Below are positions 1 to 52,350 of a stretch of 52,350 bases of DNA, in pieces. Under the pieces are notes generated by a model, which worked only from the letters and a program-made list of their open reading frames with translations, ran no database searches and was not told the origin of the DNA. Made by a program: the position numbers and the translations under genes. Positions within the stretch are counted from its first letter, which is position 1. Every line of letters starts with the position of its first letter. The DNA comes from Oligoflexales bacterium. GTDB lineage: Bacteria > Bdellovibrionota_B > Oligoflexia > Oligoflexales > RGVZ01. Location of the stretch: positions 1 to 52,350 of the forward strand of contig CANILH010000014.1 of NCBI GenBank assembly GCA_947468665.1, written 5' to 3'.

Positions 1-2
1 GC

Positions 3-137
3 AATCGCGCGCTTTACTATGGAGATGTATTCTCCGGCACCGGCACTGGGCTTAGCGCTGAGTCGATGGAGGGCTGGAACTACGTAGGTGGTTTTATGTT
101 CTCCAAAGACATTGCCGCGGACTCTAACAATCCGTAA
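3..137 (+). CDS. C-terminal end of an unknown protein (5' end outside window)
   Basis: An open frame enters from the left edge and runs 44 codons to a TAA at 135-137. The peptide is rich in Gly, Tyr and Ser and ends in FSKDIAADSNNP, which would fit the tail of a secreted or outer-surface protein, but no family is recognisable. It converges on rmuC with only 27 bases between the stop codons. No clear terminator was seen in that gap beyond a weak CGTC/GACG dyad. Confidence 0.5.
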   Translation, partial: NRALYYGDVFSGTGTGLSAESMEGWNYVGGFMFSKDIAADSNNP

Positions 138-164
138 CACACGCTAACGTCTGATTGACGCCCT

Positions 165-1490
165 TCAAAAATCCTCCGCCCCAACCTCAACATCCCGTGT
201 CGCCAAAAGCAAATCTGCCTGCGCGGCCGGGATTTCCTCCACCTGGCGAAGCTTAGTCTGAATGGTGCGTGACTTCCGAGACGCGTCCTCAATTTTACTG
301 GATGCCTCTGATAATTTTTTCTGAACACCGTCGAGAATATCACCGAACTTACCAAACTCGTTTTTCACCGCGCCAAGAATCTTCCAGACTTCGCCCGAAC
401 GTTTTTGGATCGCCAAGGTCCGAAATCCCATCTGAAGACTATTGAGAAGAGCCGCGAGTGTTGTCGGCCCCGAGATTGTCACCCGGAACTCTGTCTGCAT
501 GCGTTCTGAGAGACCGGGAATCCGGAGAACCTCCGCAAAGAGTCCTTCTGTTGGAAGGAACATCACGGCGAAGTCTGTGGTCTTTGGTGGATGAATGTAC
601 TTGTCGCGGATATCCCGGGCAGCCACCTTGACGGCCATCTCCAGCTCGCGCCGTGCTGTGGCGGCCGCATCGGCCAGGCCAGCGTCTTGTGCCTCAACTA
701 AACGCTGATAGGACTCCACGGGAAACTTACTGTCTATTGGCAGCATCACAACGCCCGCGTCATCATCACGCCCCGGAAGCTTGATCGCAAACTCCACTAC
801 CTCTGCGCCGCGACCGACTTTGGCGTTGGCTTCGTATTGCTCCGGCGTCAACACCTGCTCAAGCAACATCGCAAGCTGCACCTCGCCCCAGGTACCGCGG
901 GTTTTGACGTTGGTGAGAACTTTCTTGAGATCCCCCACCCCGTTGGCGAGTGTTTGCATCTCACCAAGCCCACGCTGGACTTGTTCCAACCGCTCGCCCA
1001 CCATCTTAAAGGAATCTCCCAGGCGGCGCTCAAGAGTGCCTTCGAGTTTTTCCTCGACTGTTTTGCGCATTAATTCAAGGCGCTCACCGCTTTGTTTCTC
1101 GATATGCAGCAGCCGCTCATCCACGGTCTTCTGAAGATCACGCATACGAAGGTCATTGCCGTCCGCGATCATGGACCATTGTTTTGACATGGCCTCAAGC
1201 TGACGCAGCTGGTTCTCGGACATTTTCATGAGATTACCGCCCATGAGATCATGGCCACCGCGAATTGCCCCGCCCACTTCCTCTCGGAGTGTTTTGTGGG
1301 AGTTCATCACATCACCACGCAGCTGCATGGCACTTTCGGAAAGCTGCTGACGCATCTGAGTCCGAAGATCCTCAAGTGCCTTAAGATAACTTTCAGAAAC
1401 CGCCGATATATTGATTCGGTTGACCTTAACCAGTAAAAACCCAACAAGCGCGAGATTCAGCGCGCCCAGTAGAAGTCCCAATTCAGACAT
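165..1490 (-). CDS. rmuC: RmuC-family DNA recombination protein
   Basis: The 441-residue protein has the RmuC layout: an N-terminal membrane anchor (about residues 4-22), a long charged coiled-coil stretch (about 35-185), then the conserved RmuC domain with TRGTWGEVQLAMLLEQVL and PIDSKFPVESYQRL. RmuC proteins are thought to limit recombination between inverted repeats and carry a nuclease-like fold; the biochemical role is poorly defined. The start at 1490 overlaps the end of the upstream rhomboid gene by 8 bases, so the two are probably translationally coupled. Length is usual for the family. Confidence 0.93.
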   Translation of the reverse strand: MSELGLLLGALNLALVGFLLVKVNRINISAVSESYLKALEDLRTQMRQQLSESAMQLRGDVMNSHKTLREEVGGAIRGGHDLMGGNLMKMSENQLRQLEAMSKQWSMIADGNDLRMRDLQKTVDERLLHIEKQSGERLELMRKTVEEKLEGTLERRLGDSFKMVGERLEQVQRGLGEMQTLANGVGDLKKVLTNVKTRGTWGEVQLAMLLEQVLTPEQYEANAKVGRGAEVVEFAIKLPGRDDDAGVVMLPIDSKFPVESYQRLVEAQDAGLADAAATARRELEMAVKVAARDIRDKYIHPPKTTDFAVMFLPTEGLFAEVLRIPGLSERMQTEFRVTISGPTTLAALLNSLQMGFRTLAIQKRSGEVWKILGAVKNEFGKFGDILDGVQKKLSEASSKIEDASRKSRTIQTKLRQVEEIPAAQADLLLATRDVEVGAEDF

Positions 1491-2211
1491 TCAAAAGCTC
1501 CTTATTTTGATCAGCACTCATCCCGGTTAAAACCGGAGCGCGCCGCTTGAACACAGGCATAAACGCGAATCCGAGAACAATTCCGCATATAAATCCCGTA
1601 AAATGCGCCAGATAACTGACCTTCGGGTCATATGTCTGCGGAAAAAGCACCATCAACGAGAACCCAACGGCCCGCATCACCCGCTTGACCCACCAGTTGC
1701 CCCGGTCAAACCGGACATAAAGCACAAGCCAGAGAGCGACCATTCCAAAAATCATCCCGGAGGCGCCAAGCAGCCTTACATGATCGTCGTAAAAATAAAC
1801 GGTCAGACCGTTAGAGATTATTCCAATCGTTAGAGGCAGGACAACTGAAGCCAGCAAACCAAAATAACCCTGAAGAATCCAGGCGAAAAACAGGTACACC
1901 GGCAGATTGTGCAAAAGGTGCATAAAATCGCCGTGCCCGAGAATCGCGGTAAAGAGCCTCCAATATTCATGGGACTGCGTAATGCTCACTTTTGATACAT
2001 TAAACCAGGAAAACCGCTCTGGGTCACTCCAGCTTAAAAGGCTCGCAGCCGTCATCAGGGCGAAAAAAACAGCCCCTGGCCAGAGACTCACGCCTCCCGG
2101 CATCCGCTCAAAACCCAACGGAGGCCGCTTCGGAGTCGGCAAAAAGTCAGCCGAATCAGGCTCATCGCCGTCATACTGGGGGTGGAGACTGGAGCGCTCT
2201 TCATTGATCAT
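1483..2211 (-). CDS. Rhomboid-family intramembrane serine protease
   Basis: This polytopic membrane protein cleaves, by family analogy, transmembrane substrates within the lipid bilayer. The catalytic pair is visible: Ser151 in LLGASGMIFG and His203 in YLAHFTGFICG. The loop/TM motif HLLHN (98-102) is also present, so an active enzyme is expected. I chose the ATG at 2211 because TGAGG lies 8 bases upstream. The longer frame opening with GTG near 2271 has no ribosome binding site. The first 40 residues are soluble and acidic. It lies upstream of rmuC with an 8-base overlap. Substrate unknown. Confidence 0.88.
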   Translation of the reverse strand: MINEERSSLHPQYDGDEPDSADFLPTPKRPPLGFERMPGGVSLWPGAVFFALMTAASLLSWSDPERFSWFNVSKVSITQSHEYWRLFTAILGHGDFMHLLHNLPVYLFFAWILQGYFGLLASVVLPLTIGIISNGLTVYFYDDHVRLLGASGMIFGMVALWLVLYVRFDRGNWWVKRVMRAVGFSLMVLFPQTYDPKVSYLAHFTGFICGIVLGFAFMPVFKRRAPVLTGMSADQNKELLNV

Positions 2212-2324
2212 GCAAATGGCCTCAGGAATTTGTCCCCAAAGCCTACATGAACTGTCTCTCAAAACAACCACTTAACAGTCGTGGACCATAGGCGTTTTGA
2301 TCGCCGGACGCGGAAGGTCGGAAA

Positions 2325-2468
2325 ATGCTACTTTTATCACCTAACACCACAATATTACTTGTAGTTTTTTTACTGACGCCTGTGGTAGACAGTTGTCGTG
2401 ATTTTTTGTTAAGAGGTACGGTTCTTGACCAGTTTTCCCGTGGGAGCTTACTTAGGAAAATTCAATGA
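2325..2468 (+). CDS. Possible 47-residue membrane peptide leading the mevalonate operon
   Basis: An ATG at 2325 follows a good ribosome binding site (GGAAGG, 7 bases upstream) and opens 47 codons ending in a TGA that overlaps the mvaA start as ATGA. The same ATGA overlap joins later genes of the operon (4881/4884 and 5957/5960), which argues for a translated, coupled leader gene. The peptide has a hydrophobic stretch (about residues 9-22), one Cys at 24, then a basic amphipathic tail ending LLRKIQ. No family recognised. It could equally be chance, since nothing but the start signal and overlap supports it. Confidence 0.4.
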   Translation: MLLLSPNTTILLVVFLLTPVVDSCRDFLLRGTVLDQFSRGSLLRKIQ

Positions 2469-3763
2469 ATACACCTGATCTCAAACCACTCGCTAATCAT
2501 AAGAACCAGGCACCGACACCTGACCGGGCAGACACGTCCGAGCAGAACATGGACAATCGAGAATTACATATATCGTCAAGAATTCCCGGTTTTTATGAAT
2601 TATCGATTGGCGAGCGACTCGCTGTAGTAAGCAGCGTCGCGGGCCTGACTGACTCCGAGCGATTCCATCTTGGACAGTTTGGATCCCTGAACGGTGAACT
2701 CGCCGATGTATTTATTGAAAACGCCGTCGGAACGTTTTCCCTGCCTTTGGGTGTCGCGACCAATTTTGTGATCAACGGCCGTGATATTTTGGTTCCGATG
2801 GCCGTTGAGGAATCCAGCGTTCTAGCTGCCGCAAGTCACGGAGCGAAATTGGCGCGTGCGGGCGGTGGATTTAAAACGTCGACAACACTCCCGATTATGA
2901 CCGGTCAGGTCCAGCTTTTTCTGACCTCAACTTGCGATTTTGACACCATCCTCAACGCGCGCAAAGACGAGTTGATCGCCTTCGCCAATCGCGGCCAGGA
3001 TAGTCTTTTGGCCCGCGGTGGAGGAGCCCGGGAAATTGACTGGCACTACATCCCCGAGATGCACAGCGTCGTGATCCATATTCACATCGATACGCGCGAA
3101 GCCATGGGAGCCAACATCGTCAACACCATGTGTGAGCGCGTCTCGACACTCATGCCAGGCATCCTGCCGTGTGAGATTGGACTTCGTATCCTGACAAATC
3201 TAACCGAAAAACGCATGGCAAAAGCCGAATGCCTTATTCCCGCCAGTGCCTTTGACTCACCAGACTATAAAGGCACAGATGTCGTTGATCGCATTGAGAA
3301 GGCTTACCTGTTTGCGTATTACGATGTGCATCGCGCCACCACCAACAATAAAGGCATCATGAACGGTATTGACCCTATACTGATCGCGACCGGTAACGAC
3401 TGGCGCGCAATCGAGGCTGGTTGCCACTCGTGGGCGGCCCGCGACGGCAAATATCGTCCACTCGCGACCTGGAGAAAAACACTCCACGGGGACCTTCACG
3501 GATCCCTTGAAGTTCCCATGGCCGTCGGTGTGGTAGGAGGGGTAACCAAACTTCATCCAACCGCGCGGGCAAGTCTCCGCCTGATGGGGAATCCCGATGC
3601 CAGCACACTTGCGCAGACAATTGTCGCAACCGGACTCGCCCAAAACCTCTCAGCTCTCAGGGCACTTGCGTCAGAGGGAATCCAGAGAGGACACATGAGC
3701 CTCCATCAAAAAAACCTGACTCTTTTGCAGCAACACGCGACCAGCCCCCGAAACTCAAACTAA
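2465..3763 (+). CDS. mvaA: Hydroxymethylglutaryl-CoA reductase, class II type
   Basis: The enzyme reduces HMG-CoA to mevalonate, the committed step of the mevalonate route to isopentenyl diphosphate. The 432-residue length, the absence of membrane anchor and the motifs GTFSLPLGVATNFVINGRD, PMAVEESSVLAAASHGAKLAR and NNKGIMNGIDPI match the bacterial class II (soluble) enzymes. The likely catalytic Glu (VEES), Lys (NNKG), Asp (GIDP) and C-terminal His (RGHM) are all visible. A leader of about 30 residues precedes the family core. AGGA lies 7 bases before the ATG. It is first of the recognisable genes in a seven-gene operon with three GHMP kinase-family genes and mqnD/mqnE. Confidence 0.95.
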   Translation: MNTPDLKPLANHKNQAPTPDRADTSEQNMDNRELHISSRIPGFYELSIGERLAVVSSVAGLTDSERFHLGQFGSLNGELADVFIENAVGTFSLPLGVATNFVINGRDILVPMAVEESSVLAAASHGAKLARAGGGFKTSTTLPIMTGQVQLFLTSTCDFDTILNARKDELIAFANRGQDSLLARGGGAREIDWHYIPEMHSVVIHIHIDTREAMGANIVNTMCERVSTLMPGILPCEIGLRILTNLTEKRMAKAECLIPASAFDSPDYKGTDVVDRIEKAYLFAYYDVHRATTNNKGIMNGIDPILIATGNDWRAIEAGCHSWAARDGKYRPLATWRKTLHGDLHGSLEVPMAVGVVGGVTKLHPTARASLRLMGNPDASTLAQTIVATGLAQNLSALRALASEGIQRGHMSLHQKNLTLLQQHATSPRNSN

Positions 3764-3783
3764 AGTCACCACGAGAGAACGCC

Positions 3784-4884
3784 ATGGCAACCCAAAAGCT
3801 GAGACAAGTTGAGGTTTTCATCCCCGGAAAGGTCATGCTTGCCGGAGAATATTCTGTCCTCCGCGGAGGACACGCCCTGGCGGTGGCGCTGTCTTGCGGG
3901 ATGACTGTGAAAATGGAATGGGACCCACAGGCGACTCAATGGGAAATCCACAGCAATCTCTGGACAGAGCCTAAATTCGTGGCTGGCAACCAAACACCGC
4001 AGCTGGACATGTTATGCCGGGCTGTTCAGTTCATGGCCAAACAAACCGGAATGCACGGTGGTAAAGTTACCGTCCAATCGTTAATCGAGATCAAACACGG
4101 TGTCGGCTCATCTTCAGCTTTAAGACTTGGTATTTGCGGAGCTTTCCTGGCGTTAAAAAACGGCCCGGATTTTACCCGCCCCGGAGGAATCAGCCTCGAA
4201 GCGACTCACACCGCATGGCAACTGCAATCAGAAGGTCAAAGCGCCGCGAGTGGTTATGATATTATCTCGCAATTCGCGGGCGGCCTGACTGAGTTCAGTT
4301 TTGAGTATGAAAATAACAAATGGAAACCAAAATGGTTTCGCCATGATCTTGAGGGCCTGAATGACATTGTCCACGTATTTGTCGGCGGCAAGGGCGCCCC
4401 GACGGCTTCGACGATGCAGACCACATCGTCATGGCTGGACGGGGGAAACCGTTTTGAAAAGCTTACCGACATCTCCGAGACACTGATTGACTCGATCAAT
4501 GTCTCGGTCCTGTGGCCAGACAAATCCAATCTGCGAAAACTGACCGGCGCCTGCGGCGCGGCACGGCACCTCTTATCCGGAGGCCCGCACTTTCCGACAG
4601 AGCTCGCCACGGAGTTATCCGGCGTCACAGGACTGGATCAGACCTGGAGCTGGAAAACCACCGGAGCCGGAGGAGAAGACGCGATTATTCTCATAGGAAC
4701 AAGAACCTTCATTCAACCTGCGGCTGAAAAACTCTGGAAGTCGGGATGGCATCGCCTCGATCATCAATTCACCATGACGGGCACTCATATCGTCTCAATG
4801 ACCGATGAAACCGGGAAGTCCATACTTGGTAAGTCTAAGCCCATCATAGATGCAACCCCGAATTCGAGGGAATTTCTTAAATGA
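3784..4884 (+). CDS. Phosphomevalonate kinase (GHMP family)
   Basis: A 366-residue GHMP-fold kinase that should phosphorylate 5-phosphomevalonate to the diphosphate. Motifs in order are the N-terminal VFIPGKVMLAGEYSVLRGG (about residues 11-29), the ATP-binding KHGVGSSSALRLGICGA (about 102-118) and the C-terminal TTGAGGEDAIIL. The GEYSVL form of motif 1 and the GGED form of motif 3 distinguish phosphomevalonate kinase from mevalonate kinase, and the position between HMG-CoA reductase and the decarboxylase agrees. The stop overlaps the next start by four bases (ATGA). The assignment among GHMP members is by motif and context. Confidence 0.88.
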   Translation: MATQKLRQVEVFIPGKVMLAGEYSVLRGGHALAVALSCGMTVKMEWDPQATQWEIHSNLWTEPKFVAGNQTPQLDMLCRAVQFMAKQTGMHGGKVTVQSLIEIKHGVGSSSALRLGICGAFLALKNGPDFTRPGGISLEATHTAWQLQSEGQSAASGYDIISQFAGGLTEFSFEYENNKWKPKWFRHDLEGLNDIVHVFVGGKGAPTASTMQTTSSWLDGGNRFEKLTDISETLIDSINVSVLWPDKSNLRKLTGACGAARHLLSGGPHFPTELATELSGVTGLDQTWSWKTTGAGGEDAIILIGTRTFIQPAAEKLWKSGWHRLDHQFTMTGTHIVSMTDETGKSILGKSKPIIDATPNSREFLK

Positions 4885-5960
4885 CCGACTTGACTGGACC
4901 TACATCAAGATCCTTTAGGGCGGTTGCTCCCAGCAATATCGCGCTTGTAAAATACTGGGGCAAACGAGACGAAGCCACCCAATGGCCCGCCAACGACTCC
5001 CTCTCCATGACGCTTTCCGAAAGCCAGACCATCACCACCGCACGCCGGACGTCAGATGGTTTTGACTCATTTTCAATGTCTGGGCACACACTTCACTCCC
5101 GCGAGGATGCTGACCATAAGATATTCCACCATCTAAACCGCGTTCGCGAATCTTTGAACGTGTCGGGGCGCCTTGAAATCATATCTGAGAATACATTCCC
5201 AACCGGATGCGGCATTGCCAGCAGTGCCAGCGGTTTTGCGGCCCTCACACTGGCCTCAGCCGCGGCACTTACCGGTGAATCGGCATGGGACGCGCTCGCG
5301 ACCCGTGGCGCTACCAGAACAAAACTGGCTGACTGGGCCAGGATGGGAAGCGGCAGCGCCGGACGAAGCCTTTTGGGCGGTTTCTCGCGATGGAACACTG
5401 GAGAACATGCCAACGCCCAGACAATTCGCCAGGAATTCACGCAGGATCATTGGGACCTGGCCGATGTAATCGTCGTATTGTCCAGCCAGGAAAAACACAC
5501 ATCGTCAAGCGAAGCTCACCGCGCCGCGTGGGGCAGCCCGCTTTTTGCCGCGCGCCTCGCTGGAGTTCCCGAAAGAATTAAAATCGTCACTCAGGCCATC
5601 CGCGAGCGCGAGTTACCGTTACTCGGGCGCGAGATCGAGGCAGACGCCATGGAAATGCACGCTGTCGCGATGACCGGCTCACCCGCGATTAATTACTTTA
5701 GTGAGGACACTATTCGTTTTACCGCATGGGTTCGGAAGCAACGTGGCGCAGGCAATTTCCCCGCCTGGTTCACGATCGACGCGGGGCCGAATGTTCACTT
5801 GATATGCCGGCAGAGTGACGCGAGTGACATCGCGACAACGATCCGCAAGGAGTGGAAAAACGCGAAACTGATTATGGACCGTGTTGGATCTGGCCCCACG
5901 ATTGAAATCTCGACACAGTTTAAGTCCGCATGCCATGAGCTAACAGGAGGTTTGTCATGA
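4881..5960 (+). CDS. mvaD: Diphosphomevalonate decarboxylase
   Basis: This enzyme converts mevalonate diphosphate to isopentenyl diphosphate with ATP. The diagnostic N-terminal motif APSNIALVKYWGKRDE is followed by NDSLSMTLS, the ATP loop PTGCGIASSASGFAAL and RMGSGSAGRSLLGGFSRW, all hallmarks of the decarboxylase branch of the GHMP superfamily. The C-terminal part holds FTIDAGPNVHLIC, containing the Asp expected for decarboxylation. The 359-residue length is usual. ATGA overlaps join it to both neighbours, so the three GHMP genes are tightly coupled. Confidence 0.95.
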   Translation: MTDLTGPTSRSFRAVAPSNIALVKYWGKRDEATQWPANDSLSMTLSESQTITTARRTSDGFDSFSMSGHTLHSREDADHKIFHHLNRVRESLNVSGRLEIISENTFPTGCGIASSASGFAALTLASAAALTGESAWDALATRGATRTKLADWARMGSGSAGRSLLGGFSRWNTGEHANAQTIRQEFTQDHWDLADVIVVLSSQEKHTSSSEAHRAAWGSPLFAARLAGVPERIKIVTQAIRERELPLLGREIEADAMEMHAVAMTGSPAINYFSEDTIRFTAWVRKQRGAGNFPAWFTIDAGPNVHLICRQSDASDIATTIRKEWKNAKLIMDRVGSGPTIEISTQFKSACHELTGGLS

Positions 5961-7012
5961 CTGATCTTTTCTGGCAGTCCGAGGACGAACGGACACAACC
6001 CACTGCAAAATCTCCAGAAGAATCGACAGAGAAATCTCTCAGCTTCTCTTTCACCCAACACGGCGGGCGCGCTGGCACACCCATACGCGGTGACGCTAGC
6101 TCACGAGCCGCGGGTAAAGTTATTATGACTGGAGAGCACGCTGTAGTTTACGGTGCGCGTGCTATCGCGATTCCGCTTTTGTCACGAAGCATGAACCTCA
6201 GGATTTACACCGACCGCATAACCACCAGCAACCCCCGGATAAAATTCCAGATCGGTGGCAAACCTGTTCAGGAGCCACTTCTTGAGATGATCCACGAGGC
6301 GTTTGACGTACTCGCAATCCCAAAATTCAATATTTCCATCGATGGACATAGTACTCTGATGCTGGGCGCCGGCGTTGGATCCTCGGCTAGCCTCTGCGTG
6401 AGCGTCCTGCGCGGACTGTCGCAGGTTTGCGGCATCTCACTGACTCCCGCGAGACTCGCGGACCTCGCCAATAAACTCGAACGCCGATTCCACGGTAATC
6501 CATCGGGACTTGACACCTCGGTAGTGTCGCTTGAACAGGCGATTTTGTTTGAGCGAGGCCGTGACGCGGAGGCTATCACGGTCAATAAACCAAAGGGGTC
6601 AAATCTCCCCTGGTGCTTCGCTCTCCTCGACACAGCGGTTCGTTCTCCGACCATTCACATGGTTCGTAAGGCAGAACCCTGGTTCAAAGCCGAGGGACCA
6701 GCGATTATCGAGCGTTTCAATGACATCACATCTGACGCCGCCCGGGCGTTACGCGATGGCGACACCTCGCTTATGGCGACAGCTATGAGCAGCGGCAACG
6801 AGCTTCTCGCGCGAGCGGGTGTTGTGACTGAGCCAGTCACCAAAATGATTGATAAGGCCTTGGCAAGCGGCGCTCTTGCGGCGAAAGTCACAGGTGCTGG
6901 TGGTGGTGGCTGCGTCTTAGCATTATTCGCCGCAAGCAAGTGCGACCACTCGATCGCTCGTCTCCGTGCCGATGTCGGCAGTGACCGTATTCTTCCAATT
7001 TTTATTCCGTGA
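5957..7012 (+). CDS. mvk: Mevalonate kinase
   Basis: The protein phosphorylates mevalonate to 5-phosphomevalonate. GHMP motifs are complete: GKVIMTGEHAVVYGARAIAIPL (motif 1, where GEHAVVYG is typical of mevalonate kinase), LGAGVGSSASLCVSVLRGL (ATP loop), GNPSGLDTSV, and KVTGAGGGGCVLAL (motif 3). The first 45 residues or so are a polar leader not usual in the family, and the downstream ATGs of the leader could be alternative starts. GGAGG lies just upstream of the chosen ATG. With its neighbours this completes mevalonate to IPP; an IPP isomerase gene is not in the window. Confidence 0.94.
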   Translation: MTDLFWQSEDERTQPTAKSPEESTEKSLSFSFTQHGGRAGTPIRGDASSRAAGKVIMTGEHAVVYGARAIAIPLLSRSMNLRIYTDRITTSNPRIKFQIGGKPVQEPLLEMIHEAFDVLAIPKFNISIDGHSTLMLGAGVGSSASLCVSVLRGLSQVCGISLTPARLADLANKLERRFHGNPSGLDTSVVSLEQAILFERGRDAEAITVNKPKGSNLPWCFALLDTAVRSPTIHMVRKAEPWFKAEGPAIIERFNDITSDAARALRDGDTSLMATAMSSGNELLARAGVVTEPVTKMIDKALASGALAAKVTGAGGGGCVLALFAASKCDHSIARLRADVGSDRILPIFIP

Positions 7013-7018
7013 GGCGCC

Positions 7019-7879
7019 ATGTCAGCCCAGAAGCAAAAAATATCACTAGCCTACAGTCCCGATACGGACGACGCGTTTATGGTTTTAGCCCTGCGGGAGA
7101 AGCGCGTTGATTGGGAGGACTTCGAGTTCACCTTCACAGTCGGTGACATCCAGGAGCTTAATCATGCTGCGTGCAAGTCAATCTACGACATCACCGCGAT
7201 CAGCGTCGGCGCGTATCCCGGAATTCGCGATCAGTATTTGATGATGCCGGTTGGCGCTAGTATCGGTGATGAGTTCGGACCGGCGGTCGTCACCAGCCCA
7301 GGTAGCGTACTTGAAATTGACGACCTCCGCGGTAAACGTGTCGCTGTGCCAGGACTTAACACCTCCGCTCACATCGCGGCTCAGACCCTGTTCGGACCAT
7401 TTACGGCCGTGCCGATGTATTTTATGATGATCCGGGACGCCGTCATGAATGGTGACGTTGACGCGGGGATTTTAATCCATGAGCTGCAACTCAACCCTGA
7501 GTCGGCGGGACTTCGCAAAATCACGGACCTTGGACGCCTTTGGCACGACCGCTTCCAACTTCCCCTGCCCCTTGGAGCGAATGCAGTCAAAAGGGACCTG
7601 GGAGCTGAGACGATTGACCGCCTATCCAGAATTTACCGACGGAGCGTGGAATTCGGCCTTGCGAACCGCACCGAGACCATTTCGCGGGCTGTGAGCCTCG
7701 CGGCCGCAAAAGACACTATGGACGACACCCAGGGAGACCGTTACATTTCTATGTATGTGAATCACCGCAGTCTTGAGTTTCAATCGGATGTGCTTTTGGG
7801 CATCCGGACACTTTTTGAGCAGGGCGCTAAAAATGGTTTATTTGAGCCAATCGATATAACTGGGCACTTGAGCAGCTGA
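7019..7879 (+). CDS. mqnD: 1,4-dihydroxy-6-naphthoate synthase, futalosine menaquinone pathway
   Basis: MqnD converts cyclic de-hypoxanthine futalosine to 1,4-dihydroxy-6-naphthoate. The fold is that of a periplasmic-binding protein but without signal peptide. Family motifs are visible: the N-terminal SPDTDDAFMVLAL (in place of the more common SPCPNDTF), YDITAISVGAYPGIRDQYLMM, VGASIGDEFGPAVV, GILIHELQL and LPLPLGANAVKRDLG. The sister enzyme MqnA is less likely because the MqnA motif around SYLNTLPL is absent. The ATG lies 6 bases after the mevalonate kinase stop, with GAGG overlapping the gap, so it is co-transcribed with the mevalonate genes. Confidence 0.88.
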   Translation: MSAQKQKISLAYSPDTDDAFMVLALREKRVDWEDFEFTFTVGDIQELNHAACKSIYDITAISVGAYPGIRDQYLMMPVGASIGDEFGPAVVTSPGSVLEIDDLRGKRVAVPGLNTSAHIAAQTLFGPFTAVPMYFMMIRDAVMNGDVDAGILIHELQLNPESAGLRKITDLGRLWHDRFQLPLPLGANAVKRDLGAETIDRLSRIYRRSVEFGLANRTETISRAVSLAAAKDTMDDTQGDRYISMYVNHRSLEFQSDVLLGIRTLFEQGAKNGLFEPIDITGHLSS

Positions 7880-7898
7880 ACTCCGAGGGAGACCGACA

Positions 7899-10085
7899 AT
7901 GATGATGCGTGACATTACCCTGAAAATTGAGCAAGGAACCAGGATTAACGAGACCGAGGCGCTCTGGCTTTATGAGCACGCGGAACTCTCTGAGCTTGGA
8001 GGTCTTGCCAACCGGATTAACCTGCGCAAAAATGGCACCGCCGTATTCTACAACATCAATCGCCACATCAACCCTACCAACATTTGTTCCTTGTCATGTA
8101 AGTTCTGCGCCTACAGCAAAAAAATCGGCGAAGAAGGCGGCTACGCCTACGAAATCGATGAGATGATCACCAAAGCCGGCGAAGCTGTCGCTCAGGGAGC
8201 AACCGAAATTCATATGGTCGGCGGGCTTCACCCAAGATGGAACTTTCAGCGTTATGTGGACATGATCAAAGCCATGCATGATGCTTTCCCTGACGTTCAC
8301 CTTAAGGCCTTTACGGCCGTAGAGCTTGACTGGATGGCCCGCAAGGCAAGAAAAACAATTACCGAGGTCATGGTGGAGCTTCGCGACGCTGGACTGGGCT
8401 CCTTCCCGGGAGGGGGCGCCGAGATATTTCATCCGGAGATCCGCGACCAGATCTGTGACACAAAAGTCTCTGGCGAACAGTGGATTGACACTCACCGCAC
8501 AGCTCATAAACTCGGGATCCGCAGTAATTGCACGATGCTTTATGGCCACATTGAAAGCTATACGCACCGTGTGGACCACATGCGCAGGCTTCGGGAGCTT
8601 CAAGACGAGACTGGCGGATTCAATGTGTTCATTCCCCTGGCATTCCAACCGTTCCAAAACGAGATGGGAATCAACCGCTATACATTCGGCGCCGACGATC
8701 TCCGCACAATCGCGGTTGCGAGACTTTACCTTGATAACTTCAAGCACATCAAAAGCTACTGGGTCATGCTTGGCCAGGACATCGCGCAGCTAGCGCTGCA
8801 ATTTGGCGCCAATGATCTTGACGGCACAGTGCTTGAGGAGAAAATTTCCCGGGCTGCTGGCGGTCGCGCTGGTATGATTATGACCAGAGGTAATCTGGAG
8901 AATTTGATCCTCCGAAGCGGTCGCACACCAGTTGAGCGTACAACGCTCTATAATCCAGTTCGGGCCGGTGATCTTGTTCATTTGACACCGGTCAATGACG
9001 AGTACCTGGCCGCCGGAATGACCGATGTACCTAAAGATATGCTCCGCTCACTCAAAGATGGCGAGACGATGTCACCATCGAATCTCTGGAAGGTGGCTGT
9101 CACCGCGCCGTTGCACGCTATCTCTGAGTCTCTCCGCGCCTCTGGAAAAACCAACAACACAGGGCCCTCATTGACCGAGTCTGTCGCGATAAGTATCGAT
9201 AAGACGACACGGGCTGAGGCTCTCACCCATGACATCCGCCACCTGCTAAGCGGTCTCGAAAGCCGATCCATCACAGCTCCCGCGCACGCCGCGGCGATTA
9301 TTCTTGATACCTCCGACAGCGCCCACGCGGGCTCACAATTGCACCTTCCGGCGATGATTGCTGCCACAAAACTCGCGTCACCCGGATCGTCAATCATATT
9401 GCGCGGCGTCACAGCGGCAATCATGGCTGCCGAGTCGTCCGGAGAGAAGCCAACCGCGTATTTCGCGAATCTCAGGATGCTTGGCCTCGATGTTCTTGAG
9501 GAATCAGTGTCCGACAACGCACTGGCGACCGACGCTAAATGGCTGATATTCACATGCGCCCAGGCGGCGGAAATCGCAATCATACCGTTAATCACACTTA
9601 AGACCCTCGCCAACGCGCCGGACTGGTCGTCTTGGGCGGATGACGTGACTGAGATGCGCGGTCGTTTGACAACGACAGGACTTATCTTCGCTGTCGCCCT
9701 AGGCGTGACGCAAAACTCCCTCATTATGCCAAGCGAATTCATGAAAGCCATAGGCTTGACAAGGCTCGCTCTGCCGTTACCCACCCAGATATGGACGCCA
9801 GCCCACACCATGCCTGTACTTTCACCGCAGCGCGGATTAGGGGCGGACTCCGATCAACATCCGGTCATGAAACTCATTTCAGCGCTCAAGACGTTCGGAA
9901 GCTCGGGAATCGGCTTTGTCGCGGCTGGAGAGTTCAGCGCGGAGCGCGCATGGGAGGACTTACGTGCCTCCGGCACCCTTCCGCAGGTGACCTGCCCACG
10001 CCAGAACAAACTAGACCTCGCAGAAAAATTCGCGGCTCGTCTGAGTGACCTGCGTCACGTCCCGGCACCTTTGGCCGGAGGTTGA
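7899..10085 (+). CDS. mqnE: Aminofutalosine synthase (radical SAM) with a 370-residue C-terminal extension
   Basis: Residues 1-358 are a complete MqnE. They include the radical SAM cluster C63-x3-C67-x2-C70, EIHMVGGLHPRW, LGSFPGGGAEIF, GIRSNCTMLYGHIES and an ending RTPVERTTLYNPVR where normal MqnE proteins stop. MqnE joins the chorismate-derived enolpyruvyl benzoate to the S-adenosylmethionine adenosyl group, giving aminofutalosine. Residues 359-728 form an Ala-rich, alternating alpha/beta-looking region with no Cys cluster and no family I recognise. No stop or frameshift separates the parts. GAGGGAG lies upstream of the first of three in-frame ATGs. The gene is 19 bases after mqnD. mqnA, mqnC and a futalosine hydrolase are not in the window. 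Confidence 0.87.
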   Translation: MMMRDITLKIEQGTRINETEALWLYEHAELSELGGLANRINLRKNGTAVFYNINRHINPTNICSLSCKFCAYSKKIGEEGGYAYEIDEMITKAGEAVAQGATEIHMVGGLHPRWNFQRYVDMIKAMHDAFPDVHLKAFTAVELDWMARKARKTITEVMVELRDAGLGSFPGGGAEIFHPEIRDQICDTKVSGEQWIDTHRTAHKLGIRSNCTMLYGHIESYTHRVDHMRRLRELQDETGGFNVFIPLAFQPFQNEMGINRYTFGADDLRTIAVARLYLDNFKHIKSYWVMLGQDIAQLALQFGANDLDGTVLEEKISRAAGGRAGMIMTRGNLENLILRSGRTPVERTTLYNPVRAGDLVHLTPVNDEYLAAGMTDVPKDMLRSLKDGETMSPSNLWKVAVTAPLHAISESLRASGKTNNTGPSLTESVAISIDKTTRAEALTHDIRHLLSGLESRSITAPAHAAAIILDTSDSAHAGSQLHLPAMIAATKLASPGSSIILRGVTAAIMAAESSGEKPTAYFANLRMLGLDVLEESVSDNALATDAKWLIFTCAQAAEIAIIPLITLKTLANAPDWSSWADDVTEMRGRLTTTGLIFAVALGVTQNSLIMPSEFMKAIGLTRLALPLPTQIWTPAHTMPVLSPQRGLGADSDQHPVMKLISALKTFGSSGIGFVAAGEFSAERAWEDLRASGTLPQVTCPRQNKLDLAEKFAARLSDLRHVPAPLAGG

Positions 10086-10161
10086 GTTATTCACCACACA
10101 CTGTAAAATTTAGCTCAGGGCTTTCGCGCCATTTCAGGGATTAAAGGGAGACGTTTAAAAC

Positions 10162-10464
10162 ATGACATCTGATGATCAACTCCCTCCGCGACCCGCTAAG
10201 AGAAGCGAACGGGCATTTACTCCCGACGCAGAAGCTCTTCCGCCGGTAGATTATAGCTACAAAGACGATGATTACCGACGCGGCACCCGCTTTGACTGGT
10301 TTACAGGTCTTTACGGACTCGCGCCTGGTATGACTGTCGGCGTGATTTTTTTGGGGTCGTTTATTTTGGCCGTACTCCTGACCGCTATGATTCTCGCCGG
10401 AATAATAGAGGTTCAGCCATCGGCGATTAAGGCTTTTTTCAGATCAATCTTCGGCAAAAACTAG
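10162..10464 (+). CDS. Small single-pass membrane protein, unknown
   Basis: A 100-residue protein with a polar, Pro-rich N-terminus (1-48) and one clear transmembrane helix (about 56-80, VGVIFLGSFILAVLLTAMILAG) followed by a short basic tail. GGGAG is upstream of the ATG. It begins 76 bases after mqnE and ends 15 bases before the DedA gene, so it is probably in the same transcript as DedA. No family recognised. Confidence 0.7.
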   Translation: MTSDDQLPPRPAKRSERAFTPDAEALPPVDYSYKDDDYRRGTRFDWFTGLYGLAPGMTVGVIFLGSFILAVLLTAMILAGIIEVQPSAIKAFFRSIFGKN

Positions 10465-10479
10465 TCAGGATCCCGCTCG

Positions 10480-11100
10480 ATGAAACTGCTCATTGATCTT
10501 CTCCACTTTATCCAGCCATACGGATCGTATAGCTATGGGGTTATATTGGCCGTGCTTCTCGCCTGCGGTTTTGGCCTGCCACTTCCTGAGGATGTCACAT
10601 TGGTGGCTGGCGGAATTCTGGCATCGCGCGATATTATAGATTTCAAATTTACAGTCGCCGTTTGCATGGTCGGCGTTTTGGCCGGGGACGGGACTATTTT
10701 TTTTCTCGGCAGCCGCTATGGAAAGCGTCTCAGGAGGGCTAAGTTTTTTAGTCTGGTCTTACCCGAGAAAAGAGACGCTGCAGTAAAATCCATCTTCGAT
10801 AAATACGGCGACAAAGTAATCTTTATGGCGCGCTTTATGCCAGGTCTGCGCACGCCGTTATTTTTTGCGACAGGAAGCTATCATGTGCCGTTCTGGAAGT
10901 TTTTCATGCTGGATGGATTGGCTGCGCTGATCTCCGTCCCGCTTTGGGTCTACGTTGGATATCTCTTTGGCGCGAACCTTGAGGAGCTTGAACGGGTCAT
11001 GCGCCACGCCCAGGCTGGAATATTTTTAGGCCTCGGCCTAATAACCGTGTTTTTTGTCGGTGTTTATTTTTTGAAGAAGCGCCTTCTCCGCGTGGAGTGA
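10480..11100 (+). CDS. DedA-family membrane protein (VTT domain)
   Basis: DedA proteins are inner-membrane proteins of the VTT/SNARE-associated superfamily; several members move undecaprenyl phosphate or phospholipids across the membrane. The 206-residue sequence shows the family motifs PLPEDVTLVAGG near the N-terminus, GDGTIFFLGSRYGKRL and the signature FMARFMPGLRTPLFFATG with the conserved Arg residues, plus four to five hydrophobic segments. AGGA precedes the ATG. Substrate cannot be read from the sequence. Confidence 0.92.
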   Translation: MKLLIDLLHFIQPYGSYSYGVILAVLLACGFGLPLPEDVTLVAGGILASRDIIDFKFTVAVCMVGVLAGDGTIFFLGSRYGKRLRRAKFFSLVLPEKRDAAVKSIFDKYGDKVIFMARFMPGLRTPLFFATGSYHVPFWKFFMLDGLAALISVPLWVYVGYLFGANLEELERVMRHAQAGIFLGLGLITVFFVGVYFLKKRLLRVE

Positions 11101-11112
11101 TGCTGTTTTTTT

Positions 11113-11217
11113 CAAATACTGGTTTTTTTTAAATACTGGGTTTTTTTTAAATACTGGGTTTTTTTCAAACACTGGGTTTTTTTAAATACTGGGTTTTTTT
11201 AAATACTGGGTTTTTTT
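11113..11217 (+). repeat. T-rich tandem repeat, six units of 17-18 bp
   Basis: Immediately after the DedA stop, the unit AAATACTGGGTTTTTTT is repeated six times. Variants include one GG instead of GGG, one CAAACACTGGG, and T-runs of 7-8 bases. The units are too uniform to be old, and homopolymer runs make the locus prone to slippage. It lies directly downstream, on the minus strand, of the hairpin terminator at 11225-11255. Confidence 0.9.
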
Positions 11218-11224
11218 AAATAAA

Positions 11225-11255
11225 AGAGGGCGGGTTGTAAAACAACCCGCCCTCT
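11225..11255 (-). terminator. Strong intrinsic terminator reading leftward
   Basis: A perfect 14-bp inverted repeat (AGAGGGCGGGTTGT / ACAACCCGCCCTCT) with a 3-base loop. On the minus strand it is followed by TTTTATTT, the expected U-run. On the plus strand it is followed by AAATTGG, so it should stop minus-strand transcripts such as that of the Tyr-rich lipoprotein gene at 11430. Confidence 0.8.
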
Positions 11256-11272
11256 AAATTGGAGGCTATCTC

Positions 11273-11296
11273 ATGAAGAAGCTATTAATAAATTAA
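11273..11296 (+). other. Seven-codon ORF with a strong ribosome binding site
   Basis: GGAGG lies 7 bases before an ATG that opens MKKLLIN and then a TAA. MKKLLI is the usual beginning of a lipoprotein signal peptide, so this may be the 5' remnant of a lost gene or a leader peptide. It lies between the minus-strand terminator and the palindromic segment at 11301-11373. Chance occurrence cannot be excluded. Confidence 0.3.
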
Positions 11297-11300
11297 ATAA

Positions 11301-11373
11301 GCGACTCCCGAAAAGCTTTAAGAAACACAGTACGGATATATCCGCACACTGTGTAACTGTCCGCGAAAGTCGC
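11301..11373. other. Nested inverted repeats, possible structured RNA or cruciform
   Basis: An outer pair GCGACT (11301-11306) / AGTCGC (11368-11373) encloses an inner hairpin ACACAGT (11325-11331) / ACTGTGT (11348-11354). The inner hairpin continues through TACGGA-TATA-TCCGC. The region 11297-11429 otherwise holds no credible gene. It is transcribed, if at all, as the 3' trailer of the lipoprotein gene at 11430. Confidence 0.4.
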
Positions 11374-11429
11374 ACTGTAATGGCAGCCATTAAATCCACC
11401 AACACCAGCGTGCGTCCGCGAAGTTCTAA

Positions 11430-11927
11430 TTACCAGCCGTATCCGCTGTAACCGTATCCGAACGCGGAGTTGTAGCGGTAGTAGTTGTATCCACCCCAAG
11501 GGTACATGTTCGCGTAGTTCCAGTTATAGTAGTAGCCATAGTTGTAATACATAGGACGATAGAAGCCCCAGTTATAACCGCCGTAGCCATATCCGCCCCA
11601 GCGGTATCCGCAGAAACTCTCTGTCGATGTTGTCTTGTCAAGTTCATCAGTTTTAACAATTTTGTCTGGAGCTTGAGATGAAGCAAATGTCGACTCGACA
11701 TTTTCAGTGGAAATGTTCTGGTCGTTGGAAAGGCGCATTTCAGCCTTTTCATTCATTTCCTTGCGATCAGTGCCAACCACCGGAACGCGGATCAAAGTTA
11801 CAGCTGGAAGAGTTGCCCCAGTTGCCTTTGCTGATTCGTCGGAAGGTTTGTTTGATTTGGTTTCGTGGTTCACAGCGCCGCAAGCTGTCAAAGCAAACGC
11901 GGTCGCCAAAATGCCGATTAGACGCAT
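11430..11927 (-). CDS. Tyr/Gly-rich lipoprotein, paralogue of the one at 34161
   Basis: The 165-residue protein has a lipoprotein signal (MRLIGILATAFALTACG, lipobox LTAC). Next come a conserved segment LPAVTLIRVPVVGTDRKEMN and EKAEMRLSNDQN, then PDKIVKTDELDKTTSTESF, and a C-terminal 65 residues of alternating Tyr/Gly/Asn/Trp. The ATG at 11927 is chosen because AGGAG lies 8 bases upstream; an in-frame ATG at 11948 has none. It should be exported and lipid-anchored, and the Tyr/Gly tail suggests a surface or matrix role (inference). The gene at 34161 shares the same segment order. Family not recognised. Confidence 0.75.
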   Translation of the reverse strand: MRLIGILATAFALTACGAVNHETKSNKPSDESAKATGATLPAVTLIRVPVVGTDRKEMNEKAEMRLSNDQNISTENVESTFASSQAPDKIVKTDELDKTTSTESFCGYRWGGYGYGGYNWGFYRPMYYNYGYYYNWNYANMYPWGGYNYYRYNSAFGYGYSGYGW

Positions 11928-11978
11928 AGTTAGATCTCCTAGATTCAAAGTTACTTATTTCAAAAAACTCACGCGAAA

Positions 11979-12008
11979 GACTAATTAATAGACGGTTATT
12001 AATTAGTC
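11979..12008. promoter_or_regulatory. Perfect AT-rich inverted repeat between aat and the lipoprotein gene
   Basis: GACTAATTAAT (11979-11989) and ATTAATTAGTC (11998-12008) are perfectly complementary with an 8-base spacer. It lies 52 bases upstream of the lipoprotein start and 44 bases after the aat stop, both on the minus strand. It may be an operator for the lipoprotein gene or a weak terminator for the aat operon (TTTC follows on the minus strand). Confidence 0.5.
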
Positions 12009-12051
12009 AACATTTTATTTTATATTTATTAATAGAAATAAATTGTCTTGA

Positions 12052-12669
12052 TTACAGTAAGTTATAGAGCCCCTGTGGCGGGGCAAACCGTATCGGATGG
12101 GTCAAAGCTACGCCAAGTTGGCGTAGGTACTCGTCTTTTGGGATCTCAATGGCACCAAGACTGCGCAAGTGCTCTGTCATAAACTGCACTTCGAGAAGTA
12201 GCATGCCGCTTTGTTTCATTCTCTCGGTAAGAGCCCAAAGAGCCATTTTTGACGCGTCTTTCTCGCGGCTAAACATGCTTTCGGCATTAAATACTGCACC
12301 TTGAGAGATGCCATACAGCCCACCAACCAGCCTTCCTCCCTCTCCGCGCACCTCGACAGAATGGCAGAAACCGAGCTTAAAAAGCTCCACATAAGCAGCC
12401 TTGATCTCATCAGATATCCACGTCGGTTCCCGGGACGCGCAGCCCTGAATGACTCCGATAAAATCCTGGTCAAACGTAATCTCAAAAACGCGTTTTTTCG
12501 CCGTGCGTGTTAATGACCGGGATTTGTGAAACCCTTCCAATGGAATGATGGTTCTTGGATCCGGGTTATACCAGAGAATCTCATCTGTTTCAGGGTCAGG
12601 CATAGGAAAATAGCCGCCTCGATAGGCGGCTATAATTAGTTCGGGGCTTAAGGGCTGATGAATGGACAT
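12052..12669 (-). CDS. aat: Leucyl/phenylalanyl-tRNA-protein transferase
   Basis: Aat adds Leu or Phe from aminoacyl-tRNA to the N-terminus of proteins with basic N-termini, marking them for ClpAP (N-degron pathway). The 205-residue sequence carries the family motifs AAYRGGYFPMPD, ILWYNPDPRTIIPL, FHKSRSLTRTAKK, LVGGLYGISQGAVFNAESMFS, DASKMALWAL and LLLEVQFMTEHLRSLGA. It is last in a three-gene unit, 9 bases after a predicted anti-sigma factor gene, so its expression may follow the sigma factor. No ClpS or ClpA gene is in the window. Confidence 0.95.
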   Translation of the reverse strand: MSIHQPLSPELIIAAYRGGYFPMPDPETDEILWYNPDPRTIIPLEGFHKSRSLTRTAKKRVFEITFDQDFIGVIQGCASREPTWISDEIKAAYVELFKLGFCHSVEVRGEGGRLVGGLYGISQGAVFNAESMFSREKDASKMALWALTERMKQSGMLLLEVQFMTEHLRSLGAIEIPKDEYLRQLGVALTHPIRFAPPQGLYNLL

Positions 12670-12678
12670 ATCCGTTGT

Positions 12679-13530
12679 TTACTCTGGTGTTCCCAATCGT
12701 GCCATATCGGCCAATTCAGGCGCGCTACGGTGACCCGCCAAAACAGACACCATGTCCGGTGAGTATTGCCAAACAACAATGTTCAACTTATCACTTCCAT
12801 AAACACGGTATTTAAGTCCGCGGTAATCCGCTTCTTCACCCTTATAGCTCATATCCGACATTTTTCCGGGAACCATAAAATGATGTAAATGCTCATTACC
12901 ACGCTCAGGGCTTACATAATTGACGGCCACGACTTTAATCACGTCGTAATCAATAATAGACACGCCCTCGGGATTCCAGCCCTTGATAGGACGTAAAACT
13001 CCCGGGTGAAATGCCAGGCCTGGCACAGAACCGACAAACTGCTTGATCTCCTCAATGTCTGTGGACGGAAGATTGATACGACCGTCAGGATCTTCCTCAA
13101 GAGCCATAGCCTCATAGCCAAGATATTCTATCACGTCGAACTTGGAGCTTGTCCGGGGCAAAAACGTATAAATAATACCGCCGATAATTCCCAAAACAAT
13201 GGCGCTGAGCACAGATCTACGGATTACATTACTCCACAGTTCACTGCGCTCTACTTCCGCGATCTCACTAGCCTCAATGGTCTCGCGCAACTGATCGTCC
13301 TGGGCGAAATTTCTTAATTTATGTTTCAGTGCCTCGGATCCACCGATGTCACCAAGCGCGGACTGAAATTTCCCGCGGTTGACCTGAAAATCATCCAGCT
13401 GTTTTTGACGGGTTTTGAGTAGGTCATTAAAAGGACCCTGAAGAGACTGAGGCAGATCACCGTCAAGGTACTCCGCGATATAGCCATAAAACAGGTCGTC
13501 GCCCTGTAAATTTGAATTTGCTGATGCCAT
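12679..13530 (-). CDS. Probable membrane-bound anti-sigma factor
   Basis: The 283-residue protein has a cytoplasmic helical N-terminus (about 1-105; GYIAEYLDGDLPQSLQGPF resembles the first helix of anti-sigma domains), one transmembrane helix (about 108-126, VLSAIVLGIIGGIIYTFL) and a periplasmic domain of about 155 residues. The zinc-binding HxxxCxxC of ZAS proteins is absent. The call rests on this topology and on the position 14 bases after the sigma-like gene. AAGGGGAA precedes the ATG. The periplasmic domain, with YRGLKYRVYGSDKLNIVVWQ, has no family I recognise. Confidence 0.6.
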   Translation of the reverse strand: MASANSNLQGDDLFYGYIAEYLDGDLPQSLQGPFNDLLKTRQKQLDDFQVNRGKFQSALGDIGGSEALKHKLRNFAQDDQLRETIEASEIAEVERSELWSNVIRRSVLSAIVLGIIGGIIYTFLPRTSSKFDVIEYLGYEAMALEEDPDGRINLPSTDIEEIKQFVGSVPGLAFHPGVLRPIKGWNPEGVSIIDYDVIKVVAVNYVSPERGNEHLHHFMVPGKMSDMSYKGEEADYRGLKYRVYGSDKLNIVVWQYSPDMVSVLAGHRSAPELADMARLGTPE

Positions 13531-13544
13531 GCCCGGATTCCCCT

Positions 13545-13997
13545 TTAGGCTCGAATCGACGAAACCGCTAAATGTTTTTGAGAGTCCGCGAGAAATTTGC
13601 GAACGGTATTCTCATCACTGCCAAAAACTTTGCTCGCCTCTTTGATATCAAGACCTGCCATCTCAATGGCAAATAACACGGCTCTCTGCTCAACACCCAA
13701 AGCCTTCATGCTTTGCAGAATTTGCACGTTCCATTCGTGAAACCGCTCTGTCTTAATTTTTTTCCAGGCTTTCCAGGCAAGCGCCATCAGCAATAGAGGT
13801 GCCGATGTGTCTTCGTTTACCTGAGCGAAGTCCTCAAGCAGCAGCCTGAAAGTCTCCTCGGTAAGTCGCTCTCCGCCCTCGCGACTTCCGGTCAGTAACG
13901 CACCAAAGCGAAAAACCAAGTCGGCGCGCTCGTAGTAGTGATCCGTATAAAGGGTCACCTGCTTTTCAGTAAAACCATTGGTGAGGCTTTTCGCCAT
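13545..13997 (-). CDS. Small ECF-like sigma factor
   Basis: A 150-residue protein that fits a divergent ECF sigma factor. A region-2-like helix lies around YYERADLVFRFGALLTGS (about 19-37), and a region-4-like helix-turn-helix around LGVEQRAVLFAIEMAGLDIKEASKVFGSDENTVRKFL (about 97-133). The region 2 part is poorly conserved, so promoter recognition may differ. The ATG at 13997 has GAGGAGG five bases upstream; the longer frame to 14048 has no such site. It is followed by the membrane protein at 12679, the usual sigma/anti-sigma order. Confidence 0.6.
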   Translation of the reverse strand: MAKSLTNGFTEKQVTLYTDHYYERADLVFRFGALLTGSREGGERLTEETFRLLLEDFAQVNEDTSAPLLLMALAWKAWKKIKTERFHEWNVQILQSMKALGVEQRAVLFAIEMAGLDIKEASKVFGSDENTVRKFLADSQKHLAVSSIRA

Positions 13998-14233
13998 GTC
14001 ACCCTCCTCAATTCGAACCCGGTACCATCTCAAAAGACGACAAAACAAATATTTTCATCTATCATACCAATGATTTGCCCTCTAAAACAAGGGTTCCTGC
14101 AAATGGCAATCCCGCCCTAGACAAAAGGCGCCAGCCATGACAACCTTTTGCGTTGCGCACAAGGGCTTTCAGACCATACTACCGGTTTCCTTTGCCGCCA
14201 GACAGGCTCCAGACTTTAGGAAGGTCCCGAACC

Positions 14234-14995
14234 ATGGATCACCAACAAGACAGATCAAAATGGCTGATTGTTATCCCGGCCCGCCTCCATTCTGAGCGTC
14301 TTCCCCAGAAACCCCTGGCCGACCTAGCCGGCAAACCCCTGATTGTCCGGGTCTACGAGAACCTTACCCCACTCGCGAAGCGTGGTGCCCGGATCGTGGT
14401 CGCCCTCGACCACAAAGACACGGCCCTGGTCTGCGAGCAGTATAAAGTCCCCTTTGTCATGACCAAAGACTCTCATCCGAGTGGCACGGACAGGTGCGAT
14501 GAAGTGGCTCAAGGCAACCCTGACCGTCCGTTTGTCCTTAACGTTCAGGGTGACGAGCCATTTGTCAGCGTCGATGACCTCAGCCTCCTGATGACGGCCA
14601 TGGAGACATCCACGCACCCAATGGGAACTCTCGGCTTCAGACGTGATGACTGGGCGTCATATATAGATCCCAACATTGTTAAAATAGCGACAGCATCCGA
14701 TCAGACGGCAATATACTTCAGCCGGGCTCCGATTCCGTTTGACCGGGAGTCATTCAGAAAGAATGAAAAGACGGTGACATTCACCCAGCATCAGGGTGTA
14801 TATGCTTTCAGGCGGGATAGGTTGCGTGAGTTCTGCGGACTTCCAGCGTCTCCCCTGGAACAAACAGAAAAACTCGAGCAGCTTCGCGCCATCAGCGCCG
14901 GCTGGAGGATTTTCGTGGCCAATGCCAAGTCACCGTCTATGGGAATTGATACACCAGAGGATTTAGCAAAAGCCCGGGAGAAATTTCATGTCTAG
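14234..14995 (+). CDS. kdsB: 3-deoxy-manno-octulosonate cytidylyltransferase
   Basis: KdsB activates Kdo as CMP-Kdo for lipid A inner-core synthesis, so the organism should build Kdo-containing LPS. Motifs are VIPARLHSERLPQKPLADLAGKPLI, HPSGTDRCDEVA, VLNVQGDEPFV, and the C-terminal QHQGVYAFRRDRL and LEQTEKLEQLR, as in the family. The ATG at 14234 is preceded by AGGAAGG; the upstream in-frame start would add 27 residues lacking similarity. Length is 253 residues. The stop overlaps the aroC start by 8 bases. Confidence 0.95.
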   Translation: MDHQQDRSKWLIVIPARLHSERLPQKPLADLAGKPLIVRVYENLTPLAKRGARIVVALDHKDTALVCEQYKVPFVMTKDSHPSGTDRCDEVAQGNPDRPFVLNVQGDEPFVSVDDLSLLMTAMETSTHPMGTLGFRRDDWASYIDPNIVKIATASDQTAIYFSRAPIPFDRESFRKNEKTVTFTQHQGVYAFRRDRLREFCGLPASPLEQTEKLEQLRAISAGWRIFVANAKSPSMGIDTPEDLAKAREKFHV

Positions 14996-16097
14996 TTCAT
15001 TTGGTCAGATATTCCGGGTGACGACCTTCGGAGAAAGTCACGGCGCAGGAGTCGGTGTCGTCATCGATGGCATCCCAGGGAATATGAGACTGAGTCTTGA
15101 TATCGTGCAGGAATGGCTTGATCGCCGCCGACCAGGACAATCTGAATTGACTACCTCCCGCGACGAGTCCGACCGTGTCGAATGCCTGAGCGGAACAGAA
15201 AATGGCCGCACTCTGGGTGGTCCCCTTATGCTCTTTGTACGCAACACCAATATCAAGCCGTCAGATTATAAAGATGTCCAAACAGTCTTTCGCCCCGGAC
15301 ACGCCGATTACACCATGCTCGAGAAATACGGCGTCACCGCCTCAAGTGGCGGAGGCAGATCAAGCGCTCGGGAGACCATAGGACGCGTGGCGGCAGGGGC
15401 TGTCGCGTGGCAGTTGATTCGTGAATTTCATAAAGACTTCGACATCGTCGGTTGGGTCCATTCGGTTAAGGATCTATCCATTGATAAGGCGACTGAGCAG
15501 ACACTTGAGTCAACTGTCACGAGAAAGATTGTTGACCAGTCAGCTGTGCGATGCCCGGACGCGGCCACCTCCCAGAAAATGGTGGCCATCATTACCCAGG
15601 CCAAAGGCGCCGGTGACAGCGTGGGCGGCATTATCCGCTGCGTGATTCGCGGAGTGCCAACCGGACTTGGGGAGCCTGTTTTCGACAAACTTGAGGCAGA
15701 TCTGGCGAAGGCGGTTATGAGTCTGCCTGCGACCAAGGGGTTTGAGATTGGAAGCGGTTTTGCCGGCACTAAAATGTCGGGCAGCGCACATAATGACGCT
15801 CTCATTAAAAGAGGCGAGAAAATCGCGACAAGAACCAATCATAGCGGCGGCGTTGTCGGCGGTCTGTCAAACGGCGAACTTATAACATTTAATGTAGCGT
15901 TTAAGCCGGTTTCCACCATTTTTATCGCCCAGGATACTGTTGACAGATCCGGGCGCGAGGTTACATTCAAACCCGATGGTGGTCGTCACGATCCTTGCGT
16001 GCTGCCACGGGCTGTTCCCATGGTTGAGTCCATGGCGGCCCTTGTGATCGCGGATCATGTCTTGAGGCACCGCGCCCTCGCTCCTTTTGAACCGTGA
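14988..16097 (+). CDS. aroC: Chorismate synthase
   Basis: Last step of the shikimate pathway: EPSP to chorismate, using reduced FMN. The sequence opens with FGQIFRVTTFGESHG and holds RPGHADYTMLEKYGV, GGGRSSARETIGRVAAGA and the C-terminal KPDGGRHDPCVLPRAVPMVE, all chorismate synthase signatures, including the two His involved in protonation. GGGAG precedes the ATG, which overlaps kdsB. Chorismate feeds both aromatic amino acids and the futalosine menaquinone pathway encoded upstream. Another shikimate gene, aroQ, is at 18480. Confidence 0.97.
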   Translation: MSSSFGQIFRVTTFGESHGAGVGVVIDGIPGNMRLSLDIVQEWLDRRRPGQSELTTSRDESDRVECLSGTENGRTLGGPLMLFVRNTNIKPSDYKDVQTVFRPGHADYTMLEKYGVTASSGGGRSSARETIGRVAAGAVAWQLIREFHKDFDIVGWVHSVKDLSIDKATEQTLESTVTRKIVDQSAVRCPDAATSQKMVAIITQAKGAGDSVGGIIRCVIRGVPTGLGEPVFDKLEADLAKAVMSLPATKGFEIGSGFAGTKMSGSAHNDALIKRGEKIATRTNHSGGVVGGLSNGELITFNVAFKPVSTIFIAQDTVDRSGREVTFKPDGGRHDPCVLPRAVPMVESMAALVIADHVLRHRALAPFEP

Positions 16098-16210
16098 TCT
16101 GCCTCATCATTTTTTAATTTAGGTTTTCATACACTTTATACTGACAGCTGAACATCAAGTGATCATTCCGACCCGAAATTAAGTATAAAACTACCTGAGG
16201 AGATCCATTC

Positions 16211-17710
16211 ATGCGTTTCATCTCGAAAAGTTTTACCAAAAAAATCACACTCTCACTCGCGCTGGCTTTAACCACTCATGGCACACCTTTATTCGCATAT
16301 AGTCTGCCGGCAAACACTGAGAAGCCACTCAACGACGAGAATATCCAGGCTCTTCAAAAAATCTCCAAGGGTGTCTCAACCGTCGCCCGCTACGCCGAGA
16401 AAGCCGTCGTTTTCGTAAGTGTCTATAAAACAGTCCGAGGTCTCCCTCCGGGCATGATTGATCCGTTTGAGTTTTTCTTTGGCAATCCCGGCAACGGTGG
16501 CGGACCAGGTCACCGTGGTGATCCGCGTCAACAGCCGCAGCAGCGACGTGAGGAAGGTCTTGGGTCGGGATTTATTATCGACTTGGACAAAGGCTATATC
16601 ATGACCAACAATCACGTTGTTCAGGACGCCGACGAGATTCAGCTTAAACTTCCTAACGGTGAGACCCACGAGGGGAAAATTGTTGGACGCGATCCGAATA
16701 CAGACGTGGCGATTGTTCAGATCAAGGAAAAAACTTTCAGTAAGACTGGACTCTCGCAACTAATACTTGGAAATAGTGACGACGTAAATGTCGGAGATTT
16801 CGCTGTAGCAGTGGGAGCGCCTTATGGCCTTGAGGCCAGCGTCAGCTTCGGAATTATCTCCGCTCTGGGTCGCGGCAGCCTTCAAATCACACAGATGGGA
16901 AACTTCATCCAAACAGACGCGGCCATCAACCCCGGCAACTCCGGTGGCCCTCTTCTGAATACCAGTGGCCAGGTGGTCGGCATGAATACCGCTATTTTTT
17001 CTAAAAGTGGCGGATATAACGGCATCGGATTCGCGGTCCCCAGTAATATTGCCCGCCGTATCGCGGAGCAGCTGATCAGTGGCGGCAAAGTATCTCGCGG
17101 CTACCTCGGTGTCGGGCTCCAGCCAATAGACTCTGAGCTGCAAAAAAGCCTGAATCTCCCGAAAGACACAAATGGCGGCCTCGTCGCTAAAATTGTTGCG
17201 GGCGGTCCCGCTGATAAGGCGGGAGTCGAGCCAGGTGATGTGATCACCTCGGTCAATAAACAAATTGTTCACAACGCGAGCGACGTCACAAACGCCATAG
17301 GCCTGATGGCACCAGGAACGCAAACCAATATCACTGTTATTAGGAATGGAAAGCCACGGGACGTTAACGTCAAAGTCGGCGAATACCCCGGTGAAAATGT
17401 AGCTGTAAAGGCAAAAGACATAAAAAAAGAAGACGCTCCATTTGGACTCGCTCTGCAAAAACTCACGTCAGAAGCCCGCGAGAGATACAATCTAAGCAGT
17501 AACCTAGGACTTCTGGTCGTCGATGTCGCCGAGGGTGGCGAGGCGGCTCGAGTGGATATTCAACCAGGCGATCTCATCATCGCAGTCAATGGCAAGCCTG
17601 TCGCTGAGCCTTCGGCGTTCAAATCTCTCGTAAAACAGTCTGGAGCCCGGGTGCTACTCAGGATTGAGCGTGCCGGTCAGTACTTCTTTGTCCCACTGAA
17701 GAACAAATGA
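16211..17710 (+). CDS. degP: Do/DegP-type periplasmic serine protease and chaperone
   Basis: The 499-residue protein has a signal peptide (about 1-28, with a KKITLSLALAL core). The trypsin-like domain shows the triad His in TNNHVV, Asp in NTDVAIV and Ser in NPGNSGGPLL. Two PDZ domains follow (about 300-385, with SRGYLGVGLQPI and GGPADKAGVEPGDVI, and about 410-495, with GGEAARVDIQPGDLI). It should degrade or refold misfolded envelope proteins. GAGGAG precedes the ATG. The 113-base gap from aroC contains TATA-like boxes, but no promoter can be assigned with confidence. Confidence 0.95.
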   Translation: MRFISKSFTKKITLSLALALTTHGTPLFAYSLPANTEKPLNDENIQALQKISKGVSTVARYAEKAVVFVSVYKTVRGLPPGMIDPFEFFFGNPGNGGGPGHRGDPRQQPQQRREEGLGSGFIIDLDKGYIMTNNHVVQDADEIQLKLPNGETHEGKIVGRDPNTDVAIVQIKEKTFSKTGLSQLILGNSDDVNVGDFAVAVGAPYGLEASVSFGIISALGRGSLQITQMGNFIQTDAAINPGNSGGPLLNTSGQVVGMNTAIFSKSGGYNGIGFAVPSNIARRIAEQLISGGKVSRGYLGVGLQPIDSELQKSLNLPKDTNGGLVAKIVAGGPADKAGVEPGDVITSVNKQIVHNASDVTNAIGLMAPGTQTNITVIRNGKPRDVNVKVGEYPGENVAVKAKDIKKEDAPFGLALQKLTSEARERYNLSSNLGLLVVDVAEGGEAARVDIQPGDLIIAVNGKPVAEPSAFKSLVKQSGARVLLRIERAGQYFFVPLKNK

Positions 17711-17735
17711 CACCCCAACGGTGTCCGGAGAATCT

Positions 17736-18479
17736 GTGAAGTCACACCTCGCCGAGCTGGTTGAGAGATTAAAGGACGTTCATTGGGCAACGGACCCCAC
17801 GTCCAGCGAACTTCTGTCTAAATACAATATAGAGCATGGATTCCTGGGCCGCCCACCAGAGGATGCTTTGCGACAACTCGACCCCCATCATGTCAAGCAA
17901 GTTCACGGCACAAAGATCACACAAGCCTCAAATCTCACAATGTACGACGCGGGCGAGCGGCCAGATGCCGACGGAATCTATTCAGTCGAGGCCGATGTCG
18001 TCGCGGTAAAGACGGCCGACTGCCTTCCGGTATTGATAGCCTCAACAAACGGAGCGTTTGTCGCGGCCGTTCATGCCGGATGGCGGGGATTTACCTCCGG
18101 AATATTAATAAACGCCCTGAAAATCGCTCATACCAATCAAGGGGTGAATTCCCTTCGCGTCGTCGTTGGCCCCGCCATTTCACGTCAGAAATTCGAGGTT
18201 GGACCGGAGGTCGTAGAAGCTATGCAGGCCGTCGAATGCGGACTTTCTGACGAGGCCTGGGGTCTAACCGTCTCCAAAGGCCAAAATGACCGCTGGCACG
18301 TGGATCTTCCCGTCGCCGCAGCATTGCAAATGATGATCGCTGGTATCAAACCGAATCATATTGAGGTCATTCAATCATGCACGGTCACGAGCCAGAATGA
18401 AAACCAATGTCTCTGGGCGAGCTATCGCCGTGAGGGGAAAGCTTGCGGCAGCAACTGGACCTGGATTCGTGGACGATAA
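17736..18479 (+). CDS. pgeF: PgeF/YfiH-family peptidoglycan editing factor (multicopper-oxidase-like fold)
   Basis: The family (LACC1/YfiH) acts on purine nucleosides and, in E. coli, corrects mis-incorporated Ser in peptidoglycan stems. Visible signatures are HVKQVHGTKI, PDADGIYSVEADVVAVKTADCLPVLI and AAVHAGWRGFTSGI, with the metal-site His, Cys and His residues. The C-terminal half, QNENQCLWASYRREG, is also typical. I chose the GTG at 17736 because GGAG lies 5 bases upstream; another in-frame GTG at 17721 has no such site. It ends one base before the convergent aroQ stop. Confidence 0.88.
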   Translation: MKSHLAELVERLKDVHWATDPTSSELLSKYNIEHGFLGRPPEDALRQLDPHHVKQVHGTKITQASNLTMYDAGERPDADGIYSVEADVVAVKTADCLPVLIASTNGAFVAAVHAGWRGFTSGILINALKIAHTNQGVNSLRVVVGPAISRQKFEVGPEVVEAMQAVECGLSDEAWGLTVSKGQNDRWHVDLPVAAALQMMIAGIKPNHIEVIQSCTVTSQNENQCLWASYRREGKACGSNWTWIRGR

Positions 18480-18965
18480 CTACCGAGACTTGGACTCAAG
18501 AGCCGCCAACAGCTTCTTTAGCGCCAACCAGTAACTCTCAATTCCATGCCCTTGAACAACGCCTGAAGCGTGTGCCGCAAGATAACTATCCTTTCGGAAA
18601 GACTCTCTTTTCGACAGATCCGATACATGCGCCTCAACAAACAATAATCCGACCCCAGCCAGACGGTCCGCGAGAGCAAGACTCGTATGAGTCCACGCAC
18701 CCGCGTTAATTACTGCTCCGGCGTAGTCTTTACTGATCTCAGCGAGAAACAGCGCCTCGTCGTTAGTTTGAAAAAATTTAAGAGAATAGTTCATGTTCTT
18801 TGAGGACTTTTGATGGGCCGCAAGAGTTGTTCTCACAAGCCTTTCCATGTCTTTCAGCGTGTCGGATCCGTATATCAGCGGCTCCCTGCGGCCTAAAAGG
18901 TCGAGATTCACTCCGCTGGCGATGAGGATCTTGATTGGTTTTTTTATGCGTTTAACTTGTGCCAC
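18480..18965 (-). CDS. aroQ: Type II 3-dehydroquinate dehydratase
   Basis: The enzyme dehydrates 3-dehydroquinate to 3-dehydroshikimate. The 161-residue protein follows the type II family from VNLDLLGRREPLIYG (catalytic Tyr and the flexible Arg loop) through GAWTHTSLAL to EAHVSDLSKRESFRKDS. Several normally invariant positions differ. SNHEG is TNDEA, NPGA is NAGA and EVHLSN is EAHVSD. The His, Arg and Tyr expected for catalysis remain. It starts with GTG (GAGG upstream) and is the last gene of the pilus operon. An altered substrate preference is possible. Confidence 0.85.
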   Translation of the reverse strand: MAQVKRIKKPIKILIASGVNLDLLGRREPLIYGSDTLKDMERLVRTTLAAHQKSSKNMNYSLKFFQTNDEALFLAEISKDYAGAVINAGAWTHTSLALADRLAGVGLLFVEAHVSDLSKRESFRKDSYLAAHASGVVQGHGIESYWLALKKLLAALESKSR

Positions 18966-19006
18966 CGGATCAACGCCTCGCTCTGCCTTGTCATGGCGTT
19001 ATGTTG

Positions 19007-20014
19007 CTAAGACTGCGTGATTTTATCAAGCAGGCCATTGATAAACCGCGTCTGCCGGTCAATAATCTCCACAATCTCCATGCGGTCAAACGCGACCGGA
19101 TCAGACTCCAAATCGTCTGTTCTCTGCTCTTTCTCAAGCCGAGCCAACTCAGACACCTTAAGACGTATCAGATCATTATGAGGAGCCATTCTTAACAAGC
19201 GGCGATAAATGGCCAGCGCTTTCGCGTAAAAACCCTGTTTCGAGTAAATATCGGCCAAAGTCGTTGAGTCGAGCTCAACCTGTCCGCGTCCAATATTATC
19301 ATGGCCCTGTTCTGCAGATACCCCAGGCACAAAAACCTCGGCCAGAGGCATGACGTGAAAACTCTCCATCTGGCGTCTCGTGGAGTCATCCAGCTCGTAC
19401 TCAAGAACAAATCGCTTTGCGCGTGACCGGGTTGCGACAGGCGCCTCTTTGGACACGCCCCGTGTCTCGCCCGCGCGAACCAGCGACGTGACATCAACGC
19501 TCGGCAGAATTAAATCAATCCCGCGACTGCTTAAATCAGCGCGGTATTCCTTCCTTGCCGTCACAATTCCGTCAATCTCAAGGCGTTCTGATATTTTCTT
19601 AATCTCGGGATCTATGCCCTGCTGCATGCGCAGGTGTTGGAACGCGGCGATAGCGCTTGCCTCATCTCCAAGCAAAACAGCCATCTTAAATTTAAGTTTT
19701 TGAGCAAGCACGTTATCAGTAAGGGGTGCCGGAGCGTGATCGAGCGTTGTCCACGCGTCCATAATCATGCCGCGCTGAAACAATTCTCGGGCGAGAACAA
19801 CACGTGACACAGCGAAACCAGGGTGATCCTGAACACCCTGAGCGAGTAGCTCAACTGACTCCTCGACTAACTTGTGATTTCTGAGAACATCACTCAGTGG
19901 CAAAAATTGACGTCCGGATGGATCTTCCTCAAAACGGCGCAATACTTCCTGCTCCGATCGCGATAGCGGAAGCTGGCGTGCCATTTTGATCCATGTTGCC
20001 GCGTCTATGCTCAA
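19007..20014 (-). CDS. TPR-repeat protein at the end of the pilus operon
   Basis: A 335-residue soluble protein with tetratricopeptide-like helical repeats in the N-terminal half (AVSRVVLARELFQRGMIMDAW and following). One well-formed TPR lies near the C-terminus (about 258-290, TLADIYSKQGFYAKALAIYRR). No signal peptide is seen, so it is probably cytoplasmic. It uses a TTG start at 20014 with GGAAG six bases upstream. It lies 13 bases after the upstream lipoprotein gene and 41 bases before aroQ. A scaffold role in pilus assembly is inferred from position only. Confidence 0.7.
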   Translation of the reverse strand: MSIDAATWIKMARQLPLSRSEQEVLRRFEEDPSGRQFLPLSDVLRNHKLVEESVELLAQGVQDHPGFAVSRVVLARELFQRGMIMDAWTTLDHAPAPLTDNVLAQKLKFKMAVLLGDEASAIAAFQHLRMQQGIDPEIKKISERLEIDGIVTARKEYRADLSSRGIDLILPSVDVTSLVRAGETRGVSKEAPVATRSRAKRFVLEYELDDSTRRQMESFHVMPLAEVFVPGVSAEQGHDNIGRGQVELDSTTLADIYSKQGFYAKALAIYRRLLRMAPHNDLIRLKVSELARLEKEQRTDDLESDPVAFDRMEIVEIIDRQTRFINGLLDKITQS

Positions 20015-20027
20015 AAAATTCTTCCGT

Positions 20028-20546
20028 TCAATTGTTTTTTTTCACTGAAAAAGAAACTGTAGGTATCTGCGCCTGAGCAGTGCTTGGTTGCCATCCTGGC
20101 ACAACAATAGTGGGTTGAATGTCCTGCGTCATACACTTCGGCGTAAAACTAATAGACGCCACTCCACAGGAGTCAGTGCAAAGTTCGTTTGATGGTGTAT
20201 CATACTGACCGGATGCGGTTTCCGGAAAACCCTCCGGAGAAAACGCGACCCCCCCCACAGGCACTGTCTTTGGAATATCAGTTTTGGGATTAAAATCTGT
20301 CTTAGTAGCCGACGATGTCTCTTCAACAACTAAAAATTTAATCGTCTGCGATGTTAAGTCGTCGTCAGTGGTGCAAGTCCATTTGATCGTGGTACTACCG
20401 ACAGCATACACCAGAAGATTCCCTCCGCCAATCGGCCTCGATCCACAGGTTCGTTTGCACGAACCATCACTATTGCCATTAGCCGCGCACCCCAAAAGGT
20501 GAAACGCGAAGCCCAAAAGCACCGTTAGTAAATAAACTTTATTCAT
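20028..20546 (-). CDS. Small Cys-containing lipoprotein in the pilus operon
   Basis: The 172-residue protein begins with a lipoprotein signal (MNKVYLLTVLLGFAFHLLGC, lipobox LLGC) and a short Asn/Ser linker. The body resembles an immunoglobulin-like beta domain with four or more Cys (CKRTCGS, WTCTTDDD, LCTDSCG, PKCMTQD) that could form disulphides. AGGGGA precedes the ATG. It lies 24 bases downstream of pilQ, so a pilotin-like or secretin-accessory role is possible, though no pilotin family similarity is visible. Confidence 0.65.
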   Translation of the reverse strand: MNKVYLLTVLLGFAFHLLGCAANGNSDGSCKRTCGSRPIGGGNLLVYAVGSTTIKWTCTTDDDLTSQTIKFLVVEETSSATKTDFNPKTDIPKTVPVGGVAFSPEGFPETASGQYDTPSNELCTDSCGVASISFTPKCMTQDIQPTIVVPGWQPSTAQAQIPTVSFSVKKNN

Positions 20547-20570
20547 ATGTTCCCCTTCATCGTGTCAATT

Positions 20571-23414
20571 TCAGTTTGACTCCAGAGATGTTTTACTCGC
20601 CTGTCCGTTCGTTGAATTACCATTCTGCGATGGCGCCATGTTCGTGGCGACCGGCCCGCCACCCGCACTGCCATTGCTTGCGGCACCCGCTGGCGGGACA
20701 GAAATCTCACCCGCCGCGCCACCTACAGAACCCGACGCACTGCCAACAATCGTGGGAGTGACCATAATGAGCAGATCCTTTTTACTGTCGGAATTGTCCA
20801 CAGACCGAAACAGCGCGCCGATTATCGGAAGCTTACTGAAGAACGGCACCGCCAGATTTGTCTTGCTGACCTGTGATGAGTAAAGTCCCCCGATAACGGC
20901 GGTTTCACCACTCTTCTTAAGTAGCGTGGTCGTAAGCGATCGTGAGTTCTTGGACGCTTGACCTCCAGCGGTGTCACTTTTATTGGGTGAGTCACCTTTA
21001 ATCTCAAGCTTCATCTGCACGGAGCCATCAGCCGTTATGTGGGGAGTTACATTTAAACTGAGAACATAATCGATCGGCACAATGGTACCTGCCGTTCCCA
21101 CCCCTCCCGCGGTCGTGAAATAGTCTGTCGATCCCGCCGAAACTACTGCCTTTTCATTATCTTGAACAACTACATCCTGGTTTTGCAAGGTTTCAGCCTT
21201 TTTGCGCGTTTCGTACGCGCGAAGCTTCAGGTCTAGCGCTATGAGGTTATTGATTGAGCCAAGCCTTATGGCCGCAGTTCCGCCCGGAGTCGCGGCACCA
21301 CCCGGATCAACAGAGAACTGTGACGTTAAACTATTGGGAAACGGCAACGTCCCGAAACCAAGGCCACGCCCCGGATCCATACTGAATGGTGTATTAAACG
21401 CAACGCCAAGACCGTCGGTGGCGTCATTTGTGATTTCCACAAGCCGCGACGCGATCCGGACCTGAGGTGTCTGCGCATCCAAACGCTCGAGCAGGACTTT
21501 AATGGTGCTAAGCACATTGGGAGTAGCTTCGACAATTACAGAGTTTGAGCGCGGATCTGCCTGGACTTTGAAACGATCGATATTTCTCCTTTCAGCAGCG
21601 TTGGTCGGGTCTGTAACCTTTGGCATCATTGCCTGTGCTAATTTCGCGGCATCTTCGGCCTTGGCGTAATTTAGCGGCATCACGAGAACTTTGGTCGGAT
21701 TCAAAGCCTCTGTGGCCTGACGCGCTTTTTGCTCCGCGTCACGATCCTCAGTAAATGTCTTCAGAAAATCAATGCGCACCAAACCAGGGGCGATTTCCTG
21801 CATTCCAAGCCGATTGGACTCGAGCACAGCCTTCAAGGCCACATCCCAGGCGACGTTTTTGAGCGAAATGCTTGTTTTTTTTGCGCCAGCGTCCGGGGAA
21901 ATAATAAAATTTATTCCGCTTTCAGCGGCAATCATCCGGATTATCTGACTAACGGGCGCGTCGCGGAAATCAAGACGTAAAACCTTTTTCCCGGACACGA
22001 CAGGATTGGACCCCACGTTTACACCGACAAGTTCGGCACCTTGAGCGACTGCTGTAGCGGACTGCGCTGCGACAGCGTCAGCAGGAGCGTCCTCAAGCAA
22101 GTCACTTCCTGGAGATGCTGCGGGGATATCAGCCGAAAAATCCGCTTGCGCGACTCCATTTACACTGTACCTGGTCTCAAAAAATGGAGATTTCTTGTTT
22201 TCAAGAAGCTGATTACCACTGGCAGGAGTCGACGGAGCTTTCTGACCGTCGACCGGCACCAATTCCTTATTCGCAGCGTCTTTGGGAACGAGTCGAACAC
22301 CTGCATCCTTTGCGACGCTGCCGAATATCTCTCCACCAGGATTACCAACATAAGCGGCCTTGAGCTTCGCGTCCTCCCCCGGAAGTCCTGATTCCGTCAC
22401 TGGGAGTCCCTGCGCGTCATCTTTGACTACTTCCGCGGAAGCAACCGGATTTTCTGCGTCCTTGGGCGCGAACCAGTGCTCCGGTATCTCGAACGTAAAC
22501 ATGACATTACTGCCTTTTGTCACCATGCGAGGCTGGATTGGTTCCCTGAGGGTCATGATGACGTCGGTATGTTTAAACGATGGATTGTGTCGCATACGAA
22601 TGTATGCGACAGGTGACCTAAACTCCGTAGCGTCAATGTCGCGACGGAGTTTTTGTCTCATTGACGTATTCAGGAAACGGGCAACGAGTTCTGACTGTCC
22701 CGCCCGATTTGTCTCCTGAAACACCCGGTAAGTTGGTGATCCCTCAGTGACAACCTGAATCTCAAGCTTACGCATGTCCTTACGATAATTATATCCCACC
22801 CACTTCAGGACTCCTGGCGAGGATGCCATGTTCTGTCCCGAGTCCGCGGCAGACGGCGCGTCCGTGGATCCACCCTTAGGATTGACGGTGTTCATCGGAA
22901 CTGACGTTCCGGTACTATTAAGCGCGGTTACTGGTGAGGTCGCGTTCAATGCGGGAAACTGACCTTTTGCAGTATTGGTTCCGTTCAAAGGTACGGCCGC
23001 AGCGAAACTTGCATCGCCAGACGCGGCGCTACCCAAGGTAGCATCTGGTGCGGCATCCACGATTTCGCTATTTAAGCTAGCAGAATTAGCGGAGTTGGTT
23101 GGCCCATCAGCGGCAGCGAAGTTCTCAGCTGAACCACCATTGACGACGTTATTGCCCGCGGCGTTCGCGGCCGACGCAGAGTTGGCGCCGTTTCCAGATC
23201 CTTGATTGGACTCCGCTGCATTCGATGAATTTGCCTGCTGCTGCGACATGACATCATCAGAGCCATTAGACTGCTGTGAGTTTTGACTTGCGCAACGCGT
23301 CAGCAAACTAATAACGACGATTGTCGTTACCAGCCCACAAAGGGATCTGCCTTTCATTGGACGCTGATGATCCGTGAGTGCAGCGAGTATTCCCTGAACG
23401 CCATTTTGCCTCAT
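20571..23414 (-). CDS. pilQ: Type IV pilus secretin PilQ
   Basis: PilQ forms the outer-membrane ring through which pili pass. Numbering from the GTG at 23417, the order is an N-terminal export segment (about 21-42), a long Ser/Asn/Ala/Gly-rich linker (43-200) and an AMIN domain (about 205-315, VLKWVGYNYRKDMRKLEIQV). These are followed by an STN/N0 domain (about 479-550, LRLDFRDAPVSQIIRMIA), secretin N domain (about 570-650) and secretin barrel (about 680-890, ending SKLPIIGALFR and KKDLLIMVTPTIV). A 55-residue Gly/Ala/Ser/Asn tail follows. The ATG at 23414 has AAGGAGG six bases upstream and shares its A with the pilP stop. At about 947 residues it is longer than most PilQ. Confidence 0.93.
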   Translation of the reverse strand: MRQNGVQGILAALTDHQRPMKGRSLCGLVTTIVVISLLTRCASQNSQQSNGSDDVMSQQQANSSNAAESNQGSGNGANSASAANAAGNNVVNGGSAENFAAADGPTNSANSASLNSEIVDAAPDATLGSAASGDASFAAAVPLNGTNTAKGQFPALNATSPVTALNSTGTSVPMNTVNPKGGSTDAPSAADSGQNMASSPGVLKWVGYNYRKDMRKLEIQVVTEGSPTYRVFQETNRAGQSELVARFLNTSMRQKLRRDIDATEFRSPVAYIRMRHNPSFKHTDVIMTLREPIQPRMVTKGSNVMFTFEIPEHWFAPKDAENPVASAEVVKDDAQGLPVTESGLPGEDAKLKAAYVGNPGGEIFGSVAKDAGVRLVPKDAANKELVPVDGQKAPSTPASGNQLLENKKSPFFETRYSVNGVAQADFSADIPAASPGSDLLEDAPADAVAAQSATAVAQGAELVGVNVGSNPVVSGKKVLRLDFRDAPVSQIIRMIAAESGINFIISPDAGAKKTSISLKNVAWDVALKAVLESNRLGMQEIAPGLVRIDFLKTFTEDRDAEQKARQATEALNPTKVLVMPLNYAKAEDAAKLAQAMMPKVTDPTNAAERRNIDRFKVQADPRSNSVIVEATPNVLSTIKVLLERLDAQTPQVRIASRLVEITNDATDGLGVAFNTPFSMDPGRGLGFGTLPFPNSLTSQFSVDPGGAATPGGTAAIRLGSINNLIALDLKLRAYETRKKAETLQNQDVVVQDNEKAVVSAGSTDYFTTAGGVGTAGTIVPIDYVLSLNVTPHITADGSVQMKLEIKGDSPNKSDTAGGQASKNSRSLTTTLLKKSGETAVIGGLYSSQVSKTNLAVPFFSKLPIIGALFRSVDNSDSKKDLLIMVTPTIVGSASGSVGGAAGEISVPPAGAASNGSAGGGPVATNMAPSQNGNSTNGQASKTSLESN

Positions 23415-24550
23415 CACTGACCTCCTTGAACTTGTACCGGAACAACTGGACTTTGAATTAGCGGATTATTCGGGTTGGGTGCCCAGGATCCCGCTGGCAT
23501 CTGCGGGACCAGCGTTGACATCGTGCCGGGAACTCCAGAAGGCACTGACGCGGGGGGGGTCGTGATAATCGAACCGGTTGGCTGTCCTTTGTCGAGCTCG
23601 GGGGTCGACGATCCAGGGCGCAACACCCAACGTTCACCAGGACTATCCGTCGCTGTAGGTGGGGTGTCCCCGCCCATTTTGATCGGTTTATCGCTGTATT
23701 CCCTTGTTCCATCAGGGCGCAGGAAAAACTCGCGGACAATAACTGAATCAGGAGTGATCGACATAATTCGCCCTCCGCTATTTCCCGCTGGATCACCAAG
23801 CTTGGCCTCAATACCCTGATTGGTTGGAGTCTCAATCATCGCCTTTAGAATATGATCATCGCCTTCCCAGACACCTATAACCGCGAGACTCGCAACCGGC
23901 ACAGACTGGAGGGGACTGATAATGGGGATTTCGACATCATTGGGACTCAGTTCCTTCTTCCGTTTAACGTCGTGACCAAGCACTACGTCCGGTAGAAAAG
24001 GATTTTTCCGCCGTGACGCGGAGTATTGGTAATCTGAAGTTGGTTCAATAATGTCCTCTACACGGACCCCTTTGCTAACTGACTTAGACGGATCTTGCTG
24101 GTCAAATCTAGTAACGGCGCTGTCCCACGGATCAACATCGGGAGCCGAATCATCGATTATCGAAGGTGCCTCGGAAATCGCGACGTCTTTGGGCTTCTTG
24201 ACGGGTTCACGAGATTTGGCTGATTTTTTCACCGCTGCCGGCGTGACGGTTGCCGGCGTGACGGATGCCGGCGTGACGGATGCCGGCGTGACGGATGCCG
24301 GCGTGACGGATGCCGATGTAACACTCTTTGCTTTAACGTCAGTAGTATCAACCCGGGCCAAACTCATTTTCCGACGAAGAGGAATCAGGACAGACTTCGC
24401 GTTCTGGTAACGGGGGCTCATAAGAGAAGCGTCCCGAACCTCAGCCGCTGGTAACGCGCCAGCCGGACGCTCGATGTTTCCGGCTATAACGTCATGAGAC
24501 ATCAACGCGGTCACGAAAATAATCGCAGTAACCTGTATTCGGGACGTCAT
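23414..24550 (-). CDS. pilP: Type IV pilus assembly protein PilP, long form with a repeat linker
   Basis: PilP is an inner-membrane-linked periplasmic protein that bridges PilNO to PilQ. Here it is 378 residues, about twice the usual length. An N-terminal hydrophobic segment (5-20) is followed by a linker with five ASVTP-type repeats (80-107). A Lys/Asp-rich region leads to the PilP beta domain (about 190-290, YQYSASRRKNPFLPDV and ASLAVIGVWEGDDHILKAMIETP) and a Pro-rich tail. The usual lipobox is not evident. GGAG precedes the ATG, which overlaps pilO by four bases. Identity rests on the RKNPF motif and on gene order. Confidence 0.88.
   Translation of the reverse strand: MTSRIQVTAIIFVTALMSHDVIAGNIERPAGALPAAEVRDASLMSPRYQNAKSVLIPLRRKMSLARVDTTDVKAKSVTSASVTPASVTPASVTPASVTPATVTPAAVKKSAKSREPVKKPKDVAISEAPSIIDDSAPDVDPWDSAVTRFDQQDPSKSVSKGVRVEDIIEPTSDYQYSASRRKNPFLPDVVLGHDVKRKKELSPNDVEIPIISPLQSVPVASLAVIGVWEGDDHILKAMIETPTNQGIEAKLGDPAGNSGGRIMSITPDSVIVREFFLRPDGTREYSDKPIKMGGDTPPTATDSPGERWVLRPGSSTPELDKGQPTGSIITTPPASVPSGVPGTMSTLVPQMPAGSWAPNPNNPLIQSPVVPVQVQGGQ
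24237..24315 (-). repeat. 15-bp tandem repeat inside pilP
   Basis: About five direct copies of the unit GCCGGCGTGACGGAT (plus-strand reading) encode ASVTP repeats in PilP. The unit length is a multiple of three, so copy-number changes would lengthen or shorten the periplasmic linker without frameshift. Four copies are identical, one has GTTGCC in place of GATGCC. Confidence 0.9.
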
Positions 24551-25371
24551 GCAGCTCCTCCCTTCTCGTCAGTTCTTGAGGGAGATTCAGAAGATGGGTT
24601 GGTCGCTCCCTGCTTAGGTCCGGCAGGCGCTTGAGGTTTAGGCGCCCCGCCCTTACTAGCAGCTTCCGCGTCCGCTTTCGCCTTTGCGAGTTCCTCGGCG
24701 CTCGCTAGCTTATAAAGAGAAAACTCTCCCTCAAGCGTCAACCGAACGTTTTGTCTAGAAATACGACCTTCCTGCTCAGCGCGCATTGACGGCGTACTTG
24801 TCGCCAGCAAGTTAGAATCTACGAAAGGAACTCCTTCCGGAGTCGGAGGAATAATCTTCCTTCGGGTGACAACCCAGGACTTCAAGTACATTTTTGTTTT
24901 CAATCCTGCAATCGAGTCAAGCCATTCGCAAATCTGTGAGTACTCTGCCGCCTCCACTGAAATTTTCAGCGGCACCTCAACATATTTGTACTCATCGCCC
25001 TTTATTATCTGTGCATTGGGCTCAAAAAACAGAACTTTAACCGCAGACTCCCTAGCTAATTTGCCTGTGGTTCGCAAAATCTCATCGATCAATACGCTAT
25101 CCGGAAGACGAGCCTCGGACTTTTTGAGCTGATCTTTGACGAACTCAAGCTCATTCTCAGTTTTCTGCAGGTTCTTGAGCTGATTATCAGCCTGAAGCAA
25201 CTGAGCCGCCGCCGCTTTCTCCGCGTTATCCGCCTGCTCGTATTCCTCATCCAAAGTCGCTGACTCGTCCAAATAAACGTATACTGCGGGAATAAGTGAT
25301 AGCAGCACGCAAAAAGCCAATCGCTTGCGAAGCGACATCTCTTTGTAGCGAATTTTCAATTCATCAAGCAC
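24547..25371 (-). CDS. pilO: Type IV pilus assembly protein PilO
   Basis: PilO partners PilN in the inner-membrane alignment complex. The 274-residue protein has a short cytoplasmic N-terminus, one transmembrane helix (about 17-34, LAFCVLLSLIPAVYVYL), a coiled coil (about 40-95) and a ferredoxin-like periplasmic domain (about 100-170). It ends in a low-complexity Ala/Lys/Pro/Ser tail that is longer than usual. The GTG start at 25371 has GGGAG seven bases upstream. It lies 35 bases after pilN and overlaps pilP by four bases. Confidence 0.88.
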   Translation of the reverse strand: MLDELKIRYKEMSLRKRLAFCVLLSLIPAVYVYLDESATLDEEYEQADNAEKAAAAQLLQADNQLKNLQKTENELEFVKDQLKKSEARLPDSVLIDEILRTTGKLARESAVKVLFFEPNAQIIKGDEYKYVEVPLKISVEAAEYSQICEWLDSIAGLKTKMYLKSWVVTRRKIIPPTPEGVPFVDSNLLATSTPSMRAEQEGRISRQNVRLTLEGEFSLYKLASAEELAKAKADAEAASKGGAPKPQAPAGPKQGATNPSSESPSRTDEKGGAA

Positions 25372-25406
25372 AATTCAACTCCCACTACCGAATTTCCAAT
25401 CCCTGC

Positions 25407-26084
25407 TCAAAACCCCTGATACACAGCTGCCCGGGGACGTGGCGCCACCGAAACCGCGCCGACAGCCGCGTGCATTTTCTCAACATGACTTCCCGTCATC
25501 TCAAAATCCATATGGTGCATTATGTCGATAAAGATACTGTCTGGAGAGTCAACCTCTTTAGCCACTTTGAGAGCCACATGATCAAACCCAACCTGTGTAC
25601 GTATGTCGTCATTAACAGTATTCACGCTCATGGTCTCCCGAACGCCGAGCATGTACTCACCAATTAAGAGGCTATCGTTAGCCGCGCCCTTAATTGTAGT
25701 AGTCCCGTCCGGTTTGTATTCGAGTCTGTCGTACCACACACCGTCTATCCACAACGTCTGGAGCTGATCAAGCGCAACAAGTGGTTTCACTTTGTCTATT
25801 TTGGAGGTCGTAATGAGCTTAAGGGCGCCGATTTTGCGATTTAGCAAATCCATTTCCGATTTCAGATTCTTAAATTTCTCGACTCCAGGTTTTTTCGCCT
25901 CGAACTCCTGGTCCCATTTCACCTTCTTAGCGACCAACGCCCCAGCTTCACTTCGTCGGGCACTAATATAAGCGTTAGTCAACAGGAACGCTGCGGCTCC
26001 GGCCAGAAGGATCGTCGCGACATCCGCATACCACCACCGTTTATCCTCAAGCTCTCCGGCTGGACAAAGTTGCGTCTTAATCAT
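25407..26084 (-). CDS. pilN: Type IV pilus assembly protein PilN
   Basis: PilN is a bitopic inner-membrane protein whose cytoplasmic N-terminus binds PilM. The 225-residue protein has a short N-terminus, a transmembrane helix (about 19-40, YADVATILLAGAAAFLLTNAY), a coiled coil (about 45-85) and a periplasmic fimbrial-assembly domain with LVALDQLQTLWIDGVWYDRL. The canonical N-terminal INLLPWR motif of PilN is not present; the corresponding stretch is TQLCPAGELEDK. Its start overlaps the pilM stop by four bases. Confidence 0.87.
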   Translation of the reverse strand: MIKTQLCPAGELEDKRWWYADVATILLAGAAAFLLTNAYISARRSEAGALVAKKVKWDQEFEAKKPGVEKFKNLKSEMDLLNRKIGALKLITTSKIDKVKPLVALDQLQTLWIDGVWYDRLEYKPDGTTTIKGAANDSLLIGEYMLGVRETMSVNTVNDDIRTQVGFDHVALKVAKEVDSPDSIFIDIMHHMDFEMTGSHVEKMHAAVGAVSVAPRPRAAVYQGF

Positions 26085-27148
26085 GCGGCCACCTTGTCAC
26101 CCTTAGTCCGAACTCCGAGACCTACTGCCACGCCAAGAACAGGCCCCAATGCCATAACCTGATCAAGTCGAAAGCCACGACCCGAGACTTGGACGCGCTG
26201 AAATGGATTAGCGAAATTCACCGGTACTCCGAGCGCTGCGGCAATTGCATCGTGCAAACCAAACGTACGAGAAGCTCCACCCGTTAGAAACGCATACTTA
26301 ACCGCCCCAACTTCAAAGCCTCCAGCATCAAAAAAGCTGAATACTTGCCTGACATCGCTAGACACAAGAGCATTAGTTTCATTCATTACGCGGAGCAAAT
26401 CCGGGGACATACCGGCTGGATTCTGTGATGCACTAATTTTCAAATCCTCAGCTTTTTTCCTCTCATGCTCAATTGACTGCATTATCGTGCTTGTATAAAC
26501 CTCACCCCCAACAGGAATTGTGTGGCTATACAACAATCTACCACCATGAATAAAGCTAACTTGTGAATGACTAGCGCCAATCGAAATCAACGCGACAGCA
26601 CTTTCAATGAAGCCGTAATTTAATTCAAACATATTCGAGAAACTTATGGCACTAGGCTCGATAACGGCTAATTGCAACCCGGAATCTTTGATGACGGCAA
26701 CGTATTGCTCGACAATTTCGCGACGCGCGCCTACGAGCAAAACATCCACCTCGTGAGTCCCCTCAATTTCTGTCCGAGACATCTCAGCGTAATCGTAGTA
26801 AAGATCCACGGGATCTAACTCAAATGCTTGAGACGCGTGATAATCAACCTGCTCTCTTAAAGTTGAATCTGAACTCACTGTGATACGCAAACGCTTCAAC
26901 ACAACACCACCACCCGAAATCGAAACCGACGCGAATCGACCTTTCAACTTCAGTTGAGTCACCATATGCTTAAGACATTGCGCTATAGCCGCCGTATCGA
27001 CAATATTGCCATTGTCAAAAGCATCCAATGGCGACGATTCCACAGCGAAATTTTTGAGCTTACGCTGCGCACCATTGCCTGATAACTCGATCAATTTAAT
27101 GGTCGAGCTACCAATGTCGATTGAGACAAGGGATTTATTAAAAAACAT
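26081..27148 (-). CDS. pilM: Type IV pilus actin-like ATPase PilM
   Basis: PilM is a cytoplasmic actin/FtsA-like protein that docks on PilN. The phosphate-1 motif SIDIGSSTIKLIEL lies at the N-terminus. Other family motifs are YHASQAFELDPVDLYYDY, ISIGASHSQVSFIHGGRLLYSHTIPVGG and FLTGGASRTFGL near the C-terminus (adenosine motif). The ATG at 27148 is preferred over a GTG two codons earlier because GAGGG is well spaced from it. First gene of the operon pilM-N-O-P-Q-lipoprotein-TPR-aroQ. Confidence 0.95.
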   Translation of the reverse strand: MFFNKSLVSIDIGSSTIKLIELSGNGAQRKLKNFAVESSPLDAFDNGNIVDTAAIAQCLKHMVTQLKLKGRFASVSISGGGVVLKRLRITVSSDSTLREQVDYHASQAFELDPVDLYYDYAEMSRTEIEGTHEVDVLLVGARREIVEQYVAVIKDSGLQLAVIEPSAISFSNMFELNYGFIESAVALISIGASHSQVSFIHGGRLLYSHTIPVGGEVYTSTIMQSIEHERKKAEDLKISASQNPAGMSPDLLRVMNETNALVSSDVRQVFSFFDAGGFEVGAVKYAFLTGGASRTFGLHDAIAAALGVPVNFANPFQRVQVSGRGFRLDQVMALGPVLGVAVGLGVRTKGDKVAA

Positions 27149-27162
27149 ACGCACCCTCAGGC

Positions 27163-27186
27163 ATAATCAGTTTTTGATCTGATTAT
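27163..27186. promoter_or_regulatory. Hairpin in the pilM leader
   Basis: ATAATCAG and CTGATTAT form an 8-bp perfect stem with an 8-base loop, 15 bases upstream of the pilM ATG. On the plus strand it is followed by TATTTTTTC, so it could act as a plus-strand terminator. On the minus strand it lies in the untranslated leader and could be an operator or RNA control element for the pilus operon. Confidence 0.4.
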
Positions 27187-27287
27187 TATTTTTTCACCTA
27201 AGTGGGTGTGCCGTCAACCCCTTGAGGCGCAGAGGATTCGGCCAATATTTTGACAACATGGTGTCATAAGTTTGACACGCCGACGAA

Positions 27288-27638
27288 TCATTTTTTACTA
27301 AAAAAACTCTCGAAATCATCCTCAATGGAGGATTTTTCCTTGGGCTGACTAACGCCTCCAAACAACTGATCCAACGGATTTGAGGCATTTCCCCCGCCCG
27401 AGACAACAGACGCTGAGCGCGCCGCAAACCAATCACAAAAATTTGATTTTTCCTTATCCTTAACCAGTTCCGCCTGTGATTCTGAGCACTCCTGATTAGT
27501 CTGACGATCGTAGAAGCGGCAATTCAAGCAACACTTCGCGTCCCGGCGACAGCCCTGACAAGAGTCAGCGCGCTCAAGTGGCGGCGAGAAATCCCAAGTA
27601 TGACCACAAGACCAGCATGAAACACTATGAGCTGCCAT
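27288..27638 (-). CDS. Small zinc-ribbon-like Cys-rich protein
   Basis: The 116-residue protein has an N-terminal zinc-binding module of several CxxC pairs (CWSCGHTW, CQGCRRDAKCCLNCRFYD) and a further Cys pair around QECSES and NFCDWF. A Gly/Ser/Asp-rich tail follows, ending IEDDFESFFSKK. A nucleic-acid or protein contact role is likely but unknown. It lies 140 bases upstream of pilM on the same strand and may precede the pilus operon. No signal peptide, so cytoplasmic. Confidence 0.65.
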   Translation of the reverse strand: MAAHSVSCWSCGHTWDFSPPLERADSCQGCRRDAKCCLNCRFYDRQTNQECSESQAELVKDKEKSNFCDWFAARSASVVSGGGNASNPLDQLFGGVSQPKEKSSIEDDFESFFSKK

Positions 27639-27850
27639 CCGTATAACCCCGAGTTACGATTTTTAGCGGTAACGACGAAACGATTAATAACGCTTAACAT
27701 CTAGCCGTTTGGGTCACAATTGACAAGTGATCCGGCTTGAACGGCTAAATTCTCGGCAATTGAGAGTCCGTTGGGCGAGATGCCGCTTGAGAGCAGGCTA
27801 TAATCCGTGATAATCTATTGAGATAACAGCACTATGTCACCAGAGGTCTC

Positions 27851-28816
27851 ATGTTATTTAATAATGTTCTTGAAGCTATCGGACGCACTCCACTTGTTCG
27901 CCTTAACCGGGTTCTCGATGGTCTCGAGTGTGATGTATACGCTAAGTGTGAGTTTCTGAATCCGGGCGGATCCATCAAAGACCGAATCGGTTACCGGATG
28001 GTTCTTGACGCCGAGAAGAGCGGCCGCATCAAGCGTGGCGACACGTTGATTGAGCCGACCAGCGGAAACACCGGAATCGGAATCGCCATGGCAGGTGCCG
28101 TCCTCGGTTATAAGGTTATTATTACGTTGCCGGAAAAGATGAGTCGCGAAAAGCAAGTCACCCTTGCCGCGCTTGGCGCTGAGGTCATCAGAACTCCGAC
28201 AGAGGCGGCATGGGACGCGCCAGAAAGCCACATTGGTGTCGCCAAGAAGCTTCAGCGCGAGCTGCCCCGCGCGCACATTCTCGATCAGTACGCCAACCCA
28301 GGCAATCCGCAGGTTCACTACGACACCACAGCCGCTGAGATCCTTGAGGACCTGGGGGGCAAAGTAGACATGGTGGTCATCTCGGCCGGCACAGGTGGAA
28401 CTATCACGGGAGTAGCCAAGCGCATCAAGGAAGCCTGCCCAACCGTCAAAATCGTCGGTGCGGATCCTGAAGGCTCCATACTGGCCGGCGGCACCGAAAC
28501 TCACAGCTATAAAGTTGAGGGCATCGGCTACGACTTTATTCCGGATGTTTTAGACCGTAGACTTGTGGATGAGTGGGTTAAAACAAACGATAAAGAGTCA
28601 TTCAAGCTTGCTCTGCGCCTGATTCGCGAGGAAGGGCTTCTCTGCGGGGGGTCCAGCGGGTCTGCCATGATGGCGACTCTGCGGGCCGCCAAAAAACTTA
28701 AGAAAGGGCAGCGCTGTGTCGTTATACTGCCTGATGGTATTCGCAACTACATGACAAAATTCATTGAACCAACCTGGATGAAGTCTGAAGGCTTCGCCGA
28801 ATCAAGTAAACAGTAA
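27851..28816 (+). CDS. Cystathionine beta-synthase-like PLP enzyme (no CBS regulatory domains)
   Basis: A 321-residue fold-type II PLP enzyme. The PLP lysine is in [11 protein letters not shown] and the phosphate loop is PTSGNTGIG. The features [36 protein letters not shown] and [16 protein letters not shown] match cystathionine beta-synthase better than CysK, so it should join serine and homocysteine. O-acetylserine sulfhydrylase activity cannot be excluded. AGAGG precedes the ATG. The C-terminal regulatory CBS pair of eukaryotic enzymes is absent. It begins a plus-strand run of four genes, 9 bases before the cyclic-nucleotide-binding protein. Confidence 0.88.
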
Positions 28817-28825
28817 GGAAACATC

Positions 28826-29356
28826 GTGCGCACGGATGCTGCGGTTTTGGAAAAGTTCAAAGATCCCGACTGGGGCGCTGGCAAACTCGGCGAGATCGCC
28901 ATCTTTCGCCGCTTCAACGAGCTTGAGCTGAAAAAATTATATACATACGGACACTTCGCCGTGCTCCGACCCCAAAGTCACGCCGTCATTGAGGGCGAAG
29001 CCACTCGCGGCCTATTCGTAATTCTTGACGGCACTGTAAGCGTCTATAAGACTGACCCAACCACCAACTCACTGGCCAGACTCGCGGTCCTTGAGAGTGG
29101 CGCTTACTTCGGTGAGCTGAGTCTATTTGACTCGGCCCCCCGGTCTGCCACCGTGAGCGCTGAAACATCCGTCCAATGCTTCGTGCTGGAAGCCGATGAT
29201 TTCAACAAATTTCTTGAGACCATGGGCGAAAATCTTCAATTGAGATTTTACCGCACCTGCGCGGAAGAACTTGTTGATCGCCTCAGAAAGCTCAACACTG
29301 ACTACATCACCAGTCAAAACATGCTGTGGCGTTACGCGTTTCGCCACGAAGATTAA
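28826..29356 (+). CDS. Cyclic-nucleotide-binding (Crp-like) domain protein without DNA-binding domain
   Basis: The 176-residue protein consists of one cNMP-binding beta-roll (about residues 25-140). The phosphate-binding cassette is YFGELSLFDSAPRSATV, where GELSLFDSAPRSATV closely follows the consensus GExxLxxxxPRxAxV. The C-terminus is a helix (about 140-176), and no helix-turn-helix follows, so it may act as a stand-alone sensor. It starts with GTG preceded by AAGGA. Ligand (cAMP, cGMP or none) cannot be told from the sequence. Confidence 0.85.
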   Translation: MRTDAAVLEKFKDPDWGAGKLGEIAIFRRFNELELKKLYTYGHFAVLRPQSHAVIEGEATRGLFVILDGTVSVYKTDPTTNSLARLAVLESGAYFGELSLFDSAPRSATVSAETSVQCFVLEADDFNKFLETMGENLQLRFYRTCAEELVDRLRKLNTDYITSQNMLWRYAFRHED

Positions 29357-29383
29357 TTTCTAACTTTCGCGAAGGATTGCCAC

Positions 29384-31462
29384 ATGCCCACGAACCCACT
29401 TCTTTATACTTCTGGTTTGCCGCCCTTTAACCTGATCAAGGCTGAACATATTGTACCGGCAGTCACTGAAGTCCTCGCCAACGCGAACAAGGACTTTGAC
29501 CGCGTTGAGGCGACTCTGACTCCCGACTTCAGGCCGACCTGGGATAACTTATTAAAGCCCCTGGACATTATTGACCACGCTGTTTTTCGCGTCTGGTCAC
29601 CTGTGGGCCACCTCATGGGAGTGATGAACTCAGACGAGATCCGCAAGGCTTATGAAACGGTCCAGCCGGAAATCGTCAAATTCGGCCTCAAAACATCCCA
29701 AAGTAAAAAACTCTACGACGCCTATATGAAAATTCAATCAGACCCATCAGGGAAATCTCTTCCGCGGCCAAGACAGCGGATCATTGAGCACGCAGTACTT
29801 TCCATGAAGCTTTCCGGTGTTGGTCTGGAGGGTGCGGCGAAAGACCGCTACAACCAGATTGCTCAGGAACTTGCGGCGCTAAAAACGAAATTCTCCAATA
29901 ACGCGCTTGACTCTACAAAGGCCTGGTCTATGACCCTCACAGCTAAAGAGGAACTGGACGGCCTCCCCGACCACGCCGTAGCACTCGCGAGCCAGGAACA
30001 CAACCGCGCCACCAAAACAACAGAGTCAACAGCCGACAAAGGCCCATGGCGCTTCACGCTGGACGCCCCAAGCTATATCCCATTCATCGAGAACTCAAAA
30101 CGCCGCGACCTGCGTGAGAAAACATACCGGGCACGAATAGCCATTGCATCAAGCGGCGATTTTGACAACTCACCAATCATCGATAAAATCCTCTCCCTCA
30201 AACAGGAACAGGCGAAACTCCTGGGGTTCAGCACCTATGCTGAGCAAAGCATGGCATCCAAAATGTCAGGTAAAGTCGCGGCCGTGGATAAACTCCTTGA
30301 GGAACTACTGGCCGCGTCATTGGAGCCAGGCAAAAGAGAGCATCAGGAATTAGAGACATTTGCCAAGTCAAAAGAATTCACCGAGAAACTTCTTGAGTGG
30401 GACATTCCCTATTATGCCGAACGTCTCAAAGAAGAAAAATATCAATACAGCGAAGACGAGCTTCGCCCCTATTTCCCTATCAGCAAGGTTTTGAACGGGA
30501 TGTTTGACCTTGTCCGCAAGATTTTCGAGATCCGGGTTGAGGCCGCTGACGGCGCTGCTCCCGTATGGCATCAGGATGTCCGCTACTTCAAGGTTCTGGA
30601 TGATAAAACCGGTAAGCAACTCGCCGCGTTCTATCTTGATCCGTTCGCGCGCTCTGGCCTGAAGCGCTCAGGTGCATGGATGGACGACTGCATGAACCGC
30701 CGCAAGGACGGCGCTAAACTTGACCTTCCTGTTGCCTATCTGGTTTGTAATGGCACCCCACCCGTAGGCGGCAAACCAGGTCTTATGGGATTCGATGAAG
30801 TTCACACACTTTTCCATGAGTTTGGTCACGGCCTTCAGCACATGCTGACGGTTGTTGATGACGCGGGCGCCGCTGGCATCAATGGTATTGAGTGGGATGC
30901 GGTCGAACTCGCGAGTCAGTTCATGGAAAACTGGCTCTACCACAAATCCTCACTGCTCAGCTTAAGCGGGCACGTTGACACAAATGCGGCGCTACCAGAG
31001 AAATACCTCACCAAAATCCTCGCCGCCCGTAACTACCGTGCCGCGAGTATTATGCTGAGACAGCTTCACATGGGACTGACCGATATTGAGCTTCACCACC
31101 GATTCAACGTTGGCGGAAGTGAAACCACCCATGACGTATTCAACCGCATCGCAAAACGCACAAGCGTCCTGCCACCCCGCCCGGAAAATCGCTTCCTGTG
31201 TGCCTTCAGCCACATATTTTCTGGCGGTTATTCCGCGGGGTACTACAGCTATAAGTGGGCGGAAGTCTTGAGTGCTGACGCGTTCGCGGCATTTGAGGAA
31301 GCGGGCCTCGATAATCCACGGGCCATCAACGAGACAGGACTTCGCTACCGCAATACAGTTCTCTCCCTTGGCGGCGGTGAGCATCCATCGGTTGTCTTCA
31401 GACAATTCCGTGGTCGGGACCCGTCCACTAAAGCATTACTGAAACACAGCGGACTCCTTTGA
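29384..31462 (+). CDS. prlC: M3-family oligopeptidase (oligopeptidase A/PrlC type)
   Basis: A 692-residue cytoplasmic zinc peptidase that degrades short peptides, including leftover signal peptides. The zinc motif is HTLFHEFGHGLQHML (HExxH), with the third ligand Glu in NGIEWDAVELASQFMENW. The end of the family fold is also clear (FSHIFSGGYSAGYYSYKWAEVLSADAF). N-terminal NPLLYTSGLPPFNLIKAEHIVPAV is typical of OpdA. AAGGA precedes the ATG. The stop shares one base with the next gene's ATG (TGATG). Confidence 0.95.
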   Translation: MPTNPLLYTSGLPPFNLIKAEHIVPAVTEVLANANKDFDRVEATLTPDFRPTWDNLLKPLDIIDHAVFRVWSPVGHLMGVMNSDEIRKAYETVQPEIVKFGLKTSQSKKLYDAYMKIQSDPSGKSLPRPRQRIIEHAVLSMKLSGVGLEGAAKDRYNQIAQELAALKTKFSNNALDSTKAWSMTLTAKEELDGLPDHAVALASQEHNRATKTTESTADKGPWRFTLDAPSYIPFIENSKRRDLREKTYRARIAIASSGDFDNSPIIDKILSLKQEQAKLLGFSTYAEQSMASKMSGKVAAVDKLLEELLAASLEPGKREHQELETFAKSKEFTEKLLEWDIPYYAERLKEEKYQYSEDELRPYFPISKVLNGMFDLVRKIFEIRVEAADGAAPVWHQDVRYFKVLDDKTGKQLAAFYLDPFARSGLKRSGAWMDDCMNRRKDGAKLDLPVAYLVCNGTPPVGGKPGLMGFDEVHTLFHEFGHGLQHMLTVVDDAGAAGINGIEWDAVELASQFMENWLYHKSSLLSLSGHVDTNAALPEKYLTKILAARNYRAASIMLRQLHMGLTDIELHHRFNVGGSETTHDVFNRIAKRTSVLPPRPENRFLCAFSHIFSGGYSAGYYSYKWAEVLSADAFAAFEEAGLDNPRAINETGLRYRNTVLSLGGGEHPSVVFRQFRGRDPSTKALLKHSGLL

Positions 31463-33183
31463 TGGAAAACATCCAGTTCAACATCCCTCTCAGGCGGCAG
31501 ATCCGCAACATGAGTCGCTTCGCGCAGATCGTCAATATCTTCGCGAGGCATGGATACTGGAGTGTGATCGAGCGCATGGAAATGCGCCGGGTTCTTAACG
31601 CCGACGAGATTGAGATCGCCACATCTGAGTCTGAGGAAGCCAACAAAACCGACGCGAACCCAACAGCCGATCTCGCTGGCATCCCGGCCCGCTTTCGCAA
31701 ATCCCTCGAGGAACTTGGCCCGGCTTTCATCAAACTGGGCCAGATTCTGGCGGTTCGTGAGGATCTTCTCCCAAAAGAATTTACCGATGAGCTTCGCAAG
31801 CTTCACAGCAGTGTCGAGACATTGCCATTTGAAACCATCCAGCAGCGCCTGAAAGAAGACCTCGGCCCGCAAAAACTCGCCGAGTTTGCATCCATTGATT
31901 CCGTTCCTCTCGCCGCCGGCAGCATCGCCCAGGTGCACCGAGCGAAACTTACTGATGGCTCAGACGTTGTCATCAAGATTCAACGACCCGGTATCAAACA
32001 GCAGATTGAGACCGATCTCGATCTCATATCAACTATCGCCCAGCTCATGGAAAAATTCATTCCGGAGAGCCGCTTCGCGCGCCCCACCGCCATGGTAGAC
32101 GCCCTTTCTGACGCCCTGAGAGCGGAGCTTGATTTCGTCCGCGAGGCGGGCAGCATGTCAAAAATGGCTCAGAACTTCTCTGAGATCCCGCATATCCACT
32201 TCCCCGCGGTTCACTGGAATTTATCCACGCAAAAAGTCCTGACACTTTCCTACGTCGATGGAATTCCCGCCAGTGACCGTGAAGGCATGATCAGAGCCGG
32301 CATCGACGTCAAGGTGCTCGTCGGGCGCGGTCTCCAGATGTTCATGAAAATGGTGTTTGTCGATGGCTTCTTCCACGGTGATCTTCACCCGGGAAACCTC
32401 CTGGCCCAACCCAACTCCGAAATCGCCCTGCTGGACTTCGGACTGGTGATCAGGATGAGTTCCCGCACCAAAGAACACCTGGCCGGATTGCTTCTTTGTC
32501 TGGCCCGTGAAGACTATGACGCGATGGTGATGCATTACCTTGAGATGGCTGATCCAGCGTCGAATCTCAACATCTCAAAATTCCAGCATGACGTCGCCAA
32601 CGCTGTCGCGCCTTTTGTGGGACTATCGCTTAAGCAAATGCCAAGTGGAACCGTGCTGTGGGATCTCGCCAGAATCGCGGCACGCCACAACACGCCATTT
32701 CCACAAGACCTGATCATCTTCGTCAAAACACTCGCCACCTTTGAGGGCGTAGGCACCCGCCTTGATCCCGACTTTAACATGATGGATCAGATTGAGGAGT
32801 TCGCTGGAGAGTTATTAGCGGAGCTTTACTCCCCAAAACGCTTTCAGGAGCAGGCCCTCTCCATCGGCCGCGATGTGGCAAGTCTGCTGCGGCACGCACC
32901 GATTCAGACCAGAAAGCTGTTGAATGCCGCCTTGGAAGGACAGCTTCGGATTAATGTCGGAAGTACAGAGTTACTTAAACTCTCAAAATCCGTCGACCGC
33001 ACCGGCAGCCGGCTTGCAGTTTCTATTATCGTCGGAGCACTTCTCATCGGTTCCTCCATCCTGACCTACGCGTCACCAACAACCCAAATCAACGTCGGAA
33101 TCGTCGGCGCGAGTGGATTTGTTCTCGCCGGTATTCTCGCTGTCTACATCGTTGCCTCAATACTCAGATCGGGTCGGTTTTAA
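31462..33183 (+). CDS. ABC1/UbiB-family atypical kinase
   Basis: UbiB/ABC1/ADCK proteins are atypical protein-kinase-like ATPases that support quinone synthesis. Here that would fit menaquinone, but this is inference. Family features are FIKLGQILAVREDLLPKEFTDEL (KxGQ motif), PLAAGSIAQVHRAKLTDG (Ala-rich loop), VVIKIQRPG (ATP Lys), FVREAGSM, DGFFHGDLHPGNLL and LLDFGL (metal site). Two transmembrane helices lie at the C-terminus (about 512-532 and 540-562). The ATG at 31462 follows a TTG one codon earlier. The 3' 38 bases are duplicated at 33935. Confidence 0.93.
   Translation: MENIQFNIPLRRQIRNMSRFAQIVNIFARHGYWSVIERMEMRRVLNADEIEIATSESEEANKTDANPTADLAGIPARFRKSLEELGPAFIKLGQILAVREDLLPKEFTDELRKLHSSVETLPFETIQQRLKEDLGPQKLAEFASIDSVPLAAGSIAQVHRAKLTDGSDVVIKIQRPGIKQQIETDLDLISTIAQLMEKFIPESRFARPTAMVDALSDALRAELDFVREAGSMSKMAQNFSEIPHIHFPAVHWNLSTQKVLTLSYVDGIPASDREGMIRAGIDVKVLVGRGLQMFMKMVFVDGFFHGDLHPGNLLAQPNSEIALLDFGLVIRMSSRTKEHLAGLLLCLAREDYDAMVMHYLEMADPASNLNISKFQHDVANAVAPFVGLSLKQMPSGTVLWDLARIAARHNTPFPQDLIIFVKTLATFEGVGTRLDPDFNMMDQIEEFAGELLAELYSPKRFQEQALSIGRDVASLLRHAPIQTRKLLNAALEGQLRINVGSTELLKLSKSVDRTGSRLAVSIIVGALLIGSSILTYASPTTQINVGIVGASGFVLAGILAVYIVASILRSGRF
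33143..33180 (+). repeat. Direct repeat, copy 1: 3' end of the UbiB-family gene
   Basis: These 38 bases, encoding the last residues YIVASILRSGRF of the kinase, match 33935-33972 with five mismatches and no gap. The two copies flank the Phd antitoxin locus. Confidence 0.8.
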
Positions 33184-33256
33184 TCGTTCTAAGAAATCCC
33201 AAGCCCCGCCCGGGGATTACGGTTGTGCATGGTTAAATATTTGGCGTTACCTTCGT

Positions 33257-33297
33257 GTCGCATGTAACGACTAAATAACAGGCGATACCTTCGACAG
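33257..33297 (+). repeat. 39-bp GTC...GAC hairpin element (type 2), copy 1
   Basis: The core 33257-33295 begins GTCGCATGTAACGACT and ends AGGCGATACCTTCGAC, with AG following. The arms pair at about 12 of 16 positions around a 7-base loop. It has the same length and ends as the element inside the 65-bp repeats at 43855, 46909, 48302 and 51888, and aligns over its full length plus about 16 upstream bases with 52003-52043. It lies just beyond the truncated toxin frame. Confidence 0.7.
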
Positions 33298-33339
33298 TTT
33301 TCTGACAATCGCATCGGCGCTGGGGAAGCTTTTTTGGCG

Positions 33340-33447
33340 TCAGTCGCCACCCCGTTGGATATCGATAATGATGACGCGCCTATTTTGCTCATCATAGTCA
33401 TAAATTATTTCCCACCCACAACTAGGTGATCGCGGCCAAATTTCTCT
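33340..33447 (-). pseudogene. RelE/ParE-type toxin remnant
   Basis: Directly downstream of the antitoxin, a 35-codon open frame without start codon encodes GWEIIYDYDEQNRRVIIIDI followed by QRGGD and a stop. This resembles the last two beta strands of RelE/ParE toxins (RIIYxxDxxxRxVxIxxIxHR). The rest of the toxin is missing; a TGA precedes it at 33448-33450. The final HR..VY motif is also lost. The antitoxin therefore appears to be orphaned here. Confidence 0.55.
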
Positions 33448-33682
33448 TCAGCCGCTCCTTTCGTGAGTCGACTGTATCGGCCACCAAATCCTCTTCTCCG
33501 GCCGATTTTGTACTGAGCTGATCAATCATTCCAAGCAGTCTGAAATATCGCTCTTGGGTAATAATCACCTTGATTGATTTTCCTCGATGAACGACTTGCA
33601 ATGCGTCATCGCCCTGGACATCACCAAGGAGGTCGTTAATCTCCCGCTTGAGTTCGGTAACGTTAAGAGTTTTTTTGAACAT
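33422..33682 (-). CDS. Phd/YefM-type antitoxin
   Basis: An 86-residue protein with the Phd/YefM N-terminal fold (FKKTLNVTELKREINDLLGDV, ALQVVHRGKSIKVIITQERYFRLLGMID) and a charged, likely disordered C-terminus that would normally wrap the toxin. It should bind DNA and repress its own promoter. The ATG at 33682 has GGAGG five bases upstream; the longer open frame to 33751 has no such site. Only a toxin remnant follows, so it may be a leftover or may counter a toxin elsewhere. Confidence 0.85.
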   Translation of the reverse strand: MFKKTLNVTELKREINDLLGDVQGDDALQVVHRGKSIKVIITQERYFRLLGMIDQLSTKSAGEEDLVADTVDSRKERLKRNLAAIT

Positions 33683-33696
33683 GGTCACCTCCGAAT

Positions 33697-33723
33697 TTAA
33701 GGCCTCTTTAATAGGACCCTTAA
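33697..33723. promoter_or_regulatory. Dyad upstream of the Phd-type antitoxin, possible operator
   Basis: TTAAGG (33697-33702) and CCTTAA (33718-33723) form an inverted repeat with a 15-base spacer that itself contains CCT/AGG. It lies 15 bases upstream of the start codon, in the expected place for autorepression by a Phd/YefM protein. Confidence 0.4.
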
Positions 33724-33751
33724 TGTACCTCTTATCGGATCTTTTTTCCAA

Positions 33752-34160
33752 AACTTAAATACAAAATTACTCGAAATTAAAGCAGCGATACTGGACAGTT
33801 ATGCCATTAAAACCGTCTAATTTTGATAGGTTACAAAATCACTAAATCCTCATCTATTTTTTAACGCTAATTATTGGCCGTCGTCAGTTCCGGCTTATAA
33901 CGTTCGAGCCCAGGTCAGTACACACGCCGCCTTATCTACATCGGTGCCTCAATTCTCAGATGGGGGCGGTTCAAGTCCTCCTCATTAATCGCAACTCCCC
34001 CGCCAATTCGCCCGGGTTCATGCCAATCTGTCGTATTTTCTATTAATACAGTAGGTTACGGTGCATATTTCAATTGGCGACTTTAACTTTTAGGCATAAG
34101 AGTTCCCTATGGGCAGCTCATTAGCATGAATGCCTCGAAACACTAAAAAAGGAGAATTTT
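33752..34160. other. 409-base region without a gene
   Basis: No credible ORF is visible on either strand. It holds the second copy of the UbiB-gene 3' end (33935-33972) and AT-rich stretches. The ribosome binding site AAGGAG of the lipoprotein gene lies at its right end. The region looks like decayed sequence around an insertion. Confidence 0.5.
33935..33972 (+). repeat. Direct repeat, copy 2: displaced copy of the UbiB-gene 3' end
   Basis: This copy matches 33143-33180 at 33 of 38 positions. It is not part of an intact gene. Upstream similarity ends soon, while short matches continue downstream (TTAATCG, CGCCCGGG). The arrangement is what an insertion at the gene end that restored the coding sequence, or a tandem duplication, would leave. 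Confidence 0.7.
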
Positions 34161-34832
34161 ATGACAGCCACGAAAACACTGAGACGACAAATCCCCTGCC
34201 TTGCACTATTGGCCCTCACCGCCTGCGGTAACCGGAGCGAAGAGAAGCCACAAGCTACCACTCAAGACGTTTCAGCAAGTCTTCCTCAGGCAGCCGTCAT
34301 AGCGGTTCCTGTTGATGCCAGCGGCAAAGAAGACAGCTCAAAGGCCGAAATGAGACTTCTTCCCCAAGGTCCATCCGACTCCTCAGGCCAGGGCATCGCC
34401 ACTGCCTACGACCAGGGTAAACAACCTGACCGTGTTGTCAGCGAACTGGACGCCACGTCCTCGACACAGTCCTATCACGGATGGTACGGCTACCAGAACT
34501 ATGGTCAGCGTTACGGCCGCAGCTACGGATCATACGGCCAGAACTACGGCTGCCACAGCTATCAAACATACCAACCAACCTACAACTACGGCGGCAACCC
34601 CTACTCATGGCAGTACCAAAACAACTACCAGACCACCAACATGAACTATTACTACTACAACCGCCCGCAAACATACGGCCAGTACCCGCAACAGGGCCAG
34701 TACCCGCAACAAGGCCAGTCCCAAGGCAATCAGTATGGCAGCGGCCAGTACCAAAATAACCAACATGGAAACGGCCAGTATTCAGGCAATCAGTACTCAA
34801 CACCCGCGCAACCAATTGGCTACCGTCACTGA
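34161..34832 (+). CDS. Tyr/Gln/Gly-rich lipoprotein, paralogue of the one at 11430
   Basis: A 223-residue predicted lipoprotein (signal MTATKTLRRQIPCLALLALTAC, lipobox LTAC). The middle segment LPQAAVIAVPVDASG, SSKAEMRLLPQ and PDRVVSELDATSSTQSY matches the 11430 protein segment by segment. The C-terminal 110 residues are Tyr/Gly/Gln/Asn-rich with GQYPQQ repeats, longer than in the paralogue and rich in Gln. AAGGAG precedes the ATG. The composition suggests a disordered, possibly self-associating or adhesive surface tail (inference). Confidence 0.78.
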   Translation: MTATKTLRRQIPCLALLALTACGNRSEEKPQATTQDVSASLPQAAVIAVPVDASGKEDSSKAEMRLLPQGPSDSSGQGIATAYDQGKQPDRVVSELDATSSTQSYHGWYGYQNYGQRYGRSYGSYGQNYGCHSYQTYQPTYNYGGNPYSWQYQNNYQTTNMNYYYYNRPQTYGQYPQQGQYPQQGQSQGNQYGSGQYQNNQHGNGQYSGNQYSTPAQPIGYRH

Positions 34833-34875
34833 AACTGAATCCCTACTGAGCAATATAATAATCCAAAAATTTCTC

Positions 34876-34914
34876 GTCGCATTTAGTCGTCTCTGATTGG
34901 CGACTAAATGCGAC
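34876..34914. repeat. 39-bp perfect palindromic element between convergent genes (type 3)
   Basis: GTCGCATTTAGTCG and CGACTAAATGCGAC form a perfect 14-bp stem around an 11-base loop. Total length, the opening GTCGCAT and the closing CGAC match the elements at 33257 and 52003. It lies between the lipoprotein stop (34832) and the HigA-type gene end (34920), so it may also terminate transcription in both directions, although no long T-run follows. Confidence 0.7.
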
Positions 34915-34919
34915 GGAAA

Positions 34920-35213
34920 TTAGGCGGATTTTTTCACGGTAACGTGAACAGACAGCCCTATTGCTGAAATAACCCGCAGTAATCTATCAATCGAGACTTT
35001 TTGAAGACTTCCATTAATGATCCCCGTTACAGTCGTCCGGGAGACAGCTGCGAGTTCCGCAACCTCCTGATGAGTTAGGTTCTGTTTCGCGACTTCGCGA
35101 ATAATAGCCTTTGTCAGAGACGCCTTAACTTCAGCCTCAGCGACTCGCATCGGATCTACCCCAAGGGACTCGGCCAAATCTTGAAGGTTTTTGTATCGCT
35201 TAGCCTTAATCAT
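34920..35213 (-). CDS. higA: XRE-family antitoxin (HigA-like)
   Basis: A 97-residue protein with a helix-turn-helix of the XRE type (NLTHQEVAELAAVSRTTVTGIINGSLQKVSIDRLLRVISAIG, about 44-85). It should neutralise the upstream HigB-like toxin and repress the operon. It follows the toxin gene and overlaps it by four bases, the toxin-first order typical of higBA. The C-terminal SVHVTVKKS resembles other HigA2/MqsA-type tails. The N-terminal 40 residues are not assigned. Confidence 0.82.
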   Translation of the reverse strand: MIKAKRYKNLQDLAESLGVDPMRVAEAEVKASLTKAIIREVAKQNLTHQEVAELAAVSRTTVTGIINGSLQKVSIDRLLRVISAIGLSVHVTVKKSA

Positions 35214-35530
35214 AATCTCTTTATCCTTTGGAGCGCGACGTTAATGTCCTTTTGCTCAGTTTGCTGTGTTTTTTTCTTGAATGCGTGAACCAGGTAAATG
35301 GCGTCGCTAACTTTAACAAAATAAATTACGCGAAACTGACCGCTACGATCCTTAAGTCGCAATTCATGTATTGCTTTACCCAAACTTGGCATGGTTCTCG
35401 ATATCGGAATGGAAAGTTTTATGCCACTTCGCAGTTTCGCGACGCAATCAAGCAAATCCCCAAGAACGTCTTTCGGGAAATCTTTCAGCTCAGCTTCACA
35501 TTGGGACAAAATGACAACATCGATTTTCAT
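35210..35530 (-). CDS. higB: HigB-like (Gp49-family) mRNA interferase toxin
   Basis: A 106-residue RelE-superfamily toxin of the Gp49/HigB branch. LGKAIHELRLKDRSGQFRVIYF and IYLVHAFKKKTQQTEQKDINVALQRIKR match the family consensus, including the Arg of FRVIY and the FKKKTQ motif. It should cleave mRNA at the ribosome when not bound by the downstream antitoxin. A dyad directly abuts the ATG. The pair looks intact. Confidence 0.83.
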   Translation of the reverse strand: MKIDVVILSQCEAELKDFPKDVLGDLLDCVAKLRSGIKLSIPISRTMPSLGKAIHELRLKDRSGQFRVIYFVKVSDAIYLVHAFKKKTQQTEQKDINVALQRIKRL

Positions 35531-35531
35531 T

Positions 35532-35551
35532 ATGTCTCATATATAAGACAT
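35532..35551. promoter_or_regulatory. Operator-like dyad directly before higB
   Basis: ATGTCT (35532-35537) and AGACAT (35546-35551) flank the 8-base spacer CATATATA, ending one base from the higB ATG. Binding here would cover the start region, and no separate Shine-Dalgarno site is visible, so expression is probably low and repressible. Confidence 0.5.
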
Positions 35552-35588
35552 GTCGTCAATCATTTACTCGTGGCGTGATATGAAACCC

Positions 35589-35981
35589 TCAGTCCGGCGC
35601 AGACGTCAGTCTCGCCCATGAGAATATCTTCGGATTGGAATAACAGTACTCGGTGATTCCCTCCTGATGAAAGTCCACGGTACAGATTTTCTGCTCATCG
35701 AGAGTGAGAACCCAGTTAAATTCTTTAGGACTTGTGGAGCAGTAAAACGGCTCGTATTTTTTGGTCAAAATTTCCATGGCCCTGTTTTGCGCTGGCAGGA
35801 CGCGCACAAAAATATCGTCATAATCCTTTAGAGACGCGTCCGCCGCTTCAGCGAACTTAGGTTCCTGGGGAATAAAATTTCTGACACAAACATATTCCGG
35901 ACTGGGCGCTGGCCGGGCGAAAGCTGATGTGTAAACGGTACAAACGGCAAGACTAAACAAGAACCCACGCGCAAATGTCAT
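35589..35981 (-). CDS. Secreted protein of unknown function
   Basis: The 130-residue protein has a signal peptide (MTFARGFLFSLAVCTVYTSAFA, cleavage near residue 22) and a short mature domain with four Cys (YVCVRNF, FYCSTSP, KICTVDF, TEYCYSN) that could form two disulphides. GGAGGG precedes the ATG by 8 bases. No family recognised. It is a single gene between the HigBA locus and purD-maf. Confidence 0.65.
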   Translation of the reverse strand: MTFARGFLFSLAVCTVYTSAFARPAPSPEYVCVRNFIPQEPKFAEAADASLKDYDDIFVRVLPAQNRAMEILTKKYEPFYCSTSPKEFNWVLTLDEQKICTVDFHQEGITEYCYSNPKIFSWARLTSAPD

Positions 35982-36081
35982 GACAAGAACCCTCCATGAT
36001 TCCAGGTAACCAGAACATTCAATCCAACGAATTGAATTTTAACACTTACCGCGACAAAAAACATCCCGCGGCCAACCCCGC

Positions 36082-38010
36082 TCACCGGTCCCGCCAGAGC
36101 GGAACCTCAAAATCCTGCTGCAGCGTATCTGCGAGCTCCGCCAAAGGCAGCCCCACGACATTTGAGAAAGATCCACGGATCTCCTGGACCATAAAACTGC
36201 CAAGTCCCTGCGCGGCGTAGCCACCGGCCTTATCGAACGGCTCGCCGGTCTCGATATATCCATCCATCTCGGCACCAGACAGAGGCTTGATCAAAACCTC
36301 CGTCGCTGTCGTAAATTCCTTGACCTTTTCTTCGCCGGCCGACGTCACACGGGCAATCCGCACCGCCGTATACACGGTATGGGTCTTGCCACTAAGCATT
36401 GACAGCATGTCTTTGGCTTCTGTCGGACTCATTGGTTTCTCGAGAAGTTTATCCTCAACCACGACAATCGTATCCGCGCTGATCACCAGCGCTCCCTGAG
36501 GATGACTGCGTTTCACTTGATCGCAGATCCATTGATTTTTCTCCCGGGCATTTCGAGCCACATAAACAGTCGGCTCCTCAGCAGGAAGCGGTTTTTCCTC
36601 GGTCTCTGGTTTAACAATCGTAAAATCTAAACCAAGATTTCCCAGGAGCTCCCGGCGACGTGGCGACGAACTGCCAAGTATGATCGGCAGCCGTGAAATA
36701 GAGGACAATAAAGCTTCCTCGTATTGAAGTGCCGTCTGACCAATGTCAGGACGCCACTGAGCATTGGGCCAATAATTTCGAATACGCTCAATCCGCGCAA
36801 GAGCTTTGCTCTTCGCCGCGTTAAACGTCCTACCCGTTCCTGCCACAAGAAACACGCGGCCACTCCCTGTTTTAACGCCACCGTCAGCAGGCTGAACGCT
36901 CGCGCAAAAAACAGCCGATCCATCCGCCTGGCCATCGAGCACAGACCACGGCACAATGGCGTCAATATCCGGAACCTCACCGTACGGATAACCACTGGAT
37001 GCGAGCGCGAAACCCATGACTGGCTTCGGCGCCTCTGACTGTGGGGACCGCTTAATTTTCAAGCCAACTTTAGAGGCAATCAACGGAAGCCAGTCCGTCT
37101 GATCAGACATTGCTAGAACCTGAGCCTCGGGATCACCGAATCGCACGTTGAACTCAACAACCGATGGCCCTTTGTCTGACCACATAAGTCCTACGTACAG
37201 GCATCCGGTATACGAAATCCCGTTCCGGTCCAGAGCCTCCATCAAAGGATGAACAACACGCGCGTCAACCTGATCACCGGCATCTCCAGGAAGCCATGGC
37301 ACCGGCGTATAACATCCCATTCCTCCGGTATTTGGTCCCTTATCACCGGGCAGTAGTCTTTTATGATCCACGGCGAATCCAACCCGGGTTACCTCGCCAT
37401 TGCCAATAAAACAAAAGTAACTGACCTCGCGACCAAACAGCATCTCTTCAATCACTATCTGACGAGATGCCTCATGCAGAGCTTGTCCATATAGACGCTC
37501 TATGCCATCAAGGACGTCACGTTCATTCTGACAAACGAAGACACCTTTACCATTGGCGAGACCACTGGCCTTAAGAACCACGCCGCCATCACGATTTAAT
37601 ATCCGCATGGCCGTCATCAAACAGACGTCTCTGGTTTGCACCACCTCAAACGCAGCGGTCGGAATACTGGCTTCCATCATCAGACGCTTGGCGAAAGCTT
37701 TTGAAGACTCAAGCTCAGCTGCGGCCCGGTTCGGACCAAAAACTTTAAGGCCCTTTTGGGTCATGACATCAGCGATGCCTTTTGAAAGAGGCTCTTCAGG
37801 CCCTACAACCACCAAATCCACCCCGAACGAACGCGCCGCGTCCGCCAGCTGCTCATAGGACGCATCTGGAGAAAGCCCCAAAGCCGTGCCAACCCGACTG
37901 CTTGCAGCGTTACCAGGCCAAACAAATAATGCCCGGCACTCAGGCGAGCGTTTAAGTTTCCACGCAAGCGCGTGCTCCCGGCCACCTGAACCAACAACCA
38001 AGACGCGCAT
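36082..38010 (-). CDS. purD: Fused phosphoribosylamine-glycine ligase and Maf nucleotide pyrophosphatase
   Basis: Residues 1 to about 430 are PurD (GAR synthetase, purine synthesis step 2): GGREHALAWKL, ATP-grasp segments FGPNRAAAELESSKAFAKRLM, GGMGCYTPVPW and FNVRFGDPEAQVLAM. From about 442 to 642 it is a Maf-type pyrophosphatase, which hydrolyses modified or canonical (d)NTPs: ILGSSSPRRRELLGNLGL, ISADTIVVVEDKLLEKP, TGEPFDKAGGYAAQGLG and SFSNVVGLPL. The frame is continuous. Just before the Maf part, a TTG at 36708 has GAGGAAG five bases upstream, so Maf might also be made separately. I know no standard PurD-Maf fusion. Confidence 0.9.
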   Translation of the reverse strand: MRVLVVGSGGREHALAWKLKRSPECRALFVWPGNAASSRVGTALGLSPDASYEQLADAARSFGVDLVVVGPEEPLSKGIADVMTQKGLKVFGPNRAAAELESSKAFAKRLMMEASIPTAAFEVVQTRDVCLMTAMRILNRDGGVVLKASGLANGKGVFVCQNERDVLDGIERLYGQALHEASRQIVIEEMLFGREVSYFCFIGNGEVTRVGFAVDHKRLLPGDKGPNTGGMGCYTPVPWLPGDAGDQVDARVVHPLMEALDRNGISYTGCLYVGLMWSDKGPSVVEFNVRFGDPEAQVLAMSDQTDWLPLIASKVGLKIKRSPQSEAPKPVMGFALASSGYPYGEVPDIDAIVPWSVLDGQADGSAVFCASVQPADGGVKTGSGRVFLVAGTGRTFNAAKSKALARIERIRNYWPNAQWRPDIGQTALQYEEALLSSISRLPIILGSSSPRRRELLGNLGLDFTIVKPETEEKPLPAEEPTVYVARNAREKNQWICDQVKRSHPQGALVISADTIVVVEDKLLEKPMSPTEAKDMLSMLSGKTHTVYTAVRIARVTSAGEEKVKEFTTATEVLIKPLSGAEMDGYIETGEPFDKAGGYAAQGLGSFMVQEIRGSFSNVVGLPLAELADTLQQDFEVPLWRDR

Positions 38011-38191
38011 GCCTCACCCCCAAAAGAACCGTTACGACCGAAAAGAGCTTCAAAAACGAATATGTGGAAAGAACCAGAAATAACCGTAACTATTGATAAA
38101 GTCAACGGTGTCGATGCCTTTGAGGGCGCTTCATGATAAAATCTACTCTCAAGCATTTTCACGCCATTTAATCGGCCAGAGGAGAGGTGCT

Positions 38192-38470
38192 ATGCCACTT
38201 TATTGCTACCACTGTGATAGCTGCGGTCAAACCTTTGAAGTACAGCATAAAATGGCCGAACCCTCCCCGGTAAAAGGGCCAGGATGCGATCGGGCTGATT
38301 GCTGTATGGAAAAACAGCTGGTTCCGGTAGCGGCCATATTTAAAATGGCCAATCCCTTTATCAATAAAAAAGGCCCTCCGGTCTCTGACAACGCGTTTTC
38401 ACGCCCCAAAGCCAAATCAGAAGAAAGCACACATGTTTGCTCAACCGGCTGTGCTATGCATACCCGTTAG
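38192..38470 (+). CDS. FmdB-like zinc ribbon protein
   Basis: The 92-residue protein starts with the FmdB/CxxC_CxxC_SSSS signature (MPLYCYHCDSCGQTFEV) and has a second Cys group (GCDRADCCMEKQLVPV) forming a likely zinc ribbon. A variable tail ends in another Cys pair (CSTGC). The ATG at 38192 is preceded by GGAGAGG; the longer frame from 38093 has no support. Function of the family is unclear, often proposed as regulatory. It is divergent from purD-maf across a 180-base gap that should hold both promoters. Confidence 0.82.
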   Translation: MPLYCYHCDSCGQTFEVQHKMAEPSPVKGPGCDRADCCMEKQLVPVAAIFKMANPFINKKGPPVSDNAFSRPKAKSEESTHVCSTGCAMHTR

Positions 38471-38548
38471 ATTTTACTATAAACATAATTAAGACCGGTT
38501 ACCCGGCCGAGTCGTAGATTTTTATGAACCCGTCACTTCAGGTCATGC

Positions 38549-39607
38549 ATGTCCAATACCCTAGTGCCAAATCAAAGTATTCTGTCTCTTATCAAAACTG
38601 GCACCAAACTCTGGCTCGACAGTGTTGATCCGGATCTTGTGGCTTCCAATGTCAAAATGGGCGTTTCTGGTGCCACAAGTAACCCCATCATCATCTCCGA
38701 CCTCATCAAATCCGGACGCTTTGATAAAAGCATTCATGAGTTTACCCGGGCGGGATTTGACGCCGAGACCGCTGCATGGAAGGTCACAGATCTGCTTGTG
38801 GCTGACGCCGAGGCCGTCTTCAGGCCAATCTTTGACAAAACCAAAGGCGATGACGGCTACGTAAGCTTTGAGCTTGATCCACTGCTTGAGGATCAAGCCA
38901 ACACTCTCAGCGTCCCAGAGCGGGCCCGCCGCTATGTAGAGCTCGCCAAATCCTGGTCCAAAGGCCACCCCAACCGCATGATCAAGGTTCCCGCGACACC
39001 GGGAGGCCTCGCCGCTGTGGAAGACATTACCGCAGCGGGCATTCCTCTTAACGTGACGTTGATTTTCTCTGATCGCCAGTACAAGACGGCCCGCGATGCG
39101 GTCTGGCGCGGCGCGAAGAGGCTCAAAAATCTCGATCACCTCAAAAGTGTCTACAGCATCTTCGTCTCTCGAATCGACGTTTACACAGCGAGCAAATACC
39201 CGGGCCTCTCACCTGACGCACAGGGTCTCGCGGGAATCCTGAACGCGCAGTTACTCTGGCAGGAAAACCAAAAATTCTGGGCTGAGCACAAGACGCCACT
39301 CAAACAAGAAATCATCTTCGCGAGCACCGGCACCAAAAACCCGGCCGATAAACCTTGGAAATATGTCGCCGCCCTCGCCGGGAGTGATATCCAGACCAAC
39401 CCACCGGCGACCAACGACGCCATCGCCAAAAGCAGCGAGACGTTCACAGGCCAAATTAATCAGCTCCCCGCAAAATTAATTGTTGAAGAACTCCTAAGTA
39501 AAATAGACTGGATCAAGTTAGAGGAGGACCTCATGCGCGACGGCCTCGCTAAATTCGCAGACCCGCACAAGACTCTCATTGAGCTTGTGTCAAAGAAAGC
39601 CCATTGA
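38549..39607 (+). CDS. tal: Transaldolase-family protein
   Basis: A 352-residue TIM-barrel enzyme that transfers dihydroxyacetone units in the pentose phosphate pathway. LWLDSVDPDLVASNVKMGVSGATSNPII, the Schiff-base Lys in RMIKVPATPGGLAAVEDITAAGIPLNVTLIFS, VSRIDVYTASK and FASTGTKNP are typical. The fold is that of the longer Tal type (without the fused glucose-6-phosphate isomerase). CAGG is upstream of the ATG. The next gene starts 8 bases after its stop, so the two are probably co-transcribed. Confidence 0.9.
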   Translation: MSNTLVPNQSILSLIKTGTKLWLDSVDPDLVASNVKMGVSGATSNPIIISDLIKSGRFDKSIHEFTRAGFDAETAAWKVTDLLVADAEAVFRPIFDKTKGDDGYVSFELDPLLEDQANTLSVPERARRYVELAKSWSKGHPNRMIKVPATPGGLAAVEDITAAGIPLNVTLIFSDRQYKTARDAVWRGAKRLKNLDHLKSVYSIFVSRIDVYTASKYPGLSPDAQGLAGILNAQLLWQENQKFWAEHKTPLKQEIIFASTGTKNPADKPWKYVAALAGSDIQTNPPATNDAIAKSSETFTGQINQLPAKLIVEELLSKIDWIKLEEDLMRDGLAKFADPHKTLIELVSKKAH

Positions 39608-39614
39608 TCACGCC

Positions 39615-40406
39615 ATGACCCATCAGGTCTCACCCCATGCAGTTGTTGGACTCGGAGCGCTCGGTCGGGCATTGGAGTCTTTTTTACAGGGCACTCCCAC
39701 TGAGAATCCCGCCGCGATTTTATTCGCCGTGAAGGCCTTTGATCTTGAAGCCGCACTTCGGGAGCACGAGGCGAAGTGGCCTAAAGAAATCCCATTTGTG
39801 ACACTCTGTAACGGTTATATCTGGTCCGTGATCGCAAAACTAAAACCAATCCTCAAAGACCGTCCGATCCGGATCGGCATGACCACCATCGGAAGCACCA
39901 TCAAGTCTGACGGCACCATTGAGGTCTTCTCGGCCGGAACGATGACCGCCTGGGGCAATTGGGGGCTATCGAAACCGCGTCCATCCGAGGGCGAGTTGCG
40001 ACTTCTACGTCGATTCCCCAAAGGTCAATGGATCGATGACATTAGACCTCACATCCGCCAAAAATGGATTTTCAACACCGTTATTAACACGCTCGCGGCC
40101 GCTCACAGACTTCCCGATAACGCCACGTTAAAAAAACACCGCGATGAGGCGACTGAGATATTCGCGGAGTCCATGCAACTCGCCGATAAAATTTGGCCAG
40201 ATCTGCCCTGGGACATCTCAGGCGAAGATCTCTCAAAAAAACTTTGGGATGTCGTCAACGTCACCGCGCGAAACGAGAATAGCATGGCCCGGGATATGAG
40301 GCTAAATCGCCCGACAGAGAGTGCCTATCTGGCGGGAATCGCTGAACAGCATGATGGGTTCCCGGGGCTCAAACGCCTGCATAGCCTCATCGCGCTAAAA
40401 ACATAA
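39615..40406 (+). CDS. Ketopantoate reductase-like protein (PanE/ApbA family)
   Basis: A 263-residue NADPH-binding protein with the nucleotide motif HAVVGLGALGRAL at residues 8-20. Other motifs are AVKAFDLEAAL, VTLCNGYIW, KWIFNTVINTLAAAH with the catalytic-type Lys, and the PanE C-terminal signature ENSMARDMRLNRPTESAYLAG. PanE reduces ketopantoate to pantoate for CoA synthesis. The segment between the Rossmann motif and AVKAFD is shorter than usual, so part of the cofactor domain is compact or lost. The ATG at 39615 has only a weak AAAGAAAG site; an upstream TTG at 39579 is possible. Confidence 0.78.
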   Translation: MTHQVSPHAVVGLGALGRALESFLQGTPTENPAAILFAVKAFDLEAALREHEAKWPKEIPFVTLCNGYIWSVIAKLKPILKDRPIRIGMTTIGSTIKSDGTIEVFSAGTMTAWGNWGLSKPRPSEGELRLLRRFPKGQWIDDIRPHIRQKWIFNTVINTLAAAHRLPDNATLKKHRDEATEIFAESMQLADKIWPDLPWDISGEDLSKKLWDVVNVTARNENSMARDMRLNRPTESAYLAGIAEQHDGFPGLKRLHSLIALKT

Positions 40407-40432
40407 ACCGCTCAAGGCAAGGAATTCACGAC

Positions 40433-40978
40433 GTGATCAAACCACAATCATTTTATCGCCACTACAAAGACAAACCCTACCGTGCCCTTGGCATCGCTCA
40501 TCATAGCGAGACTCAGGAGGAGCTAGTGCTCTATGAGGCACTTTATCCCAATGACCTCGGACCACTCTGGGTGCGCCCCCGCAAGATGTTTGAGGAAAAA
40601 CTCGCTGATGGCATTACCGAGAGATTTCGCCTGGACACGGAAGCCAACAGGCGTCATCCCGTCCAGCGTCAGCTTGATGCCTACAATGCCTGTGACATCA
40701 AGACATTTATTGATTGCTTTACTGACGATGTCATCATTGAGGACGCGGTAACCGGCAAACCCCACCTTCAGGGCCGCGACAAAATGGAAGAAGAGTACGG
40801 CAAAATGTTCGCGTCATGCCCGAACCTCCGCTGCACTGTTTTGAAAAGAATGGAATTAAATCAAACCGTCATCGACGAAGAGTCTATAGACGGACACCCG
40901 CGCGGTGACGGCGTCAGAACCATCGCCATTTACCACTTAAGGGGCGATAAAATCGCCCGGGTTCAATTTATAATGTGA
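40433..40978 (+). CDS. DUF1653 domain fused to a SnoaL/NTF2-like domain
   Basis: The first 60 residues match DUF1653 (FYRHYKDKPYRALGIAHHSE, EELVLYEALYP, LWVRPRKMFEEKL). Residues about 75-181 form a SnoaL/steroid isomerase-like cone (RQLDAYNACDIKTFIDCFTDDVIIED, GRDKMEEEYGKMFASCPNL, YHLRGDKIARVQFIM). The GTG start at 40433 has AAGGAA upstream. Each part is known alone; the role of either is poorly defined. It is 26 bases after the panE-like gene and probably in its operon. Confidence 0.8.
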   Translation: MIKPQSFYRHYKDKPYRALGIAHHSETQEELVLYEALYPNDLGPLWVRPRKMFEEKLADGITERFRLDTEANRRHPVQRQLDAYNACDIKTFIDCFTDDVIIEDAVTGKPHLQGRDKMEEEYGKMFASCPNLRCTVLKRMELNQTVIDEESIDGHPRGDGVRTIAIYHLRGDKIARVQFIM

Positions 40979-40986
40979 CTTGAGGA

Positions 40987-41736
40987 TCAACGCTGCAGAT
41001 CGTCCACGACATACTGAGCCGTCTGTTGCCAGATTTCCGGATCAACCTCGATCACGGCGTGAGCGCCAAAAATGTTGGTCCAATTGGCGTTATATCCCCG
41101 TTCCAGATTCTCATTGGCTGTCGAAATACTTTCGGAATGAAGAAGCGGGAACTCAACCTGAAACCAGTTCGTCCAATGTTTAGCGCGTTGGCCGATCATC
41201 GTTCCAAAAGCCGTCAGATCCGCCGGTGCCTCACGACAACCAGGAGCGTCACCAGAAACAACTCCTCCAGAAAACACAAGCGGCCCGCAGTTGACAACAC
41301 TGATGGGGTCAATTGTGACAAGATTGCGATAGTTAAGCTGAGCTACTTTGCGAACGAGATCCATCGCGGTCCAGCCGCCATGGGAATGCCCCAATACATA
41401 AACAGGAGCGTTGTCACCAGCGAGTCTGGCCGCGTCTTTGACGACTTTATGAAAGTCCGCGCGTGTCATGCTTTCGTTGCTGTAGTCCAGCTCGGGAGCT
41501 GTAACATATATCTCGTCACTGCCAAGGGCGTAACAAGTCCGGACAACGACAGGAGACTGGCCTGTTAAATGAGTGACTTGGTCCACCATGTCATCGATGA
41601 AACGACTAGCCTTCACTTCACTTGTTTGCCCATTCAGGAAGCAAGATCCAAAGCCAGCGCTGAACACGAAAACCGGCCTGGCAAAAGCCGGCACGGCAAT
41701 TAAAATCATGAGCATCGAGAATAAAATCTTATTCAT
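40987..41736 (-). CDS. Secreted alpha/beta-hydrolase-like protein
   Basis: A 249-residue exported protein (signal MNKILFSMLMILIAVPAFA, cleavage near residue 19) with the nucleophile elbow GHSHGGW (residues about 116-122), and LVTIDPISVVNCG as the likely acidic residue strand. Candidate catalytic His residues lie near the C-terminus (FGAHAVIEVD). A lipase/esterase-like activity is inferred from the GxSxG elbow only. AGAGGA precedes the ATG by 7 bases. It converges with the DUF1653 gene. Confidence 0.72.
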   Translation of the reverse strand: MNKILFSMLMILIAVPAFARPVFVFSAGFGSCFLNGQTSEVKASRFIDDMVDQVTHLTGQSPVVVRTCYALGSDEIYVTAPELDYSNESMTRADFHKVVKDAARLAGDNAPVYVLGHSHGGWTAMDLVRKVAQLNYRNLVTIDPISVVNCGPLVFSGGVVSGDAPGCREAPADLTAFGTMIGQRAKHWTNWFQVEFPLLHSESISTANENLERGYNANWTNIFGAHAVIEVDPEIWQQTAQYVVDDLQR

Positions 41737-41830
41737 AGTAAGATCCTCTAAAATAATAAAAAGCGACAGTCCGCCCCTAGTATCAAGAATCTTGCGTCTC
41801 CATCAACCGAATTATCATAACCCACTGAAA

Positions 41831-42466
41831 TCACGTCTGATCAGACGTCTCTTCGGGACTTTTTGGTGTATCCAGAGCCTTCAAAGCCTTATGGACCGAG
41901 CCGACTGACATGTCGAGCTCCCTAGCGATACCTTTATAGCTTAGGCCAGACGCCCGCAGCTCGCGAGCTCTGGCCATCACGTCATCCGTCACTTTCACAG
42001 GAGCCCCGAGCACCACTCCGCGGCGCTTTGCGGCTTCAAGACCACTACGCACCCGCGCCACAATCGTGTCGCGCTCGATCTCCGCGATCTCAGCAAACGC
42101 GGCCAGCATCGTGCGGCGGAAAGGGTTGGAGTGACCCAGATTTAGTACGGGCTGCGTAACGGAGATAAACCCGACGCCGCACTCGTCAAGTTCCAATAGA
42201 GTCTTAATGGCCACTGTGGCGTTACGACTCAGACGGTCCAGCCGGTACACGACAATCGTATCAATGGAACGGTTGACCGCGAGCGTCAGAAGTTCTTTGT
42301 AGCCCGGGCGATTCTCGTGTTTACCAGATACACCCTCGTCTTGAATGACGTGTACACTTTTTGGCTTTTTAGGCAGCTCCGCCAGCCACCGCTCGACCGT
42401 GACCTTTTGGCTGTCAAGATCTTGCTTATCCGTTGAAACCCGGTAATAAATGGCGATGCGTTCCAT
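41831..42466 (-). CDS. Small serine recombinase (resolvase/invertase family)
   Basis: A 211-residue site-specific recombinase. The catalytic Ser is in YYRVSTDKQDLDSQ (residue 10), Arg residues lie in YRLDRLSRN, then EIAEIERDTIVARVRSGLEAAKRRGVVLG leads to the C-terminal helix-turn-helix (LSYKGIARELDMSVGSVHKAL). It should cleave and rejoin DNA through a phosphoserine at short dyad sites. GGAG precedes the ATG. A perfect 16-bp palindrome covers its last codons. No inverted repeats or transposase were found at its edges. Confidence 0.9.
   Translation of the reverse strand: MERIAIYYRVSTDKQDLDSQKVTVERWLAELPKKPKSVHVIQDEGVSGKHENRPGYKELLTLAVNRSIDTIVVYRLDRLSRNATVAIKTLLELDECGVGFISVTQPVLNLGHSNPFRRTMLAAFAEIAEIERDTIVARVRSGLEAAKRRGVVLGAPVKVTDDVMARARELRASGLSYKGIARELDMSVGSVHKALKALDTPKSPEETSDQT
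41833..41848. repeat. Perfect 16-bp palindrome at the recombinase 3' end
   Basis: ACGTCTGATCAGACGT reads the same on both strands and covers the final codons and stop region of the recombinase gene. It may be coincidental, a coding constraint, or part of a recombination site. Confidence 0.4.
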
Positions 42467-42531
42467 GAGGCTCCGACCAAATCAAAGTGATGACCGTAGT
42501 CTACCAAATTATAGGAATTTCGTCACCGCGC

Positions 42532-43110
42532 TTACTTCGCCTTGGGCTTTTTGCCGTCCGCAGCCTTGAGTTCCGTGATGGCGGCCGCGACGTTCTTGGC
42601 GTCCATTGATGGATCCACGTCCTCAAAGTGCTTACGCACCACAAGAGCGCTGTCCAAAATAAACGTCTGACGCTTGGCCATGGTCACAACCGGCATCTTC
42701 ACATCGTACATTTTGATGATTTTTCCGTCGGCGTCACTGATGAGGTCAAAGGTCATCTTGTGCTCGTCGTGAAATTTCTTTTGTGCCACCACGTCATCAG
42801 CGCTGATGCCGTAGACCATGGCACCCTGATCACGAATGACCTTGATTGAGTCGCGGAAGGCGCATGCCTGTTTCGTGCAGCCTGGAGTACCGGCCTTGGG
42901 ATAAAAGAACAATACCGTATAGCCCTGTCCTTTGCGGGACTCGAGTTTGAATTCCTGTCCGTCTTGATTTTTGGCAGTAAACAGCGGAGCGGGTTTGCCG
43001 ACAAACGTCTCGGCGAAAGAGGTTTCAGAAAAAGTGAACGCTGCGGGCACCATGGCCGCGCCGCAAAATACTATTGTCGAGACCAAAAGTTCCTTAATAC
43101 GTGCATTCAT
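42532..43110 (-). CDS. Periplasmic peroxiredoxin, Bcp/PrxQ type
   Basis: The 192-residue protein has a signal peptide (about 1-33) and a PrxQ domain. FVGKPAPLFTAKNQDGQEF is followed by the peroxidatic Cys in GTPGCTKQACAFRD, with the resolving Cys five residues later as in E. coli Bcp. ISADDVVAQKKFHDEH and RQTFILDSALVVRKHFEDVDP complete the domain. It reduces hydroperoxides, here outside the cytoplasm, so an exported thiol partner would be needed. GAGAGG precedes the ATG. It lies 65 bases upstream of the recombinase gene on the same strand. Confidence 0.9.
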   Translation of the reverse strand: MNARIKELLVSTIVFCGAAMVPAAFTFSETSFAETFVGKPAPLFTAKNQDGQEFKLESRKGQGYTVLFFYPKAGTPGCTKQACAFRDSIKVIRDQGAMVYGISADDVVAQKKFHDEHKMTFDLISDADGKIIKMYDVKMPVVTMAKRQTFILDSALVVRKHFEDVDPSMDAKNVAAAITELKAADGKKPKAK

Positions 43111-43335
43111 CGCTTACCTCTCCAGATGGGGTGTGATTCAGGATACTCAATGAGGCCAGTTTAACCTAATCGACCATAAACTGACCATAAGGAATCAATT
43201 TTTAACGTGGCGCCGTAAATTGCAGTCTGCCAAATGACATATCTGGTGTTATTTTCTACATCAGTCATCTGTATTGTCACTCTGACTTTACCTTGGTAGA
43301 TTTTGAGCGATTAACAAAACAAACGAGGAATCCCC

Positions 43336-43848
43336 ATGCGCCATTGTTGTCTCCGTGGTTTATTGATTGCCACTCTGTCGCTTGTAATGACCGCGCCTGC
43401 CTATGCGGAAACTCCTCCCGATGCTGCTCCCAGCGCAACCTCCGAACCCGCTCCCAAAAACCCCTATAGCCGTGGTACGGGCAAAAAAGTTATGGGAATC
43501 GTGATGATTCCAGCCTCGGTTGCGGTAGGCCTCACGATTGCTCTTATTCCTTCCCTTAATTATTGCACCCAGTCCTATGAGGAAACACACCGAGCGCAAT
43601 GCGCCCGTGAAGATCAAGAGCGGCAGACCATGTTATTCGTCGGCGGTGCAGTGATCGCGGGAGGCGTCATCGGCGGCATTCTGCTGCTGAAATCCGGCCG
43701 CAGCGAAGGCCGTCAGTGGAAAGAGTGGGAAGCCGAACACGGCGCCGGACAGACCTCCCCCACCAAGGACGACAGGACCTATATACCCAACGTGACACCA
43801 TGGATCGCCCGCGGCAAACGCGGCCTTACCCTGACCTGGGCGATTTGA
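43336..43848 (+). CDS. Exported/membrane protein of unknown function
   Basis: A 170-residue protein with a signal peptide (MRHCCLRGLLIATLSLVMTAPAYA), a Pro/Ala-rich linker, two hydrophobic helices (about 49-73 and 95-116) separated by a Cys-containing loop (NYCTQSYEE, AQCARED), and a basic C-terminus ending TLTWAI. The terminal Trp-x-x is reminiscent of outer-membrane protein ends, but the helices argue against a barrel. CGAGG-type site upstream. The first 65-bp repeat begins 6 bases after its stop. Confidence 0.6.
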   Translation: MRHCCLRGLLIATLSLVMTAPAYAETPPDAAPSATSEPAPKNPYSRGTGKKVMGIVMIPASVAVGLTIALIPSLNYCTQSYEETHRAQCAREDQERQTMLFVGGAVIAGGVIGGILLLKSGRSEGRQWKEWEAEHGAGQTSPTKDDRTYIPNVTPWIARGKRGLTLTWAI

Positions 43849-43854
43849 CCTCGT

Positions 43855-43919
43855 CCGCCACCAAAGTTTCACTCCGGCGTCAGTGGTAGCGCCTTGTTTT
43901 TAGGCTTCACCTTCGACAG
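43855..43919 (+). repeat. 65-bp dispersed direct repeat, copy A
   Basis: Begins CCGCCACCAAAGTTTCACTC and ends CACCTTCGACAG, containing the 39-bp hairpin core at 43879-43917. It lies between two convergent genes, directly after the stop at 43848. Compared with copy C, the right arm has two changes that weaken the stem. Confidence 0.9.
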
Positions 43920-43994
43920 CTTTTAAAATCATCAGCACAAAAGCCGGTTTCTTGCGCACGACCATCAAACACGGCATTTTTGAGCTGAGTTCAA

Positions 43995-44849
43995 TTAACA
44001 GGCCTCAATTTTGGCAAATGCCGCTTTAAAAAGTTCGATGCTCCAGGCATCCAGGCGATCTTGATCTTTAATAAATGGTCTTACGTCACGTTTAAGCTCA
44101 TCCATATTTAAGGCCTCTACTTTGTTATTCAGGAGAACTCTCAGCATCGCGAGATCCATGCTTTGTGGATCCTTCCAATTCCCTGATTGCCTCGCGCGAC
44201 ACTCTAAGTGTTCCAAATGTACTGGTATATCCCGCCCAACATACCACAACAGGTCATACCAATCGCGCCCCTTTAAGTTTCTCACGCGTGGTCTGAATAA
44301 AAGCGCGTGCAACTTTCCGGCAAAAAGATCAGGCAACGCGAAAGTTTTGACAGAAAAAGGAATGGGCTGAAAATGCTGTTTTGCCTCGGTTAGGAACCCC
44401 AAAGGGGGGTCAGTATCGACCTCGATTTTTATACGACACACTTTGTCCTTGTGAGTTTTCCACTGAGTACCAAATTTCAACATATGGATCATAGTGTTGG
44501 CTTTTATGAACGCCGACTCTATCGTAGTGTCCAAAACTTTAGATTTCCGTTCAAAGACCGTCTCGATATCAAAGCTCGCGAGTTCCGTTGTAATTGATTT
44601 TTCATATCTCTCTAGCGTGAATTTTGGGTCGGACTTGAGCAGCGAGAAGTCAAGATCTTCAGAAAAGCGGTCCAATCCGTGCAAAATGCGCAGCGCGGTA
44701 CCTCCATAAAACGCGGCATGTTCAAAAAACTTAGCGCGCCAAAGTCCAAGTAAAGCAATTTCTTGAATGATCTCCCGCAACGCGCGCTCTTGATCCTCAA
44801 TACTTTTGCACTGATATTTCGCAAGCATACTCTTGATCGCGCTGTTCAT
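43995..44849 (-). CDS. abiEii: AbiEii-type nucleotidyltransferase toxin
   Basis: A 284-residue member of the AbiEii/MenT family. The nucleotidyltransferase signature GGTALRILHGLDRFSEDLDFSLL (GG-S/T-x9-DxD), the acidic motif KIEVDTDPP and the C-terminal LFAGKLHALLFRPRVRNLKGRDWYDLLWYVGR are intact. AbiE systems cause phage abortive infection by toxin-mediated stasis. It overlaps the upstream AbiEi gene as TAATG and lacks its own promoter. Confidence 0.9.
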   Translation of the reverse strand: MNSAIKSMLAKYQCKSIEDQERALREIIQEIALLGLWRAKFFEHAAFYGGTALRILHGLDRFSEDLDFSLLKSDPKFTLERYEKSITTELASFDIETVFERKSKVLDTTIESAFIKANTMIHMLKFGTQWKTHKDKVCRIKIEVDTDPPLGFLTEAKQHFQPIPFSVKTFALPDLFAGKLHALLFRPRVRNLKGRDWYDLLWYVGRDIPVHLEHLECRARQSGNWKDPQSMDLAMLRVLLNNKVEALNMDELKRDVRPFIKDQDRLDAWSIELFKAAFAKIEAC

Positions 44850-45472
44850 TATTTCAATTCCTTATTTAAAAGCGCCAATGCGTGAATGATCGGCCGTCGA
44901 AATCGCCTTGCCAATTCCTGGAGAACCTTCGCGTTCATTTTACGAATGCTGTCTTTTTCAATGCGAAGGCTGTATTCCAAATATTCTAAAAGCTCAGTTG
45001 TGGAGCTAATATCTTTGTCGAAGATCGTATCCACAAGTGATTTTTCGGGAGTGGCTAAAAGATAGTTACGCTCGTTATCTATGCTGACTGCCATAAAGCC
45101 AAATGCGTAGCGCTCATGGGATAGATGTTTATAATCAAAATGCCCAACCTCAGTCTTAAAAGTTTTTGAAGGCTTCATGGACACGCTTGTTACAAGTGAC
45201 ACCCTCTCTGGGATCAATCCATGAATGGACAATGCGAATTCCCGCGAAATATACGAGGGCCCATAAATTAGATTTGCCAAAACCCCCTCTGAAAATGGGC
45301 CCCAGTCCTTGGGGTTTTTGACATAGAGGCCCTTTTTTACGCGGATGATCTCCTCGCTGCGCAATAAAGCCTTAATTTTAGACCATGGTTGACTATAGCT
45401 TTTCAGCAAGCTCATCAATATATTATAGTCAAATTCATTGGTTGCGACATTCTTTAGGCTAAATTTGTCCAT
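44849..45472 (-). CDS. abiEi: AbiEi-type antitoxin and repressor
   Basis: The 207-residue protein has a winged-helix N-terminus (LLKSYSQPWSKIKALLRSEEIIRVKKGLYVKNP), followed by SYISREFALSIHGLIPERVSLVTSVSM as in AbiEi proteins, and a C-terminal domain that neutralises the toxin. It should repress its own promoter by binding inverted repeats, two of which lie just upstream. The ribosome binding site GGAG at 45477-45480 lies between the near repeat and the start codon. Confidence 0.88.
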   Translation of the reverse strand: MDKFSLKNVATNEFDYNILMSLLKSYSQPWSKIKALLRSEEIIRVKKGLYVKNPKDWGPFSEGVLANLIYGPSYISREFALSIHGLIPERVSLVTSVSMKPSKTFKTEVGHFDYKHLSHERYAFGFMAVSIDNERNYLLATPEKSLVDTIFDKDISSTTELLEYLEYSLRIEKDSIRKMNAKVLQELARRFRRPIIHALALLNKELK

Positions 45473-45482
45473 TAAATATACT

Positions 45483-45511
45483 CCGTATCTGTATTATTAT
45501 TACAGATACGG
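45483..45511. promoter_or_regulatory. AbiE operator 1
   Basis: CCGTATCTGTA and TACAGATACGG form a perfect 11-bp inverted repeat with a 7-base AT spacer, ending 11 bases from the abiEi start. It is the stronger of two related dyads, consistent with autorepression by AbiEi. Confidence 0.8.
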
Positions 45512-45527
45512 CGTAATAAATAAAGTG

Positions 45528-45554
45528 AGTATCTGTATTTTTATTAAAGATACT
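45528..45554. promoter_or_regulatory. AbiE operator 2
   Basis: AGTATCTGTA and TAAAGATACT repeat the same dyad with one mismatch and the same 7-base spacing. The centres of the two dyads are about 44 bases apart, near four helical turns, allowing binding on one face of the DNA. The plus-strand hydrolase gene starts at 45636, so it may share control. Confidence 0.75.
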
Positions 45555-45635
45555 ATCTGTTTTCGGGCCTCCCCATGATAAGAGAATGGCGCTAAATAAT
45601 TTTGCTCCTTACCAGGAGCGATTTGGGAGTCTTAA

Positions 45636-46859
45636 ATGTTTAATATATCAGGCACATTGGCAATTTTACTGGCGACCTTTTTCACTCTTCAAAACGCTCC
45701 CGCGTTCGCTTGGCAGGCACAGCAATTTTCCATCCCCACCGCAGACGGCAAAACCACCATCACCGGTGAGATCGATTATCCAGATGCCGCCACGGAGCAA
45801 CCAGGCAAACTCTGGCCCACAGTCGTCATGATTCCCGGCACGGGGCTATTTGACCGTGACGTCAACTTTGGAAACTCTGGCACCCCCCGCGACATGATTT
45901 TTCGTGACCTTGCGGAACAGTTTACAGCGGCGGGAATCGCGGTGGCACGAATGGATTACCGCGGAGTGTTGTGTAACAAGCTTACCGTGCCGCCATGCCC
46001 GGACTGTGATACGCAAGCCAAGAAAAAAGCGCATTTTTATAAATCTTGCTTTCGTAACGACATCCGAAAGGAAGTCACAACCAGCAATATTGAAGAGGAC
46101 ATTGTCTCGGTTTTCGACTACACGCTAGCACAACCTGCCGTTGATCCATCTCGACTCGCCATCTTCGCCCATTCTGAGGGTACATTTCATACCGCTCGTC
46201 TCATAGGTCAAAACCGCGTGCATCCAACAGGCTTACTCCTCATGGGACTTGCTGCTGAAAGTCCAGCATCTATCATTCACTGGCAAATCGCGGGCCGTCC
46301 TATGAAAATTCTTGAATGGGACATAAACTCAGACGAAAGACTTACAAATGACGAGATCCAAAACGGCTGGGCGACAGACCGATTTTTTCACGGCCTTGGC
46401 GTCACGCTTGAGCAAATAGTGTCGCCGGATGGCTTTTGGCTTAAGTCTGATATCGAACGAATGCGTGAAGACGACTACAAAGCGACCGCCGAAGATGCTA
46501 TTGCCATTCCGGACAACGCACCTTGGCCAGAGCAGAAGACCCCCGATGACGTCATCATGGCGAGTCAACAGTGGTGGAAATGGTTTTTCACCGACCATCG
46601 CTCGACGCTGGATGATCTCGTTCAATTTGACGGACAAATCATAGCCCACAATGGCACGTTCGACTCCCAGACACCTGGTGATCGCGAGTTAGGTTTTGTC
46701 CAGGCGCGGGCAGCAGAATTCAAACTCCCGCCAAAGTGCGTCTTACATCAAGGCGTAGGACACGGCATGAGTCCTGCCAGCCCCACCTACGGGCCACTCG
46801 ACGAGACAGTTCGCGCCTCGATGGTTGAGGATTTGAAATCACTTTTGCTCGTCAAATGA
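45636..46859 (+). CDS. Secreted alpha/beta hydrolase
   Basis: The 407-residue protein has a signal peptide (about 1-26, ending NAPAFA). An alpha/beta hydrolase fold is suggested by TVVMIPGTGLFDRDV (oxyanion strand), AVARMDYRG, the nucleophile elbow FAHSEGTF, and a C-terminal HQGVGHGMSPAS with the likely catalytic His. AHNGTFDSQTP may carry the acidic residue. A Cys-rich insertion (CNKLTVPPCPDCDTQ, KSCF) is unusual. GGGAG precedes the ATG. Substrate unknown; ester or peptide bonds are plausible. Confidence 0.78.
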   Translation: MFNISGTLAILLATFFTLQNAPAFAWQAQQFSIPTADGKTTITGEIDYPDAATEQPGKLWPTVVMIPGTGLFDRDVNFGNSGTPRDMIFRDLAEQFTAAGIAVARMDYRGVLCNKLTVPPCPDCDTQAKKKAHFYKSCFRNDIRKEVTTSNIEEDIVSVFDYTLAQPAVDPSRLAIFAHSEGTFHTARLIGQNRVHPTGLLLMGLAAESPASIIHWQIAGRPMKILEWDINSDERLTNDEIQNGWATDRFFHGLGVTLEQIVSPDGFWLKSDIERMREDDYKATAEDAIAIPDNAPWPEQKTPDDVIMASQQWWKWFFTDHRSTLDDLVQFDGQIIAHNGTFDSQTPGDRELGFVQARAAEFKLPPKCVLHQGVGHGMSPASPTYGPLDETVRASMVEDLKSLLLVK

Positions 46860-46908
46860 GGAAGTCCCTGCGCCGCTTTCCAGCGACAGCTACAGCTCCA
46901 CTCTCAGT

Positions 46909-46973
46909 CCGCCACAGACGTTTTACTCCGGCGTCAGTGGTAGCGCCTTGTTTTTAGGCTCTACCTTCGACAG
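46909..46973 (+). repeat. 65-bp dispersed direct repeat, copy B
   Basis: Same length and ends as copy A, with hairpin core at 46933-46971. The outer left part is more diverged (CAGACG for CCAAAG). It lies in a 254-base gap between convergent genes; the rest of that gap holds nothing recognisable. Confidence 0.9.
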
Positions 46974-47113
46974 AGCTTAAATATCCGTTGCGATTTGGGT
47001 GCTTCCTAAGTGAGACCTGTAAAATTTATCGTGCGCGTGGGATCCTGGATGCCTTTCGTTCGTCTTAGACGTGATGCCGACAACCCAAATTCAGAATCGA
47101 CTTCTGTACGGTC

Positions 47114-48193
47114 CTAAAGCTTATCGGAAAGACTCAAGGTACGATAAGGATTAACTGAAGCTAATTTGGTCGGTGTCTTAGCAATAACATGCAGCGCCCA
47201 TGTCGCAAGACCCATTTCACTCCAATCTGCAGCTCTTTCAACTTGAACCATCACTCCCAGAAAGTCATTATCCACAACACCTTGTCCGATGCGGTTGTAA
47301 TTGAGGCGAACCCACTGCCGTCCAATATAGACTTCATTGAACGTGTGCGAAGCCCAAGATCCTTTTGAACGTTCCGAAAATGATAAAATCGCTTGTTTAG
47401 CATCAGCGTTCTGAATTTGATGGCGAACGAGATCCAGTTCTGTTGGATCATTGAAATCTACAATGGGAATACTAACGACTAATCTCGTAGGAATTCCAAG
47501 TGCCTTTAAAATCGTTGATTGGAGAATCGCGGTAGACGTACAGTCGCCGTGCCAGCGTTTTTGAAACATCGATTTACCAAATAGGCCTTCTTGCATAGCT
47601 TCAGCATCAGAAGAATAACCCGCCTTTGTCTTTTCTGCATCGAACGGCTGCCTGAGGTCTTGAACCACCGTGGGCGTGCCAGAGGCAAACGAGACGTAGA
47701 ATGGAATAAAAAATGACTTGTGTTGAAATCGACCTGGACTTTTCATGATCCAATTACTCACACTTTGAACCAAATCCAAGTCGTTTAACGCAGACGAATC
47801 AATGCCATCGGCTTTCAGCAGGGCGAGCAATTCAATTTTCATGGCCTCGTCCCAGTTGCTGGTCGCGCCCGGCTTTAAATACTGGACTAGTTCGGAATTT
47901 GCGGCATTCTCTTGCCTCCAATTGGAATTAGGCACAACTCCCGCCGATAAATTCTTAAAAGGCATCACTGCGATTTCTACTGTAACCGTATTCGACGTTT
48001 CGCTAATTTTGCGACCAGTCTGCCATGAGGTATTTATAGCATCAAGGTTTACTGGTTTTATGACTTCAATCGTCGCACGAATAGAATCATCCGCTTGGCC
48101 TGCTTGACTCTTCGCAGATGACTTATCGGAGCCCCGATCGCGACAAGAGTTCAAGGCGACGACACATAAAACAATAGCAGCAATTTGATTCAT
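47114..48193 (-). CDS. Transglutaminase-like lipoprotein
   Basis: A 359-residue lipoprotein (signal MNQIAAIVLCVVALNSC, lipobox LNSC) with a transglutaminase-core fold. The nucleophile Cys lies in KRWHGDCTSTAILQ with LGIPTRLVVSIP, and the His in SHTFNEVYIGRQWVRLNYN. The third catalytic residue, normally Asp after the Trp strand, appears to be Asn. The ATG at 48193 has GGAG five bases upstream; the longer frame to 48244 has no site. Such proteins act as peptidases or cross-linking enzymes in the envelope. Confidence 0.75.
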   Translation of the reverse strand: MNQIAAIVLCVVALNSCRDRGSDKSSAKSQAGQADDSIRATIEVIKPVNLDAINTSWQTGRKISETSNTVTVEIAVMPFKNLSAGVVPNSNWRQENAANSELVQYLKPGATSNWDEAMKIELLALLKADGIDSSALNDLDLVQSVSNWIMKSPGRFQHKSFFIPFYVSFASGTPTVVQDLRQPFDAEKTKAGYSSDAEAMQEGLFGKSMFQKRWHGDCTSTAILQSTILKALGIPTRLVVSIPIVDFNDPTELDLVRHQIQNADAKQAILSFSERSKGSWASHTFNEVYIGRQWVRLNYNRIGQGVVDNDFLGVMVQVERAADWSEMGLATWALHVIAKTPTKLASVNPYRTLSLSDKL

Positions 48194-48301
48194 GACCACT
48201 CCGATAGCACTTAGACTAAGAACGTTTCTATTTATTCTAATCATTTTCGGATTACATGACCATCAAGCGATGAATAACCGTCTGCCGACATGAGAAGTAT
48301 T

Positions 48302-48366
48302 CCGCTACCAAAGTTTCACTCCGGCGTCAGTGGTAGAGCCTTGTTTTTAGGCTCTACCTTCGACAG
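48302..48366 (+). repeat. 65-bp dispersed direct repeat, copy C (perfect stem)
   Basis: The hairpin core at 48326-48364 has a fully paired 10-bp stem (GGTAGAGCCT / AGGCTCTACC) around TGTTTTT, because its left arm has A where the other copies have C. TTTTTT follows on the plus strand, so this copy could also terminate plus-strand transcription. It lies between two minus-strand genes. Confidence 0.9.
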
Positions 48367-48390
48367 TTTTTTGCAATAATCAGCAGGGTA

Positions 48391-49620
48391 TTACTGAATC
48401 AAATTCGCGTACGGAACTTCCAGTAAAAACTCGTGGTGCAGCCTAACTTCGGTGCCATGTTCAGGAATAACAATCACTCCTTTGGCACCGTCAACTCTCA
48501 TAAAACTATTTGTTTGCGCCACTACCGATTCAAAACGCATTCCCGAGGGCCATGGTAAAAAACCTAGTGCACCCTTGCCACTCGTGATCACAATAGGAAC
48601 ATCACCGCCCCCCCGTGTCCGGTGACAGCTGAATTGAATAGGCCCCACATTTGTGGCCCAAAGTGAAGAACAGCTCGCGGTAATATTGGAAAATATCGAC
48701 TGCGCGAGAATTTGCCCCGGACTGAGGCGTCCACCGGCTAAATAACACGCCTCACCTGAATCAACAAAATAGATGGTGGGCTGGGCACTGGAAGTGGTAG
48801 CGGGTATCAATTCAATCAAAAACATCGCGTTAAAAGCAGCGAGGAGTTTTTTGAGAGTATTGGCCGAAACCCTGGTTTTGCGCTGTATGTTGGAAATATT
48901 TAACGGCTCGCCAACATTAGCGGCAAGCTCAACCAATACCCGCCGCAGCGTAGCGTATGGAAGAGTCGTTTCATAAATCAGTCGCAGATCTCTCTCTAGA
49001 ATTGTTTCCAGTTGGGACTCAAATTTTGAAGTCCGAACTCCCTCGTCCCTGATAAAACAAACTCCTGGTAGACCGCCTGTGCCGGCGTACCGCACGACGG
49101 ACCCGACCAAACTCGAGTTGGCCTTTATCCGGCCGGCAAACGAGCTGAATGACTCCTTTACCGTCCCGGTCATAATCTTTTCCAGTAATGCAGGGTGAGC
49201 GATTTGATTAATCTCACCGCTGCCAAGTGGCGGAATGGTTATGTTGACAATCCTGCCGGTCAACGACTCTCTGATTGCCTTGCGGGAGGAAAATCTTACG
49301 GACCCAGTGAGAAGAAACTGACCTGGCTTCTTATGCAAACGCACAAATTCCTTCAGAGCCGGAAACAACTCAGGCACGAGCTGGCACTCGTCAATAATGA
49401 CCGTTTTATTGCCCTGAACGATGCCGTTCAAAAAGGCATTAGGATTCTCCGCAGCCGCGATACGGGCAAACTTGTCATCCAAAGTATGATAAGCGCCTGA
49501 CAGCCGTTCAACGAGCGACGTCTTACCGACCTGACGATGACCAAACACGCCAACAATCGGGCTGTAGCCGAGCATTTTACGCACCCATGGCTCCAGGTAT
49601 CTAGGACGATAGTGCGCCAT
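48391..49620 (-). CDS. AAA+ ATPase with DUF4143 domain
   Basis: The 409-residue protein belongs to the common ATPase/DUF4143 family. Walker A is GVFGHRQVGKTSLV, Walker B TVIIDECQLVPELF, sensor motif FLLTGSVRF. A winged-helix and the DUF4143 C-terminal part follow (RKTRVSANTLKKLLAAF, then YFVDSGEACYLAG). These genes are frequent in mobile and accessory regions; the function is not established. GAGGGG lies upstream of the ATG, and a long perfect palindrome ends 16 bases before it. Confidence 0.88.
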   Translation of the reverse strand: MAHYRPRYLEPWVRKMLGYSPIVGVFGHRQVGKTSLVERLSGAYHTLDDKFARIAAAENPNAFLNGIVQGNKTVIIDECQLVPELFPALKEFVRLHKKPGQFLLTGSVRFSSRKAIRESLTGRIVNITIPPLGSGEINQIAHPALLEKIMTGTVKESFSSFAGRIKANSSLVGSVVRYAGTGGLPGVCFIRDEGVRTSKFESQLETILERDLRLIYETTLPYATLRRVLVELAANVGEPLNISNIQRKTRVSANTLKKLLAAFNAMFLIELIPATTSSAQPTIYFVDSGEACYLAGGRLSPGQILAQSIFSNITASCSSLWATNVGPIQFSCHRTRGGGDVPIVITSGKGALGFLPWPSGMRFESVVAQTNSFMRVDGAKGVIVIPEHGTEVRLHHEFLLEVPYANLIQ

Positions 49621-49636
49621 ATGACAACGTACCCCT

Positions 49637-49674
49637 CATGTATTATTAATCAACCCCATGATTAATAATACATG
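49637..49674. promoter_or_regulatory. 38-bp perfect palindromic site upstream of the ATPase gene
   Basis: CATGTATTATTAATCA and TGATTAATAATACATG are perfectly complementary over 16 bp with a 6-base spacer ACCCCA. It lies between the ATPase start (49620) and the metalloprotease stop (49699). The AT-rich arms and lack of T-run favour a dimeric repressor operator over a terminator. It overlaps where the promoter of the ATPase gene would lie. Confidence 0.65.
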
Positions 49675-49698
49675 AAGCCATATCCAAAGGGAAGAGGC

Positions 49699-50682
49699 TC
49701 AACACCCCAATTCAGGATCCTCGGTGCATTTTTTCAATTCCCATTTGATGTTCTCGACGTCAATGAACACGCGGTCGCCGATTTTTTTGGTTGGCAGGGT
49801 GCCATATGCGTTCAAATCAGCATGGTTCGTGCCAAAACCAAATGACGGCACGCAACTATAAAATATTGGAGCCTTAATCACCAAGGAATCGCCCGATTGC
49901 GCGACCGCCGTTGATTTCGCGGTTAACGAATGAACTTGGTAACCTGACTCACACAAAATTGGCATCAGTTCTGGCGTCAAATCAATATAATCAGATCCAT
50001 CCCACAGAATTAAGGTAGAATTCCAACGCATTGGGACATAGGGCAGCCGACCAAAAGTCGTGTTCGTAAGATTAAAAATCGAAAGATCCGCGAACTGATT
50101 CGAGTTGTTCGCGCCAGGCAGCACTTCAGAGGCGTTAAGCTGGAATCGCGTAGAAAATTCCTTAATCGTCGCGCCGAATTGATCTAGCTTCTGGTGATCC
50201 GTAACGCCGATATGATGACCCAGCTCATGCGCCAGAATCGCTAACGCCTCCGAAATTTCAGTGTTGTTAGCCTCAACTATGTCGGTATTGATAAAAACAA
50301 CATCGCCTAAATGTAAGTCGGTTTTGGCAATCCGAACCTGACCATCAAGCAAGAAAAACCCTGGGTTTTCCCGCTCCGATTTGAACTCAATTTTTACGAC
50401 TTCCTGATTTTGACGGAAAACGCTTTCTAAACGCTTAGCTAAATTTTGCTCAAAGGGGTCCACGGTACATTTGCCGGGGCCAAAAAAATTCGTTTCCTTA
50501 CAAGAGATAATGATGGAACCAATGACCCGCGCGGCAACCCGAAACGCTTGCGTTGACTTTGACTCACAGGCAGCGCTTGATCCCTCCAGTCCACACACAC
50601 CCAGACGCTCCGCGAAACTGGTGGATGACCCTGTAAAAATCAGCGACGCCAAAATAGAAAATTTAATAACGACTTGATTCAT
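49699..50682 (-). CDS. Secreted zinc metalloprotease-like protein
   Basis: The 327-residue protein has a signal peptide (1-24) and an HExxH zinc motif at residues 152-156 within LAILAHELGHHIGVTDH; the third ligand may be His163. Before it lies the segment EFKSERENPGFFLLDG and a strand VVFINTDIVEA. Nine or so Cys suggest disulphides. The start has GGGGGG 9 bases upstream. It lies 18 bases downstream of a paralogue that lacks the motif, and both are probably one transcript. Family not recognised. Confidence 0.72.
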   Translation of the reverse strand: MNQVVIKFSILASLIFTGSSTSFAERLGVCGLEGSSAACESKSTQAFRVAARVIGSIIISCKETNFFGPGKCTVDPFEQNLAKRLESVFRQNQEVVKIEFKSERENPGFFLLDGQVRIAKTDLHLGDVVFINTDIVEANNTEISEALAILAHELGHHIGVTDHQKLDQFGATIKEFSTRFQLNASEVLPGANNSNQFADLSIFNLTNTTFGRLPYVPMRWNSTLILWDGSDYIDLTPELMPILCESGYQVHSLTAKSTAVAQSGDSLVIKAPIFYSCVPSFGFGTNHADLNAYGTLPTKKIGDRVFIDVENIKWELKKCTEDPELGC

Positions 50683-50700
50683 GTTAATTGACCCCCCAAA

Positions 50701-51726
50701 TTACAAAGCGCAGGTTATGGTCCAGTGACTTTGATCTACGTCGAGCAGGAACAGCTTATCTATACCATCGCCACTGCCGATAAAGGTTATCGCGTACGAC
50801 ATCGAACACCGATACATCAAATGGGCCCCGTCTTGAGCCTCGGTTTCAATCAAGCCCTTAAGCTCCAATGACGCGTCAATAGATGTTGAGTGGTAGGCCG
50901 GCCTTGTCCATGTTGACTGCAAAATACGGGACTTCTTAATGACCTGCGGACCACGCCCCGCTGAATCAAAGGCTCGGGACACACCCGCGAAAATTGCCTC
51001 CGACTGGTCAAAAACTGAGGTGTGATCACTCACGACGACGCTAAAAATCTGTCCCGCCGTCTCGCGCTCAATATACCCTACCGCGCCAAATTTTGACGCG
51101 AACCCGACTGATTCCGCGTTAGACTCAATTAGATTCTGCCCCTGAATCCCAGCCAGGCGGTGCAACAAACCGGTACGCGCATCAACAGGCAATGTCCCTG
51201 GCACATGAACCGCAAACACATTTGCCGCCAATTCAAATAGATCCCGCATCGGCAAAGACCTTACGACTCCAGCCGCCTCTGTCACGTAAATTTTATCGAG
51301 GTTAAACCAAATCTCACTCCCCAAAACCGTGTCCGCCCGGAATGCCTGCTCGACACCATTCACGATAAAGAATCCAGGATCGTCTTTTTCGGCCTTAAAT
51401 TTCGGCTTCACAGATTTGCGCTCATCGCGGGTTTGCGCCGCGAGCTCGTCCAGATACGCGGCCTCGTCAGCAGACGTCGCACATGTCGCGCTGGCCTTAC
51501 AATGCTGCGCGAACTTATCTAGCGTAAGGTAACTATACGCGATGTGCGCCTCAGCAAGGCCCCCGCCAGTGCCAGTATTAGAGCCCCCACCAGGGTCACG
51601 GTCTAGTTCACGGTCTGGTTCACGCTGAAAATCAACGGGCTTAGCATGGTCATCTTTTGCCACCGCAATAGACGAAGAAACCATCCCTGTCAGAGCAATC
51701 AAAATCGAAAATACCGCGCGATTCAT
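50701..51726 (-). CDS. Secreted paralogue of the metalloprotease, active site lost
   Basis: A 341-residue exported protein (signal about 1-23 from the ATG at 51726) with a Asp/Arg/Gly-rich linker. The segment KFKAEKDDPGFFIVNGVEQ and the strand EIWFNLDKIYV align with the next gene, but the zinc helix reads LFELAANVFAVHVPGTL, so HExxH is absent. The C-terminal part keeps the same spacing of hydrophobic strands and the Cys in YRCSMSY. Upstream starts at 51744 and 51756 remain possible because no site is strong. It may be a pseudoenzyme, inhibitor or partner of the downstream protease. Confidence 0.68.
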   Translation of the reverse strand: MNRAVFSILIALTGMVSSSIAVAKDDHAKPVDFQREPDRELDRDPGGGSNTGTGGGLAEAHIAYSYLTLDKFAQHCKASATCATSADEAAYLDELAAQTRDERKSVKPKFKAEKDDPGFFIVNGVEQAFRADTVLGSEIWFNLDKIYVTEAAGVVRSLPMRDLFELAANVFAVHVPGTLPVDARTGLLHRLAGIQGQNLIESNAESVGFASKFGAVGYIERETAGQIFSVVVSDHTSVFDQSEAIFAGVSRAFDSAGRGPQVIKKSRILQSTWTRPAYHSTSIDASLELKGLIETEAQDGAHLMYRCSMSYAITFIGSGDGIDKLFLLDVDQSHWTITCAL

Positions 51727-51887
51727 GTTGGTTAAAATCCACATTATAGACTGCACCCCATTGAAAATTATTGGAAATCACAAGTATTATAGCGACATCA
51801 ACGGTCGCCACAAGTCGAAAATCTTCAAAACAATACTCAGAGTTGTTTGGACACTTGGAATAGTAAGTGACCTCTTGGAATGACGTG

Positions 51888-51952
51888 TCGCCACCAAATC
51901 TCCACTCCGGCGTCAGTGGTAGCGCCTTGTTTTTAGGCCACGCCTTCGACAT
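51888..51952 (+). repeat. 65-bp dispersed direct repeat, copy D
   Basis: Same length as the other copies, with the core at 51912-51950. The right arm reads AGGCCACGCC, the most diverged of the four. It lies in the 349-base gap between the pseudoprotease start and the acetyltransferase gene, upstream of the related element at 52003. The remaining bases of the gap show no gene. Confidence 0.9.
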
Positions 51953-52002
51953 AATACGACAAACGACTTGTAAAATGACCTCAATTTAGTCGTTACATTA
52001 TC

Positions 52003-52043
52003 GTCGCATGTAGCGATTAAATAAAGGGCGCTAATTTCGACAA
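52003..52043 (+). repeat. 39-bp GTC...GAC hairpin element (type 2), copy 2
   Basis: The core 52003-52041 begins GTCGCATGTAGCGATT and ends GCTAATTTCGAC. It aligns without gaps with 33257-33295, and the shared CGTTAC upstream extends the match to about 60 bases. One stem position changes from A-A in the first copy to G-C here, favouring a conserved fold. It lies 33 bases before the acetyltransferase start. Confidence 0.7.
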
Positions 52044-52075
52044 TTTTGAGCAAAAATTAGAAGGATATTTTAAGA

Positions 52076-52350
52076 ATGACCGCGAAGACCAAAATGCAAA
52101 CTCAAATCACGCTGAATCGAGCGTCCCACAGCGACATTGAGTTTATCGTCAATGCCGAAACCTCGGATGATAACGCGGAATTCATAGGTCAATGGCATGC
52201 AGATCAACACGCGGCCAATTTAAAAGACGCAAACTACATTTACCTGATTATTTCTTCTGTCCTTCACGACACAAGACTCGGGTACGTAATCCTCGAAGGC
52301 GCTACAGACAAAAATTCGTCACTTAACATCAAACGAATTGTTGTACTTCA
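52076..52350 (+). CDS. GNAT-family acetyltransferase, 5' part (runs off the window)
   Basis: The first 91 codons of a protein whose opening (ITLNRASHSDIEFIVNAETS), the segment NAEFIGQWHADQHAANLKDANYIYLI and the strand TRLGYVILEG with IKRIVVL follow the small GNAT acetyltransferase pattern. The acetyl-CoA loop would come after the window edge. The ATG at 52076 has AAGGA 11 bases upstream. Substrate unknown. Confidence 0.75.
   Translation, partial: MTAKTKMQTQITLNRASHSDIEFIVNAETSDDNAEFIGQWHADQHAANLKDANYIYLIISSVLHDTRLGYVILEGATDKNSSLNIKRIVVL

Follow-up and report, generated by a model that had tools for sequence, protein, structure and literature searches.

The window (the whole stretch of 52,350 nucleotides from an Oligoflexales bacterium analyzed here) encodes an aminofutalosine synthase (MqnE), an enzyme of vitamin K2 synthesis, that continues in frame into a long C-terminal extension. 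With moderate confidence, we regard this extension as a retained pseudoenzyme domain, that is, a gene of the mqnC/mqnE family that would have been fused in frame to mqnE and kept as a non-catalytic partner. The extension has lost the iron-sulfur site and yet was kept across the order; two genera retain it although the active half and the pathway are gone, which makes a non-catalytic job probable.

The gene (positions 7899–10085, forward strand) forms a single 728-codon frame with an ATG start and zero internal stops. The MqnE half ends with the motif VERTTLYNPVR, whose last residue is Arg-355, and the in-frame extension starts at residue 356 (Table 1). Independent genomes from the genus, the family, and the order carry the same fused frame, which is therefore not an artefact of a single assembly. 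The NCBIfam model for MqnE (TIGR03700) covers residues 8–354 with 491.3 bits (cut-off 434.55), and the Pfam families Radical_SAM and CofH_C both score above cut-off in this half. The full-length model matches the MqnE structure 6XIG (42% identity, E 5e-29). By sequence, the MqnE half is predicted to be complete for catalysis.

Table 1. Positions of the fused gene's domains and motifs and of its neighbors in the window
Feature	Position	Strand	Basis or remark
Mevalonate genes upstream: HMG-CoA reductase, GHMP kinase, diphosphomevalonate decarboxylase, second GHMP kinase (mevalonate-kinase-like)	2465..7012	+	
mqnD (1,4-dihydroxy-6-naphthoate synthase), directly upstream of mqnE	7019..7879	+	PF02621 193 bits; PDB 2czl
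MqnE (aminofutalosine synthase) domain, residues 1–355	7899..8963	+	TIGR03700; Pfam Radical_SAM and CofH_C; model vs 6XIG
CxxxCxxC [4Fe-4S] motif of the MqnE domain (C63, C67, C70)	8085..8108	+	Invariant in the full-length alignment
C-terminal extension, residues 356–728 (373 aa), predicted Cys-less radical-SAM-type barrel, MqnC/MqnE-like	8964..10082	+	hhalign, AF2, Foldseek
SEFMKAIGLTR (consensus SEYLxAVALTRL), best-conserved segment of the extension	9732..9764	+	E613, A617, R622 invariant; matches MqnC EYLRVLAVSR
New conserved loop PVLSPQRGLGADSDQHPVMK	9813..9872	+	No counterpart in MqnE/MqnC; K658 invariant
LRHVP, C-terminal motif of the extension	10050..10064	+	H720, P722 almost invariant
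DedA/VTT-domain membrane protein, conserved downstream neighbor	10480..11100	+	Similar neighbor, by eye, in many fused loci

The sequence-only reading had pointed to an in-frame region of 370 residues behind the VERxTLYNPxR motif at residue 355, which we confirm with a length of 373 residues, and had described it as not obviously any known menaquinone enzyme. The description is correct for the sequence alone: the extension by itself returned nothing above chance or cut-off in Pfam, NCBIfam, or PDB sequences, and a search of the PDB sequences with the extension profile gave chance matches only. It does not hold once relatives are used, which point to an MqnC/MqnE-type domain. By hhalign, a profile of 21 extensions gave a collinear alignment, spanning the entire domain, to the MqnE half of these proteins (probability 98.2, E 5.5e-14) and also matched a profile of 25 MqnC sequences, nearly all from loci above NCBI's MqnC cut-off (probability 99.5, E 4.5e-22). 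Structure prediction followed by a fold search, as that reading had proposed, yielded a radical-SAM barrel. The AlphaFold (AF2) model of the window's extension, built from 18 sequences (pLDDT 83.9, pTM 0.84), has as its top PDB match in Foldseek the MqnE of Pedobacter heparinus (6XIG; E 2.7e-10, TM 0.67, 9% identity across the structural alignment), followed by HydG, ThiH, PylB, and biotin synthase, all of which are radical-SAM barrels.

CofH_C (PF19288) is not matched by the window's extension alone, and the extension of one relative (L007) reaches 33 bits, above the cut-off of 27; 7 of 18 members match at E ≤ 1. For the MqnC family TIGR03699 (cut-off 428 bits), the best of the 18 relatives stays far below the cut-off, and the window's extension gives no match. 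The agreement between hhalign, AlphaFold/Foldseek, and CofH_C in a relative identifies the extension as a predicted second, full-length radical-SAM-type barrel of the MqnC/MqnE/CofH type. A likeness to anthranilate phosphoribosyltransferase (TrpD), guessed by eye, was discarded, as there is no such Pfam match and the model matches MqnE.

The active site of MqnE and MqnC is carried by the GG, PGGGAE, FQxxN, and EE(N/K) loops. In the alignment, the GG strand, the PGGGAE loop, the FQxxN loop, and the EE(N/K) segment after GAND are absent from the extension, and the CX3CX2C motif is absent from every extension aligned. We infer that the extension does not perform radical-SAM catalysis. What it has kept are the N-terminal helices and the C-terminal half (EYLxAVALTRL, FGAxDLG); invariant residues are few and mostly occupy shared scaffold positions. 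What it has gained is a conserved loop of ∼20 residues between the last conserved strands (consensus PTLSPxxGLGxxxxQHPxxK). In a shortened version of the extension (G011), the stretch that is still recognizable consists of this new loop and its neighbors (profile positions 249–313).

As to its parent, the extension quite likely derives from MqnC. Nine of 18 extensions match the NCBIfam model for MqnC (best E 2.5e-10), and four match that for MqnE (best E 0.0019). Of the 20 extensions matched by both our MqnC and our MqnE profile, 17 score better with MqnC, and at 29 columns diagnostic for MqnC versus MqnE, the 11 better-preserved extensions agree 52 times with MqnC and 19 times with MqnE. The sister order has a canonical mqnC immediately after mqnE, in the position that the extension takes up here, and the genes matched there by the extension profile are canonical MqnC genes. 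The phylogenetic tree, in which the extension forms a long branch, allows both groupings (AU p 0.51 with MqnC, 0.65 with MqnE), and the tree constrained to MqnE reached a likelihood 8.3 log units above the free search. This result, one invariant histidine of the extension (H..AH) that agrees with MqnE, and the top PDB match would fit a tandem duplication of MqnE itself as the source of the same pseudoenzyme. We consider this origin rather unlikely, as the NCBIfam models, our own profiles, the diagnostic columns, and the best outside matches all favor MqnC, and mqnC is what follows mqnE in the sister order; the PDB match may mean little, because no MqnC is among the 50 matches listed.

The extension profile has matches in 28 of 43 genomes of the order (Oligoflexales-type). 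In 24 of these the domain is fused to MqnE, in G011 the last segment of the tail alone matches, and in the remaining three (G014, G025, and G040) the domain is fused and both halves are Cys-less. With the extension as query, MqnE-fused homologues were found in all members of the genus and family examined as well as in many genomes across the order, with identities of 42–52% inside the genus, except for its most distant member, and of 23–30% in the best segments elsewhere. The named relatives are lake metagenome genomes labeled Oligoflexales, Pseudobacteriovorax, or Proteobacteria. Across the 383 genomes searched, full-length matches are limited to the order. Outside the phylum, seven genomes gave matches of about 28–34 bits, and the five that were checked are all canonical MqnC; the viral contigs searched contained no relatives.

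Within the order, the tail is cut to about 110–170 residues in G011 and G019, and the remnant is unrecognizable in G012 and G020. Several families (f3 and f4) have a short extension or none that could be detected, and it is therefore dispensable in places; in f3, where the tail measures about 110–170 residues, the other Mqn genes are still present. The extension is absent from the f11 genomes with an unfused MqnE. These unfused genes (L076, L077, and L078, from G022, G028, and G037) have a different gene neighborhood, and the MqnE of G028 and G037 forms a clearly separate lineage in the tree, suggestive of a replacement through gene transfer.

In four close pairs, dN/dS is 0.09–0.17 for the extension and 0.02–0.08 for MqnE, with one pair (L002/L003) near saturation at a dS of 1.6. 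Relative to dS, the extension changes about 2–6 times faster than MqnE. The extension is under purifying selection, which is weaker than that on MqnE. The faster evolution, the short or unrecognizable tails, and the absence of the domain beside the unfused f11 MqnE are what would be expected of a decaying relic. Such a dead domain would have hardly any function or none, would be tolerated because it still folds, and would be constrained solely to keep the fused MqnE from misfolding. Against this stand the low dN/dS values and the frames, which are intact throughout, and above all two genera in which the MqnE half itself is dead.

These two genera (G014 and G025, family f6) encode intact orthologues of the fused protein, of 589 and 608 residues, in which neither half has the cysteine motif. 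Between them, the MqnE halves share 21.5% identity and the extension halves 31.0%, whereas the values for two ordinary fused members are 63% and 32%. The best-domain profile scores are 131–136 bits for the extension halves and 18–31 bits for the MqnE halves. Identities and scores together indicate that the extension held its usual constraint while MqnE lost its own. Protection of MqnE folding cannot explain this pattern, and we regard the decaying relic as unlikely.

Both genomes have MenB above cut-off, and no MqnA/D or MqnC was found in them. In f6 as a whole, MenB exceeds the family cut-off in the six genomes with a full-length gene, and there are no PF02621 matches, no true MqnE, and no true MqnC. 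Since MenB is present and the futalosine genes are missing, f6 presumably makes its quinone by the Men pathway. A cultivated species of the order, Oligoflexus tunisiensis, has MK-7 as its sole quinone (PMC4179278). The orthologues in G014 and G025 are flanked by a DnaQ-like exonuclease gene (named by eye) and an Aat-type gene; such an exonuclease gene, again by eye, also lies near the gene of G040, and Aat also lies near the window's gene. The f11 genome G040 (84% complete) carries another fused gene with two radical-SAM halves that lack the cysteine motif (L079, 2375–4546, reverse strand), with mevalonate genes upstream; genes of the MqnA/D type and an MqnB-like gene remain in this genome, and no separate MqnE or MqnC was found. 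From the f6 genomes, a further role of the extension beyond MqnE catalysis seems likely enough to consider. It is conceivable, if somewhat doubtful, that the Cys-less domain gained an autonomous non-catalytic function independent of menaquinone synthesis by MqnE and was kept together with the dead MqnE half, as a cluster-less two-domain protein, after the futalosine pathway was lost.

The sequence-only reading had offered two explanations for the extension, a degenerate duplicate and a missing pathway step. The first is supported, as the extension is a degenerate domain with the same radical-SAM fold, for which MqnC is a more likely source than MqnE. By the second, the extension would supply the step between MqnE and MqnC as an aminofutalosine deaminase or futalosine hydrolase. 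Indeed, the standard MqnB model (TIGR03664) scores above cut-off in 0 of the 56 genomes of the phylum searched, and the window's own genome shows none. However, the predicted fold is neither that of a nucleosidase nor that of a deaminase but a radical-SAM barrel whose few invariant residues are mainly shared scaffold, and in Pfam the extension does not match the PNP_UDP_1 (futalosine hydrolase) family. Moreover, the search for an mqnB-like gene elsewhere in the genome retrieved a divergent one (L211, G000:C1:80010-80576) in addition to the two PNP-family genes, which are an MTA phosphorylase and a purine nucleoside phosphorylase.

L211 belongs to a divergent family of futalosine-hydrolase-like nucleosidases, together with L197 and L199, that the standard models nearly miss (L197: PF01048, E 0.05; TIGR03664, E 2.2e-6). 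The family tracks the futalosine pathway, as it occurs in almost all genomes of the order with this pathway and in none of f5 and f6, and in G026 and G037 its gene adjoins a PF02621 (mqnA/D-type) gene. From the weak matches and this distribution, we assign a putative MqnB function to it. The genome further encodes MqnA (L069, on G000:C3) and a separate, divergent MqnC with an intact cysteine motif (on G000:C2; locus L066, positions 891–2096 of the locus). The mqnD product upstream of mqnE matches the menaquinone biosynthetic enzyme TTHA1568 in the PDB (2czl, E 9e-34) and chorismate dehydratases only at about 1e-4. With separate MqnA, MqnC, and MqnD and the divergent MqnB in the genome, no pathway step is missing, and a role of the extension in this step is very improbable.

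The separate MqnC scores 304 bits with TIGR03699, which is below the cut-off and yet its best family match. It belongs to a clade (with L101–L120) that occurs through most of the order at about 265–316 bits, likewise below the cut-off, and that has the SPGKFTVEDYY motif and lacks the GANDMGS motif; this clade may merit a family model of its own. The matches of G054 to TIGR03699 were not counted as Mqn proteins, as by eye they look like two HydE/HydG-type proteins.

For the pseudoenzyme, we propose the following history. In the ancestor of the order, a gene of the MqnC/MqnE family, most likely the mqnC behind mqnE, would have been joined in frame to mqnE. Both the cysteines for the iron-sulfur cluster and the loops of the active site would then have disappeared from the fused copy, which would have retained the barrel scaffold and added the new conserved loop. 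Cyclization, the MqnC step, is now presumably carried out by the separate, divergent MqnC. The dead domain most likely packs on the MqnE barrel, either as an intramolecular pseudo-dimer or as a docking or regulatory module. Such packing would stabilize MqnE or recruit partner enzymes, with the new loop as the likely contact. A defined packing of the two domains would be consistent with the two-domain full-length model, judged by a single number, its pTM of 0.83.

The mevalonate cluster directly upstream of mqnD-mqnE could couple the supply of the quinone head with that of the isoprenoid tail. In G012, MqnD and MqnE share one open frame of 822 residues with a short remnant tail (L072, 3410–5875, reverse strand), and the order seems prone to fusions in this operon.

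Because the radical-SAM family is recognized by its cluster motif, dead members are easily missed in annotation. Here, the steps can be traced from adjacent genes in the sister order to the fusion, the loss of one cluster, and the loss of both with the protein kept. Should the domain act as a functional partner, MqnE of this lineage would possess a non-catalytic module for control or scaffolding; in other bacteria, the pathway of this enzyme is under study as an antibacterial target. The natural deletions and double-dead versions in the order lend themselves to testing the role of the extension.

Enzyme–pseudoenzyme pairs, in which a dead paralogue is kept as the partner of the live one, and their fusions as such are already known. 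A limited literature search, poor in subscription papers, revealed neither such a pair in the radical-SAM superfamily nor a Cys-less MqnC/MqnE-type domain fused to MqnE. The closest known system is MqnC, the cyclic dehypoxanthinyl futalosine synthase (TIGR03699; PF19288), which is collinear with the extension over its full length, is its best profile family, and is encoded behind mqnE in the sister order. In contrast to MqnC, the extension lacks CX3CX2C and the GG and PGGGAE loops, scores far below the family cut-off, possesses the GLGxxxxQHPxxK loop, and is fused to MqnE. MqnE (TIGR03700; PDB codes 6XIG and 6XI9) is represented by the N-terminal half, a true MqnE by profile, and is also the best structural match of the extension, which differs from it by the absence of the cluster motif and the active-site loops. 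The bifunctional FO synthase CofG-CofH (NF006687), also named FbiC, likewise joins a pair of homologous radical-SAM barrels in a single polypeptide, and one of the pair belongs to the CofH family. Whereas both halves of CofG-CofH are active enzymes, one half of the MqnE fusion has no cluster motif, and in this dead domain retained beside a live MqnE the fusion resembles the enzyme–pseudoenzyme pairs.
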